In this document: in pieces, positions 1 to 64,000 of the stretch
How the letters are laid out: the number at the start of each line of letters is the position of its first letter
Numbering within the stretch: position 1 is the stretch's first letter
Source: Aphanomyces cochlioides
Lineage: Eukaryota; Oomycota; Saprolegniomycetes; Saprolegniales; Verrucalvaceae
Length of the DNA: 64,000 nucleotides
Direction: 5' to 3'
Assembly: GCA_019828595.1 (NCBI GenBank)
Contig: JAHQRK010000016.1
Location: 744,001-808,000, forward strand
The notes under the pieces: generated by a model
Told to the model about the DNA's origin: nothing
The model's input: the letters and a program-made list of their open reading frames with translations, nothing else
Database searches by the model: none
Program-made: the position numbers and the translations under genes

Positions 1-1873
1 CGCTCGCTAACACCATTTTGTTGTGGCGTATGCGACACCGTGCGCTCATGTTTGATACCATACTCAGAGAGGTATTGTGTGAACTCAGCAGACATGTATT
101 CGCCACCATTGTCAGAGCGTAGGCAACGGATAGTGCCATTATACTGCGTGTTGCAATGTGCCATGAACTCAGTAAAACATTTGAACGCATCAGACTTCTG
201 GAGGAGCAGAAACACAAAACCGAATCGGGTGAAGTCATCGGTAAATGTGATGAAGTATTTCGCTCGACTACACAGAGCTGGATGTGGCATAGGACCACAT
301 ATGTCCGAGTGAACAAGTTCGAAAGGCGCAGTAGTGACCGCCAACGAGCGTTGTGGGAAGGGTAGCTTGGACTGCTTCCCTGCAAGGCAGCTTGCACAGA
401 ATTCATGCTTGCACTTGTCGAGGTCGATCCCATCAACATATCGACGTGTTTTCTCAGTGTATTTGACACTAATGTGTCCAAGTCGTGCATGCCAAAGATC
501 AGCTGGTGAACTCGCTAGCAGAGAGAACGCCATATCGTTTGATTGATCTGCAGAGTGATCAGTGGTCAAGGCTACTGTCGATACTATTGGATTGGCAATG
601 TCGAGGTAGTAGAGTGTACGCTTCCTCACGCCTTGAGCCAAAATGTCTTTGCCACGCTTGATCGAGCATGTATCTTTCGAGAACTCGGTGGTAAAACCAT
701 GTTGCGAGACTCGGGAAAGAGAAAACAAGTTGTATTGAAGCGAAGGCAAGTAGCTGACATTTTGTAGTTCAACCTCAACTATTCCGGACGGAGTATTCAG
801 CTCGAGGTGAATATTACCACATCCTTCAATCGCCATATCTCCACTATTGGCAGCTCGGACAACACCAGTTGAAGGTTCCAAATTGGTGAACCATGATCTG
901 TTATTGCAGAAATGGTCAGAAGCACCAGAATCAATGACCCATTCGCTTGATACCTCAAGAGCTTCCGAAGCATTCAGGATGATATCAGTTGCAGCAATCA
1001 TGCTGACCCCTTGAGTAGGTGCACTGCTAGGTTTCTTGGTGGACTTCTGGTTGCGACGCGTGTTTGCATAGGTCGCATCATCAGTGTCTTTGAATCGTAA
1101 GCGTCGAGTAGATTCTTGGGATGCCGCAGTTTTCGACTTAGAGTCGGCAATCTTCTTGCGGCACACATCTTCCGTGTGATTGCGTTTCTTGCAGTACGAA
1201 CAGTGACAGGTTCAGCGGTAGAGTTGAAATTCTGGCGACCAGCTTGTTTTTGTTGTTGACGACCACCTCGCGTGGCTGTCAAAGCAGTTTCAGAAGAAGC
1301 AGCAAGTTTTTGATCACGTTGCTCATGTTGTAGGAGCACTGTGAAAATCGTCTCCAGAGTATGAACTTCAATCTCTTGGCCATGCGCAAAAAGATTGACT
1401 TGGTAGGCGACAAAGCTGTCAAAGCGATGATCCAGGCTATTCAAGAATGTTTCGACGTAGAACGAATGCTTGTCAGTGAACCCGGAGGCAATAAGTTCCT
1501 CGACGAGCACAGAGAATCGATAGATATAGTCTGAAGCAAGTTCATTCGAACGGATTCTTGTTGAAAGTAGTTCTTGATATAGATTGCCTTTGCCCATGTA
1601 AGATTTAGATCCATAAATCTTATCCATAGTATCAAGCATTTCTTTTGAAGTATTCTTGCCTCGAACAAGACGTAGATGTTTGTTGGCAATCGTTGCACTG
1701 AGGATAGATTGGACTTTCTTATCCTTAGGTCGGAATGATGCGTCGGTTGTGGGTATAGTCCCATCGATAACACCATCAAGATCTTTCGCTGCAAGGAAAG
1801 TCATGATGCGGTATTTCCATTCAGAGTAGTATGTTCCATCAAAGGAATGTTTAGCGAAATCTTTCAATTCCAT
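1..1873 (-). pseudogene. Copia-type gag-pol (element A), broken, runs off the left edge
   Basis: On the minus strand, a 291-residue gag ORF starts at 1873 (MELKDFAKHSFDGTYYSEWK, a copia gag/UBN2-type start). The zinc knuckle CSYCKKRNHTEDVC (C-x2-C-x4-H-x4-C, near 1170-1210) lies in another frame, so there is a one-base frameshift between gag and the knuckle. Downstream, in the knuckle frame, I read the retropepsin motif WVIDSGASDHFC (near 920-950), a GAG-pre-integrase zinc-binding segment with HARLGH and CxxC, and the integrase core ending in TPQQNGVSER at the window edge. Reverse transcriptase and RNase H would lie outside. No LTR can be recognised in the short space right of 1873, so the 5' end is lost or very short. 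The frameshift and missing LTR argue for an old inactive copy. Confidence 0.85.
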
Positions 1874-1945
1874 GGTGACAAATGTGATTGGTCAAATTGG
1901 ATACTGGTGTGAAAGTGTGTTGACAGAAAGTATCAATTAGTAAGT

Positions 1946-2281
1946 TTAGAGATAATTTCTTTCGCGGTTGACGTGTAAGTTCTTGTGTGCAATGTGCTCA
2001 GAAATTTCGAGTGGTACTGTGCGATCGAGAATTTGCAAAGAACTTTCCGTGAGATTGTTGACTTGACGGAGAAGAGACTGGATGATTTTCTCAAATGTCT
2101 TGTCTTGTTCGGAAAAGTCGGTCAAAATAGTGTCCTTGAACTTTTTGTTGATTCGTTGGACGTGGTGAAGAGCGTTGACAAGGTCTTGGTGTATCTTGTC
2201 GGCTTTGGTGTCTTCTTTGACGCGGCGGAACTGCTTGAGGAGCTTCGCTTGTTTCTTGGCTCGAACTTGACGTTGCTTGCG
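1946..2281 (-). pseudogene. C-terminal 111 codons of a small ORF split by copia element B
   Basis: Reading the minus strand from 8111 down to 8056-8061 and then from 2281 down to 1946, with one copy of the TTGCG target duplication removed, gives a continuous 128-codon frame. It has an ATG, an in-frame stop upstream of it, and a TAA at 1946-1948. The product is very basic at its N-terminus and rich in Lys, Gln, Glu and Leu afterwards, as in a coiled coil (RKQRQVRAKKQAKLLKQF near the junction). I do not recognise the family. It may be a host gene or part of an older repeat; copia element A lies only about 70 bp downstream. What is directly visible is that the frame closes across the insertion. 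Confidence 0.5.
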
Positions 2282-2655
2282 TGTCAGAAATGATAGTATA
2301 TCCGGACTCTGTACGGATAGTGGAGATTCATTCTTATTTTATTACATGGTTTCGGCAACGAACATATAATGTATTCAAGTTATAATTTAAAGTGTATTTT
2401 ATGAAGAGGAGTCCGACTCCTTCAAAGTAACAATAGGAACAAGGTCATCAACCAATCATATTTAATGTAACATTTGTTACATTATCATATGTTGATGGTT
2501 GGTTATGCTTCACGGCGTGCATCAGCTATGATGTGAAGAAGAATGCTCACTACTCAATTTGCTTCCTCGGAACTGAGCTCCTTCTAGCTCTACGTATTGT
2601 GTATACCCTTCTCTATTGCTTGCTTTCTGCTTGTGTGTGATTGTTATAATTGATA
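2282..2655 (+). repeat. 5' LTR of copia element B
   Basis: Matches 7682-8055 at an exact offset of 5,400 bp with no difference seen. The sequence shared by both sides runs from 2281 to 2657; setting the target duplication TTGCG fixes the LTR at 2282-2655. It should carry the RNA polymerase II promoter and polyadenylation signal. Confidence 0.93.
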
Positions 2656-2663
2656 TTTCAAGT

Positions 2664-3407
2664 ATGACTATTCCTGCTGCTTCTTCTGTGAAACAATCTC
2701 TTCCTGCGGACTTGGCTCTTCTGGCATTTGACGGAAAGAAGGCCTCGTTTCGTGTTTGGTCCCAAGGTTTCATTAGTTATCTCGAGGGACTTACTCTAGA
2801 GATGACAGGAAACTATCTTAGGGAACCTAAAAAGTTACCAGAACCACGTATCAAATACGAGGACTGGTTGACATGTGTGCCTCCTGTAGAATCTACTGGT
2901 AATGAGGTTCATGATCAGTGGCATGCATACAATAGAAAGAGAACCGAGCAAAAGGTTCGATTTTATCTCTTAGCTCTTCTTCCTAAGTCTTTCGTTCAAC
3001 AATTACGAGATACGACTGACTCAAAGACTCCTGTGCATGAGGTGTGGGCTGAGGTGAATCGGCGATACGGGATTTCTAACGTATCTGCTGTTACTAATTA
3101 CATGGGACAATTAGTCAAAATAGCTCAAAAACCATTTGACAATATTCAGTTGTGGTTTGGTGAGATGAAGTCCCTAAAGAATTTGATCAATGCACAGTCC
3201 CAACAGCACTTGGGACGAGACAGTGTAACTGATGATATGCTTATTTATTTGGCATTGAATGAATTACCTTCTCAATTTTATGGTGCACAGATTAAATATG
3301 ACTCTTCCTTCACCTTGTCTGATGTTGAGACAAAATTGGTGGGTGTTTTCGGTCAAAAAGACAATCGGCTATTTTTACCATGGGAGGTCAAAATTCCAAG
3401 CAAGTAG
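2664..3407 (+). CDS. Copia element B Gag
   Basis: About 247 residues from the ATG just after the LTR (MTIPAASSVKQSLPADLALL). The open frame extends upstream into the LTR, but the first ATG outside it is here. It contains the FDGKKASFRVWSQGF segment typical of copia gag (UBN2/DUF4219-like) and a helical middle region; the zinc knuckle lies in the pol frame. The capsid part assembles virus-like particles around the element RNA. The ATG lies only 8 bp after the LTR, leaving no room for a separate primer-binding site. The frame ends at a TAG that overlaps pol by about 28 nt. Confidence 0.85.
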   Translation: MTIPAASSVKQSLPADLALLAFDGKKASFRVWSQGFISYLEGLTLEMTGNYLREPKKLPEPRIKYEDWLTCVPPVESTGNEVHDQWHAYNRKRTEQKVRFYLLALLPKSFVQQLRDTTDSKTPVHEVWAEVNRRYGISNVSAVTNYMGQLVKIAQKPFDNIQLWFGEMKSLKNLINAQSQQHLGRDSVTDDMLIYLALNELPSQFYGAQIKYDSSFTLSDVETKLVGVFGQKDNRLFLPWEVKIPSK

Positions 3408-6400
3408 TGCCTGTGAACAACGTCGGAAAATTGTCCAATCAGGGGCCAGGAAAGCGAAAAAATGTCAATATTTCGGCCAATCAAAACAAGCGACACGATG
3501 GCGGTCAAGGAAAAGCCAACGCGCGTCCGACGCCTCAAGGAATGAAATGCTTCTACTGTGAAGGGAAGTACAATGTTGCTGGCCAAGACCATACCAAGTG
3601 GAAGTGCCCCAAGCGGCAAGAGGACTTCAGCCGGGGATGGGCTCGATCCAACATCTATGAGAAGCCAAGGAAGATACAAGATTCGACACCCCGAGGACGG
3701 GACGCGACTCGTGAAGAAGTGCCCTGTGGCGCCGTGACCACTCGAGAAGAGGTGCCGCTGCCACCTATGGGCGATACAAGAAGAGAAATCGAGCTACCCG
3801 ATGATGACTCGACAAAGTCGATCGAAGAATTATTGTTCGACGACGACGACGAAATGGGTGACGATATGATGCAATACTCTCCGGCTCTGGTGGCTGACAC
3901 TACTGCAACTCCTAGAATGGAGACAGTGGCAGCTTCCATGAAGTCTCTCTCAGTTGAGCTGGATCAGGTAATTGCATCTCAATTTCCGCATTTGCTAACA
4001 CTACGTTCAATGACTAGAAGTGAATGGGCACTCGATGGCGGATGCGGGCATCACATGACAGGAGAGGTACAATATCTAGTTAAATCTAATGTACACTCTG
4101 GTTTTGTGTTCAAATTTGGTGATGGGAAAGGTCTTCAGTGCACACATCTAGGCGTAGCGAAGCTTTGGTTTGATTCTCCCGAAGGAGTTCGGCCATTCAC
4201 ATTCAAAAATGTAGCCTATGTGCCAGGAGCCAAAGCTAATATACTAAGTGAAAATCAATTGAAACGATGCGGATATTACATAGCAGATAGCTCTTGTGGC
4301 ATGTACAAGTACGTGTTTAAGGATAATGCACTACAGTTGATTGCTAGCTGTATTAATGGAGCTTATTACGTTAAGAGTCATTCTATCAATGAGCGTCAGA
4401 TTATATGTCATGCAGTTAAACATGCGCCAGCTCGCCAGACTATAATAACGAACGTGAATCGAGCGCACGAGCTTTTTCGTGAGTGGCATGTGAGACTAGG
4501 CCACGTGAACAGAGAAACTCTAATTCGTATGTTGACGTCTGGAAAGATAAAAGGTCTACCTCATCTACATGTCGATAGTTTAAAAGATCTAAAGATGTTT
4601 TGTAAGACTTGCGTTATAGCTAAGCTCAGACGCATGTCCTATAAACGACGTGTTGGAACTAGACATCCTGACCCATTGGGATCTCTACACATGGACACAT
4701 GTGGGCCACTTAAACAATCAGGATTGTACGGCACAACTAGCGACATTCGCTACTACTGCTCCGTTGTAGACGATGCGTCGTCTTACCGATGGGCATCCTT
4801 GCACAAGACTAAGGACACAATTCCTAATACTATTAAAGACTTTGTGAATCTGGTTCAAAGACAAACAGACAAGGTCATTCGCCGAGTGCGAACTGATGGA
4901 GGCACTGAGTTCAACAACAGGTCGCTTCTTAAATTCTACAATGAACTGGGTATTAAATATGAAAAGTCTAATCGATATTCACCCGAGGAGAATGGGTCTG
5001 CTGAGAGAGACCACCAGTCAAAGTTTGCTAAAGTTAGATGCATGCTTTTAGATGCTAATATGAATGCAAAGTGGTGGCCCGAAGCATTGATGTACGCTAC
5101 GTATATCCAAAATCTCACACCTTCCAAGCGTCTGAGCGACAAGACACCGTATGAATGTGTTCATGGTGTCCTTCCTGATTTAAGTCGCATTCATATGTGG
5201 GGATGTGTGTGTTACACACACATACCGCAAGAGCTTCGATCAGACAAGAAGCTCTCATCTAGGTCTATGAAGTGTCGATTCCTAGGAATAGCAGAAGACT
5301 ACAAAGGATATCGTCTATTAGATATTCATAATAACAAGTTTCTAATTGCACGTGATGTTACTTTTGATGGCGGGTTCCTTGGAGATGCTGTAAGCAAAGT
5401 TTTCCACCACCAGGAACCTCGCCTAACGCTCAGTGAAACCCAAGCAATTGACTCACTGCCCAGTGCAGGAGCCATGGGTTCGCATGCTGGTGATTGTGAG
5501 AGCAACGCTGCTCGTCGTGAGAGAAACGCTGCTCGTTGTGAGAGCACTCACGACAATGATAATGACATCTCACACACCTCAAGAAGTACTTCTGTAGACG
5601 TACAGGACGAGAATCATTCAGACGTGGATGATCCTACTTCACCTTCCAGATCTAATCGTAAAAGGACAAACAATGGTGACATTCATAACTTGCAGTTAAA
5701 GCAAAAACGAGTTACTAGAGTTAGTGGGAGTACTTCAATGAGGGTGAGTCAAAATGACTCTCCAACCCCAACCCTTGACTCTCCACCCCAAACCCTTGAT
5801 TCTCACACGAGATCGCTTCGACAAAATCGTCGTCTCCCTCGTCGTTTCGATGACTACGTCTGCAATAATGCGATCATTCGATCAGGTCATCCAAGAACTG
5901 AGCCTCTTGAATTGAATGTATTACTAAACTTATTGCATTCTGGACTTCGATCTATTGATCAACTGGCAGAGTATTCTGTAAATGTTGGTGATATGTCAAC
6001 AACAACTCAGCCATATCCAAAAGTGGTTATACCTCGATCTCTAAAAGAGGCACTTACTGGTCCAAACAGTGCACAGTGGCGTCAAGCCATTGATGAGGAA
6101 TATCAGTCATTAATCGATAATAAAACGTGGAAGTTGACTGAGCTACCTCCTGGTAGACTAGCCATTCCGTGCCACTGGGTATTTACTGTAAAGTACCACT
6201 CTAATGGGTCCATCGAGCGCTTCAAGGCTCGTCTAGTAGCACAGGGATGCCATCAAGAGTATGGTGTAGACTGTGATGAAGTCTATGCACCTGTTGCTCG
6301 ATTTGAATCACTTCGACTGGTTCTAGCACTAGGTGTTATTCATGATTGTATTATTAAGCAAATGGATGTGCACACAGCCTTTCTAAATGGGTCCATTCCG

Positions 6401-7618
6401 AATGGTACCAAACTGTACATGCGTCAGGCTCCAGGCTTTGTGCAGAGTCGTTCTAAACATCTAGTCTATGAGCTTGTTAAAAGCATATATGGACTTAAGC
6501 AGGCTCCTAGAATTTGGTATCAACTCCTACATGAGTTTCTAACATCAGTTGGTTTTGAACGATGCAGCAAAGAATATTGCATCTATGTTCAAAAAGTGGG
6601 AGAACACAAAGACGAATGGATTGTTGTTGTGGTTTATGTTGACGATCTAACAATTATATCGAGGAACAATGAGTTGGTTGTCAATCTTCAGTCTCAATTG
6701 AGTAGTCGATTCAAAATGAAAGACCTTGGAGACTTGAATTACATACTTAAAATAAGAGTTGAGAGAAATAGATCGTTAAAAATCATGACACTATCCCAGG
6801 AGAAATACATCTTCGACTTGCTCGAGAAGTATAACATGGTTAACTGCAAACCAGCTCAAACACCACAGCTAGTGGGAGTAGAACTGTATCCTGAAACCTC
6901 TCTCTCTCCGGCTGAGATCGCCAAACAACCATATGACTATAGAGGGTTAGTTGGTTCACTACAATATTTAGTTAGAGGCACACGGCCAGACATTGCAAAC
7001 GCCGTGCAATCTCTTAGTAAGTTCGTATCATGTTATAATAAACTACATTGGGAAGCAGCCCTGAGAGTACTAAGATACTCGAAAGGGACGTCCACATATG
7101 GACTTCTTATAGATGGAAACCAAGCCGGAGTTTCGTTAGAAGTCTATACGGATGCGAGTTTCGCGACTCAACATAAAGAGCGTAAGTCAGTAACAGGTTA
7201 TTTAATTATAATAGCCGGTGTCTGTATATCTTGGTGCAGCTCTAAGCAAGCATGTGTGTCAGTCTCGACGACTGAGTCGGAATTGGTCGCTCTAAGCGAG
7301 GGCATTAAGGAAAGCGAATGGATCTGTCACCTACTCAGTGAGATGGGATTCAAACCATCTGGACCAGTTGTTGTCTGGTGCGACAACACTGCAGCAATAG
7401 ACATAGTCCACAATCCTGGAAATCACAAAGCCAGCAAACATATCGAAACTAGATATTTATTTGCAAGAGACTTAATTGAAAAGGATAGAATCAAAGTAAA
7501 ATACTGCAAGACAGAGGAAATGCTTGCAGATATCCTAACTAAGGCACTGCCGGTGAAGCAATTCCAATTCCTGCGTCATGCGATGGGTGTGCGAGATCTG
7601 TCCCCTTCGCAACGATAA
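3380..7618 (+). CDS. Copia element B Pol polyprotein
   Basis: A 1,412-codon open frame in the -1 frame relative to gag. In order: a widened zinc knuckle starting CFYC (about residues 57-76); an aspartic protease motif ALDGGCGHHMTG (about 217), with DGG in place of the usual D-S/T-G; an integrase zinc-binding region (HVRLGH..CKTC, about 372-415); an integrase core with acidic residues in LHMDTCGP, RTDGGTEF and ENGSAER; a low-complexity linker with repeats (about 690-830); reverse transcriptase from KTWKL through YVDD (about 1087); and RNase H with YTDASFA, TTESELVAL and DILTKALP. The start at 3380 is formal, because synthesis is probably by frameshift from gag. The codon AAT/TTT-rich stretch CTATTTTTACC near 3367-3378 is a candidate slip site. 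No internal stop is seen. Confidence 0.93.
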   Translation: MGGQNSKQVVPVNNVGKLSNQGPGKRKNVNISANQNKRHDGGQGKANARPTPQGMKCFYCEGKYNVAGQDHTKWKCPKRQEDFSRGWARSNIYEKPRKIQDSTPRGRDATREEVPCGAVTTREEVPLPPMGDTRREIELPDDDSTKSIEELLFDDDDEMGDDMMQYSPALVADTTATPRMETVAASMKSLSVELDQVIASQFPHLLTLRSMTRSEWALDGGCGHHMTGEVQYLVKSNVHSGFVFKFGDGKGLQCTHLGVAKLWFDSPEGVRPFTFKNVAYVPGAKANILSENQLKRCGYYIADSSCGMYKYVFKDNALQLIASCINGAYYVKSHSINERQIICHAVKHAPARQTIITNVNRAHELFREWHVRLGHVNRETLIRMLTSGKIKGLPHLHVDSLKDLKMFCKTCVIAKLRRMSYKRRVGTRHPDPLGSLHMDTCGPLKQSGLYGTTSDIRYYCSVVDDASSYRWASLHKTKDTIPNTIKDFVNLVQRQTDKVIRRVRTDGGTEFNNRSLLKFYNELGIKYEKSNRYSPEENGSAERDHQSKFAKVRCMLLDANMNAKWWPEALMYATYIQNLTPSKRLSDKTPYECVHGVLPDLSRIHMWGCVCYTHIPQELRSDKKLSSRSMKCRFLGIAEDYKGYRLLDIHNNKFLIARDVTFDGGFLGDAVSKVFHHQEPRLTLSETQAIDSLPSAGAMGSHAGDCESNAARRERNAARCESTHDNDNDISHTSRSTSVDVQDENHSDVDDPTSPSRSNRKRTNNGDIHNLQLKQKRVTRVSGSTSMRVSQNDSPTPTLDSPPQTLDSHTRSLRQNRRLPRRFDDYVCNNAIIRSGHPRTEPLELNVLLNLLHSGLRSIDQLAEYSVNVGDMSTTTQPYPKVVIPRSLKEALTGPNSAQWRQAIDEEYQSLIDNKTWKLTELPPGRLAIPCHWVFTVKYHSNGSIERFKARLVAQGCHQEYGVDCDEVYAPVARFESLRLVLALGVIHDCIIKQMDVHTAFLNGSIPNGTKLYMRQAPGFVQSRSKHLVYELVKSIYGLKQAPRIWYQLLHEFLTSVGFERCSKEYCIYVQKVGEHKDEWIVVVVYVDDLTIISRNNELVVNLQSQLSSRFKMKDLGDLNYILKIRVERNRSLKIMTLSQEKYIFDLLEKYNMVNCKPAQTPQLVGVELYPETSLSPAEIAKQPYDYRGLVGSLQYLVRGTRPDIANAVQSLSKFVSCYNKLHWEAALRVLRYSKGTSTYGLLIDGNQAGVSLEVYTDASFATQHKERKSVTGYLIIIAGVCISWCSSKQACVSVSTTESELVALSEGIKESEWICHLLSEMGFKPSGPVVVWCDNTAAIDIVHNPGNHKASKHIETRYLFARDLIEKDRIKVKYCKTEEMLADILTKALPVKQFQFLRHAMGVRDLSPSQR

Positions 7619-7672
7619 ACAGCACAATTAACAGCAGAATTGTGGTTAGGTAATGGAGTCTCCTCACTCTTC

Positions 7673-7681
7673 AAGTGGGAG
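7673..7681 (+). promoter_or_regulatory. Polypurine tract of copia element B
   Basis: AAGTGGGAG lies immediately before the 3' LTR, where plus-strand DNA synthesis is primed. Position and purine content fit the copia pattern. Confidence 0.75.
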
Positions 7682-8055
7682 TGTCAGAAATGATAGTATA
7701 TCCGGACTCTGTACGGATAGTGGAGATTCATTCTTATTTTATTACATGGTTTCGGCAACGAACATATAATGTATTCAAGTTATAATTTAAAGTGTATTTT
7801 ATGAAGAGGAGTCCGACTCCTTCAAAGTAACAATAGGAACAAGGTCATCAACCAATCATATTTAATGTAACATTTGTTACATTATCATATGTTGATGGTT
7901 GGTTATGCTTCACGGCGTGCATCAGCTATGATGTGAAGAAGAATGCTCACTACTCAATTTGCTTCCTCGGAACTGAGCTCCTTCTAGCTCTACGTATTGT
8001 GTATACCCTTCTCTATTGCTTGCTTTCTGCTTGTGTGTGATTGTTATAATTGATA
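7682..8055 (+). repeat. 3' LTR of copia element B
   Basis: Identical by eye to 2282-2655; followed by target duplication TTGCG. Confidence 0.93.
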
Positions 8056-8060
8056 TTGCG

Positions 8061-8111
8061 GAGTCGGTTGACTTCGGTCTTCGAGACGAGGGTCTTCGGG
8101 TTGACTTTCAT
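8061..8111 (-). pseudogene. N-terminal 17 codons of the ORF split by copia element B
   Basis: Starts with ATG at 8111-8109 (MKVNPKTLVSKTEVNRL) and runs into the right target duplication of the retrotransposon. It continues at 2281 in the same frame. See the partner fragment at 1946-2281. An in-frame TAG lies a few codons upstream of the ATG, which supports this start. Confidence 0.45.
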
Positions 8112-8691
8112 AAATTGACCAACTCTACTAGGAGTTAAGGTCACTAGAAGAGGAACTTACAGTGTTTCCCAAGAAGGTACTGACTCGACACTCACAAAAG
8201 GAGTACAAGCACGACTGTAATGGTGTTCGTTCTAGGCGGTCTTCCTTCTATTCTTGTAGGGCGCAGCCAACAAAACAAAACCGGGCAGACGGGTAAAAGG
8301 ACAGACGGCGGCGGGGACGGCTGTGTAGGACGCGGAGGTTGAAGGCGGCAGCAAGGACGACTTCGGTAGCGCGGGTTGGGCTCGTAACCTATAAGAGGTC
8401 GAATGGAAAGTGTATTAGAACTTATGGAAGAGCTAGAGATGTGCTAAAGATACGCTAGCTAGAGTATATGCATAATGAGAATGAAGTTTAACAGAGAAGC
8501 AAACAGAGAATAGTCAGAAGAAAGAATTTGCTTTGCAATGAAAGGTAAGAAAGATAGAACGTCTCGATCTCTTCTTCAACGTTGTGAGCTTCAACAGTCC
8601 CCTTGCGCAAACAGCTCGACGATCCACCAAAGTGACACCAAAGAGAAAACCCAACTTGAAGAAATATCTAAAACTGAGGGGGAATCTTCAC
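8112..8691. other. Stretch without a recognised gene
   Basis: Contains the presumed upstream region of the split minus-strand ORF and a GC-rich patch near 8270-8400. A 62-codon plus-strand frame at 8538-8726 shows no family feature. I see no gene that I can support. Confidence 0.5.
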
Positions 8692-9114
8692 GGCACACCT
8701 TCGGCTTGTCCCCTGGTCCCATTTAAGTACACATAGTAATTCCTTAATATTCATGAAATTGCCCTGTGCATTCCTTCGGCCTGGCCCCTGGTCCACTCTA
8801 AAGTTTAAATCCTCACTAGGCCAGCCTCGCGCTCACAAGGACGAGAAATTCGACCTCTGAGACCTCCAGATGCGTACCTTAAATGCTATAAGCGAAGTTA
8901 CTGCAGAAAAATCGGCTAATCTGGTATGTTGCAAGCTAAAATCCCCTTGCTCCTGTTTTGTTTCTGAACTCGAGTAAAATTTGTATGGCAAAATGAATGG
9001 AACTTTAGAGTGGACCAGGGGCCAGGCCGAAGGAATGCACAGGGCAATTTCATGAATATTAAGGAATTACTATGTGTACTTAATTGGGACCAGGGGACAA
9101 GCCGAAGGTGTGCC
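8692..9114. repeat. Fold-back element with 114-bp inverted arms
   Basis: 8692-8805 is the reverse complement of 9001-9114 with about one mismatch, separated by a 195-bp spacer. The outer flanks continue the similarity (ATCTTC) after a one-base gap. There is no coding frame of note. This is the form of a fold-back or MITE-type non-autonomous DNA element; no clear target duplication was found. Confidence 0.85.
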
Positions 9115-9729
9115 CGAAGATCTGTCGCTCTCGCACATCGAGAGAAAGTCGCACTGACGTTGTTGAATCGTTCACGCGCACCCATCTCTCAACCGATCAG
9201 ATTTATCTGTCATAATATATATTTGCAGTAAATTGATATTGCTCATTGTAAAATTGATGACAAACTCTTTCAAAATTTACTCTTATATTTTATATACTGT
9301 ATTATACTATACAGTACGTTTGATGTACTTTCTATCATCTTGAAAAAGCAACCATGTCACTACGGCCGTCAACATGGAATACCATCAAATCCCCTTGCTG
9401 TCGACGAACCACATCTCTCGCGTCGGTTCTCAACCCATCCAACTAATCTCCCACCTATCACTTCGTACTGCATTCTGACGACTGCAAATCGTGAAAGTCC
9501 AGTCGAGGCTGTCTGCGTGATTCGATGGACGACTTGGAGCATCTCTCTCGTGGCCATTGCGAGTCCTATTGCACGAAATATCCATGGCGCAGAGCGTGGA
9601 TTAGTGTACAGTCTTCCCCCGCGATAGCGAACCTCTGATAAAAATAAGAAGCTGGAGGTATACCTGAGGTACAAGTATAAATTTAGGAAGGATATATTCA
9701 TGGGTACCGTTACCCCTGATTGGTCAGTG
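9115..9729. other. Intergenic, AT-rich part 9200-9340
   Basis: A minus-strand frame continues through here from the helix-turn-helix fragment at 9730-9926 but loses family resemblance. Nothing else is supported. Confidence 0.4.
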
Positions 9730-9926
9730 GGGTTGTAGCTGTCATCGTTGGTGGTCCGAAGCCAGCCAGACATAGTTGACTTTGCAGGCAAGCGTGGAAG
9801 ATTAAACTTCCAATGGGCCCATGCTCGTAATTGTATGCCTTGCATGAGTGGGTTTGCGTTGGGATGCTGCAATAGTGCGCGCTTTTGGTCGAATGTCAAT
9901 CTCATTCTTGTCGATGGAGACGGCAT
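9730..9926 (-). pseudogene. CENP-B/pogo-type helix-turn-helix fragment
   Basis: From ATG at 9926 the minus strand encodes MPSPSTRMRLTFDQKRALLQ and continues through a QLRAWAHWKF..PAKSTMSGWL pattern. This resembles the N-terminal DNA-binding domain of Tigger/pogo transposases and related ARS-binding proteins common in oomycetes. The frame stays open to 9369, but the later sequence shows neither the second CENP-B-type domain nor a DDE core. I therefore read it as a relic or as one exon of something larger. The family assignment rests on motif resemblance only. Confidence 0.45.
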
Positions 9927-10219
9927 GTTTGATGAACAAATGGACTTTTTCGCCAAGTGTTGTACCTTTCCTCCAATCCCAATTCAAAATTTTGAAATAC
10001 CTCTTGTATTTGATTTTGCTGTCGTGTATGGCGAAATAAAGTTCGACGAGATATAATTTCTGGTGGGTTCGCTGTCGCTAGGGAAGACTGTATGAGTATG
10101 CGGATTGACTAGACTTTAGCTCAGTGTGCGTTTTTCGCGGGTGAGTAATTCGACAGATGCGGACTCTACGCCAGACAGGCCACCCTTGCGAGCATATTTA
10201 GATTTGTTCAATAGGAACA

Positions 10220-11727
10220 ATGGCGACAAAGAAGCTCTCGTACTATGAGAAGCTGCCACTGCCGCCGAAATACTTCAAGTGTCCGCCGCTCTCGATGGAT
10301 GAGACCAAACAATTGCTCTTCATGGCCGATAGCCTCTGCATTGACGTGGTAGGCAAAGTCAAGATTCCAGACAGATAGATCTCATGGAGAGGCCAATCCA
10401 TAGGTGGACTATGCGACGATCAACGGAGGACCGCTCAATTGGACGCTCGAGAGTGATGAGAACGAACTCATGACGTTTAAAGCGGAAGATATGAACGCTC
10501 CACCTGGAACGAGAACGTGGGCATGGACGACCGAGCTCCAGGGCACGCTGGTCGAAGTCATGGACATGTTCCACACGGACATCGTCGACCCGGAAGAATA
10601 CCGTGAATACTGCCACAAGTTTCACATGGACGCGCTCGATGGCGTACGCTTGTACTGCTTGGAATCCACGCCAGACCACTACGTTGGTGTCCACTGGACG
10701 GTCAACGAGTTGCCAGGATTGATCAAGAACAAGGATGTCTGCTTTGTCAAGAACCGCGACTGGTGCTTCCTCGAGGTATTCTCCCTTGCATCCTCCTTGG
10801 GTTTTAACATCTTTCCGCCAGGCGCACTCGCAGATTGAGCTGGCCGATGGTCGCAAAGGCTGGGTCCGTGCTCTCTCGTCCGTCGAACTCAATTGCTGTC
10901 CTGATCTCAAGAACGCTCTGGGTTTTATCCGTGCCAACTACCACCGCTCGGGCTTTCTTTTCACGGAGAGCGTCACTCGTCCTGGATATCTCGACGTGAC
11001 GCAGCTCCAGCAGATTGACTTTCGCGGCTCGCTCTCTGAAATGTTTGCCAGCATTGAAATGGCCGAGCGCAAGCGCGACATCCGCGAACTCGATTTGAAA
11101 TTGCGCGTCTACAGACTGAGTCAGACGCCGTTCCTAGCGGAGCATGAGCTCGTGTCTCGCGAAGGCCGAAGCAAGTGCAACGTGTGCCAGGCCAAGTTTG
11201 GCCTCCTCATGCGAAAGCACCGATGCCGCAAATGCGGCGAAGTCGTTTGTGCCAACTGCAGCAAAGTCTGGGATGTCAAAGTCGCTGGCATTCACTCGAG
11301 CATGCGCGTTTGCTCGTTGTGTTCGTGCATCGGCTCTGTCCACCGCATGTCTGGTGTGCTTCGTCGTGGCACAAGCACGTACGCCCCCTCGGTAACTGAA
11401 GTCAGCACTTTCGATTTTGACGACACGGCGTCCGTCGCGTCGTCGATGAGCCACTCTGGCGCCCGCCTCCGTCGCCGACAACGGACTCCGTCAACCGCTC
11501 GAAGCAGTTCGACCGGCAGTGGAACGGGCAGTGGGACGAGCTTATACACGCCTCGGCCCATATCGCTCGGCAGCAATGCCGACGACGACGAATTTTCGCA
11601 GTACACCGAGTCGTTCTTGACGATCCCTGACGAGCCGCGCTACATGAAGCCCAAGAAAACGGTCGAGCTGCCTCCTGTGAGCCACGAAAACGATATGATC
11701 AAGATCGACTTCAGTCATCTTGGATAA
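10220..11727 (+). CDS. START-like/FYVE zinc-finger protein, copy 1
   Basis: Three exons: 10220-10348, 10404-10775, 10822-11727 (introns 55 and 46 bp), giving 468 residues. It begins MATKKLSYYEKLPLPPKYF. Residues about 20-250 form a START-like lipid-transfer fold region of the oomycete type (..YVGVHWTVNELPG..). Residues about 278-335 are a FYVE-type finger with four CxxC pairs, the basic RKHRCRKCG patch that binds phosphatidylinositol 3-phosphate, and a final RVCSLC. The N-terminal WxxD motif of classical FYVE domains is absent. The C-terminal third is Ser/Thr-rich and probably disordered. The predicted role is recruitment to PI3P-bearing endosomal membranes; the cargo is unknown. It is a tandem paralogue of the genes at 13606 and 17911. 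Confidence 0.88.
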
Positions 11728-12419
11728 GTGTCAAGAATGTAAATGTTGCTACGTGTGCACTCGAGCAGTCTACGCACCAGCCTCCCCTCATCTTGCTCTG
11801 AGCTGTGGCTAGCCACCTGCGGCATCGTCTGTCTCGTTCTCTCCCGCTAGATCTTGACGCTGCATTCCTTGCTCCCAACATTGCCACGGGACTTGGGAAG
11901 TAAACGCATCGTGGGCATTGCATCATGTTGTGGATGCGAAGGTTGCTGCTTCCAGTCCACGGCTTGTTCGGCAACTGACGGAGGTGACACAAATTGGACA
12001 AGTTTTGCAGGGGCTCTCACCCAGAAGGAACTTGGGAACCAATGGAGGCTATTTGTCGCCATGAGTTGGTACTTTTTAGAGGGGGCTGGGCTGATGACTA
12101 CAGACTGATACCTCATTGACGATCGTCAAGGTACCCATTACATCCACGCCGTCAACACAGGCGAGAGGCCGAGAGTCCACTCTTTGGATGCACCTCACGT
12201 CACATGCCTGGCTTGCACGCTGAGGCATTTGACAAATCCGTCCTCTTTTTTCAACGCACAGAGCGGTGAGTCGTCGAAAACGCTGCGAGCTGCGCGCAAC
12301 AACAACGCTGGCACGGGATGGACCGAGGGGAACTACAAGCAACGCCGCTGTAGTTTGAAGCTTATCGATATCTCATTCTTCCGATCCACAACGCAGAAAC
12401 CTAGATGCACGGCATATTG
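11728..12419. other. Intergenic region after FYVE copy 1
   Basis: Short open frames on both strands (for example 11854-12108) show no family features. I see no supported gene. Confidence 0.5.
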
Positions 12420-12420
12420 G

Positions 12421-12564
12421 GTTAACCCGAAAACTCTCTAATATAGAGTTTCTCTAACCCGAGAACTCTCTAATAGAGAGTTTCTCCAATGTCAATATTG
12501 TCTAAAATTGGGTTAACTCGAAAACTCTCTATTCTCTATTCTCTCAGAGAGTTTTCGGGTTAAC
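12421..12564. repeat. Nested short inverted repeats (hairpin cluster)
   Basis: The 19-mer at 12421-12439 (GTTAACCCGAAAACTCTCT) is the exact reverse complement of 12546-12564. A near-copy at 12512-12530 forms a tight hairpin with the same right arm, and another partial hairpin lies at about 12455-12485. This may be a decayed MITE or fold-back end. It can form a strong hairpin in DNA or RNA. Confidence 0.8.
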
Positions 12565-12824
12565 TTTGACTTAAGCAAAGTCCTATTTAGAAAATGTCAA
12601 TTTTCGGACAATCTTGTCTTGAGATTAGGAAAGTTCCTAGTTGTACTAAGTCAATACAGAGTTCGACTTAAAGGCCCGCTAAGTCAATCTGATCACAACT
12701 TAAGATCCGAATCTCGACTTATGTATTTCCACAGGATAATTAGGTTTTAGAGGAAAATGTCTATTGTAAAGTCAACTTTTGGGTCTGTCACGCGTCCAGC
12801 TTGTTCCTTCGCATCGAGGCAACT

Positions 12825-12941
12825 GTTGTCCACTCTCTGGCTCTTCCCTACTCGAACGCGATGCTATTTAGTACTGTACCAGTTGTCCACTCTCTGGCCC
12901 CTTGCGGCTCTTCCCTACTCGAACGCGATGCTATGTAGTAC
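12825..12941. repeat. Imperfect tandem duplication, two copies
   Basis: 12825-12874 and 12882-12941 share GTTGTCCACTCTCTGG and CTCTTCCCTACTCGAACGCG blocks. The second copy has about 10 extra bases between the blocks and one substitution near the end. No gene overlaps it. Confidence 0.75.
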
Positions 12942-13605
12942 CAGGTACTTGTTTTCAGGCCATGTCTATCACCCGCATCCGCTGTCGTGGCTGCTATAAA
13001 ACGCCGCACCAGCGCCTTGCGGATGGATGCCAATGGTCATAGTGTCATCGACATGGCATAAGTTTAGAAGGCCGCTAGATTCATCCCAACCTTGTACTAA
13101 TCCGTTGCCCATGTCCAAAGCCAGCTGTGTACAGCTCCCTGCAAGAAAGCGACGTCCCCCGAGACGTCCCTCAAGACCTCCCTGAGGGCTTCATCGAAGC
13201 TGAGTCGCGGCTAGAGTTCTCCCTCTATGAAGGCCATCCACATCTTGCAAACTCCACGCGAGTTGTATCTCCCCCGACGTCATTTTCAGCGTCGAAATGA
13301 TCCAAGCTGGCTTTTGGATTTTGGACCAGTACCGGTAGTTGGAAGTATATTCCACATGATTGAGTCATCCATGGCTCTGTCGAGTGCATTTTCCGCAGTC
13401 GTGACGGCAAGGTTGCTCCTGTGAGAGAAGCATTGGCGTCGCTTTGCTTGGCTCCATAGCTGTGGATTGGCAAGCAGAGCAAACAATCATCCAAGCACCA
13501 ACTTGTTTTGTAGTTACCCACGTCTGAATCCTTGGCAGCTGTCCCAAGTTTGAACCCAATCGTTCCTTCGATCTGGATTGACATCATTTGAAAAGCTGCT
13601 CCGTC
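12942..13605. other. Intergenic region before FYVE copy 2
   Basis: No supported coding frame; the region should include the promoter of the next gene. Confidence 0.4.
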
Positions 13606-15042
13606 ATGGACATCATGACAAAGAAGCTCTCGTACTTCGAGAAGCTGCCACTGCCGCCCAATTTTTTCCCACGGCCAGAGCTGACGGAAAATGCAACGCA
13701 ACGACTCCTCGAACTTGCCGACATCACCGCCGAGGATTTGGTACACTTGTACTTGATCCAGCGACGCTAACCCGTGTCTTCCTTAGGTACATTATGCTCG
13801 CTTGACGAACGGACCACTTCCATGGCACCTCGATGTTGAAAACAATGATCTACAGATGTACAAAGCCGACGACCCGGACGCTCCACCAAGTACACGCAGC
13901 GTGGCGTGGAAAAGCATCGTCGCGTCCACGCTCGATGAAATCGCAACCATGTTCAACACTGACATCGACGACCCAGTGGCCTACCGCGAGTACTGCAGAG
14001 AGTTTCACAACAATGCCCTCGACGGTGTGCGGCTCTACTGCCTCGAACGATCGGTCGACCGCTACGTCGGCGTGCACTGGACGGTGAACGAGCTCCCGGG
14101 GCTCATCAAGAACAAGGACGTCTGTCTTGTCAAGAATCGCGACTGGTGTTTCCTCGAGGTACGAGTCGTCCGTGACATTCGCAGCGTCTCATCGATGCTT
14201 TGTAGACTCAAACTTGGTTTGACATGGACGACGGACGTCGTGCTTGGGTGCGAGCGTTGACGTCGCTGGAGTTTGCATCGTGCCCGAGTTTAAAAGCATC
14301 TCTCGGCTTTGTCCGTGGCAATTATCACCGCGCAGGCCACGTCTTTGTCGAGAGTCATTCGAATCCAGGACATGTCGACGTGACGGAGATCCTCCAGTTT
14401 GACTATGGCGGCGATCTCACGGAAATCTTCCAAGCCCTCGAGCTCAAGAAGCGGACAAAAGCGCATCGCAACCTCGAGAAGAAGCTCCAAACGTTCCGCC
14501 TTCGCCAGATTCCCTTGCTTCCAGAGTGTGCACTCGTCCCCCGCCGAGCTCGAACACACTGCAACGTGTGCAGCCATAAGTTTGGCCTCTTGCTCAAGCG
14601 GACGCGGTGTCGGTCGTGCGGTGAAGTGGTCTGTGGCAACTGCAGCAAGTCTTGGCCGCTGTCTCACACTTCGGTTCGTCTCTGTGTGCTCTGCTCCGCA
14701 GGACTGAACGAGTCGCTTGCCATTGAAGGATCCAACTCGAGCGAGTCGGTGTACAGCATGGCCTCGACGACGTCGGCGACGTCGCGCCAGTTTACGCATG
14801 GCTGGTCAAGACGTCTCGAGTCGTTTGATCTCGGCATCCAGCGCAAGACTTTTTCAGAGGAGAGCTTCTACTACGACGACCTTGACAGAGCGTCGCTCTA
14901 CTCCATCGCGACATCACAATACGAGGCAGCGTCGAATGCATCGACGGAAGACACGGACACATCATCGGTTGTATCTCTACGGCAGCAAGACTTGGAGCCA
15001 AACCCCATTCTGTCTTACAGCACAATGCGACGCAGATCGTAA
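13606..15042 (+). CDS. START-like/FYVE zinc-finger protein, copy 2
   Basis: Exons 13606-13740, 13787-14158 and 14206-15042 (introns 46 and 47 bp) encode 447 residues. The start MDIMTKKLSYFEKLPLPPNF matches copy 1. The middle exon has exactly the same length (372 nt) as in copy 1 and ends at the same DWCFLE position. The START-like region again carries YVGVHWTVNELPGLIKNKD. The FYVE-type finger reads TRCRSCGEVVCGNC near its core and ends VRLCVLC; the basic patch (KRTRCRSCG) is kept but WxxD is absent. The C-terminal tail is Ser/Thr/Asp-rich. PI3P membrane recruitment is inferred from the family. Confidence 0.88.
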
Positions 15043-15727
15043 GGTCGCCCCCCCCCTTAGAAGCCGCCCCCAGCGCCCCCCTAGAGTTTAGTTTTCATTG
15101 TAAGTTAATCGTCCCTAAAGACACGCATGTTGGGTGTCATCTGGTCCACCTGAGGCGTTGAGACACTTAGCATCGCCGGCCAGGAACTAATCCTGTCGAC
15201 ATCCTGCCACCGCTTCCATTCGATTCATTGACACCGTAAAAAAAACAAATGGTGGCCATCTATGCTCGCGACGTGGTGCTGGTCGTTCTCTAGCCCATAG
15301 ATGGCACGACTGACGACAAGGCTGCAAGGTTCCCTCGAGGTTTCCAGTCACTCTCCTCCTTTGGGACAGTTGATGTTACTTTGGTGTAGCTCTCGTTGCT
15401 CGCGTGTATCGTGCGGTCAGGATCGAATGTCCTGTCTACCTTTCATAGAAAGACCAAGTAGATTGGCTGCATGTCATGCCAACGTGATGGCATTCAAGTT
15501 GACATCTGAAACCTCAGTCGGTCCATGAGGTTTCACTGCTTGTGGATGATTTCCACCATGGTTGCCACCATACCTTTCGTCTCCGCATGACTTGTGAATC
15601 GTCTTGAGACGAGCGCCGCGGTCTTGATAACACGCAAGAGGAGCTCCCGTCTTTCCCTCCAAGAGTCTGATGCGAAACGTCGCTTCCATGATCTTTTCTC
15701 TGTCACTACAGTGTATCGCCCTTGCGA
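15043..15727. other. Intergenic, with a poly-C tract near 15048
   Basis: No supported gene. Runs of C and of A (near 15239) are present. Confidence 0.4.
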
Positions 15728-16896
15728 CTCAGGGGCAGTCTTAACGGGATCATGGGTCATGACCCCAAAGTCTCTAATAAGAGTTTTGATTGGACGAAAT
15801 CATGGCCTTATGTTTTTTCGCCATGATACGGTGACCCAATTCCAGGGGTATGACCTGGTTTGGGATCATGGGATCACGGCGCAATTTCCCAAAGACTCAA
15901 GCACCAAACTCTTTGAGTTCTACGAATCGCGATGGCAGAGCGGATTTGGTCGTATTTTGAGTCTACCTTTAGCGTTTGCTTCACTGCACATCGAGAATTC
16001 GTCGTCTTCACTCCAATTTCAAGTGATAAAATCGTACAGAGAGCGCAGTCGTCCGAGATTGGAGGCGCAACGATGGGTTTTAGTGTTATCGTCCCATTCT
16101 CGATGACCAAAGACGTGCTCTCACGTGTGCCATCGTCAAGTACAGATAACGCCGGAATTGATCGACACAGTAGTACTCACCGTATATATGGAAATTTGTA
16201 TGTGAGTCAATTTTGTATTTTAATAAATTTCATGACGGTGCCAGCCTCCAAAATGCAAAACGTGGACTTGGCAGGATAGTCTTCCTCTTGACTGATACGT
16301 TGTCATATATGACGAGATCATGGACAGTTTCCTCAGAAATGTACTGGTCAGCGCATGTCTGAGAACAGCAAGCTGCATCGTACGGCGGTTCGAAGTTGAC
16401 CGAAGAAAAGTACTCATTCGAGCAAATGTGGTGTGCATCACCATGACACATCAAGCATCGTCGGCTTGTGCATGGAGATGGATAGTCAGGAAGAGGCACA
16501 ACATGGCTTTGATTGAATTTGAATTTTGAGTGCGCGGGAATTTCCACCCAATCAAACTTGAGTTTATCCTGTCCAATCGGAATGTATTGCCCAGATTTTA
16601 CATTGTTTTCATTGGATTACATTACTGAATTTTGATTGGTTGAAATATGAATGAAATTCTAAAATGGGCAGTTTTTAGGAATTATATTATTTTTGGATGT
16701 ACAACTGTGTCGATCAATTCCGGCGTTATCTGTAGGGATCTCGTTATTGTTAGATATCTTCGGTTGCAGCATTTGTCCCTAGAGGGCGACACCTAAAGGT
16801 CATGATCCCGTTAGAATGCCCAGACAAATTCCATCTGGTCATGTAACAAATTGTATCGTGAGCCCGGATCACGATCCCGTTAAGAGTGCCCCTCAG
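15728..16896. mobile_element. Outer inverted-repeat element, probably non-autonomous
   Basis: The left end at 15728-15751 and right end at 16873-16896 are 24-bp inverted repeats with two mismatches, sharing TCTTAACGGGATC. A related third end, GATCCCGTTAGAATGCCC, lies at about 16804-16821. The ends contain TTAA, the piggyBac target, but the flanks outside TTAA are also inverted, so the exact boundary is unclear. It contains the smaller TIR element at 16141-16734. No intact transposase was found. Confidence 0.55.
16141..16734. mobile_element. Inner TIR element with TA borders (Tc1/mariner-like MITE)
   Basis: The first 30 bases, TACAGATAACGCCGGAATTG and the next ten, are the exact reverse complement of 16705-16734. 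Taking TA as the target duplication gives a 590-bp element with 28-bp perfect terminal repeats beginning CAGATAACGCC. A minus-strand frame inside (16230-16547) is Cys/His-rich (RRCLMCHGDAHHIC) but I cannot assign it. It is too short to encode a full transposase, so non-autonomous. Confidence 0.75.
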
Positions 16897-17910
16897 GTCG
16901 TGCGTGTCATGGATGCACTGGTCGCTGTATGTAGCCACTTCCTCTATCACGACCACCTGCCGCCTCTTGGACTCAACAGGACGCCACCCAGTCAGAGCTC
17001 GCACCGAGTCCCGCAGGCCATGGCGATGCCTTGAGAGCGTTTTCAAGCTTTGGAGATGGAGAAGACGATGAGTTTCTCGGCGATCGACAGTGTCAAGATT
17101 CAACATCGACGTCGCTGGCCATTACGCAACACCATAAGATTACTAAAATATCCGCCAGGAGATGCGGGATAGTGGCACGGCCCACATAGCAGCAGCTTCA
17201 TTTCCCCAAAGACGAGAGCGGTGTGTCCAAATATCAGAGTACAATGGCGGAACCAGAGGATGCGCAATCCTCTATCTCGTGGCGGGACGTGCTTCCAGGT
17301 CGATGTGACAGTGATGGCCATGTGGAGGTTCGAAGCGAACTTTCGAGTACAACAGCAGCCGTCGCAGCGCAGCTACAAGGCCGCTGGACAAATCATGGCT
17401 AGTCTTCGCACACACACAACACGGGACTGTATTGCTTGTCTCTGGCGTCTTGTCCTGGTTCGCGGTCGTCTCCTCTTCGAGACATGGTTGTTCTACTCGC
17501 AGCGCTGACTCGATCTACCGTGTAGTTTGACAATCACTGGTCGGAGTGCTTTGTTTCCACGAGCAATCGTATCGCCAGAGTCCTCTGCTGCGTCGCACTT
17601 GTTGGTTGCTAGATTCCAGAGGTCGACGACTCGTCCTTGCCGTCACCTTGTCATCTGTATGCTATGAGACTGCCGCCACAGGGCTTGATACACTGGAATA
17701 ACTATGACAGCGCAGACGACACAGCGGTGGGCGTCTGTCGAGACGACAGAGGTCGAAGCGACAGCAAGCTCAGGAGTGAAACAGTGGCGAGAGATCGAGA
17801 TGGAGAAAAGTGTCATCCATCTTTCTCTCTCTCTGTCGGGTGAAACACCTGGTGGGCCACTTTGTCCACTGTGCAACTTAACAGAGCGAATTTGACAAAC
17901 TTGGACGACG
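16897..17910. other. Intergenic region before FYVE copy 3
   Basis: Several short frames on both strands without family features. The last 100 bp should hold the promoter of FYVE copy 3. Confidence 0.4.
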
Positions 17911-19510
17911 ATGGAGGCTGCACGACGTCCTGACGGCAAGCTGCCGCTTCCTCCGGGCTTCTTCCACTGCCCACGCCTCACACCCGACACGGTGCGATCC
18001 CTACAGAAACAAGCCGACCAAATGGCCGTCGATATCGTACGTCTCGCTCTTGTCTTGCGCAGCGCCATTCATCGTGGACATTTGTCGTTAGGTCAACCAG
18101 TCGCAACTCCATCAAGGACCGCTCCACTGGACGCTCGACGTGGACGATCGAACGCTCCAGCAGTATAAGACGCATGACATGATGGCGCCGCCTGGAACTC
18201 ACAGCTATGCGTGGTCGAGCGTCGTCCTCGGCACGCTCGACGAAGTCGTGGCTATGTTTGAACCACCCGCGATGAACGACCCGACCCGATACCGCGCATA
18301 CTGCCATGAATTCCACCTCGGCGCTCTCGACGGCGCGCTTCTGTACAACTTGGAACAGTCGCCGTCGCGGTACATTGGCGTCCACTGGGTCGTCAACGAA
18401 CTCCAAGGCGTCGCGGGCCAAGCGTTGATTAAATACCGCGATTGGTGCTTGCTCGAGGTAGACCCTCAACCACTTCGACGGACGCTTGCTCACTCTCTCT
18501 AGGTCCACTCGTCGTTTACACTCGACGACGGACGCCGCGGATGGGTGCGCGCCGTGCAATCCATCGAGATGAGCTGCTGCCCCGACTTACGAGCGTCCAA
18601 AGGCTTCGTCCGAGCGTTCTGTCACTTGGGCGGTCATGTCTTTGTTGAGAACGCCAACCGACCGGGATATCTCAGCGTGACGGAACTGCATCAAGCCAAC
18701 TATGGCGGCGATCTCCCGTCGCTGATTGTGTCCCTCGAGGCGAAACGCCGCGCCAAAGCTCACAAGGAACTCGATGTCCTGCTCCACGCCTTCCGACTCA
18801 GTCGCGTCTCGTTTGTCTCGGAGGACAAACTCGTCTCGCGCAAAACTCGCAGCGCATGCAATGTTTGCCACAACGGCTTTGGCTTGCTGGGGAAGAAGCT
18901 CCACTGCCGCATCTGCGCCGAAGTCGTTTGCTCCACGTGCTCCAAGTTGTGGCAAATCCGTCAAGCGCTCAACCAATCGACCAAAGTGCGCATCTGTTCC
19001 AAGTGTTCGTACGGAGTGCATCATACAAAGTCGTCCGGCACCATGTTTGCCGACATGATGGACGACAGTGCGAGCTACGACGGCGACGACTGCACGAGCA
19101 CGGCGGCATATAGCGAGACCACCGCCTCCAGCTCCAATCTGCGCGTCAACTTTCGACGGTTCTCGTCCGGGGTGGCGCCCTCTCCAGTCCCGACTGGAAC
19201 GTCGTCGTCCAGAGGGAATCCGTTTGCATCGTCGCAGCAAGGAGGCATCCTCCGCATCGACGACGACGCGTTTGATATCCTCACGGACCTCGAGACGGCC
19301 TCCATGTACTCGGACTCGACACGCGAGTCCTTGCCAAACTACCACAGACACCACCAAAACCCAGCGCATCATCCGCCCGTCATTTTGATGGACGAGGACA
19401 CACTCTCGTCCTTCATGACCATCCCGGCGTTTGATACAATACCAGCCAAGAGCCCGAGACCGACAGAGGGCGGCGTCCGCCGCAACGATTTGATCCCCCT
19501 GAGGTCGTAA
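17911..19510 (+). CDS. START-like/FYVE zinc-finger protein, copy 3
   Basis: Exons 17911-18036, 18092-18457 and 18503-19510 (introns 55 and 45 bp) encode 499 residues. The start MEAARRPDGKLPLPPGFFHC aligns with the other copies, as do both intron positions. The START-like region has YIGVHWVVNELQGVAG, with GVAGQALIKY replacing the GLIKNKDVCFVK stretch of copies 1 and 2. The FYVE-type finger includes KKLHCRICAEVVCSTC and KVRICSKC: the Gly after HCRxC is Ala here, and WxxD is missing. It is the most diverged and longest of the triplet, with an extended Ser/Asp-rich C-terminus. Function inferred as PI3P-dependent membrane recruitment. Confidence 0.87.
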
Positions 19511-19572
19511 TTGTCTGTGTTAACGCTGTCAAGTTTGTTGATATGTTCATTCACATAATATGGGGGGAGTCG

Positions 19573-22026
19573 TCACGCAGGGTCGCCGCTTCCGCCGCCA
19601 TGTTCTTTATCTACCTCGAGCTCTAACTTGTTGGGCGTGCTCCCGTCCGATTCATGCTGCGAGTCCCGTCCTGCGTCGGCTGCTTCATTCACCGTGACGA
19701 GATGGCCCGTTTCCAGGAATCCAGCCGACTGGGAGCCGTCGTGCAAAAGTTCCTAAAAAAGTGTCGACACTTGCAAGTTGATCGATCTTACTTTGACGAC
19801 GCCTTTGATCTGTGCATGTTTAAAACTGTCGTCTCGTTGATTCCACCACTCTCGATTGTCCATGAGCATGGCGTAGCCGTCGTCGCGGACTTGCGTGCTA
19901 ATATTTGACCAGACGTGGAAGAGCGGACAGACGACAAAGTCGGCAAAGCTCACTTGCATCTTCTTGAGCGCGAGCGTCGCGCGGTCCATGAAGGGCGACA
20001 CGACAAGGCCTAGCGCTTTTTCCTTGTCCCCTTGATTGAAAAACTCTTCGACGACACGGTCTGTCCATCGCAGCATCGTCGCTCGGATCTTGGCTGGGTT
20101 CGACACGTCCGACGTATGGATGATCATCTTCATCAAGAGCTTCTTGTCCCTGCGGCGGTCATGAGAGCGTCCAGCAATGGTTGCACCCACCCGAGCGTTT
20201 TGATCTCCAACGGATCCTCCGCTCTCTGTGGCATGATGTTCGTCTTGAAGAGCGCAACGTCTTCAAAATGCTTGGCCATGTCGGTGCCAAGCACGAGCTG
20301 GATCACCATGTCGCGGGAATATCTAACGACGATCACGCCTTGCAACCAAGTCGATGGACTTACTTGTAATCTTCCAGCGTGAGCTTGCCGAAAAGCATGC
20401 ATTGAGCGCTCTTCATGGTTAGAAAGGCTTGCGCGACGTGATAGTTTTCAAGGACGGCCGTGTCGTTGTAACGAATGGCGAGCTCCGAGCCTGCCACGTC
20501 ATTACAACCCGACGACGGTTCGATACCAAACGTACCGGATGCGATGTGAAACCCATTGTTGAACCCATCGTGGCGGTAGTCGTGGATCGCTGCCGAGATG
20601 AGGATGAGCGTCCGATCGAGTGGTCTCAAGAACGGAGAGATGGTTTCTCGCGTCATGAAATAGTTGGCGGTCTGCATCACGTCGGCGGCATGCGTTGCAT
20701 TATGATATGGATTCAACGCCACGTAGCCCTTTTGGATCTCGATGAGGAAGACCGCGACGGTGTGTGCGTCAATGTTGAGGTTTTGCTCGGCCAGGTCACG
20801 AAGGAGGATGTAGCCGATGTGAGTGAGCGCATTGTTCCTCGTGATTTCTACAAAGAACGGCGGGAAGAACGACCGAGGAATCTCAAGTACCTTGAGCTCG
20901 AAAGATGTCGAATGTCCAGTCGGTGACTCTTTCCATGAGTTCGTTAAAGTGCCGCCGCGCCGAATCCGACAGTGGGAAGAGCTCGTCTGTGATGCCGGAA
21001 TTCTCCTTGTGTAATGGCATCCCCGGCCGCAAAGGCCGTCTGTCCGGGCCAATCTCTCCAAAGTCGGGCGTACCAGGCGACGGGGCGACAGTCGATGCGT
21101 CATTCTTCTTGAGCAGTCCTTCTCGGAGCCAGTCTTGGGTGTCTTTGTCGAGGTTTTGCCCCTTGATCATGTGCTCGCCCGCGTCGTAGAGCTTGTTGTT
21201 CTTGATCGCGTAGATGGCGTAGTCAATGTCGGTTTGAGTGCTTGGCTTGATCGCAGGATGGTACCGCAGTTCATACAGCGTCGCCAAGACTGTTTCGATT
21301 GGTGTTTGGAGAGTTCCCCCTCGGCGGGCGTGCTTGAGTAAGCTTGATCGTTGCTTGATCCGCTCAAAGACGACAATGATACGAAAGATGCGCAACAGAG
21401 GTCGGAGGCGCAAGAGCGTCGTAAAGGCCGCATTGTTGTTTGCCGAGTCGCCCGACACGTAGCTCGACAGACTCAACGCGAGTGTGCCGACGACGACAAT
21501 CGAGTCGAAGCAGTTCCAAAAGCTGTACAACAGGAACACACCAAAGGCAAACAATCGCAGCGCGAGCTCGACGGTCAAGATCGAGCTGACAACCAAGTCG
21601 ACCATATCAAAGCTGGCTTGGTATTGCTTGAGCTGCGTGTCAAACGTCATTTGGACAATCTAGACACAACAGAGTCACTCGAAGAGCGAGAGGACGTCCG
21701 TGTCGTACGACAAAGATGCCATAGCAGATGACGATCGAGATGAAAAAGATTTCCACTTTGATGTTGGTGACAAACGTGCCGACAATCGCTCGGGGTCTAC
21801 AAAGACAGCGACGAAGGCATTCCATGGAGGAGGTGCAGATCAGGACGTACTTGATGAGCCATCCAGGAGCGCGAGATCGTTGCCGCCGTGCCCGTGAATT
21901 AGTGCGAGGGTTTGGCGGCACATCGTTCACGCTCTTTCGCACTCCAGAAGGAAGCGCATCGGATGGAACAACGGAACGCGAATTGGGCTTGACGCTGGCG
22001 CGAGGCGACTTGACGCTCACGTTCAT
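19573..22026 (-). CDS. Voltage-sensor domain fused to cyclic-nucleotide phosphodiesterase
   Basis: Seven exons on the minus strand (22026-21851, 21796-21709, 21659-20891, 20847-20364, 20322-20191, 20149-19792, 19752-19573; introns 39-54 bp) keep one frame of 728 residues. Residues about 66-190 form a four-helix voltage sensor: S1; S2 with E119; S3 with D140 (NCFDSIVVV); S4 with Arg 172, 174, 178 and 181 (LLRLRPLLRIFRIIVV). There is no pore helix pair. A linker of about 120 residues leads to a class I 3',5'-cyclic nucleotide phosphodiesterase domain (about 330-690) with metal ligands in HNATHAADV (393-401), HDYRHDGFNNGF (433-444, matching the family signature), LAIRYNDTAVLENYH and HTSDVSNP. 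It is predicted to hydrolyse cAMP and/or cGMP at a membrane under control of membrane potential. The start at 22026 is the first ATG of the open exon; an extra upstream exon is possible because the frame is open to a CTACAG acceptor-like site. Confidence 0.88.
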
Positions 22027-22918
22027 GTCAAAGAAACTGTAGAGGATCCGATGTACGTAGATGAGACCGCGGCGCCAATGCCGTTGACGTCAATGTTGCT
22101 CCACCCGCCTCTCTACTTTTCGTCGTGAAACTGGCGTAACAGACTCCAAATATAGACAACCGTCGTCCGAGAGTAACTGATCCCGTTTTTTTCAAATGCA
22201 ATGGCAATCAACTCGTTTAGGCTCACCCTTCTGTCGATTTGTGTTGGCATGGAGTCGTGGGGCTCATGCAATTGGGCTCATACTCTTACCGCCACTTTCG
22301 AAGGGGCTAAGTGAACTACTTGAGATTGTTTCCACGGAGAGTAGAGTCACTGTGTTCTTGGGGGAATCCTATTCACTTCGAGGAGAATGGAACAGTCGAC
22401 TCAAAATAAATATCCTGTCATGATCTTGTGGCGGCGGGGGGGGAGAGCAGAGTGTCATTACCAACAGAGCCCCACTCAGCTCTTCCTATGATGGCCATGC
22501 AGTCGAAATGTCCAAGACTTTATCTCTATCTCTTCTCGCCTATGAGAGCACAAAATGACTATTAAGTCATGCCGTCGTGCTAAACTACGAAGTGCACAAG
22601 TATGGAATTTAGCCCCACGCTGTTTCTCTCGGTTCAAGCTCAGACATATATGGTTTCTGCATCGGTTTGTCTTTCTCCGCGATCCAACGCGCAAGCTCAA
22701 TCGCCACCCGTTTAGCTACACGTCGAGCTGGATCGACTTTTGAAGCTTACTGCTTGGTGCTAACTACCATGACTTGACTGGATTCAATTGACTCAGTTGG
22801 GCTGAATTGCCAGGAACAACAATGCAGATAAAGCACTAGGCCACGATACGAGGCGCTGCTGCAATTGATCAAGAATGACGTGGCAAAAGCCTGTGCAAGC
22901 TCGACCATGATATGGTCC
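22027..22918. other. Intergenic region between divergent genes
   Basis: No supported gene. It should contain promoters of the voltage-sensor PDE (leftward) and of the zinc-finger gene (rightward). A G-rich run lies at about 22433-22443. Confidence 0.45.
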
Positions 22919-22945
22919 TCCGGATAATGATGGTAGTTATCCGGT
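22919..22945. promoter_or_regulatory. Inverted pair of CCGGATAA sites upstream of the PHD gene
   Basis: CCGGATAA and TTATCCGG face each other about 45-70 bp before the ATG at 22989. The same TTATCCGG core recurs upstream of CSE1 and of the purine gene. It may be a promoter element or a scar of a TIR element family (compare 25553-25922). Confidence 0.4.
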
Positions 22946-22988
22946 TAACCCGACCGTCCATGGCACAGTTCACCAGAGCAAACACTTG

Positions 22989-24972
22989 ATGGGGTTCCGC
23001 GGAATCTTCCTCCGTCGATCGCAGGGAGAAGGCGAAGTGACCGCCAAGTTCCACATCGTCTGTGCTCAAGCAGAGCTTTGCCTTCTAATTGAGCGAGAAA
23101 CCGCATCGGAAATCGATCCTTCTGGCGTCGTGGATGCCAAAGTCCTCCTCAAGAATGCAACGAACGGCGACCTTCTCAGTGTCACGCGCATGACAGACGT
23201 GACGCTAGAAGTCGGCGCCATGTTTTGGATAGCGGATACGACCGTACATTGTTTTCAGTTTACGTCAGACAATAGCTATGCCCAAGTCCAGCGAGCTGTT
23301 CAGTCGTTGCGCCACACGGAGGAATTGGCCCTCATGCGAAGCGCCTTGTCTTTCCATCGACTCGACGACGAAGCCAAGACTAAAACGTCCATGTGGAAAC
23401 ATTACACGGCGTGCACTAAACTAGACAGATCGGGTGCTGCTGTACGCATACCACCGGGGATTTCGCAGTCTGAAGCGTTGTTCTGCTTGTAGGAGTTGTT
23501 GGAACCTGCCGACGTTCCAAAGAAAGTACAACCCGTGCCCAAGAAGAAAAACAAAGTCAAGGCCGACGAAACCAGCGAGCTCCCTCCGCCTCCGTTGAAA
23601 AAGCAAAAAGAAGTGAAAGAACCCGAGACAGATGCCGCGGGTGCCATTGCTTTCAATACACAATTGATGGTTGTCATTGACCCCAAGCAACCTTCGAGGT
23701 ACAATGCCTTCTTCTCCTTCCTTCTCGATGCTTAAGCTCACGTAGCGGTCCTGGCTGTCATATCTGTCTCCGACGGTGGGTCAGTCGTCTATCTTCTTAA
23801 ATTGACATGGTTTGTAGACAAGGAAAGCTCTTCACATGCCCAAATGGTGTTGTGGATCATGTCATCTGTGGGCGATGCTTGTTTCACCGGTTCAAACTCA
23901 ACACAGCTGACCTCTTTGAACGCGGAATCCGCTATAAATGTCGTCTCTGCACCAACGAATGTGCTTGCTCTCGATGTACTCAACCTCCCGCACCATCGTC
24001 GTCCCCTACAGCATTGGCAGCAGCGCCAAATCCAATCCCGAAAGCTTGTCTGCATTGTCGCAAAGGAGATGCTGCTATTTTACGACTCCATCCTCATCTC
24101 GACAAGGTACATTGCTCGCATCAAGTCGAGAACGTCATTAATGCTACAATCGTAGCGCTTTATCTGCACGACGTGCGCCAAGCCTCTCGACGCAACTGTC
24201 ATTCCCAACAATGCTTGCTTAGTCTGTGGCCAAGCCAAAGATGTATCAAACTGTAGCCAATGCTCCAAGAAGTGCTGCGCACCATGCAATCTAAAGCTAA
24301 ATCATGCTGGCTGTCCATTTTGCTCAACTCCTCCGTATGTTTCCACTTCTAGCTGCTTGAGGATTAATTCTTTGCTAGGACCGTGACATCGGCGGACCAG
24401 ATAAATCCCCAAGATTGGCATACGTACTTGGCCTCGTATGTTCAGTTTCTAATTCACCGAGAGACGCGCCGCAAGGCTCCCAAGCTCTCAGAGGACTCTT
24501 GCTTTTGCTGTAAAGATGGTGGCATGCTCATAGAATGCGATTACAAAGCGGACCCCAAAGCACCACGATGCCCCAAAGTTTATCATTTGGGTACAAGCTC
24601 CCATCATCTCTTCGCAGTTTCTTGACTTTGTTTAGATTGCCTTGGGTTTGAAGTGCCAGACGACGTCACGTGGCATTGTCCACGCCATGTCTGCGGCTTT
24701 TTAAAGTGCACTTCCAAGTCCAAGTTTGTCTGTCGTTATTGCGTCGCAGCGTATTGTGAGGTACAATTCGTCTTGCACTTCACTGTTCCCTGACCTTCCT
24801 GGCACAGCGCCACTTGCCGAAAGAAGCCAACAAATTATTTGCTGCGACGCAAGACACGCCGGCGACGACGTACATAATATGCTCGACGTGCAGCGAGCAA
24901 CTCCAAGAAGCCGAGACGCGTGGACTTCTCCCTCCCAACTTGTACAAGACGCCAATTAATCAAAAATACTAA
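22989..24972 (+). CDS. Multi-zinc-finger protein with NSD-type PHD-C5HCH module
   Basis: Eight exons (22989-23441, 23493-23698, 23746-23775, 23818-24106, 24156-24334, 24379-24590, 24636-24760, 24808-24972; introns 42-51 bp) join in frame to 552 residues. The N-terminal 150 residues are not recognised. A Lys/Pro-rich linker with KKKNKVK may hold a nuclear signal. Then come a Cys-rich block starting CHICLRRQGKLFTC and ending CACSRC (zf-4CXXC_R1-like), further CxxC pairs, and finally CFCCKDGGMLIECD..CPKVYHLDCLGF..WHCPRHVC..CRYCVAAYC. This last block is the PHD plus C5HCH arrangement of NSD methyltransferases, but no SET domain follows. Likely a nuclear chromatin reader. An alternative 3' end exists: a TACTAACGTTAG intron-end signature overlaps the stop, so another exon near 24973-25250 is possible. 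Confidence 0.78.
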
Positions 24973-25552
24973 CGTTAGCTTCTTTTTGATTATCACATTT
25001 TTGAATTGTCCTCACCCTTTATCAACACCAAGAAGTCAATGGTACTGGCCGACGCAGTGTGCTCGTTCCTGACGACACAGAACGTGCTAAAAAGGGATGC
25101 AACTCCAAGCAGAACCCGAAAAGGAACCAAAAGCAACGAGCGACGATCTGGAAGAGCTCTTGACCACGATATCTCGTCAAATTGTCGAGATCTTACAACT
25201 TTGGGTTTTTAGCCAATCAGAGAAGCCCATTTGTATTCAGCGGATTGAACAATTTTGAGAATAGAAGGATATGATTGGCTATAAATTTGTCAAGTTTGCA
25301 CACTATCAATTTCGCTATAACTGGTCTTGTGGACCATTGATATTCCGGAGCTACGTAGTCTATCTTGTGTAAGCATCCTCCTTAAGTTGCACCTTAACAT
25401 CGTCGGCATGACTTGATTTGGCAGGTTACCAAATGATCAACCTTTGGTCGACCTATAAAAGGTCTGTCAGCTCAGCTCCTATTTAAGTGTTTCTATTGGT
25501 AGAATATGACTTTCTATATGATGGCCTATAATAACAGAGTAAATTCGTCAAC
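24973..25552. other. Intergenic, AT-rich; possible 3' exon of preceding gene
   Basis: 25006-25212 is open in one frame and 25105-25255 in another (reading EKEPKATSDDLEELLTT), so a continuation of the zinc-finger gene cannot be excluded. The remainder shows nothing. Confidence 0.35.
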
Positions 25553-25922
25553 ACTATCCGGATAAAATTCGTTAACCTGAATGCACCAACGAGACTGCAG
25601 TCCCAACTCAACTTGAGCATCAGCATAATTGCCTCAACAGGTCTCCTCAGGGCGGCGGCACGGCCTTACGGTCAAACTGCCCCCTGGAAAAAATATTAAT
25701 ATCCCTTTTTGGTGCATGTTTGGGGCTCCTCCTCGCACCATCCACCCACAGAAAACTTTTCACTCGGCCTTCGCATTGCTCTGGTGAGTGCAATTTTTCT
25801 GGGTGAATATCTGACGTCGTCCGCGCACTATAGGGCTTTGTCAATGAAGTACTGTAGTGCATTGCTCGAGTATTATTGTACGGCGAAACACTGTTCGGGT
25901 TCACGAATTTTATCCGGATAGT
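25553..25922. repeat. MITE-like element with TATCCGGATAAAATTCG ends
   Basis: 25553-25581 and 25894-25922 are inverted repeats matching at 26 or so of 29 positions, beginning ACTATCCGGATAAAATTCG. The right end coincides within two bases with the point where the acyltransferase copies start to match (25921). No transposase and no clear target duplication. Confidence 0.6.
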
Positions 25923-27128
25923 CCTGACATTGATGGACTCCGAACACTGGCAGTCGTGCCTGTTGTGCTCTTCCATGCCTACCCTGAACTCTTTCCCGGT
26001 GGCTTCATAGGCGTCGACATCTTCTTCGTCATCTCGGGATATCTCATCTCTGGCATCCTTCTCAAGGAACACGCCGCCGACCAATTCTCCTACTACAACT
26101 TCTACAGCCGCCGTATTCGACGTATCTTTCCCATCCTCCTCGTTGTCTTGTCCACGACACTCTGGATGGGATGCTTGTACTTCCTCGCGTCGAAACTCAA
26201 GGCGTTGGCCGCCACCATGCTGGCTGGATCGCTCTTTTGTGCCAATTTACAAGTGCTCTCGTTGGAGAAGGGATACTTTGACGACGACATCAAGACGAAT
26301 CCGTTGTTGCATTTGTGGTCGTTGGGAGTGGAAGAGCAGTTCTACATCATTTGGCCCTTCTTCGTGTCGCTCGTGGCTCGACTGACATCAATTCGAAGAG
26401 CTGTGGTGTACCAAGTGGTCTTTATGGGATTGAGTTTCGTGATGAATGTGGCAATGTTGGGATTCCATGGGACGAACAAGTTTTCGTTTTACTTTCCACT
26501 GTGTCGGTTTTGGCAAATGTCCATCGGTGGTCTCGTGGCTTTCCTCCACTCGCATGACGCTCTGAAGCAACTGGGGACATCCAAGTTGATGTCCATCTCT
26601 GGTTTGATTTGTATCGTGATAGGTTTCATACTGATCGACGAGTTACGAGCTTTTCCAGGGTATTGGGCGTTATTTCCAACGTGTGGAGCTGCTCTTCTGA
26701 TCGCAGCAGGACCCGAAGCACCGTTCAATTACAACATTTTGAGCTCGCAAGTCATGGTGTATGTTGGAAAAATCAGCTACGCGCTCTACTTGTGGCACTG
26801 GCCATTGCTCGTGTTTGCCAAGGCTCGCTTTCCGAACGACGCCTTCCGTCCATTCTACATGCAGCCATACGTGATGATATTGGTGGCTGTGGCGTTGAGC
26901 ATCAACTTTTCAGGATTTGAGAACCGCGTTCGCCGTATCAAATCGAAGTGGGTTGTAGTGATCTTGTTGGTGATCATGGCTGGAGTGTCCGTGTTGTCTT
27001 TGGCCGTGTACAAGTTTCCCAAATCGTTTTCGTTGACTGAATTATCATTCCAAGACGTGGTCCCGCCGACTGACATCGAGTTGGAAGTTGTCCCTGAAGT
27101 GTCCGAAGTGGCAACAAACGCGTCCAAC
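25921..27128 (+). repeat. Left arm of 1,208-bp inverted duplication
   Basis: Reverse complement of 29210-30417; paired coordinates add to 56338 throughout, so there is no length difference. Translations in several frames agree exactly, so the identity looks complete. The two arms cover the acyltransferase membrane domain only. Confidence 0.93.
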
Positions 27129-27950
27129 AAGTTGCCAAAATCGTTTTTGATGACAGAGTTGTCAGCTCAAGACGTGGCACCACCCAAAGACTTTGAAACC
27201 CAAATCATGCATGCCCTTGTGGCGCTAGTTCAAAGTGCATTAAACGCCTCTGCAACCATGAATTCCGATAACATCTCAAGCGTCGTCAAGGTCACCAGTC
27301 GGATCTCGACTTCCCAAACTGTGCAAGTATCTCAAGATGGAGGCACTTTGGCCCAACCAAACCCAAGCCGTGAACGGTTTGTCAAACAGGTCACATTTCG
27401 ACAAGCTGTGGCGGCGTGGAAGGATATGGATGACGCGTGGTTTGTGAATCTCATCGCCCTGGACGAAAAGTCTGTCTACGGCTACCACAAACACGCTCAA
27501 ATACTCAATCCAGACCATGAAGCCACAGACGGCCTTGTCGTTGTCCTTGGCGACTCCCATGCCGACATGCTCAAACCGCGGTTTGTCAAACTGTACCGCA
27601 AAGCCCAGAAAGGGAATGCTTCGTTCCCCACCATGGTGTTCAAAACGGACTATGGTCCACCGACGCTGTCCTGCAGGACTGACACCCAAAAAGATTTCGA
27701 CATGGTACTTCGAACAACAAACGAAAAAAACACACTTGGCTTTTCGATTCAATCGAGGCAGCAACTCGTGACGCGAACGCCACACTGATCGATTTCTCGG
27801 ACAATTTGTGCTGGCAAGACAAGTGTGCCGTCGTCAACGGCAATGGTGAACCAATTTACGCAGACTCGAACCACTTTCGGGCCTTTGCGTCACTAAATTA
27901 CCTCAGTGTGCTCGACCAAATCCCCCCAGCAGGGTTAAGGCACCACAGAA
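25921..27950 (+). pseudogene. Acyltransferase-3/SGNH gene, broken copy
   Basis: Related to the intact gene at 28232-30550. The N-terminal part equivalent to its first 40 or so residues is missing; the frame is formally open from a GTG at 25857, but those residues are unrelated. From PDIDGLRTL onward the acyltransferase-3 membrane domain is intact and identical to the other copy through residue-equivalent NASN. The C-terminal SGNH region then diverges and, after DFDMVLR (about 27711), lacks about 105 codons and resumes in another frame (LFDSIEAATRDANATLIDF..) to about 27950. The loss removes part of the SGNH fold, and the ORF stops at 27788. It probably cannot make a working enzyme, although the membrane domain could be expressed. 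Confidence 0.85.
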
Positions 27951-28029
27951 TTTGAAATGTTGCGATGAAACCAAGCACAACTTTTCAAACACTGGTTTCC
28001 CTCGATGGACTCGAGGCAACTACGCTACC

Positions 28030-28150
28030 ACCCAACTCCACAAGTCTACTAAATCCAGCCATGAACTCATATCGTCCTAACATTGACGGAGTCTCCATAC
28101 TCTAGCTGTTTTGCCTGTCAAGTTCTTCCACGCTGAGGTCGATGATTTCC
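28030..28150 (+). pseudogene. Relic of a third acyltransferase N-terminus
   Basis: The bases read AAATCCAGCCATGAACTC then TATCGTCCTAACATTGACGG, matching the start region of the intact gene (..KPSHEMQYRPDIDGL). With one frameshift they continue to LAVLPVKFFHAE, compared with LAVVPVVLFHAY in the intact gene. Similarity stops after about 110 bp. It lies between the two convergent copies. Confidence 0.65.
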
Positions 28151-28231
28151 TCTGTCACCATCTCGTCAATCGCTGTATGGATCTAGTAAAAGGAACTCTA
28201 ATCATGGTATATGTACTTCCATGTGAACATT

Positions 28232-30550
28232 TTAAACTTGATGTATCAGCCCTGCGGGAGGGATTTGATCGAGGACATTGAGATAAGTTCGAGACGTGAA
28301 CGCTCGAAAGTGGTTGTTGTCCGAGTAGACAGGTTCCCCGTTGCCGTTGACGACTGCGCATTTGTCTTGCCAGCACAAATTGTCCGAGAAATCGATCAGA
28401 GTCGCGTTGGCCTCACGAGTCGCAGACTCGATCACATCAAAAAGCCACGCATGTTCTTTGCGATAAGCAGACAAACTCAGCGGCTCATGGACGTGCTTGA
28501 CTTGGTTGTTTTCCATCCATGACCAAAAGTAGAAGAACCAACTCTCGACGTGAAGCTGGGCGACAAATACACGAATCCCTGCCGCCGTTAACGTCTTGAC
28601 TTGGTCCTTCCACCGTCGAAGGAGTTCCTCGGCATCTCTAGGGCTCTGCTTCTCGCATATTTTATCGTTATCAAAACAGCATGGAGGATCGTCGTGCAGT
28701 GGATCTGTAGGTTTTCCATCAGGACGAAGGTATTGACTCCAGTGGACGCTGTAAAACACAGCTTGGGGTTTCACTCGGAGAATCATGTCGAAATCTTTTT
28801 TTGTGTCTTCTCTGCACGTCAGCGTCGGTCGGCCGTATAAAGTTTTGAACACCATGGTGGGGAACGAAGCATTCTCCTTCTGGGCTTTTTGGTAAAGCTT
28901 GACAAACCGAGGTTTGAGCATGTCGGCATGGGAATCGCCGAGCACAACGATCAGGCCATCCGTGGTTTCGTGATTTGGATTGAGGATTTGAGCGTGGTAT
29001 TGATAGCCATAGGGAGACTTTTCATCCAGGGCGGTGAGATTTGCTGACCATGCATCGTGCATGTCGCTGCCCCCCGCCACAGCTTGCTCAAATGTTACTT
29101 GCTTCACAAACTTTTCCCGACTAGGGTTTGGTTGACTCAACTTCGATCGATCTGTTAAAGTTGGTGTAGACGATGCTATGCTTGGGAAGGTGGCATTGGT
29201 ACTGACAAAGTTGGACGCGTTTGTTGCCACTTCGGACACTTCAGGGACAACTTCCAACTCGATGTCAGTCGGCGGGACCACGTCTTGGAATGATAATTCA
29301 GTCAACGAAAACGATTTGGGAAACTTGTACACGGCCAAAGACAACACGGACACTCCAGCCATGATCACCAACAAGATCACTACAACCCACTTCGATTTGA
29401 TACGGCGAACGCGGTTCTCAAATCCTGAAAAGTTGATGCTCAACGCCACAGCCACCAATATCATCACGTATGGCTGCATGTAGAATGGACGGAAGGCGTC
29501 GTTCGGAAAGCGAGCCTTGGCAAACACGAGCAATGGCCAGTGCCACAAGTAGAGCGCGTAGCTGATTTTTCCAACATACACCATGACTTGCGAGCTCAAA
29601 ATGTTGTAATTGAACGGTGCTTCGGGTCCTGCTGCGATCAGAAGAGCAGCTCCACACGTTGGAAATAACGCCCAATACCCTGGAAAAGCTCGTAACTCGT
29701 CGATCAGTATGAAACCTATCACGATACAAATCAAACCAGAGATGGACATCAACTTGGATGTCCCCAGTTGCTTCAGAGCGTCATGCGAGTGGAGGAAAGC
29801 CACGAGACCACCGATGGACATTTGCCAAAACCGACACAGTGGAAAGTAAAACGAAAACTTGTTCGTCCCATGGAATCCCAACATTGCCACATTCATCACG
29901 AAACTCAATCCCATAAAGACCACTTGGTACACCACAGCTCTTCGAATTGATGTCAGTCGAGCCACGAGCGACACGAAGAAGGGCCAAATGATGTAGAACT
30001 GCTCTTCCACTCCCAACGACCACAAATGCAACAACGGATTCGTCTTGATGTCGTCGTCAAAGTATCCCTTCTCCAACGAGAGCACTTGTAAATTGGCACA
30101 AAAGAGCGATCCAGCCAGCATGGTGGCGGCCAACGCCTTGAGTTTCGACGCGAGGAAGTACAAGCATCCCATCCAGAGTGTCGTGGACAAGACAACGAGG
30201 AGGATGGGAAAGATACGTCGAATACGGCGGCTGTAGAAGTTGTAGTAGGAGAATTGGTCGGCGGCGTGTTCCTTGAGAAGGATGCCAGAGATGAGATATC
30301 CCGAGATGACGAAGAAGATGTCGACGCCTATGAAGCCACCGGGAAAGAGTTCAGGGTAGGCATGGAAGAGCACAACAGGCACGACTGCCAGTGTTCGGAG
30401 TCCATCAATGTCAGGACGATATTGCATTTCATGGCTGGGCTTCGCAGGCTGGAGTTGTAGCTCTACTACTTGAGGAGATTTGGTCGGCAAGAGCTCTTGG
30501 TCGTGGGCCGTTGGTGTCGGTTGGATCGGCGGCTCTGCTTCTGGTGGCAT
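28232..30550 (-). CDS. Acyltransferase-3 / SGNH-hydrolase fusion protein (OafA-like)
   Basis: A 772-residue single-exon frame. After a Pro-rich 40-residue start, YRPDIDGLRTLAVVPVVLFH and FIGVDIFFVISGYLIS mark the acyltransferase-3 fold, about ten membrane helices, to about residue 410. This is the O-acyltransferase type used for acetylation of cell-surface sugars. A linker leads to an SGNH-type domain with GDSHADMLKPRF and a C-terminal DNNHFRAF that could supply the Asp-His pair. In bacterial OafA relatives the membrane part passes acyl groups to an extracytoplasmic SGNH domain that acylates polysaccharide. Here a cell-wall or glycan substrate is inferred. It faces tail-to-tail the broken copy at 25921. 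The bacterial-like architecture and intronless frame would fit an old horizontal transfer, unproven. Confidence 0.88.
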   Translation of the reverse strand: MPPEAEPPIQPTPTAHDQELLPTKSPQVVELQLQPAKPSHEMQYRPDIDGLRTLAVVPVVLFHAYPELFPGGFIGVDIFFVISGYLISGILLKEHAADQFSYYNFYSRRIRRIFPILLVVLSTTLWMGCLYFLASKLKALAATMLAGSLFCANLQVLSLEKGYFDDDIKTNPLLHLWSLGVEEQFYIIWPFFVSLVARLTSIRRAVVYQVVFMGLSFVMNVAMLGFHGTNKFSFYFPLCRFWQMSIGGLVAFLHSHDALKQLGTSKLMSISGLICIVIGFILIDELRAFPGYWALFPTCGAALLIAAGPEAPFNYNILSSQVMVYVGKISYALYLWHWPLLVFAKARFPNDAFRPFYMQPYVMILVAVALSINFSGFENRVRRIKSKWVVVILLVIMAGVSVLSLAVYKFPKSFSLTELSFQDVVPPTDIELEVVPEVSEVATNASNFVSTNATFPSIASSTPTLTDRSKLSQPNPSREKFVKQVTFEQAVAGGSDMHDAWSANLTALDEKSPYGYQYHAQILNPNHETTDGLIVVLGDSHADMLKPRFVKLYQKAQKENASFPTMVFKTLYGRPTLTCREDTKKDFDMILRVKPQAVFYSVHWSQYLRPDGKPTDPLHDDPPCCFDNDKICEKQSPRDAEELLRRWKDQVKTLTAAGIRVFVAQLHVESWFFYFWSWMENNQVKHVHEPLSLSAYRKEHAWLFDVIESATREANATLIDFSDNLCWQDKCAVVNGNGEPVYSDNNHFRAFTSRTYLNVLDQIPPAGLIHQV
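29210..30417 (-). repeat. Right arm of 1,208-bp inverted duplication
   Basis: Partner of 25921-27128. Confidence 0.93.
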
Positions 30551-31211
30551 ATGCTCCTATTTTGAAATGGACGGAACTCTTCTGCTTGTTTCACGAAAAT
30601 GCACCAGCTTCTTGTGTGTGATTTTGGGAGATTTGAATCTCATCGGACGATTCTATAGGCAACGTGATCTCAGTCCAGAAGACCACGCTCAAAGTCCTCG
30701 CCAAGATGCTGCCGTCTGACGTACAATCACTGAAATATGTCATTGATTGTCAAAATGCTCAAGCTGGCTGAAAATTCTCAATGGACGACTGAGCTAGCCA
30801 ACGTGTGGCTGTGGACACAGATAGTGATTACTCACTTTTGGCGACACCTCTGCCGATCTTTATGGTGAGATAATCCTTCACGATGACAAGGCAGCCGAGA
30901 TATCAGCCGGAGTAGGCATTGATGGAATACAGTGAAATTTCCAGTGTCTCATCCTTCAAAATCGCTGTCGCGCGATCGCTTTGTAATTTCGCTGGGACGA
31001 AACCAAGAGACTAACTCTTGGTCATTGATGAAGCAGGGAAAGATCGGAGGCATGTTGTGGAGTTCTCAATGAGCGCTCAAAGCCGAAAGAAACTTTGGAA
31101 GCAAAGCTTGAATTTACATAACGCCACAGTGCCATGAATCGCACACAAGGGGTTCGTAGTCTAAGTGTCGACAACTCGGGCAAATCCACTCGAGACGAAA
31201 GGAAAGCTAGC
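30551..31211. other. Intergenic region
   Basis: Upstream of the acyltransferase gene (leftward) and downstream of the SAPS gene. No supported gene. Confidence 0.45.
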
Positions 31212-33429
31212 CTACTTCTTGTGTTTCTTTCGCTTCTTCTTCTTTGTCTTGTCGCCAAGATCGTCGTCAAGCATAATAGGATGAGCGCGTTCGGGTTCTT
31301 CACCTGGAGCTGCCTCGTCGCCTGTATCATCGTCGTCCGTGTCAGTGGTGGCACCTCCACCACCTTCAGCGTCACCTTCTCCAGTCGACGACTTTTTCTT
31401 GCCCTTCTTTTTCTTCTTCTTCTTCTTTCCGTCTGCCTCGACTGCAGGGGCTTCATACTCTTCGTCGTCAACAAAGCCAAGTTTCCATGCATACTCGGAT
31501 CCCAAATCTATGTTTCCCGCTGCAAAACTCTCGTCAGCTCACATTTCAGAGCCTTCGTCGTACCTGACGAAGCAGGAGGTGCGCTAGAATCTAACATTGT
31601 GGCGCTCATCATGGAGAGACGCATCGCTGTTGGTACGGGGATACCCATTCCTTTGACGACCGCTGCACTTGTCGTCTCTCTGAGCTCAGCTTCGAACGAG
31701 CGCCACGTAGCATGCGATTGCAGGAATGTTCGAAGGAATGAGTCAGGTGGAAGAGTCGCTGCTTGAAGTCTGTCGAGAGAGAAAGGTCAAAGAGGAGATC
31801 AAGGGAGGAACAACCTGATGGAATTGCAAATTTGGAGAATGTACCCCCGAGACGAGATGGACGGATCCTTTCGGTAGATGTCGACGAGAGTCGTAACTAA
31901 TTTCACTTGCTGCAACAGAGGCTTCAAAATCGCCGCGTCGTTTGTGCGGAGGGCCAAGAAAACAAGCCGATAGAACGCATGATGATACAGGTTTGTATGG
32001 GGATATTGGACAAACCACGTCACGAGGAGCCGCCAGACATCGACAGTAAATTTAGCAAGATGTGTTCCAGGTGCTTGTTCGACCAATTCGACCAGCACAT
32101 GGATCAAATGCATGCGGAATTCAGTGAATGGATGGGCAGTCGAGTACGCTGTGTGCTTCACAACATAGGCCGTCGCGGTGCTGGCTTGCTGCTGTTGTTG
32201 GAATTGTTTCTGCAGGTACTCTAGCATTTCAGGCAAATGAGATTCGACGCGTCCAAAGATAAAGGGCTTTGCAGGGCGCAGTTGGTTGGCAACCATATTG
32301 ACCACGGTTGAACCAAAGGATTGATACGGTGACGTTGGTGGGCCTTGGACTTCATCAAGAGCACACTTGTGCAGCAAGCCAAGTAGACATCTACGCTTGA
32401 GCTGGGATGAAGAAGCCTGGCATGGTGTACGCACCTGATTGCAGCAGACCGCCGGCCTGAAGGTGGCAACAAGAACGCTTGGTTAGACTTGGACTCGGGA
32501 GTCAAAGCTGCAGCCATCAAACTTTCAAGGAGATGGGTACTGTGGCCTACGGGCTCCAAGACGAGAGCTCCAAATTCATCAGCTGCAAGTCGATCCAAAA
32601 GTTCCAGCATTACGTCTGCTGCAGCTATCGCATGGTCTTCGGAGTACGACGTATCGCAAACATGCTGAGCAAGGAGGAGGATAATTTGGACGTCAGCTAA
32701 CGCCTTGTAGAACATGGCTTTCGTTGCAATCGGGCACAAATATACACGGAGGAGCGCGGCATTGTGAGGTTTGCAGATCATCGTGAGGAAAAGATCGGCC
32801 ACGTACGCATGTTCAATGTGTTCAAGCATGCTTTGGATGTATCGACCACAGGTGCGGCTGTTAACGCCAATGACGTGGTAGACGTCGTTCAAATGGAAGC
32901 GGAGTAGCTTATCGAGGAGCTTGCATCCATGGCGAAGATTTCCCCGAGCATTGGATTGGAAAATCGGGAAGAGGCACTTGACAATGAGTCGTGCTTTGGA
33001 TTCTATCAGGGAAGCGACCAAATCTGGAGTATCTTCGCCGGCAAGGAGCATCGTCGCGCGAAAGCTGCGCTTCAATTCCTCTGTCACAGTCGCGTCTTCA
33101 CGAGGAACTTTAGCACCCTTGGTGCGGGAAGACAATGGCCCATCCCGCAAGAACGAGTGCACGTCGTCGTCCAAGCTAGGCTCGACAAGCGTGATGAGAG
33201 AGATGAATGCCGCACAATGCTCGTCGTTGTTCAAGTACTTGACAATCTTGGCTGTAACTGCAGGGGTCTCCACGGAGAGCATGCGCGTGAGAATTTCAAT
33301 CTGGTCTTCCTTGAGGAGCTTTGGGGATCCCTCACGATGTCCATCGGCGCCGTCTGCCTTGACATCCACGTCCAATGCTGCCATTGCTTCTTGGAGCTGA
33401 CTCATTTTTGCTCTCGTGGATGAAACCAT
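31212..33429 (-). CDS. SAPS-domain protein, probable PP6-type phosphatase regulatory subunit
   Basis: Exons 33429-32431, 32401-31815, 31769-31564 and 31519-31212 give 699 residues in frame. The body is an all-helical repeat protein with IVKYLNNDEHCAAFISLI, GNLRHGCKLLDKLLRFHLND and MLEHIEHAYVADLFLTMI, a pattern I associate with SAPS (SIT4-associated) proteins that target PP6 phosphatase. The C-terminus has GSEYAWKLGFVDDEEYEAP, then Lys- and Asp-rich tracts ending KKKKRKKHKK, probably a nuclear or RNA-binding tail. The first intron is only 29 bp with the donor GTACAC; the better donor GTGCGT five bases upstream breaks the frame. A second in-frame ATG at 33405 could be the true start. The family call is from pattern, not a search. 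Confidence 0.68.
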
Positions 33430-34370
33430 GACAATTAGAAACACCCCTCGTATTCATCACACTAGACTACAATTAATCGACAATTTCATTGACTTGAGGA
33501 CTACAAATAAGAAAATTCTTATTTGTAAAACTCGTTTCATACACTTTTTTTTATTGATGTCGACTTCCGGATCTTATCAAGTTTAACTGGTTGGCAATTG
33601 ACACTTGCCCATAAAACTATCCTTTGCTTCCAGGTAGAGACTCGATGGCTGGAAAGCCCCTGTCGAGCTTTTCGCTCCATTGATATTTCATGGTTGTTAT
33701 CAGTTTAAATATTTGGCCCTTCCATTCATAAGTTAGACCGTCGTGGTAAGTTCACCAGGATTACGAATATGACCAATTTTCGCTGAACTTGGCGCAAGAC
33801 TGAGGTATTCCCTCGCGTCCACCAAACAAACAGCAACAGATAGCAACCATCACGGTGTGAAATCTGTTCCCCGTAATGGCGATATTCCCCTCGAGCATAC
33901 TTTGTGTCACGATGCACGCCCTGACATTGTACATAGCCAACGACCTTTTTCCTCGCGTGGAGGCTACTAACTTAAAGCGTTATAGGCGATCCCATGTTGT
34001 CCATATCGAGAGAGTGCGTAGTCTGCACTCCCTCACAGAGATATGACATCTTCAAATTATTTACGCCCAGATATCTCCCATCGTAAAGGAAAACTGGCTA
34101 TTCAAATGTACTCATTGGGGGGAAATCCATGTACAGATTAGCCAGGATGAAGTCCGATGACTGAAAGCTGCCTCAAGGGACTCAAAAGGCTAATCTTTGT
34201 GGATAAAGTTATGACGGCTGAGATAAAGTTAACATTATCCAGAATGAATTTTAATTGGTAAAAAACTTGATTTTTCTAATTGGCTGATAAATGCGAAACG
34301 AAATTGGTTGGCTCCCACATGGGTGGTCAAGCCCATGGACGTGTTGGCCATTGAGCATTTTTCCATCAAC
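33430..34370. other. Intergenic region between divergent genes
   Basis: About 940 bp with no supported gene. It should hold the promoters of the SAPS gene and of eL8. ATTATCCAGAAT at about 34234 resembles the TTATCCGG motif. Confidence 0.45.
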
Positions 34371-35386
34371 ATGCCTGCCAAGAAGGTCACCAAGGGTTCC
34401 TCCACCACCACCAAGCCCGCCGGCAAGGCTGCTGCCAAGCCTGCTGGCTCGACCGCTTCGAAGAAGAAGGCCGCTGATCCTTTGTTCCCTTCGACCCCCC
34501 GCAACTTCCGTTTGGGCGGTAACATCCAGGTAGGATGCGCCACAATGTGTACATTTTGTTGAGATTTCAATTGCTTGGACGCGAGTCTGTGCGTTGAATC
34601 TCGATGAATGTTAGCGGGTTACCACGTACCGCAATGACACAAATGATCCGTGGTGCTGGACCCTCTAATGGGCCGCACTATGGGTAACCTCAAACGGCAC
34701 TTGCCTGGACATCGTTTCTTACTCTATCTGTTGTGTAGCCCAAGCGCGATTTGTCCCGCTTCGTCCGCTGGCCCAAGAACGTCCGCTTGCAACGCCAAGC
34801 CAAGATCTTGCAAACCCGTTTGAAGGTCCCTCCTTCCGTCAACCAATTCACCAACACGTTGGACAAGAACCACGCTGCCGACTTGTTGAAGTTGTTGTTG
34901 AAGTACCAACCTGAAACCAAGGCCGCCAAGCAACAACGCTTGAAGGACATCGCTGCCGGCAAGGAACAAGCCGCTGCCCCTCCTGCCGTCATCAAGTACG
35001 GTTTGAACCACGTCACCTCCTTGATCGAAAACAAGAAGGCCAAGTTGGTCGTCATCGCCCACGATGTCACCCCCTTGGAATTGGTCGTGTTCTTGCCTGC
35101 TTTGTGCCGCAAGATGGACATCCCTTACGCCATCTTCAAGGGCAAGGCTCGTTTGGGCCAACTCGTCCACAAGAAGAACGCTGCCGTCGTCGCCTTGACC
35201 CAAGTCAACAAGGAAGACAAGGCTAAGTTCGACTCGTTGGCCACCGCTTTCCGCGGTCAATTCAACGATGAAACCATTCACCGCCGCAAGTGGGGAGGTG
35301 GTATCATGGGCTTGAAGACCCAAAAGAAGTTGGAATTGCGCGAAAAGGCCGTTGCCGCTGAAGCTGCCAAGAAGGCTCAATATTAA
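34371..35386 (+). CDS. RPL7A: 60S ribosomal protein eL8 (L7a)
   Basis: Exons 34371-34529 and 34739-35386 encode 268 residues. Ala/Lys-rich N-terminus MPAKKVTKG, then [38 protein letters not shown], the kink-turn RNA-binding L7Ae-type core ([58 protein letters not shown]) and the C-terminal [18 protein letters not shown]. This order is diagnostic for eL8. Codon use is strongly biased (TTG for Leu, AAG for Lys), as in highly expressed genes. The frame is open upstream, with an ATG at 34335, but homology starts at 34371. The 209-bp intron is four times longer than the usual introns here. Confidence 0.97.
34530..34738 (+). other. Unusually long intron of eL8, possibly structured
   Basis: 209 bp, against 39-55 bp for most introns in this window. 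It contains GGTTACC (about 34618) and GGTAACC (about 34684), which pair and enclose about 60 nt. Animal RPL7A introns host C/D snoRNAs (U24, U36), but I find no convincing TGATGA or CTGA box here. A structured intronic RNA is only a possibility. Confidence 0.35.
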
Positions 35387-35478
35387 GTCGTCTGCACGGG
35401 ACTCTGATGGAGAAATGTTAAAATGCTAATGAAGTAACTTCATTGCTAATGAAACTGTTTGTGATTGCGTAACTGGCG

Positions 35479-37629
35479 ATGTTTCAAGGCGGTGGCAGCG
35501 TTGAGCTACTAGGCGCTGGTGGAAAGGATCCTGCTGCTCAGTGGAAGCTCAGTGGAAAGGTCCGTCGCGAGTATGACAAGCTGAGCAAAGTGTATCTCTT
35601 CACGATGGAGGGATCCGCCCTTGCAACGAAGATGTCGTTGCCCAAGACTTCGAAACCTCGTACGGCTCGTCAACTTGTGCGAGAGAAGGTTGCTCACGTG
35701 AATCTCTTTTGTAGTTGGACTCACCCAGCGGTACTTGGTCTTTCAGATTTGTATCCCCCCAGCCAAGGCGATTTCAGTTGAAGTCGGCGTGACAGACACT
35801 CAAGGAGCCCGCCGTCGAATTGTCATCTCGTCTGCATTTCGTGGAGCTGTTGTCCATCAATTGCACGCTCAAGTAGACTAGTTCTCCTCGTCTACGAAGT
35901 CTTATTGTGCTGTAGATCCCGCTCCTGTCGGTGACGAGGGAGACTTGGCTCAATTGGGTCTTTGATATTGCAGCCCTCGTGGATGGGTCGTTTGGTCAGC
36001 AACTCAATTGGCGCACGCTCGATTCGATTTGTCTAAGCGGCACGTGCAAGTTACGTCGAGTCTTCACGATGAAAGAGCCGCCCATTCCATCGTACTCTCC
36101 CTCTTTAGGTATGGTCCCGTGAAAAATGACGATTGCACTCAATCCCGTGGAAAGATTTTGAAGGCGGGGTCGAGATTCCAACGCCGTACTTTGTGCCTGG
36201 CAGCACGACGGAATACTTTGCAGCTCAAAAGACTCCAGCAATCGAGCCAACTAAACCACCTGGACGCGCCGCATCTGCTGGAGGTATTCCACCTTGGAAT
36301 ATCACAAGATTGTTCATCGAGAGAGTAGGAGGAAAGAAAGCGCCGCCGACGAAAACGAAAGCTCCTGGCCCAACGAGACCAACAACAACTCCGAGTAGCA
36401 TCACACTTGAGTCAAACCGAAGCGAGACGAGCATCAAGAGCCGACAAGTCACCGACTCAACCAAGAAACTGGCCCCCATCTCGCCCCCAAAGTCTATTCT
36501 TCGCTCGACGCCTCAGCACAGTCGGCATATACAAGCTCGCATTCAAGCTCAGTTCTCCCCCTCGACTTCCATTTTCACTTGGGCGGCTGATGGCAATGCT
36601 GTTAAATCAACCACTATCGCTAAGGCTTCAACGTTTCAGTCATGGGAAGACGATGATTCCCCGACGAAAGACGAGCTCAAGCCAGCTGTGATTGACGCGA
36701 TTGATGATGATGACCAGGATCCTGGATGGAATAATGAGCAGGCTTCGCTTTCCTCGGTGAAAGACGAAATGAAGCCAACTCATAGCGAAGAAGTCAGAGC
36801 TGGGGATAACGCGGTAGGCAAGCCTTCAGTTGCTGACCTCGCCGGAGCCTTGTCGCTCGAGCTCTCGTCGTCGCCATTCTTCAAAATACCATCTCCCACG
36901 ATTGTACGTGGATATGTTTGACGACATCACGGATTTCTCAATAGACAAGCCACTCGACGACGGCACGACCCCTTTCGTCCAAGTTTAAGTCGTGGGAGGA
37001 CGACTTGAGTCCTACCAAGCCTGTTCCCACTTCAAAGCCACAACCTGTCTCCAACCAAACTCAAGAGCTCCCTCAGCATGTTGGGACCGAAACGATTCCA
37101 CAGCGGCCAGCTACGTCGAAACGTAGTCTGTTCGAGTGGAATGACATGGAGCTCCCCATGGAATCTACCACGACGCCACCTCCAGAAGATAGCCAGCAGG
37201 TTGATACCGCATTACCTGATGATTTGAAGCGGTATGAACGTAGGCATCGCAAGATAGCGACGAGGAACTTTCCTTTGACATGTACTGAATATCGATTCTG
37301 TTATGCGGGCAACTAAGTGACGGTGTAGCACCAACGACTTGGAAGAAAAGAGTTTTGATCTCACGCCCGACTTGGAAGAGTCTTTGCCGAGTACAGTTCA
37401 GATGCACTCGCCCCAACCACGACCATCCAAAGACAAGACAATCCTGTCAATCACGTACGCCGTTTGCATCTGTCTTTGCCTCAAGTTCATGTAGGCCCGA
37501 GTCGTCGTTGGAAATACATCCGCGCATGAAGAGCCTCCTTGGTACGCCATGGTCATTCTGGTCTTGGAAGCTGATGCAGTTGTAGAATCCACTGGTAGAG
37601 CCTGTCCGTTCGGGCAGGAGAAACGATGA
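35479..37629 (+). CDS. CFAP20DC: CFAP20-domain-containing protein (CFAP20DC-like)
   Basis: Eight exons (35479-35659, 35715-35872, 35916-36108, 36155-36903, 36945-37231, 37329-37454, 37495-37541, 37586-37629) give 594 residues. Residues 1-175 form a CFAP20-type domain: MFQGGGSVELLGAGGKDPAA, LGLTQRYLVFQICIPPAKAI, HAQIPL and LDSICLSGTCKLRRVFTMKE. CFAP20 relatives bind the inner junction of ciliary doublet microtubules, so expression in flagellated zoospores is expected. The long C-terminus is Ser/Pro/Asp-rich and repeats a motif: FQSWEDDDSPTKDELKP, FKSWEDDLSPTKPVP and, weaker, FEWNDMELP. The last exon is short and its end is less certain; the intron at 37232-37328 (97 bp) is longer than its neighbours. 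Confidence 0.85.
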
Positions 37630-38248
37630 TACTTTGTAGATTGGACTCAATCTCCGTCGGTCGAGTTGGTCTACGATCCCATTTTGCACTGCTACCACGA
37701 CCTGACGAGTAACAAATATTATCAACTCAAATAAAGCCCAAGCTCACCGAGGTGACCTTCTCCTTCCTCGGTATGGAGCACCTAAACAAATTGCATCTCA
37801 CCACGTAGTACCATAGCCTCTCTCGCAGTACCTCAGCGAGGGAACCTTCCCATGGCATGAGCTCATGTCCTATCACCTCGTATTCATAGCTGACTATCTC
37901 GGTTTGAAATATACAAAATCAAAGAGTTAATGCTTGTAGTCGCAGTTGAGCCCCCTTGCATTAAAGTTGAGCTACAGCGGGGTAAACGGGGGGGGGGCTC
38001 GACGTCACCACTGCCATAAGAATGGATTGAAGGATGCAAAATAACATCACTGGAGAGGAAACTGCGAGTGCTTTCATTCGAAATTTCGCCTCTTCAAAAT
38101 TCGAAGCATTTCCCCCAGACGGTTCATTGGCGTCGGCGTCCTGGTGGTTACACCGTGACACCTCCGACCTGTATCTTCTATCTTTCGATCGTCTTATAAG
38201 CTGCTGCTCATTTCGTTGCATTTGCACTTTACCACTCGAGTGTTGACC
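37630..38248. other. Intergenic region
   Basis: G-run at 37988-37997. Several frames on both strands without family features; no supported gene. Confidence 0.4.
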
Positions 38249-38956
38249 ATGTTTTGGCACCTCAGTACAGACGCTATGCTCCACTCGCTCAAGCTCAAGA
38301 GCCTTAGCACCTATGCTGAAATGCCAGACGAAAACGAACAGGCAGTCGCAAGACGCAACGATATCCGACGAGCGACGAGTATGCGCGACCTCCGTGTGAG
38401 AACGTTTGCCACTGAACGAGGGGGCGGCGTTGGTGTATCCAAAGTCTACGAAGTTGAAATTGAAAACTACATGGTCTACAACAGTGTCCACTGGAAGCTC
38501 TACGTCTGGTTTGGCGACTTTCGAGCTTTCTACAATCGAGTCAAACGTGTCAAAGGCCCTGAGCTCCAAGCTTTTCGAAAGCAAGCTCGAGGTATCATGC
38601 TTCGTGGCTTCTTTGGCGACAAGGCACTTTGCATCACACGCCTCTTACGTCTAATCTTTGACACACTTGGCAGTATGGCCGAAGCGTTGAGTGACTGCCC
38701 CGGCGCGCGACAACTGCTCCACTTCACGGACGAGTTTTGCCAAATGGAATACCCCCGCGATCACAGTGCGTTGACCATGATGCAGCAAATGAAGTCTGTG
38801 GTGCATCGAGACGACGCTGATATGTGCTGCATCTGTCTGGCAGATGCAAATTGCGCGTCACAACGTGTGGCCTTGCGTTGCGGCCATGAATTCCACGAAG
38901 CGTGCATTTGTATTTGGTTTTACTCGCGGCTTAATTGCCCCATTTGCAGGCAGTGA
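38249..38956 (+). CDS. RING-H2 finger protein with PX-like N-terminal region
   Basis: A single exon of 235 residues from MFWHLSTDAMLHSL. Residues about 65-175 contain VYEVEIENYMVYNSVHWKLYVWF, whose spacing and aromatic residues resemble a PX phosphoinositide-binding domain, a pairing with RING common in oomycetes; this part is tentative. The C-terminus is a clear RING-H2: CCICLAD, LRCGHEFHEACICIWF, CPICRQ, with the final residues forming the last zinc pair. Likely an E3 ubiquitin ligase acting at membranes. The stop follows the RING directly. The frame is formally open from 38216, but 38249 is the first ATG there. Confidence 0.8.
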   Translation: MFWHLSTDAMLHSLKLKSLSTYAEMPDENEQAVARRNDIRRATSMRDLRVRTFATERGGGVGVSKVYEVEIENYMVYNSVHWKLYVWFGDFRAFYNRVKRVKGPELQAFRKQARGIMLRGFFGDKALCITRLLRLIFDTLGSMAEALSDCPGARQLLHFTDEFCQMEYPRDHSALTMMQQMKSVVHRDDADMCCICLADANCASQRVALRCGHEFHEACICIWFYSRLNCPICRQ

Positions 38957-39339
38957 ATTATCAATAGAGCAAGGCTTTCTTGTGTTGTCGTGAATGAAAT
39001 GCTTGACCATCACCAACGAACTGTGTGGCAAACTCGTGTACGTGCAATCTCGGCGACAAAAGGGTTCAAAGCTCGGCCATTTCTCAATGGCATTTGACAA
39101 ACATAGGCCTAGCCCATGAAATGGCCCTTACAGTAGCAGAGGAGGCCCAGGATCTGTTGCTGTAGAGCCTCCATTAAGCTGGATTCCCATCGAGAGCGCG
39201 GTGGCAACAGTGATGTTCGTCTATGTTGATGGGTCGCCGAATTGTATGACAATCCGGTTAAGATGATACATTATCCGGATATCATATCTCTCAGTGGCAT
39301 ACCAATTTCCAGTCAACTCGAGCCAACGTAAGGACAAGA
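38957..39339. promoter_or_regulatory. Upstream region of CSE1 with TTATCCGGAT site
   Basis: TTATCCGGAT at 39271-39280, with AATCCGGTTA at 39251, lies about 60 bp before the CSE1 ATG. No gene found. Confidence 0.4.
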
Positions 39340-42300
39340 ATGGCGATGAACATGGGCAGTCCAGCCGAGCTTTCGGCGCTTGTTCAGGTATTGCAGCAGA
39401 CTTTATCACCGCATGCAGAGCCAAGACGTGCAGCGGAAGCTCAGCTGAAGGAAGTGACGAAGCGACCGAATGGTCCTTTGCTTTTGCTCAACGTATTGCG
39501 AACGCCTGAAGTTGAAATGGGTGTCCGTTTGTCCGCGTCGATTGCATTCAAAAACTTGGTCAAGAAGGAATGGGACCCAGAAAGTGAAGGATGCATTGTG
39601 CCGGAGTGCAAAGCGCTCGTGAAGACTCATATTGTGAGCCTCATGTGCGATATGCCAGAAAACTTGATGAAACAATTGAGCGCCGCGCTTTTCACGATTG
39701 GTGAGTACGATTTCCCAGACTTGTGGCCAGAGTTGTTGCCACAAATTATCGAGAAATTGGGCAATCCATCCAGTGATATGCGCACGATCAACGGTATGCT
39801 CGAAACCTCCAACGCGATCTTCAAACGCTTCCGCCATGCATTTAAAAGTGACGCGCTTTACAAAGAACTCTTATATTGCTTGCAACAATTCCAGGTTAGT
39901 CTCTTAAACTTGAGCTACAGAAATCCAATGTTAAGTAGGCGCCGCTCTTGATCCTCTTCACAGCCATGACACAAAAGCTTCAGCAACCCTCGGATTCGCT
40001 TCCTGCCATTGCCACTGCGCTTCGCACAATGTGCCGTATCTTCTTTTCGCTCAATTGGCAAGATCTTCCGGAATATTTTGAAGACAACATTGCCTCGTGG
40101 ATGCAAGCGTTTGAATTCCTCTTGCGCTATGAAAATCCCCAATTGGTCTCGGACAATGATGACGAAGCTGATCTCCTTACGCTTCTCCACTCGGCCGTGC
40201 TTGAAAATGTGCTCATCTACGCCGAAAAGTACGAAGAAGAGTTTGCGCCATACGTGTCGACATTCACTGAAGTGATTTGGCAAAAAGTCACAACGTTGTC
40301 CCTCTTGCCAAAACACGACGAAGTAGCGGCGAAGTCGATGAAATTCCTTCGATCGATTGCGATGCAGCATGGCACGACTGCGCTCTTCCAGCAAGAAAAT
40401 ATCCTCACAGAGCTGTGCAACAACATTGTCGTGCGCAACCTTCAACTCCGCGAATCTGACGTCGAGCTCTTTGAAGACAACCCGCTTGAATACATTCGTC
40501 GTGATATCGAAGGCAACGACGGCGATACGCGCCGCAGCGCCGCGATTGAACTCTTGCGCGGCCTTCGCCAAAAGTACGACGATGCTGTCAGTCGTATTTG
40601 CTTGACTACCATAACGTCGCTTCTGCAAGAATATGCTGCATCGCCAAGTACGAAGTGGATGCAAAAAGATGTCGCGGTATGTATTCACTTGGACCTCAAA
40701 TGTCCTCATTTCTCATTAGATTAACTTGGTGACGGCACTGGCTGCAGTCAAGCAAACGCGTGCTCGCGGCGTGTCGGAGGTCCATCCCAAAGTGCCGCTC
40801 TTGGACATTTTCTCGGGGCACATTTTGCCACAATTGCAGAATCAGCGCCATGAAAACAACCCAACTGCGCTGTTGCTCACAGCTGGGGCTTTGAAGTTCG
40901 TCGCGACGTTCCGAAACCAATTGCCTGTGCAAGTCATGACAACTCTCTTCCCTCTCTTGGCTGACTGCTTGATGCCAAACCAGTTTGTCGTCCACACATA
41001 TGCCGCGTTCTGCATTGACCGATTGCTCACCGTCAAAGAGTATGAGATTCGCTGTGGCGTCCATTAAGCTCATTTGGTTGCTTGTAGAGATCTCCCGAGT
41101 GGAGTTGTGACTGTCCAGCCTCGTCGATTCAACAAAGAGATGCTCAACCCGTACTTGGCGCCACTTTTGAACCAAGTGTTTGGCATTCTCTGCGATCCAT
41201 CCTACCCTGAAAACGATTACCTCATGCGCATGGTGCTGCGTGTGTTGATTGTCGCCCAAGACACGGTGCTTCCGCTTGCCGACACGGTGGTGCACAAATT
41301 GACTATCTTGCTCGAAAAAGTATGTTGCAGACTTGCAAACGAACTCATAAGCTAACTTTCTGACAGGTTTGCAAGAACCCAAGCAATCCTGGTTTTTCAC
41401 ACTGCTTGTTTGAATCCTTGTCGATGTTGATTGCCAATGTGTGCACACTTAACCCTGCGTTGACCGATACTTTTGAGCAACTCTTGTTCCCACCGTTCCA
41501 ACAAGTTCTCATCTCGGATGTCGAAGTGAGTGTCGCGATGAATATCCGCAGTGAGGTCTAATCTTACCGTAGGCGCTTTGCCCTTATGTTTACCAAGTGC
41601 TAGCCCAGTTGCTAGATATGAACCCGTCTGGTCAGCTCTCGGCTACTTACACCAACCTTTTCCCCGTCTTGCTGACCCCAGCGTTGTGGGAACGCATTAG
41701 CACTGTCCCTGCGATCGTGAAGTTGCTTGAATCGTACCTTCGCAAAGCGCCCACGACCATGCAAGGCCACATCACGGGTATTCTCGGCGTCTTTCAGAAG
41801 TTGGTGTCGAATCGCACGACTGAAACCCACGCGTTTGCGCTCCTCCGTCCATTTTTGGTTTACATGCCCATGTATGTTATCGAGCAACTTGCCCCGTCGT
41901 CATGCTGCTTTTTGTAGTGCCGCCTATCAACCCCTCTTGCCAGAATTGGTCAAAATTCTCATGATGCGTCTCCAGTCGCGTTTGTCGGGCCGTAACGCCG
42001 GCATTTACACGAAGGAAATGATCGTCACTCTCTCTATTTTCATGGCTAAGCACGGCGCCATGACACTTGTGAATGCCGTTGAATCCGTTCAACCTGGGTA
42101 ATTTTCATATCGACCAACTTTGACAAGTATAAACATGCGATTGTAGCATGATGAAAATGCTTGTTGATCCGGTTTGGATTGAAAATGCACCAAAAGCCAA
42201 GGGCTCAAATGAACGCAAGGTTTGATTTTATCGAGCTCTTGTCAAATGACCGGAATAATTCTCGTAGGCGGCCCTGCTTGGTTTGACGATGCTTGTGTGT

Positions 42301-42760
42301 GATACACCGTTTTCAAAAGACACGTCGGTGCTGCCCAAATTATTCCCTGCCATCTCGAGGCTGCTTGACAATAAGGATGACACGTCTGCCACTCTCACCA
42401 AGACAGAGGACGAAATTTTAATAGATCTAGAAGAAACAGGTACGCTTTGCTTCGTTACGAGTCGGTCTAAGTCAAGATTAGGCTATGATGCTGGTTTCAC
42501 AAGTTTGCACTTTGCATCGTCTGGTGGGGTCGACTACGCCAGCCATGTTCCCAATGGACGCCAAGTATGCTTGGAATCAATCTCACGCCTCAGCTCCAGC
42601 ACTCCAGGCTTTGTATGTCCTTCCCAAAGGTGTTTGAATGGCTGACGGAATGATGTAGTACCGACAAGCTGCCGAACAAGGGTTTGTCCAGGCGGAAAAC
42701 CAAGCTGGATGGGAAATCCTCCTCAAGGCGTTTGAAGCCGCATACTTGCCATTTGTCTAA
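39340..42760 (+). CDS. CSE1: Exportin-2 / CSE1 (importin-alpha re-exporter)
   Basis: Eleven exons (39340-39894, 39939-40676, 40720-41039, 41088-41319, 41367-41525, 41573-41871, 41918-42097, 42147-42219, 42268-42439, 42482-42612, 42659-42760) with introns of 42-49 bp encode 986 residues, close to the family length of 960-970. HEAT-repeat karyopherin: the N-terminal importin-beta domain has RRAAEAQLKEV and SASIAFKNLVKKEW; the family hallmark FEDNPLEYIRRDIEGNDGDT and RRSAAIELLRGL identify CSE1/CAS. The C-terminal CSE1 domain ends GYDAGFTSLHFAS..WEILLKAFEAAYLPFV. It binds RanGTP and importin-alpha and returns the latter to the cytoplasm. All junctions keep frame and homology. The start follows a TTATCCGGAT site by 60 bp. 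Confidence 0.95.
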
Positions 42761-43784
42761 GGTGCAAACAATTTTGTTTGGACATGAATACATTCGCCAT
42801 TTTTGAATTTCAGGAAACCAAGTCGCAAAGTGACTGGGGCCGACAAAATGAAATCTACAATCCTTCTTCCGAATGCTGAAACTGTCCAGTGCTGATAGAA
42901 ACACATCCAGCGTTGCATGGGATTGTGGAAGCATCTTCATTTAACTTGACAGGACAACAATGTTGGCGATCGCAAGGCAGTGTCACTCTCTGTGCGACTT
43001 TCAAGGACGCCTCCAATCTAGCACCAGCAGATGCTTTGTGCCATAGTCGAGTGAGCGTATATGAAAACAGCGAGCAAAGAGTACATTGCGCGATTCTTTG
43101 CAATTCATCAGGGGTTTACACAACACGTGCCACGTGTGGTGAGTGGCTGTGCGTTGTAGTAGAAAATGATGTCGCTCTGTGCAATCGAAACTACAGTGTG
43201 CACACTGGCGATGCGAAAAACATTGCTTTCAACATTCACGGGCAATCTTTCTTTGATTGAATGTGCGTCGTCGTGTGATGCACGTGTGATGTTGCCGTAC
43301 CAAGTGAATGGTGGTGAGTGATACGTTTCCGATGAGGTACTCCCTGTGCATTGGTCTCTCGCTCAGGTATCGGTGTTGATTTTAGATATGTGTCATCAAA
43401 CTGACCAAAACGTTGTTGAGTGCGTTGGTACATGCGCCGTTAGAGGTGTTTTGCTTCTGGCAGAAATTTTGCCTCGACAGCAAATAAAATTTCTATCACA
43501 ATCCACGACGTCCAGTTTGTTTTGTTCACACATTCCGGCCTGAATCATAAAGCACGGACTGTACACAGGTATTCGCATTCTTCATGATAAGGCCTTCAAT
43601 ATGTTACAGTCCTCGAAGTATTTATACGCGCAACACCAAAAGGATGGCCACGTAAACGTCTAAAGTTGCCACTATACACTACAAGGGCCAAAGACATCCG
43701 AGATCTCTTTGTCGAAATCAATATCCGTTTGTGTCAGCATGGAAGAGATTTGACCAGAAATCTCTCTTTTTCCTAATCTTTGTG
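42761..43784. other. Intergenic region after CSE1
   Basis: A 123-codon Cys-rich plus-strand frame (42889-43260) has no recognised features and no good start. Treated as unsupported. Confidence 0.35.
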
Positions 43785-46330
43785 TATATCGAGAGTGAAA
43801 TACATGCTGTCTGTCGTCTCGAGTGAAATGCTTGCGACTTTTGTTCACACAACCTTCCACACGACACGGCCACAACCCCCCTCAGGACGAGATGTGGGTT
43901 GTTTCCACTCATGGAAAAGATTCTACTGTGAGCAACAGTGGTTATGAAGCCAACGTGCAAGAATCTTGTAGAACAGACACGAGCAGCCAGGCCATGACAA
44001 CAAAGATTTGACTGTCGCTTTTGACCACACACAACCGACTTCTGCTGTCGGTACCCGTTCATTTCACTGGAAAGTAATGACAGAGACAAATGCGAAGCAG
44101 TCTGAGAGAGGGATGAACAAAGTCGCTGTGGAGAAACATTTGGAGGTAAATAAATTGTCTAGTGCACGTAGGATGCCGTCATGATGTATTCTAAACCCAG
44201 TGGATATCAAGGACGTGATCTGATGCAAGTGGTACCGAGTACTGTGAGTGATGTACATGATTCAGTACGATATGCACCGATGGACACGAACCGCTCTCCA
44301 GCTTCTAAACAACGAGATGTGATGAAATGTGGGAGCGGTTGTGTGAACTTGGTTCACGTGTGAATGCAGAGCCAACTGTCGAATGCGATATACTCTTTCC
44401 CGAGTGCGATATTGTGTGGTTGATTGCGAATGGAGAGAGCAGACACAACACCCCTTGAAGAGAACTTCTACAAAGTCGAAGAGATGAAGCGACTTTGGTG
44501 ACGAGATATTGCAACGTACTACGAAAGGAAGAAACTCAATGATCTCATTTTCAATCTTGCTTGTCTATCGAGCTTTGCAATTATTGCGTTTGAGAATTGA
44601 AAGGATCTCTGTTAATAGTACTCCAGCAACTTTCGACGACGAACAATGCCTCATGCACAAACCACGTTGATGCATGTGATATCGTTGGCATATTAGCCAT
44701 AGACCTTGTCTCGTTTCTAACAACGATGTCTCCACACTCTGCTACATTGATTGTTTCGTTCACACGTGCTGTTTGGGGATTGTTGTGCGGAAAACTTTAT
44801 CGCGTGGAAATCTCGTGCACGTTAGCGAACCTGGCAATTTGAGCATTCTTGATGATCGACTGAGTCGTCTTTCAGTCAAATCAGTACAGTCCTTAAGCCA
44901 TCACGTTGACGGCGTCAGAGCATGATGTAGTGAACCCAACTTGATTCGCAAACCTTGTACTGTCCTTCGTCACTTACTCGACTGGCATCGTGAGGACACA
45001 GAATCCACTCCACACTCTTACCGTCATGCAAGACTCACACCACACACAGACAACGCGACCGACCGTGCCACAACAACATCCACTAAAAAATTTCACGTAC
45101 TTACGATTCTGCCTCACACAACGTCTTACTCAACTCGACCACAACCCGCTGGATTAGAGGCGTGGGGTTTTCACTCATTGACCGTCTACGGTAGTGTGCG
45201 ACACAACGCATGACCGTCGACTCGTGCATGTCGAACATAAGCGAACTGACTCATCTTGAAAACAATGTGCACGCCAAGATGATTCAAGGTCCATGTACAG
45301 TACCACATGCATCAACCACACGAGGATATCAATCCCATTCACGTCGTCCGACATGCTGCAGCGATCACTTCCAACTGTCCACCATGAACGCAATGTCCAT
45401 TGCTCCTGTCAAGTCGACCTCTGACTGCGCCATTCTCTACACGGTCACCCCCACGCAACTCCAAGTCCTCCAAGTGGTGCTCCAAGACCTCTGGGAGTTT
45501 GGACCAGACACCATCGACCCCGTCACACCCGAAACACTCCAGAAATGGGCCAACCAAGGCGAACTCGCTGTCGCCCTCGAACTCAAACCACAAGCCAACA
45601 CCATGTCCATCCAACAAGCACTCGACACCGCCATCCAACAACGACGTTCGTGTGACTCCGTCCAAGCCGTTGGCACGGTGCGCATGGCCAACATCCGCAC
45701 GGTGGAACGCACCCGTCAAGCTCTCGTTGACAACTTTTGTTCTCCTTGCTGCTCTCACAGTCGCTACCACTTGACACTTCGAGCTTCTCGTTGGGTTTGT
45801 ATTCGTTGACGACGCAGTCGTTCGAGCCACACCTGCCATTGCTTGGCTTGGAGATGGTTCCCCGTGTCCATGTCGGTCGCGACAGTGTGTCGTATTCGAC
45901 GACTGGGTTCGTTCGAAAGGGAGTCCGTGGGAGCGGTTTGTACCAACAGTTGGCGATGGGAAAGAGATTGTCGTATTTGCCCGAGTATTGCCGCACCGTC
46001 CAAGGGGGAAACAAAGCCTTTTGGTTCTTCACTGTGAGTGACCACGAGGGGGGACGCAAGCTCGCGTTGGCGTACATGAACATGATCGGTGCTTCGATCG
46101 CAGCTGTGGCAAAGGCACTCAAGTGGGGCAACGTCTCAGCTTGTCGTGTGGTGCACTGGGGTGCATGGGACCCAGCACATAACATTCCCATCCGTGGCTA
46201 CTTGGTGTGCATGGATCCACGCGTGGAGTGCCTCCGCCTTGCCAAATTGTAGACTAGAGTATTCAAGCTCGTATTATTTAATATCTATCGATCTTTGCGA
46301 TCATCCATGTCTTGTGTTTGAAGCGCATAG
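43785..46330 (+). repeat. Left arm of a 2.5-kb inverted repeat
   Basis: Reverse complement of 50911-53457. Paired positions add to 97241 from 46330 back to the A-run near 45088 and to 97242 beyond it, so there is a single one-base length change. A few substitutions occur near the outer end (43785-44000). Each arm carries one GNAT-like gene and about 1.6 kb upstream of it. Confidence 0.93.
45384..46252 (+). pseudogene. GNAT-like family protein, copy a (frameshifted)
   Basis: Member of a repeated family in this window (others at 50989, 55148, 60240, 61902). The first frame encodes MNAMSIAPVKSTSDCAILYT and the family block DLWEFGPDTIDPVTPETLQK..QGELAVAL. After QALVDNFCSP (about 45750) the homology shifts frame by one base to LPLDTSSFSLGLYSLTTQSF..VHVGRDSVSYSTTGFVRKGVRG and runs to 46252. 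GVRGSGLYQQLAMGK resembles motif A of GNAT acetyltransferases, the acetyl-CoA pyrophosphate loop. Paralogues without the shift read through. A 35-bp intron (GTTGACAACT..CTCACAG) would also restore the frame by removing NFCSP, which is less likely. It lacks the intron found in the copies at 60240 and 61902. Function unknown. Confidence 0.6.
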
Positions 46331-47187
46331 CTCGATTCCCCCCCTAAACTTGACACTCTAGCTATATCGAGCAATTCTAGACCGTCAAGACTTGCTAATA
46401 TTACGAGAGAGCTATTCCCATCCAGGCGGAGAGCATTTTAAGCCATTTACACGAAGAGCATACCTACAAGAAGCATGCAATCTACTTTGGAGAAAGTGAC
46501 AGTGAATGGTGGGAAAGAATATTTTCCAATTTGTATGGCAATATGAGTACTCTGAGATTTTGACTTGGAATTTGTATGACATGTCGCCTGAATCGAACCG
46601 CAATATTTCTTGAAGGCCGATGTGACCTTGAAGTTACAACAACGGTGGGACCACAGCGAGAGTCCTCCTCTCATCCATTTCACCAGAAGACTCGTTCCGA
46701 GAGCGTCAGGACTGAGCACGACGATGCACGCTCAGCTCGACCAAGATGAGATGGACGCGTACTATCAAGAGTTTCAGGTGATTATGAAAAATGCCGTCGC
46801 GAACAATGCGCGGTACAGTCAAAATGCAGCTGCCATCTTTGACGACGGCTATCGTTTGGCGTACGACAAGCCAAACTTCAAATCGTTCCGCCGACCTCAT
46901 CCATAGTCAAAGCATGACGATTTCCTCATGATGGGGGTGATCAATGCGAACTTGGACGACTTGGGCTATGCGCTCTACTCGGACAACTCACAGGACACGA
47001 AAATTATCTGTTCGCTCCTCCACGGAAGTGATTTCATCGATGGTGAAGTGATCCAGAACTCATCACAGTGGTCGATAGTATCCACGACCCAAATCAGAAA
47101 TTGATGGGTGCCGCATTAATTTTCAAAAACGAAGCCAACTCCTTGGAAATGCAGAAACCTTTAAAATTGGATACAAAATGTATTATA
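46331..47187. other. Spacer region inside the inverted repeat, unknown ORF fragment
   Basis: The frame 46610-46906 (LDQDEMDAYYQEFQVIMKNA..) looks protein-like but is not recognised and ends abruptly. Nothing else supported. Confidence 0.35.
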
Positions 47188-48071
47188 TTATGCAGTTATA
47201 CAGATCGAGAGTAAAATCGAATTATTTTTACTGTGAATCGATGTCGGAGATATCCGACAAATCGCTTGAACTACAGTACTTGCCACTTCAAAATCATCGT
47301 CTCCACCGCTAGGTTGGGCATCGTCAGTAGCATCTTGCTTGAATATAAAATCGTGCAGCTTGATTAATTCTCTATTTGCCTTGGAAATACAACCAAATAT
47401 TTGATCCGCCGTCAATGATTTAAAAGCATTTTGCAAACGTGCAAGTACTTCTTTAAAAGTCGTCTCACCCTTTACATAGGAACCACCTACTGAACCTTTA
47501 ACTATAGCCCATACTGTTTCAATAGGTTGCAAATTTGAGTGATGAGGGGGGGGGGTAAATAAAACAATATGCCCCTCACATTCAGCCATAGATTTAACAA
47601 CAGGAACAATATTGTTTTCAATAAATTTGCCAAGTTTTTCCCAAAGAATAGTTTTCGAATCTGTAATTAAAAAATCAATTCCATAGCGTTTGCAAGCCTC
47701 CATCAAAATAATTTTCTTGTTTCCTTTACGAGGTGTATCCCCAGGAAGCACTTTATGATAACTTGCATTATCCATAACAATGCAAGCATTTTTGATATTC
47801 TTATTTTTCAATTCTTGGAGTAATATTTTGAACCATTGAATAAAGTAATTGTTATCAAACATTGCATGATAATCTTTGGGCAATTTGTTAATTCTCTCCA
47901 CAATATCAAAGCCCAAAATAAGAGATGATAATTGTTTTTTACCACCTTCAAAATATCAGGAAATCCAATTGACCTAAAATATGCCTGTAGCATCAGAATA
48001 TCTAGACGTTCCCCCTTAGTGAGGGCTGCGTCGCGCTGTTTTTTAACATAGTTAACAATTTCATTTTTCAA
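47188..48071 (-). pseudogene. Tc1/mariner-superfamily transposase relic
   Basis: Two minus-strand frames, 48071-47808 and 47916-47188, overlap and fit one protein after a frameshift near 47915. The first starts MKNEIVNYVKKQRDAALTKG. The second holds the DDE catalytic region: CIVMDNASYHK (second Asp) and PPPHHSNLQPIETVWAIVKG (final Glu). The N-terminal helix-turn-helix region appears incomplete. The AT-rich flanks (about 48120-48240) carry repeated ATTTATAAAGG but no clear TIR pair. Inactive copy. Confidence 0.75.
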
Positions 48072-48653
48072 GTCTTCGTTGATGGTTCAGCGTCCACTCA
48101 TTGCACCAACAATTGAGAAATGGCAAAATTTATAAAGGAAAACTTTTATCAATTGTTATAGGTATTTATTGTAAGAGTAATTTCTCTAACATTTTACTAG
48201 TATCTCCCTCCAGTTTAGTACTAATTTATAAAGGTTATTAGATGGAAAGGGAAAAAGAATGCTGGTTTGATATGCATTCCCAAGTTTGAATCAACATAAG
48301 TTGCAAGTTATTGCGTTTCACAGTTTCTGGTTTTGCACAGAGACCCGTGCAACTTTGCACTCGCAAAATAGTAAAAAATTGCGACAATAGTGGGTCTCAG
48401 AGTAGGCAGCATCAACTTTTGGCAGCTTGACTTTTGTCCAATCGTAAACGTAGAAATAGCATGAACACTGACACCCCCAGTATTCGGGTCAGCAGCAGCA
48501 AGGTTCAATTGTGAAAGTCAGTGCCAGGCACTTGTTGCTCAAAAAGTGCTGGTAGCTGTTCGAAAAGCGCAAGAAGTGGAGATATTTGTGGATGCAACTC
48601 GACATGGAGGACGAGCTCGATGATGAGCTCGATGGTCGCTAGCGGGACTCATC

Positions 48654-49666
48654 TTGGCCGTCGAAGCCACACGATACTTGTCGGCTAGATCCAACTTGGC
48701 ATACCATACAACTCGATTTGCACATTATTTGAACGACATACCCGACTCTCGCTTTCGTAAATTCTTCCGTTTGGAGCGGTCATCTTTGGAGAGGCTTGTT
48801 TCGGTGCTGGAATCCACTCCAGCATTCACGTCTGCACATGGCAAGTTACGCAAAGCCCCTGTTGACCATCATTTATTGGTATTACTCTATAATTTGGGCA
48901 CATGCGGCAATGCAATATCAAACGACCACTTGTCTAGTTTCTTTGGAATTGGGAGCGGCACTGTTCACTCCTACATAGAACGTGGAATTTCTGCCGTTAT
49001 GTCAGTGTCTGGAGAGTACCTACGGTGGCCAAATCATTTGGAGGCGAATTCCATTGCAGACGAAATCCGTTGTTTGTATGGCTTTGATAACTGCATTGGC
49101 TTTGTGGATGGTACATTATTCCCGTTTGAAAACAAGCCATCTCTACACGGAGAGGACTATTATTCCGTAAGGGTTGTTACGCTCTTGCAGCACAAATTGT
49201 TTGTGATCATCATGGCGTTATAAGGAATATCTACACTGGATGGCCAGGCTCCACACACGACAATAGATTATGGAAGAATTGTGACCTCTACCTCCACCCC
49301 GCCATATACTTCTGCCCAAACCAGTTTATTGTTGGTGACTCAGCATACACAGCGAGCAAGTACTTGGTACCAACGTGTAAATCTCTCCCTCGTCAAACTC
49401 TGCCACCATGGAAAGAGTTTGTTAACGCGACACTTGCCCGTGGACGAATTAAAGCCGAGCACTGCATTGGGATGTTGAAGGGAAGATTTCAACATCTCAA
49501 ACACATTAGAAAGATTGTCGAAGACAAGAACAGTATGCTAAAGATCATACGCCTCATCCATTGTGCGTCCGTTTTGTACAATATACTTCTGACCGAGAAC
49601 GACGTTGTGCCAGATGCATGGATTGAGCTCTCGGCCCACTGTTTTTGCAATGTGAACAGTAGATGA
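48654..49666 (+). pseudogene. HARBI1-like transposase, frameshifted
   Basis: The frame 48654-49223 encodes SRFRKFFRLERSSLERLVSV and IGFVDGTLFPFENKPSLHGE (first catalytic Asp). Near 49165 one base is missing; the homology continues in another frame with RKGCYALAAQIVCDHHGVIR, IYTGWPGSTHDNRLW (second Asp), VGDSAY and RGRIKAEHCIGMLKGRFQHL (catalytic Glu), ending about 49666. The formal start codon is TTG; the true N-terminus is uncertain. The single shift is the only break I see. Confidence 0.82.
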
Positions 49667-49792
49667 TGTACATCGTGCTACCATCAAAATGGCGACGATG
49701 CAGACATGAGACTCGATGCGGACGATTCTACAAGAGATATAGTGGCCATGAAAATTTTAGAGAACAGCCCATTCTAATCTATGTTATAAAGA

Positions 49793-50678
49793 TTAGATAG
49801 GACATGCATGATCAATCTCTTCCTTGCTCCATCCTTTTCGTTCGAGTTCTTTTCGGGTTTCGATACGCCTGATACGCATAGCCATGGCAATTTCTTCGCG
49901 TTTCGCATCCAAACAGAGTTGGGCTTCTTCATACTTTGTTTCAAGCTTGGCCAAGCGATCTTCTCGGCTTTTTTCAATGATCAGTCTCTGCTCTTCAAGA
50001 GCTAAGTTCTGGGTTCTGTCTTCTTGACGCTGCTTCAACTACAAATGATTTTAGATTGAGATAACTAAGAGCTGTTTTTACTTCCAAATGCTTCATTTGA
50101 AGCGACTTTTCATTGAACTGTGCCCACTCGTCTAACTTGGCTTGCGCAACCTTCGCCGCCTGTTTTGAAGCCTTTGATTCTTCTTGGCTATTTTCCGAAT
50201 CGTTGTCACTAACACATAAGTCCGACGAAGTTGCAAGTGGTTGTGTAGATGCTCTGTCCCTCATGACACTGTCCAGAGAATAGTAGTGAGGACACATTTT
50301 TTCCACGTGTGCTCGAATAGACTCTTCATCTTCCACCCCTTGGCCGGTATTGTTGAGCCAGTCCGTGGTAGATCGATAAGTACTCTCTCGAACAGAAACC
50401 TTTTGGATGATATCCTTGGGTTTTCGATGGTAAATGCCATGTTGCTCCATACTACTCACAATCTCTTTGGCAAGAGCACCTTTGGTGAGACCACAGTTCT
50501 TGTCACCACCTTTCCATCTCGTGTAATTGGCTTCGTTGGACAGCCACGCAACAAGGACCTCCATACTGTTCATCCCACCGCCATCGCTGTCGTTCGTCCA
50601 CAGAATTCGCTGGCTCTGGACCTTCGAGCCATTCTTCTTGCTCTTGGCCAGCTCACCAGAAGACTCGGTCGACGCCAT
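49793..50678 (-). CDS. Second ORF of the PIF/Harbinger element (DNA-binding accessory protein)
   Basis: Two exons (50678-50082 and 50038-49793, intron 43 bp) give 280 residues from MASTESSGELAKSKKNGSKV. The central region RILWTNDSDGGGMNSMEVLV..NYTRWKGGDKNCGLTK..CPHYYSLDSVMRDR is a Trp-containing helical domain of the kind found in Myb/SANT-like transposon partner proteins. The C-terminus is a Glu/Arg/Gln-rich coiled coil. In Harbinger systems the partner protein brings the transposase into the nucleus and to the TIRs. No break is seen here. Confidence 0.7.
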
Positions 50679-50910
50679 GGATGGACGACTTTGAAACTGA
50701 CTTTCATTTACCTACTCTTAAGAACTTAGAAAAATAACAACCTGTGAAAACTGTTTCCTGCCAGAAGCCGAGATGCTAGCATCTTGGCATCTTCAATATT
50801 CAATTTTTGCCAATCATCAAATGATTTCCAAGCTGCCAAAAAAGATGCTGCCTACTCTGAGACCCACTAATAATTGATTTTGGGTCGTGGACGCTTTCGA
50901 CCACTGTCAA

Positions 50911-53457
50911 CTATGCGCTTCAAACACAAGACATGGATGATCGCAAAGATCGATAGATATTAAATAATACGAGCTTGAATACTCTAGTCTACAATTTGGC
51001 AAGGCGGAGGCACTCCACGCGTGGATCCATGCACACCAAGTAGCCACGGATGGGAATGTTATGTGCTGGGTCCCATGCACCCCAGTGCACCACACGACAA
51101 GCTGAGACGTTGCCCCACTTGAGTGCCTTTGCCACAGCTGCGATCGAAGCACCGATCATGTTCATGTACGCCAACGCGAGCTTGCGTCCCCCCTCGTGGT
51201 CACTCACAGTGAAGAACCAAAAGGCTTTGTTTCCCCCTTGGACGGTGCGGCAATACTCGGGCAAATACGACAATCTCTTTCCCATCGCCAACTGTTGGTA
51301 CAAACCGCTCCCACGGACTCCCTTTCGAACGAACCCAGTCGTCGAATACGACACACTGTCGCGACCGACATGGACACGGGGAACCATCTCCAAGCCAAGC
51401 AATGGCAGGTGTGGCTCGAACGACTGCGTCGTCAACGAATACAAACCCAACGAGAAGCTCGAAGTGTCAAGTGGTAGCGACTGTGAGAGCAGCAAGGAGA
51501 ACAAAAGTTGTCAACGAGAGCTTGACGGGTGCGTTCCACCGTGCGGATGTTGGCCATGCGCACCGTGCCAACGGCTTGGACGGAGTCACACGAACGTCGT
51601 TGTTGGATGGCGGTGTCGAGTGCTTGTTGGATGGACATGGTGTTGGCTTGTGGTTTGAGTTCGAGGGCGACAGCGAGTTCGCCTTGGTTGGCCCATTTCT
51701 GGAGTGTTTCGGGTGTGACGGGGTCGATGGTGTCTGGTCCAAACTCCCAGAGGTCTTGGAGCACCACTTGGAGGACTTGGAGTTGCGTGGGGGTGACCGT
51801 GTAGAGAATGGCGCAGTCAGAGGTCGACTTGACAGGAGCAATGGACATTGCGTTCATGGTGGACAGTTGGAAGTGATCGCTGCAGCATGTCGGACGACGT
51901 GAATGGGATTGATATCCTCGTGTGGTTGATGCATGTGGTACTGTACATGGACCTTGAATCATCTTGGCGTGCACATTGTTTTCAAGATGAGTCAGTTCGC
52001 TTATGTTCGACATGCACGAGTCGACGGTCATGCGTTGTGTCGCACACTACCGTAGACGGTCAATGAGTGAAAACCCCACGCCTCTAATCCAGCGGGTTGT
52101 GGTCGAGTTGAGTAAGACGTTGTGTGAGGCAGAATCGTAAGTACGTGAAATGGTTTTAGTGGATGTTGTTGTGGCACGGTCGGTCGCGTTGTCTGTGTGT
52201 GGTGTGAGTCTTGCATGACGGTAAGAGTGTGGAGTGGATTCTGTGTCCTCACGATGCCAGTCGAGTAAGTGACGAAGGACAGTACAAGGTTTGCGAATCA
52301 AGTTGGGTTCACTACATCATGCTCTGACGCCGTCAACGTGATGGCTTAAGGACTGTACTGATTTGACTGAAAGACGACTCAGTCGATCATCAAGAATGCT
52401 CAAATTGCCAGGTTCGCTAACGTGCACGAGATTTCCACGCGATAAAGTTTTCCGCACAACAATCCCCAAACAGCACGTGTGAACGAAACAATCAATGTAG
52501 CAGAGTGTGGAGACATCGTTGTTAGAAACGAGACAAGGTCTATGGCTAATATGCCAACGATATCACATGCATCAACGTGGTTTGTGCATGAGGCATTGTT
52601 CGTCGTCGAAAGTTGCTGGAGTACTATTAACAGAGATCCTTTCAATTCTCAAACGCAATAATTGCAAAGCTCGATAGACAAGCAAGATTGAAAATGAGAT
52701 CATTGAGTTTCTTCCTTTCGTAGTACGTTGCAATATCTCGTCACCAAAGTCGCTTCATCTCTTCGACTTTGTAGAAGTTCTCTTCAAGGGGTGTTGTGTC
52801 TGCTCTCTCCATTCGCAATCAACCACACAATATCGCACTCGGGAAAGAGTATATCGCATTCGACAGTTGGCTCTGCATTCACACGTGAACCAAGTTCACA
52901 CAACCGCTCCCACATTTCATCACATCTCGTTGTTTAGAAGCTGGAGAGCGGTTCGTGTCCATCGGTGCATATCGTACTGAATCATGTACATCACTCACAG
53001 TACTCGGTACCACTTGCATCAGATCACGTCCTTGATATCCACTGGGTTTAGAATACATCATGACGGCATCCTACGTGCACTAGACAATTTATTTACCTCC
53101 AAATGTTTCTCCACAGCGACTTTGTTCATCCCTCTCTCAGACTGCTTCGCATTTGTCTCTGTCATTACTTTCCAGTGAAATGAACGGGTACCGACAGCAG
53201 AAGTCGGTTGTGTGTGGTCAAAAGCGACTGTCAAATCTTTGTTGTCATGGCCTGGCTGCTCGTGTCTGTTCTACAAGATTCTTGCACGTTGGCTTCACAA
53301 CCACTGTTGCTCACAGTAGAATCTTTTCCATGAGTGGAAACAACCCACATCTCGTCCTGAGGGGGGTTGTGGCCGTGTCGTGTGGAAGGTTGTGTGAACA
53401 AAAGTCGCAAGCATTTCACTCGAGACGACAGACAGCATGTATTTCACTCCCGATATG
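50911..53457 (-). repeat. Right arm of the 2.5-kb inverted repeat
   Basis: Partner of 43785-46330. Confidence 0.93.
50989..51857 (-). pseudogene. GNAT-like family protein, copy b (frameshifted)
   Basis: Mirror image of copy a with the same translation in all frames and the same one-base frame break after NFCSP. The sharing of the break means it predates the duplication or was spread by gene conversion. Confidence 0.6.
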
Positions 53458-55147
53458 CACAGCGGGGATAAAATGAGAGAATTATCGTAGAACTGCATGT
53501 ACAATGTCTGAGTGAAATACGTAGTATTGAAGAGTTCCTTTGGAGAATTTGTCAGCGTGAAGAGCTACATTGTGGTACTTTGATAGATATATGACGTCAG
53601 GTAATCAAGTTCATATTTCATCGTCATATAGAGAGCTTTTGGGCAACCCAATATTGAAATCGACCACAGCATGAGGTATTCGCGAAGGCCTCTAGAGTCC
53701 CTTACGATTTGGACAACGATCACTGACCACGATGTGTGAACAAAACAAAAGATGCAGTGGATTGTGGAGGACTTGTGATTTCAGACGCGAACGCTACAGT
53801 AGCCTATACATACTAAATCGCTTGGGCATTTGTCGTAGTGGAGTGAGGGAAGCAACCTTGTCTGTTTGAGGTAGATTCTGGCACAAGGGCAATGCCATCA
53901 ACTGACCAGCATCATAGAGAAAAGGAAGCAGAACTTGTGCGATGGTTAAAATGAAGACATAGCATTATTTTGGCAAGAAAGAGAATATCGCATGTGGTAA
54001 TCTTTGTGGTTGCGAAGATGTTCTTTCAAAGCTCAGATAATAAACCTCCGTGTCTCTCCAGTCAAGCTCCAAAATGCAATACTATTGCAGTATTGCGCTG
54101 ACGAACTTAATCGAGCTATGGGTACTTCAGTACCTTCAATAGGTACCTAAGTACTCATGGGTTCTCATATCTTTGATGGTTACGACAAAAACAGCTTTGA
54201 GAGCTGTGGGTGCCATGTCAAAGGCAAAGACACTGAATGGAATTGTGAACAATCGGATGACTCACAAACTGCGCGACGAAGTGCGAAGCTCAAGGTTTCG
54301 TCCTTGAACGATTCTTGACCAAGTCCAATTGGAATTCAGACGATCAGTGGTGACAACAGACTTAAGATCTCACGAAACGCAACGACCTGCGAAGTGTTGC
54401 GAGTGTGAACGACACTGTTTTTTTTTAAAAGACTGTCGATGAAAAGAGTGTATAAGGTTTTTGAAAACTATTCGAAGTAATCGACAGCGCTCAAGATTGT
54501 CATGGTGTGTCGAGAGTTCTGAATTCATTCTTTCAAGAGGGATACGATACTTGAAACGTGTGATCTAAGAGCCAGCCATTAGGTGAACGATACAACATCA
54601 AAGCGATTCGAGTAGTTTCTCTAGTTTACTATTTTTAAGCAATGTATTTGAGGCGTAGAAACGTAGTGCCAGGAGAGTCCAAAGTACTGGTGAGTAATAA
54701 ATTGCCTGGACTTTCATCGGCTCATAAATGTGTATTTACATGGCCGTCACCGTGCTAGCGAGACAAAATGCAGGAAAATTCTTTGAATGGCTAGCACTAT
54801 TCACGGTGGTGATATTACTGAAGGAATTCATTCTTTATCGAGCACGCGAGCCAGACATTTCGACCATGCTGTCTTGCTTTAGCTATGGGGCCAAATAGTA
54901 TCAACCATATTCACTTCCAAAGTTCCTCTCAGTCACTCAAGTCAAAGACTCAATCGTCTATCAGTCATCCATCGTCGAAGACGTCAACGAGGTAACGACG
55001 AAAACTTCCTTTGTCCGAGCAGTAGCGCGTCGGATTTGTAGTACCCCCTGAATTCAACGTCGACAAAAATACTTCGAAACGGCAGTCGTAAGGAACTCTC
55101 ACCATTCATTTACTCGATTAATTTAGACTTCAAGTATGACGACGAGA
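53458..55147. other. Region without recognised gene
   Basis: About 1.7 kb with stops in all frames; a T-run near 54419-54426. Nothing supported. Confidence 0.5.
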
Positions 55148-56007
55148 TCAAAGATTGCCATGATGAAGGCATTCATATTTCGGATCCATACACACCATGT
55201 AGCCACGGATGGGAATGTTATGTGCTGGGTCCCATGCACCCCAGTGCACCACACGACAAGCTGAGACGTTGCCCCACTTGAGTGCCTTTGCCACAGCTGC
55301 GATCGAAGCACCGATCATGTTCATGTACGCCAACGCGAGCTTGCGTCCCCCCTCGTGGTCACTCACAGTGAAGAACCAAAAGGCTTTGTTTCCCCCTTGG
55401 ACGGTGCGGCAATACTCGGGCAAATACGACAATCTCTTTCCCATCGCCAACTGTTGGTACAAACCGCTCCCACGGACTCCCTTTCGAACGAACCCAGTCG
55501 TCGAATACGACACACTGTCGCGACCGACATGGACACGGGGAACCATCTCCAAGCCAAGCAATGGCAGGTGTGGCTCGAACGACTGCGTCGTCAACGAATA
55601 CAAACCCAACGAGAAGCTCGAAGTGTCAAGTGGTAGCGACTGTGAGAGCAGCAAGGAGAACAAAAGTTGTCAACGAGAGCTTGACGGGTGCGTTCCACCG
55701 TGCGGATGTTGGCCATGCGCACCGTGCCAACGGCTTGGACGGAGTCACACGAACGTCGTTGTTGGATGGCGGTGTCGAGTGCTTGTTGGATGGACATGGT
55801 GTTGGCTTGTGGTTTGAGTTCGAGGGCGACAGCGAGTTCGCCTTGGTTGGCCCATTTCTGGAGTGTTTCGGGTGTGACGGGGTCGATGGTGTCTGGTCCA
55901 AACTCCCAGAGGTCTTGGAGCACCACTTGGAGGACTTGGAGTTGCGTGGGGGTGACCGTGTAGAGAATGGCGCAGTCAGAGGTCGACTTGACAGGGGTAA
56001 TGGACAT
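55148..56007 (-). pseudogene. GNAT-like family protein, copy c (frameshifted, partial duplicate)
   Basis: About 55193-55994 is a direct repeat of 51034-51835 (offset 4,159 bp) and appears identical over most of its length. It carries the same frame break as copies a and b. The last residues differ (RGYMVCMDPKYECLHHGNL) and the upstream sequence beyond the ATG at 56007 is unrelated, so only the coding body was copied. Confidence 0.6.
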
Positions 56008-58382
56008 TGGATTTATTGGGGGCGATTTGGAATTTGACGTTTTGGAAAGGACAAAAACGGCATTACGAGGGGGCTTTTGAGGTACAAGAAATCTTCCTGG
56101 GCACTGCAAATCGTCGCATTCTTGCCACCAGTAGATCAGTGGTCGTACGAGTTTCCATTCAGGAGTGTACACTGTACAGGTCATGCGTTTGTCGATGTGC
56201 TTCAAACTCAAGGAGCAAAGAGAAATCGAACCATTGAATCTTCCCGTGAGACCATGACGAATGGTCACCGAGGGATTTGCGTGGCTTCAACTATACGATC
56301 GAAGCCGTGGTGTCCACGTCTGGTCTGTTAGTAAGGCCATTTGAACGAAGAGCGCAAGAGGGAAATCCTATGGCGAAGGTGGAGACTGCAAAAATCGCCC
56401 TATTGAACGCATTCTTGGCATCACTTGGTGACCATCCTCATGTTCTCCTACCTCAACCGATGGAAGGCATAATTTCTTCCATTTTCGATGGGTGTAGATA
56501 AAATCCACTTTCACGAGATCCTCCCTCGATGAGTTGTTGTCTTCGTCACCGTACAAACGGCATCCATGATGTTGGATTCCACTCTTCGCTTGAAATTCTG
56601 TTTTAGTCAAAGATTCATGCCTCATGAGCGACGAAAGGCGAAGTGAAATGCTTACCCGCCACTTGGTCGTCTCGTGCACCGTGGTCAACTGATGAATTTT
56701 GAGTAGAGGCTCTGTAAGCTCGAGCGCGCCGACCAATGTGTCTCTCCAAACTGAAATTTGCATCGTCGCTCTTTTTTAAAGGATGAATAAGTAACAAGTT
56801 GTCGAGGAAGGACATGCAAGAGGTTTCATTGCTGATTTCGTTTCTGCTGCTTAAACCTCCTTCTAAATTGCGGCGAGATTGATGAGACTCGTAGCTGTTG
56901 CCCCCCCCCCCCTCGCAATACTCCCCCGCAGCCGATGGAAGAGTTATTAGAAGCATACATACCCGACTTGAGGCATGACAATGTCATTGATCGCATGATC
57001 AGCTTGTCGATGGACACGCATTGGAAATTAAATGAAGTTAACTCGGCGTGATGTGTGGAAATAGAACTACTGCGCCTCATTCTGTCGAGAAAAAGGCGAT
57101 TTGGTCAAATCTTGCGTCCACTTTGAGCTTCAGATCATTCGTGAAAGCCAACTTGCATCTACAATGCTTGTCGCGCGAGTGCTCAGCATGGACAACGATG
57201 GCCACGAGTCGTGATCATTTAAGTATTGTACGGTATAATACTTAAATTTGAAATTCGGAGTGAGGTGTCTCCATCTGTGTGGAATTGTCCAGTGTGTCGG
57301 GATGCGACGAAGCATGTCAATCTCGGGCTGCTCTGTGGGACGATCGACTGCTTCCACCAACCAAATCGATCAAACTCTCCAACGTGTGCACAAATCAATC
57401 GGCGTGGAGGTGGACTCTCCATTAGCAAAACTCTTTATTGAACGTCAAGGCAAATCAACATGAAACTTGTCGACTGTTGTCGAAAGTCAAAGGTTTGATA
57501 CACTGATCATTCAGACAGCTCCAGTGTCGTCAAGTTTACAACGCGAGAGCTGCGTCGCTGAGCTATCAATCATCCTGAACGTGATCGTAGCGCTCTAAGC
57601 GCTGCTGCTTCAAGTTCTTTTCGGTGGTTTCATAACTCTACAAAGTCAACGACATGGTTGTCCCCTCATCCAGAATGACAAGCATCCAGGTTTCCTATAC
57701 CTTATTTAAGTACATGTTGCTGGATTGTCAAAATATTCCCGAAATTCTTCGCAGGGGATTCAGAGTTCATATCCAAAGTGTACTGAATCAAGGTAAAAAC
57801 ATGATTTGGTAGCATGATCACCAACAATTTCTTCGATGGACATCATCGTCGTGCCGTCGACAGTCGCGACCTGCTCGAAAGAGACGCATGACTTTGGACA
57901 ACTCTCTCTCTCTTAAACCACTCGAGAGACTGGCCGCCCCCTCGCTAGCTAGCTCTTTCAGGTGGGGGATGAGCTGGAGTTTCATTTCCTCCTCCTCTGA
58001 ACCGACCGTGCGAAACAACAATCGTGTTATCTTATCGTCCACAGTCCAAGGTGCCGGCGGGCTGTATGGGCTGTCGGCGATAGAGTGATCGACAAGAGGA
58101 ACACTGTAGAGCATCATGGGAAGCCACTTTTACGACCGTCGAATCCGACACGTCAAAAGGAGCGCAGGTAGAATAGCAGCTCACGCATCTCATCTACGGT
58201 AAGACGAGCAATGCCCATGGCCGTTGCAACTTGCTCAAGAAGGAAGATTGATTTGGATCCTTTGGTCAACAATATCCAAGCTACGGTGAAAACCATATCG
58301 TCGAGACGCAGACGATCCCACGGTCATCCATGAAGGCAATCCAACTCTCGTTGATTCCTCCCTTGGGTCGACATTTTGCAAA
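56008..58382. other. Region without a supported gene
   Basis: Minus-strand frames near 56615-57080 (for example MQISVWRDTLVGALELTEPL from 56763) look weakly protein-like, with possible introns, but I cannot build a model. A C-run lies at 56901-56911. The plus-strand frame 57226-57441 has CPVCRD and CGTIDC but no complete finger. Confidence 0.3.
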
Positions 58383-59647
58383 ATGCCACTGACGCTGCAG
58401 GCTCCCGTCCACATTTTCGCCTTCCTCAACTTCATCACGACGATGCAGTTCCTCATGGGAGGCATCCTCCCAGCGGCACCGAATGAATTTCAAGTTTCAT
58501 TCAAGACACTCTTGTTGTGGAACCGTCCGACTCGGCGTCTTCTCGGCCGCATGACCACCGGCATGGCAGAAGCCACCTTTCGAGTGCTCACGCTGCCCAT
58601 CATTGACCAAATCACGCCAGCTCCCCAACGCTCCTTCTGGATGGGACTCCACTACGCAGGTATTTGCGTTGGCTCTGGTGTTGTCTACATCTACGGCTCA
58701 TTGACGGCCAGGTACATTGGTTGGGAGTGGTCTTTCTACATCTGTGCGATTGTCATGGCTCCTTGCGTTTACATGGGATATGGATTGACATTGTCGCCGC
58801 TGAATGTATCTCGAAGCAAGGACGCGACATCAACGTCGCTTGGCTCCATGGCTCGTGAAGTTGTAGCAATTCTCTCGTCCCCATCTTCTCGGGTCTTGGT
58901 ATCGGTGTTGTCAACTTCTCCGTTCAAGCAATGGTGACTTTCACCCCTGCCATCATGATCGGCTTGAATGTTTTCGACGATGCTTGGGCTGCGACTATCT
59001 TTGGCATTCTCACAGTTGTGGCTGGTCTTGTGGGTGCTCCCCTCGGTGGCATTCTCTTGGATCGTGCAGTCCAAGGCCGTGAAGACGACGCTTTGTTTCG
59101 CCGTCGATTGGCGTGCTATCAACGCCTCTGGTTCCAACTTGTCGTGCTCGTGGCTGGCTGCTTCACCATCGGCTTCTTGAGGCATTCGACGTCGTGGCTT
59201 TTCGTGATTTTTTCTCTCGTCTTCCTCGGGGCGATCTTTGCCACGTTTGGGAGTACAACCATCTCAATGCTACTGAGTGTGACATCTGAACAGCGTGGGC
59301 TCGCAATGGGCCTCGCTTTGCTGCTCCAAAACTTGATTGGCAACGTACCTGGGCCTGTTGTCTTTGGCGCTATCAAAGTCCGACTCGCTCCTGGCTGCGG
59401 TAGCGTCACTGGAGACAATGGCGTTGACCACGTGAGCCCTGAATGCGCCTCTGAATCAAATCAGCTTGGGCTTCGTATCATGTGGACTTGGATGGTCCTG
59501 TGGATGCTGCTGGGCTTCCTCTCCTGGGCAATAGCTCTATACTACGCCAAGAGAGAGGAAGTCAACTGTGCGACAGAGATCGTGCCGACGCCACAAGCGG
59601 AGAGTGACCATGTTGACTACCTCTTAGCTGTAGAATCCCAGACTTAG
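58383..59647 (+). pseudogene. Spinster-like MFS transporter, broken
   Basis: 58383-58937 encodes HIFAFLNFITTMQFLMGGIL (helix 1) followed too soon by LLGRMTTGMAEATFRVLTLP, the G-x-GEA-F motif of spinster-type MFS proteins. Compared with relatives, about 50 residues covering helices 2-3 are missing. Near 58880 one base is lost in a CCCC run; the homology continues in the other frame as LVPIFSGLGIGVVNFSVQAM and then VTFTPAIMIGLNVFDDAWAA through the remaining helices to 59647. Both a deletion and a frameshift make an active transporter unlikely. Relatives transport sphingolipids or other lipids. Confidence 0.75.
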
Positions 59648-60239
59648 TCCCATTAACTTATCAAGTCATTCAGCTTAGAGCAACCCACGCCTTGTTGCTG
59701 CGAACAATTCAATCTTTTACCGGACTACGGCTCGACTCATGCAAAGGAACCTCGATGGTGCCAACCGAAGTTCACTCCACTCATGGGAAAGAAGTCCATG
59801 CAGGAGTGGTTACCTGCGATGATTAAAAAATCGAACCCATGACAAACTGGAAGTGGATATGAGGGAAAGCCCCCCGTCAAGTGTGGATCAAGCATCAGCT
59901 TTCGCCAACTCGTCGTGTCGTCTATGTCGAATGCATACGACAGACCGAAGGTCGACTTGGATAGAAAGTGGCTGATGATTGACTTCACTACGTGGAAAAA
60001 GATTCACCACATTCTCGATAAGAGGAGAATGGCTCCGCCTAAAAGTGAGATACACCGTGCTGTCAACATGCATCCGACTCGCGGGCTAATCATCTCATGG
60101 ACAACATCGCTGCGACTCGTCCTGTCCACACCCTTCAGCGCGCGCGGTTGAAATCCTCATTGACAAAGTGACATATTGTACGTGGATTGACCGCATGATG
60201 TCGTTCTCACGTGCTTTCATCACGATGGGTTTTGCTGAC
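59648..60239. other. Intergenic region
   Basis: The frame 59915-60151 contains KWLMIDFTTWKKIHHILDKR but shows no recognised domain. Unsupported. Confidence 0.35.
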
Positions 60240-61133
60240 ATGAGCTCAATTGAGATCACAACGCACTCGACCAGTGCCTTCTTCAACTGCGTCTCGCCAT
60301 CTCAGCTAGGAGTGCTCCAACGCTCCGTCTTGGACTTGTGGGAGTTTGGACCCGAGACAATCGACCCGGTCACTCCCGAGACGCTGCAAGAGTGGGTGAG
60401 CCAAGGCGAATTGGCCGTCGCGCTGTCACTCTAACCAGACGTGAAAATCTCTTCCGTCCAAGAAGCCCTTGATAATGCCATCGAGCAAGGCTGTCCTTGT
60501 GATGAAGTTTTGGCTATGGGAACTCTCCGCTTCGCCTGTGTATCGTCGGCTAAGCCGACTCTGAAATCATTGGAGTCGAGCTTCTCTCCAGCATTCCTTT
60601 ACAACTTGTGCATCCCCGTCGATTTGACATCGATCGCGCTCGGACTCTTCCATCTTGGCACCCAAACATTTGAGCCTCATACGCCTTTGACTAGCTCATA
60701 CACCTTGCCCAAAGTCAATGTTGGCCGCGATCTCGTCATGTACTTCACGATTGCATATGCACGTCCAAACGAACGTGGCAGTGGCCTGGGAACCACTTGG
60801 CCCTCGGCAAGTGCATGGCTGCAATGCCAGAGTACTGTCGAAGTTTGGCAGCAGGCAGAAAAGTCTTTTGTCTTTTCACGGTGCAAACCTCGCAACGAGT
60901 TGATTTCACCACATCTCTCTTAGACAAACGACCATGAAGGTTGCGAGAAAATCGCGTTGAAGCACATGAAGCTCGCTGCTGGAATGTTAGGCATTGCGTT
61001 GAAAAAATTGAAATGGAAAGCTGTCGGAATGTGCCGCGTTGTCCACTGGTCCGCGATGGATCATGCGATGAATAACCCGATCCGAGGCTACTTGGTCTGC
61101 TTTGATCCTCAAATTGAGTGTCTTGGACCGTAA
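60240..61133 (+). pseudogene. GNAT-like family protein, copy d (nonsense and frameshift)
   Basis: Starts MSSIEITTHSTSAFFNCVSP and carries DLWEFGPETIDPVTPETLQE and QGELAVALSL, then a TAA (60432-60434) where the intact paralogue has AAA. The homology continues KISSVQEALDNAIEQG..VNVGRDLVMYFTIAYARPNERGSGL. A one-base loss at about 60790 shifts frame within the acetyl-CoA-loop-like region. An intron (about 60884-60923) with a good acceptor is at the same site as in copy e, followed by TNDHEGCEKIALKHMKLAAG..NPIRGYLVCFDPQIECLGP to 61133. Unlike copies a-c it keeps this intron and lacks their frame break. Confidence 0.75.
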
Positions 61134-61901
61134 GACATTTATAAAGTGTGAAATTTCTCACAACTGTCAATTGCTTGATCGTTCCAGACCACAACATGTT
61201 CTGATGCGCAGATTTTGGCCCTGTCTTCGTAAATGATTACCTGCAGCACCTATGAAGTCGTAAGCAGCTGCAGTCACGATAGGGGGCGTGGTAATGTTAG
61301 TCCTTGGACCGCTTGGAGCAAAGACATGGGGCCGTCGCGAGATGAAGCCAGAGGTACTTGAAGTCGCATTGAAACCATTTCGAGGTGTCAGTATGTTGCT
61401 TTTGTTGAGTCAGTTGCTTTGGAGATGCGCTGTGCTCGAGATGGCTCGTTGCATCAGGCAGTAGCAACTTGGGTGAATAATCGTCCAGCCAAATGATTCC
61501 TCTGCGAGAATGCGCAGTCGAAGAACGATCCATCCATTTTTGAATGCTCGACCGACGACACCATCCTCTTCAAGTTTCACAAGAGTAACCTCCCATGCGC
61601 TTGTGAAGAGAGGATCTTATCTGCACGCAGTTCAATGACATTCATATTATGAATGTTGCAAGGACGAGAGACTCTTCACGACCAGCACAGTCAATTGAAA
61701 AAATGTACATCTGATCCTGCGATCCCGCGAGACACAAGGGCCATACGTAGGTGGCTGACTTGATGACTTGCCCTCCTTGCACGAGGATAGTAACCCGAGC
61801 GACCATGCGCGCTTTCAAACTTTGCAACATGTCGTCTATTCGGCGTGAGTGTTCAATCGCTTCAATGAATTACCAGCTGAGTCATATTTAACATTGCCAC
61901 C
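61134..61901. other. Intergenic region between copies d and e
   Basis: No supported gene; several stops in all frames. Confidence 0.45.
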
Positions 61902-62775
61902 ATGAACACACTTGCAACCAAGTCGGATCCCAACAGCGCATTCCTCGTCAGCGTCACGCAGGCCCAGCTCCAAGTTATTCAGCCATCGCTGCTGGACTTG
62001 TGGGAATTCGGACCCAAAACAATCGACCCAGTCACTCCCGAGACGCTACAAGGATGGGTGAGCCAAGGTGAATTGGCTGTCGCGCTGTCACTCAAACCAG
62101 AGGCAAAGGCCAAGACTGTACAAGAAGCCCTTCAGATTGCTAGTCAACAAGGGCGAAGATGTGATGAGATTTTGGCCATGGGAACCATTCGCCTTGCCTG
62201 TGGTTCGGCGGCCAAGCCGTCGCTGAAATGCTTGGAGTCAAGTTTTTGCCCGACGTTTGTCCATGACTTGTCCATGCCCGTCGATTTGACTGCTGTCTCG
62301 CATGGTCAATACACTTTCGACTCCCACACATTTCAGCCCAACACACCTTTGAGTAATCCCAACGCTCTGCCTCAAGTCAACTTTGGTCGCGATCTCATCG
62401 TGTACATCACGACTGCATTTGCCCGCCACAGTAAGCGTGGCAAAGGTCTCTGGAATCAATTGGCCCTTCGCAAGTGTATGAGCTGCATGCCCGACTTTTG
62501 CCGCACTTTGAAAGAAGGCAATAAGATCTTTTTACTCTTCACGGTACGTTCCATTCACCCTGTTGACATCAACAGCTCACTCCTCTCTCTAGACAAACGA
62601 CCAGGGGTGCGAGAAAATCGCGTTGAACAACATGATGCTGGCTGCGGGGATGTTTACGCTTTCACTGACGAAGCTCAAATGGAATGCGACTGGAACGTGT
62701 CGCGTCGTGCATTGGTGGGCCATGGATCACGCCATGAACAAACAATCCCATCCGAGGCTACCTCCTCTGCTTTGA
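61902..62775 (+). CDS. GNAT-like family protein, copy e (least damaged)
   Basis: Exons 61902-62543 and 62593-62775 (intron 49 bp) encode 274 residues from MNTLATKSDPNSAFLVSVTQ. Blocks: DLWEFGPKTIDPVTPETLQG..QGELAVALSL (about 35-65), DEILAMGTIRLACGSAAKPS, QVNFGRDLIVYITTAFARHS, KRGKGLWNQLALRKCMSCMP (GNAT motif A-like R-G-x-G-L), and TNDQGCEKIALNNMMLAAGM after the intron. Near 62738 the frame departs from the family end (NPIRGYLLCFDP lies in another frame), giving a changed 8-10 residue tail. So either the family tail is dispensable or this copy too is failing. The acetyltransferase idea is inference from motif A only; the substrate is unknown. Confidence 0.6.
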
Positions 62776-63397
62776 CCCGGCAGTCGAGCGTTGTCACCTG
62801 TAAGACATTTCAACAATGTGAAATTGATTTTTGATCGTTGATTGGCTCATTCATATATCCTAATTAGACACATATTTCGGATCTGGAAATACGTTTTATT
62901 CAATCCACGTTGCTCACACGTCACGTTGTCAATCATCGAGGGCGAATCAGCCCCTCAGTCAATCACACAGTGGGCCGGACAGTCGAGGCCCCATGTGTTG
63001 TTTCAGAAAATAGTGGGCGTCTTTTTACAAACGATTGAGCTGGTTACACCTCACAGCGCATAAAACTCGATCGACCTCGCAGCCCTCGATGCGAGTGCTC
63101 AATCGATGGTTGGCCCCTTCAGATTCCAGAGTGAATGGAAACAACTTCTTGCGTCGTGGCTATGGGAAGTGAGACCACTGTTGCCGCCGGCGGCCCGAGG
63201 CTCTTCCTGAAATTAGGATAAAACCTATTTAGACCATATTGGTTGGCTCCGACAAGGCGTCCAAGAGCGGCCCAATCAGTGCCAAGTGCACTCGTATACA
63301 AAATTCGAGTGATTTTATCCGGATATCCGGATAATGAATGCAACCGCCGCAGTGTGGAGGAAATCCACATCTCGACTCGCCGTTCCAACAAGCAAGC
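62776..63397. promoter_or_regulatory. Upstream region of the purine gene with a 20-bp palindrome
   Basis: 63315-63334 is the perfect palindrome TTATCCGGATATCCGGATAA, ending 63 bp before the ATG at 63398. The same core lies upstream of CSE1 and the PHD gene. No gene is seen between 62776 and here. Confidence 0.45.
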
Positions 63398-64000
63398 ATG
63401 TGTGGCATCATTGCTGTTCTCTTGGCCAACAAGCATGAGCATTGCAATCAAATGCTCTACGATGGTCTGACCGTATTGCAACACCGTGGCCAGGATGCTG
63501 CTGGCATTATGACAGCGCACAAGGGCAAGCTTCATTTGCGCAAGGACAATGGCCTTGTCCGAGATGTCTTCAAGCAAAACCACATGCTCAGCTTGCTTGG
63601 GCACATGGGCATTGGTCATTGCCGATACCCCACCGCTGGCTCGTCGTCCAGCTGCGAATCGCAACCGTTCTACACGAACTCGCCGTATGGGATTGCGTTG
63701 GCCCACAACGGTAACTTGACCAACTCGCACGAGCTGGCATCCGACTTGAAGAATGCGAACTTTCGTCATGTCAACACCGACTCGGTGTGTAGCTTACTCA
63801 GTACCTTTCGTCAAGATTGATATATTCTCTGTAGGATTCGGAAATGTTGCTCAACATTCTCGCTGATGAACTCCTCAAGCAAAACTCGCATCCGCTCAAC
63901 GTCGACCAAATCTTTGACGCCGTGACACAATTGTATCAACGCTGCCGCGGTGGTTACTCTGTCGTGTGCTTGATCAATGGTCATGGCATACTCGCATTCC
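63398..64000 (+). CDS. PPAT: Amidophosphoribosyltransferase, N-terminal part (continues past window)
   Basis: Exon 63398-63784, intron 50 bp, exon 63835 to the window end. MCGIIAVLL gives the catalytic Cys2 of the class II glutamine amidotransferase domain after Met removal. [57 protein letters not shown] and [19 protein letters not shown] are the glutaminase-domain signatures of the enzyme that makes 5-phosphoribosylamine from PRPP and glutamine, the first step of purine synthesis. The PRPP-binding half lies outside the window. Confidence 0.95.

Follow-up and report, generated by a model that had tools for sequence, protein, structure and literature searches.

A predicted voltage-sensor domain joined to a class I cyclic-nucleotide phosphodiesterase across the oomycetes sampled

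A gene on the minus strand of the window (the whole 64,000 nucleotide stretch of Aphanomyces cochlioides DNA that was analysed) was found to join a voltage-sensor domain (VSD) to a class I cyclic-nucleotide phosphodiesterase (PDE) in one polypeptide. The sensor retains its S4 arginines and the acidic residues of S2 and S3, and is predicted to gate. The PDE has a complete PDE4-like catalytic site and is predicted from its sequence to hydrolyse cyclic nucleotides. In sequence comparisons the VSD-PDE join is kept across the oomycetes sampled.

The coding part spans 22026-19573 and was modelled against P0001 (Aphanomyces euteiches, 714 aa), the nearest protein. The initial annotation had proposed seven exons and 728 residues; GT-AG boundaries could be assigned to all six introns implied by that layout (39-49 nt each), giving a draft of 731 aa that was 95% identical to P0001, but the exon count and length did not stand. 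Comparison with P0001 located an extra in-frame GT-AG intron of 54 nt (21850-21797, GTACGT..TTGTAG) at the same spot as 18 draft residues that are absent from P0001, and it was therefore removed, giving 8 exons and 713 aa. The same residues are also missing from other relatives. Pairwise alignment of the 713-aa model with P0001 contained a sole gap of one residue, at the N terminus, and residue numbers in the window are those of P0001 minus 1. The Pfam domain search and the relatives search used the 731-aa draft as query.

Exon 1 (21851..22026, 176 nt) encodes a presumably cytosolic N terminus, exon 2 (21709..21796, 88 nt) most of S1, and exon 3 (20891..21659, 769 nt) the end of S1, S2-S4, the linker and roughly 30 residues at the start of the PDE fold. 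Exon 4 (20536..20847, 312 nt) carries the YHN..H and HD..H motifs of the PDE, which continues through exons 5 (20364..20490, 127 nt) and 6 (20191..20322, 132 nt) to exon 7 (19792..20149, 358 nt) with the HTSDVSNP and QVSFADF motifs. Exon 8 (19573..19752, 180 nt) encodes a C-terminal tail, predicted to be disordered, and the stop. Introns 20890-20848, 20535-20491, 20363-20323 and 20190-20150 lie inside the PDE domain. Exon 3 is open throughout and codes for residues 89-344, the structural match to PDE4 starting at ∼residue 312. Since this exon holds S2-S4 and the beginning of the PDE in one frame, the fusion is independent of any splice junction.

The VSD (residues 71-201, 21321..21762 with intron 21708-21660 inside) was matched by Ion_trans at an E value of 1.6e-10 over profile positions 5-120 of 241, corresponding to the S1-S4 half. 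At E ≤ 0.1 the Pfam search returned only PDEase_I, Ion_trans and a sub-threshold Bestrophin match, with no PTEN-like phosphatase domain. No S5-P-S6 pore was found in the stretch from S4 to the PDE (residues 203-310), where the highest 19-residue hydropathy was 0.29, in agreement with the pore-less arrangement initially proposed. The VSD structure was predicted separately, because a PDB search with the whole model was filled by PDE4 and was uninformative on the VSD. Prediction of the membrane part had been set beforehand, in the initial annotation, as a test able to refute the assignment; it gave a four-helix voltage-sensor bundle with transmembrane helices S1-S4.

Acidic residues had been noted in S2 and S3, and E119 (S2) and D140 (S3) proved invariant in 39/39 aligned family members; S2 D110 (P0001 numbering) was kept in 38/39. 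The S4 helix region (21321..21422) contains R172, R174, R178 and R181, then E187, R188, K190 and R192. R174, R178 and R181 (P0001 R175, R179, R182) were present in 39/39 members and R172 (P0001 R173) in 37/39, being replaced by Thr in Peronospora matthiolae and by Lys in P. effusa. The S4 charges were mostly retained even in Hyaloperonospora. The four S4 arginines first described are therefore present, but their spacing is 2, 4, 3 rather than regular.

The nearest solved fold of the VSD was Ci-VSP, with VSD-bearing channels tied in Z score (14.9-14.8), a level that helical bundles attain more easily by chance. Together with the layout, this fold supports the parallel with voltage-sensing phosphatases (VSPs) that had been drawn from the sequence. 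When the Achlya VSD was aligned with wild-type Ci-VSP (4g80), R172 faced R217 (located via the R217E mutant 4g7v), and R178 and R181 faced the Ci-VSP arginines 6 and 9 residues after R217; R174 faced Val, and the next Ci-VSP Arg faced Val (V185-equivalent). Against the mutant 4g7v the same program moved the S4 register by three residues. The first register (R172 on R217) is likely the correct one, favoured by a structural alignment to Ci-VSP that is near gap-free (1-136 on 101-236). The position that we take to be the aromatic charge-transfer-centre residue is occupied by Leu. With Val for the fourth Ci-VSP Arg and Leu for this aromatic, voltage sensitivity may be small or shifted.

The VSD is followed by conserved helices at residues about 205-275 (21099..21311), a candidate coupling element recognised from structure prediction and also recognisable in the more distant relatives P0049 and P0050. 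Searched with a profile of this linker, the PDB yielded no sequence at E ≤ 10 and Pfam no plausible family. A resemblance to PDE4 UCR2 was presumed, and identity as a PDE4-like UCR2 autoinhibitory module was rejected in the absence of any PDB or Pfam match by sequence.

The catalytic domain (residues ∼312-644, 19822..20990) was matched by PDEase_I at an E value of 5.2e-75. It contains the metal ligands (two His, His-Asp, Asp), the proton-donor His and the purine-clamp Gln/Phe, and the active-site residues checked were intact in 39/39 family members, confirming the complete class I PDE originally proposed. Human PDE4 and PDE8 and Schistosoma PDE4A were nearest in both sequence and fold, and the PDE4-type Asn is retained. 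In a viral structure library a phage hydrolase alone passed E ≤ 0.001; the top of these matches comprised HD-type phosphohydrolases only, with nothing informative for the VSD.

The relatives search returned 61 proteins, 48 of which were placed in the family (P0001-P0048). Named oomycetes supplied 35 of the 48 (Saprolegniales, Peronosporales, Pythium and kin, Lagenidium, Albugo), and both precomputed Pfam domains were present in 44/48, which supports the initial reading of one gene. The remaining four (P0043, P0046, P0047, P0048) carry the PDE domain alone, P0046 and P0048 being short models. Alignment A2 was assembled from 39 of the 48 members (26 from named oomycetes) and five non-family rows; P0004, P0006, P0032, P0039, P0041 and P0045-P0048 were left out as truncated, over-extended or redundant. 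At E ≤ 0.001, PDEase_I was detected in 44/44 rows of A2 and Ion_trans in 39/44, the rows without it being, by subtraction, P0049, P0050, P0052, P0057 and P0061, all outside the family. P0004 lacks S1. In P0047 (Peronospora destructor) S3-S4 are garbled and the PDE is intact, through genuine decay of the sensor or a fault in the assembly or gene model. P0006 (Thraustotheca clavata, 1233 aa) fuses the VSD-PDE with a protein similar to that of the adjacent upstream gene at window ∼22911-24625 (+), and is probably a gene-model artefact that reveals a common neighbourhood.

A VSD-side search with P0014 gave 47 proteins, and all those with a named source were oomycetes; P0050 as query gave three proteins. 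The relatives search scored the 7993 candidates sharing most words, and word-match searches could miss a ciliate or other protist VSD-PDE. Among word-matched candidates with a named source, no fusion with a charged S4 was found outside oomycetes. P0049, P0050 and P0067 have the same layout and linker, but their S4 carries few charges and Ion_trans gave no match; they may form a voltage-insensitive branch that is either older or degenerate. In P0067 a PKD_channel match fell below threshold. The search for the fusion in other stramenopiles, proposed at the outset, found it throughout the oomycetes sampled, and beyond them only in these three relatives with a largely uncharged S4.

The assembly around the window comprises 76.2 Mb in 94 contigs. 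PDEase_I gave 18 matches, which were grouped into 11 loci. The VSD exon found its own locus and one weak channel match, and the VSD profile matched none of the open frames at the 10 remaining PDE loci, so the VSD-PDE gene is single copy. The nearest other VSD (L036, C1:3289500-3296500) lies in what appears by eye to be a channel of two-domain, two-pore type that includes an EF-hand-like stretch. Two PDE loci on contig C6 (L015 and L016) have long upstream frames with 5 and 6 hydrophobic segments and no Pfam match, and 2 further hydrophobic segments in a neighbouring frame; they are candidates for oomycete GPCR-PDE bigrams and fit that class better than the VSD-PDE does. By eye, none of 31 cyclase matches lay within 10 kb of an Ion_trans match among the matches listed, and no VSD-cyclase was recognised in the four regions examined. 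Weak cyclase matches at L033 and L034 lie in frames that resemble, by eye, soluble adenylyl cyclases with ATPase-like regions. Within the window, three FYVE zinc-finger genes lie in a row on the plus strand (10723-11724, 14206-15039, 18503-19507), the last convergent with the VSD-PDE gene. Two Acyl_transf_3 genes (25848-27785 (+) and 28235-30556 (-), the second with an SGNH domain) encode membrane O-acyltransferases of a type that is common in bacteria.

Rates of change in the two domains were compared on a concatenated tree of 28 of the 39 aligned members, with fixed topology and some weak nodes. Total tree length was 6.2 for the VSD and 3.4 for the PDE. For the Peronospora/Hyaloperonospora clade the VSD/PDE branch-length ratio came to 4.5 (3.1-6.3), against 1.3 (0.9-1.9) on other Peronosporaceae branches, a ratio of ratios of 3.3 (1.9-5.1) with 0/60 site bootstraps ≤ 1, the bootstrap resampling sites, not lineages, and the signal being carried by three taxa of a single clade. 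Peronospora, Hyaloperonospora and Peronosclerospora lack zoospores, while Plasmopara and Albugo are obligate biotrophs with zoospores. Ratios were not clearly raised in Plasmopara (2.0, 1.0-4.1) or Albugo (1.2, 0.7-2.3), and Peronosclerospora (about 1.45, 0.73-2.71) had no VSD acceleration. High ratios also occurred at the zoosporic tips Lagenidium (3.8) and A. stellatus (2.95). Faster VSD drift where zoospores were lost, Peronosclerospora excepted, is suggestive only of a zoospore link, and bears only indirectly on the role in steering or encystment first proposed. In P. infestans nearly all cyclic-nucleotide genes, PDEs included, are described as spore-stage genes in a class-level statement (PMC5322657), and cAMP and cGMP are reported there, from cited work, to be unchanged during zoosporogenesis.

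From the sequence and the structural models, the protein is probably, with moderate confidence, a membrane-anchored cyclic-nucleotide PDE whose activity would be set by membrane potential in the manner of a VSP. The N terminus, linker and PDE would all be cytosolic, and the linker would transmit movement of the sensor and alter PDE activity. In Ci-VSP depolarisation raises enzyme activity; by analogy, depolarisation would most likely raise PDE activity and lower local cAMP. It may prefer cAMP over cGMP, given that the nearest solved relatives are PDE4 and PDE8 and the PDE4-type Asn is kept. The most speculative step places the enzyme in zoospores, perhaps in their flagella, where it may counter a VSD-cyclase.

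The four-helix domain might instead be a voltage-sensor-derived anchor or dimerisation platform, its charges stabilising the fold and the PDE working independently of voltage. We regard this as unlikely, though deserving of weight. The membrane part can exist without sensing, as P0049, P0050 and P0067 keep the layout with a mostly uncharged S4; the VSD also evolves faster than the PDE overall, and many apicomplexan PDEs are reported to have N-terminal membrane helices with no known sensor role (PMC10865986). A mere anchor, however, would not need the S2/S3 acids and S4 arginines that are conserved amid varying hydrophobic residues, even in Hyaloperonospora. It is quite improbable that the protein senses voltage as a subunit, on behalf of a complex with channels or a VSD-cyclase and not for its own PDE: VSD-cyclases occur, according to PMC12223298, in the zoospore membranes of P. 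parasitica, and the A. cochlioides genome encodes many channels, but any partner is hypothetical and no VSD-cyclase was recognised in the genome among the matches listed.

Conduction of protons or cations by the VSD, with the PDE as a regulated or regulating passenger, is very improbable. Among proteins with a single VSD, Hv1 gave some of the best sequence matches (3wkv, 1.2e-7; 5oqk, 8.6e-7), but its mid-S1 Asp (D112 in human), which we take to be the selectivity residue, aligns with Tyr in the Achlya relative, and Tyr is found in 37/38 members with a residue there. An artefact of two adjacent genes or a broken gene is scarcely credible. The first model did rely on six small introns called by eye; a two-gene or frame-break reading is nevertheless ruled out by the single open exon 3, and the relatives agree, both domains occurring together in independently predicted proteins and the corrected model aligning with P0001 almost without a gap.

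Electrical control of cAMP and cGMP through a voltage-regulated PDE seems not to have been described before. No description of a voltage-sensing PDE was found in the open-licence literature. A figure of a 2023 review, said to show all VSD proteins reported, includes channels, a phosphatase, an exchanger and a pore-bearing cyclase, and no PDE is named among VSD proteins in the available text (PMC10651576). In Euplotes, according to one paper, PDE and ion-transport genes are adjacent, not fused. The architecture itself is already on record, since database entries named ‘Phosphodiesterase’ list both Pfam domains for these proteins. Few voltage-sensor enzymes are known; this one would bring cyclic-nucleotide breakdown under voltage control, and its gene is a candidate natural tool for voltage-controlled cAMP. 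We tentatively suggest that it may be a voltage-gated PDE, the first enzyme with cAMP/cGMP breakdown set directly by membrane potential, kept across oomycetes and possibly acting in Phytophthora as an off-switch opposite the VSD-cyclases; zoospores might use it to convert electrical cues (root fields, K+ and Ca2+ currents) into a cyclic-nucleotide response, with neither a channel nor a G protein in between.

Among known systems, Ci-VSP and TPTE2 are alike in that a pore-less S1-S4 sensor immediately precedes a signalling enzyme of soluble type, which clears a second messenger close to the membrane, and Ci-VSP also in S4 Arg spacing, which is similar in the wild-type alignment. The VSP enzyme is a PTEN-like lipid phosphatase, whereas here it is a class I PDE, with one S4 Arg fewer and a long helical linker of its own. 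The Phytophthora VSD-cyclases PPTG_13136 and PPTG_13761 likewise combine, in oomycetes, a pore-less Ion_trans sensor half with a cyclic-nucleotide enzyme; both were found in P. parasitica zoospore membranes, and PPTG_13136 was immunolocalised mainly to one zoospore flagellum, in a paper whose main text does not contain the word ‘phosphodiesterase’ (PMC12223298). They would make cyclic nucleotides, whereas the VSD-PDE would destroy them. The ion channel-adenylyl cyclases of Paramecium, Tetrahymena and Plasmodium also unite a voltage sensor and a cyclic-nucleotide enzyme in one chain, but are described as retaining a K+ channel pore and synthesising cAMP (Weber 2004, cited in PMC10651576, PMC12223298). 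Oomycete GPCR-PDE bigrams, reported as three P. infestans gene models, similarly place a membrane domain before a PDE, but with seven GPCR-type helices (PMC5784254, PMC6033456), where the VSD-PDE has four helices, a charged S4 and a match to Ion_trans. Human PDE4 and PDE8 and Schistosoma PDE4A share the catalytic domain with all active-site residues; all three lack a VSD, and UCR1/UCR2 were not found by sequence in the VSD-PDE linker. Judged by sequence and predicted structure, the protein is distinct from a VSP (no phosphatase), a channel (no pore), Hv1 (no S1 Asp) and a GPCR-PDE bigram (four helices), and falls within the broader group of fusions between voltage sensors and enzymes.
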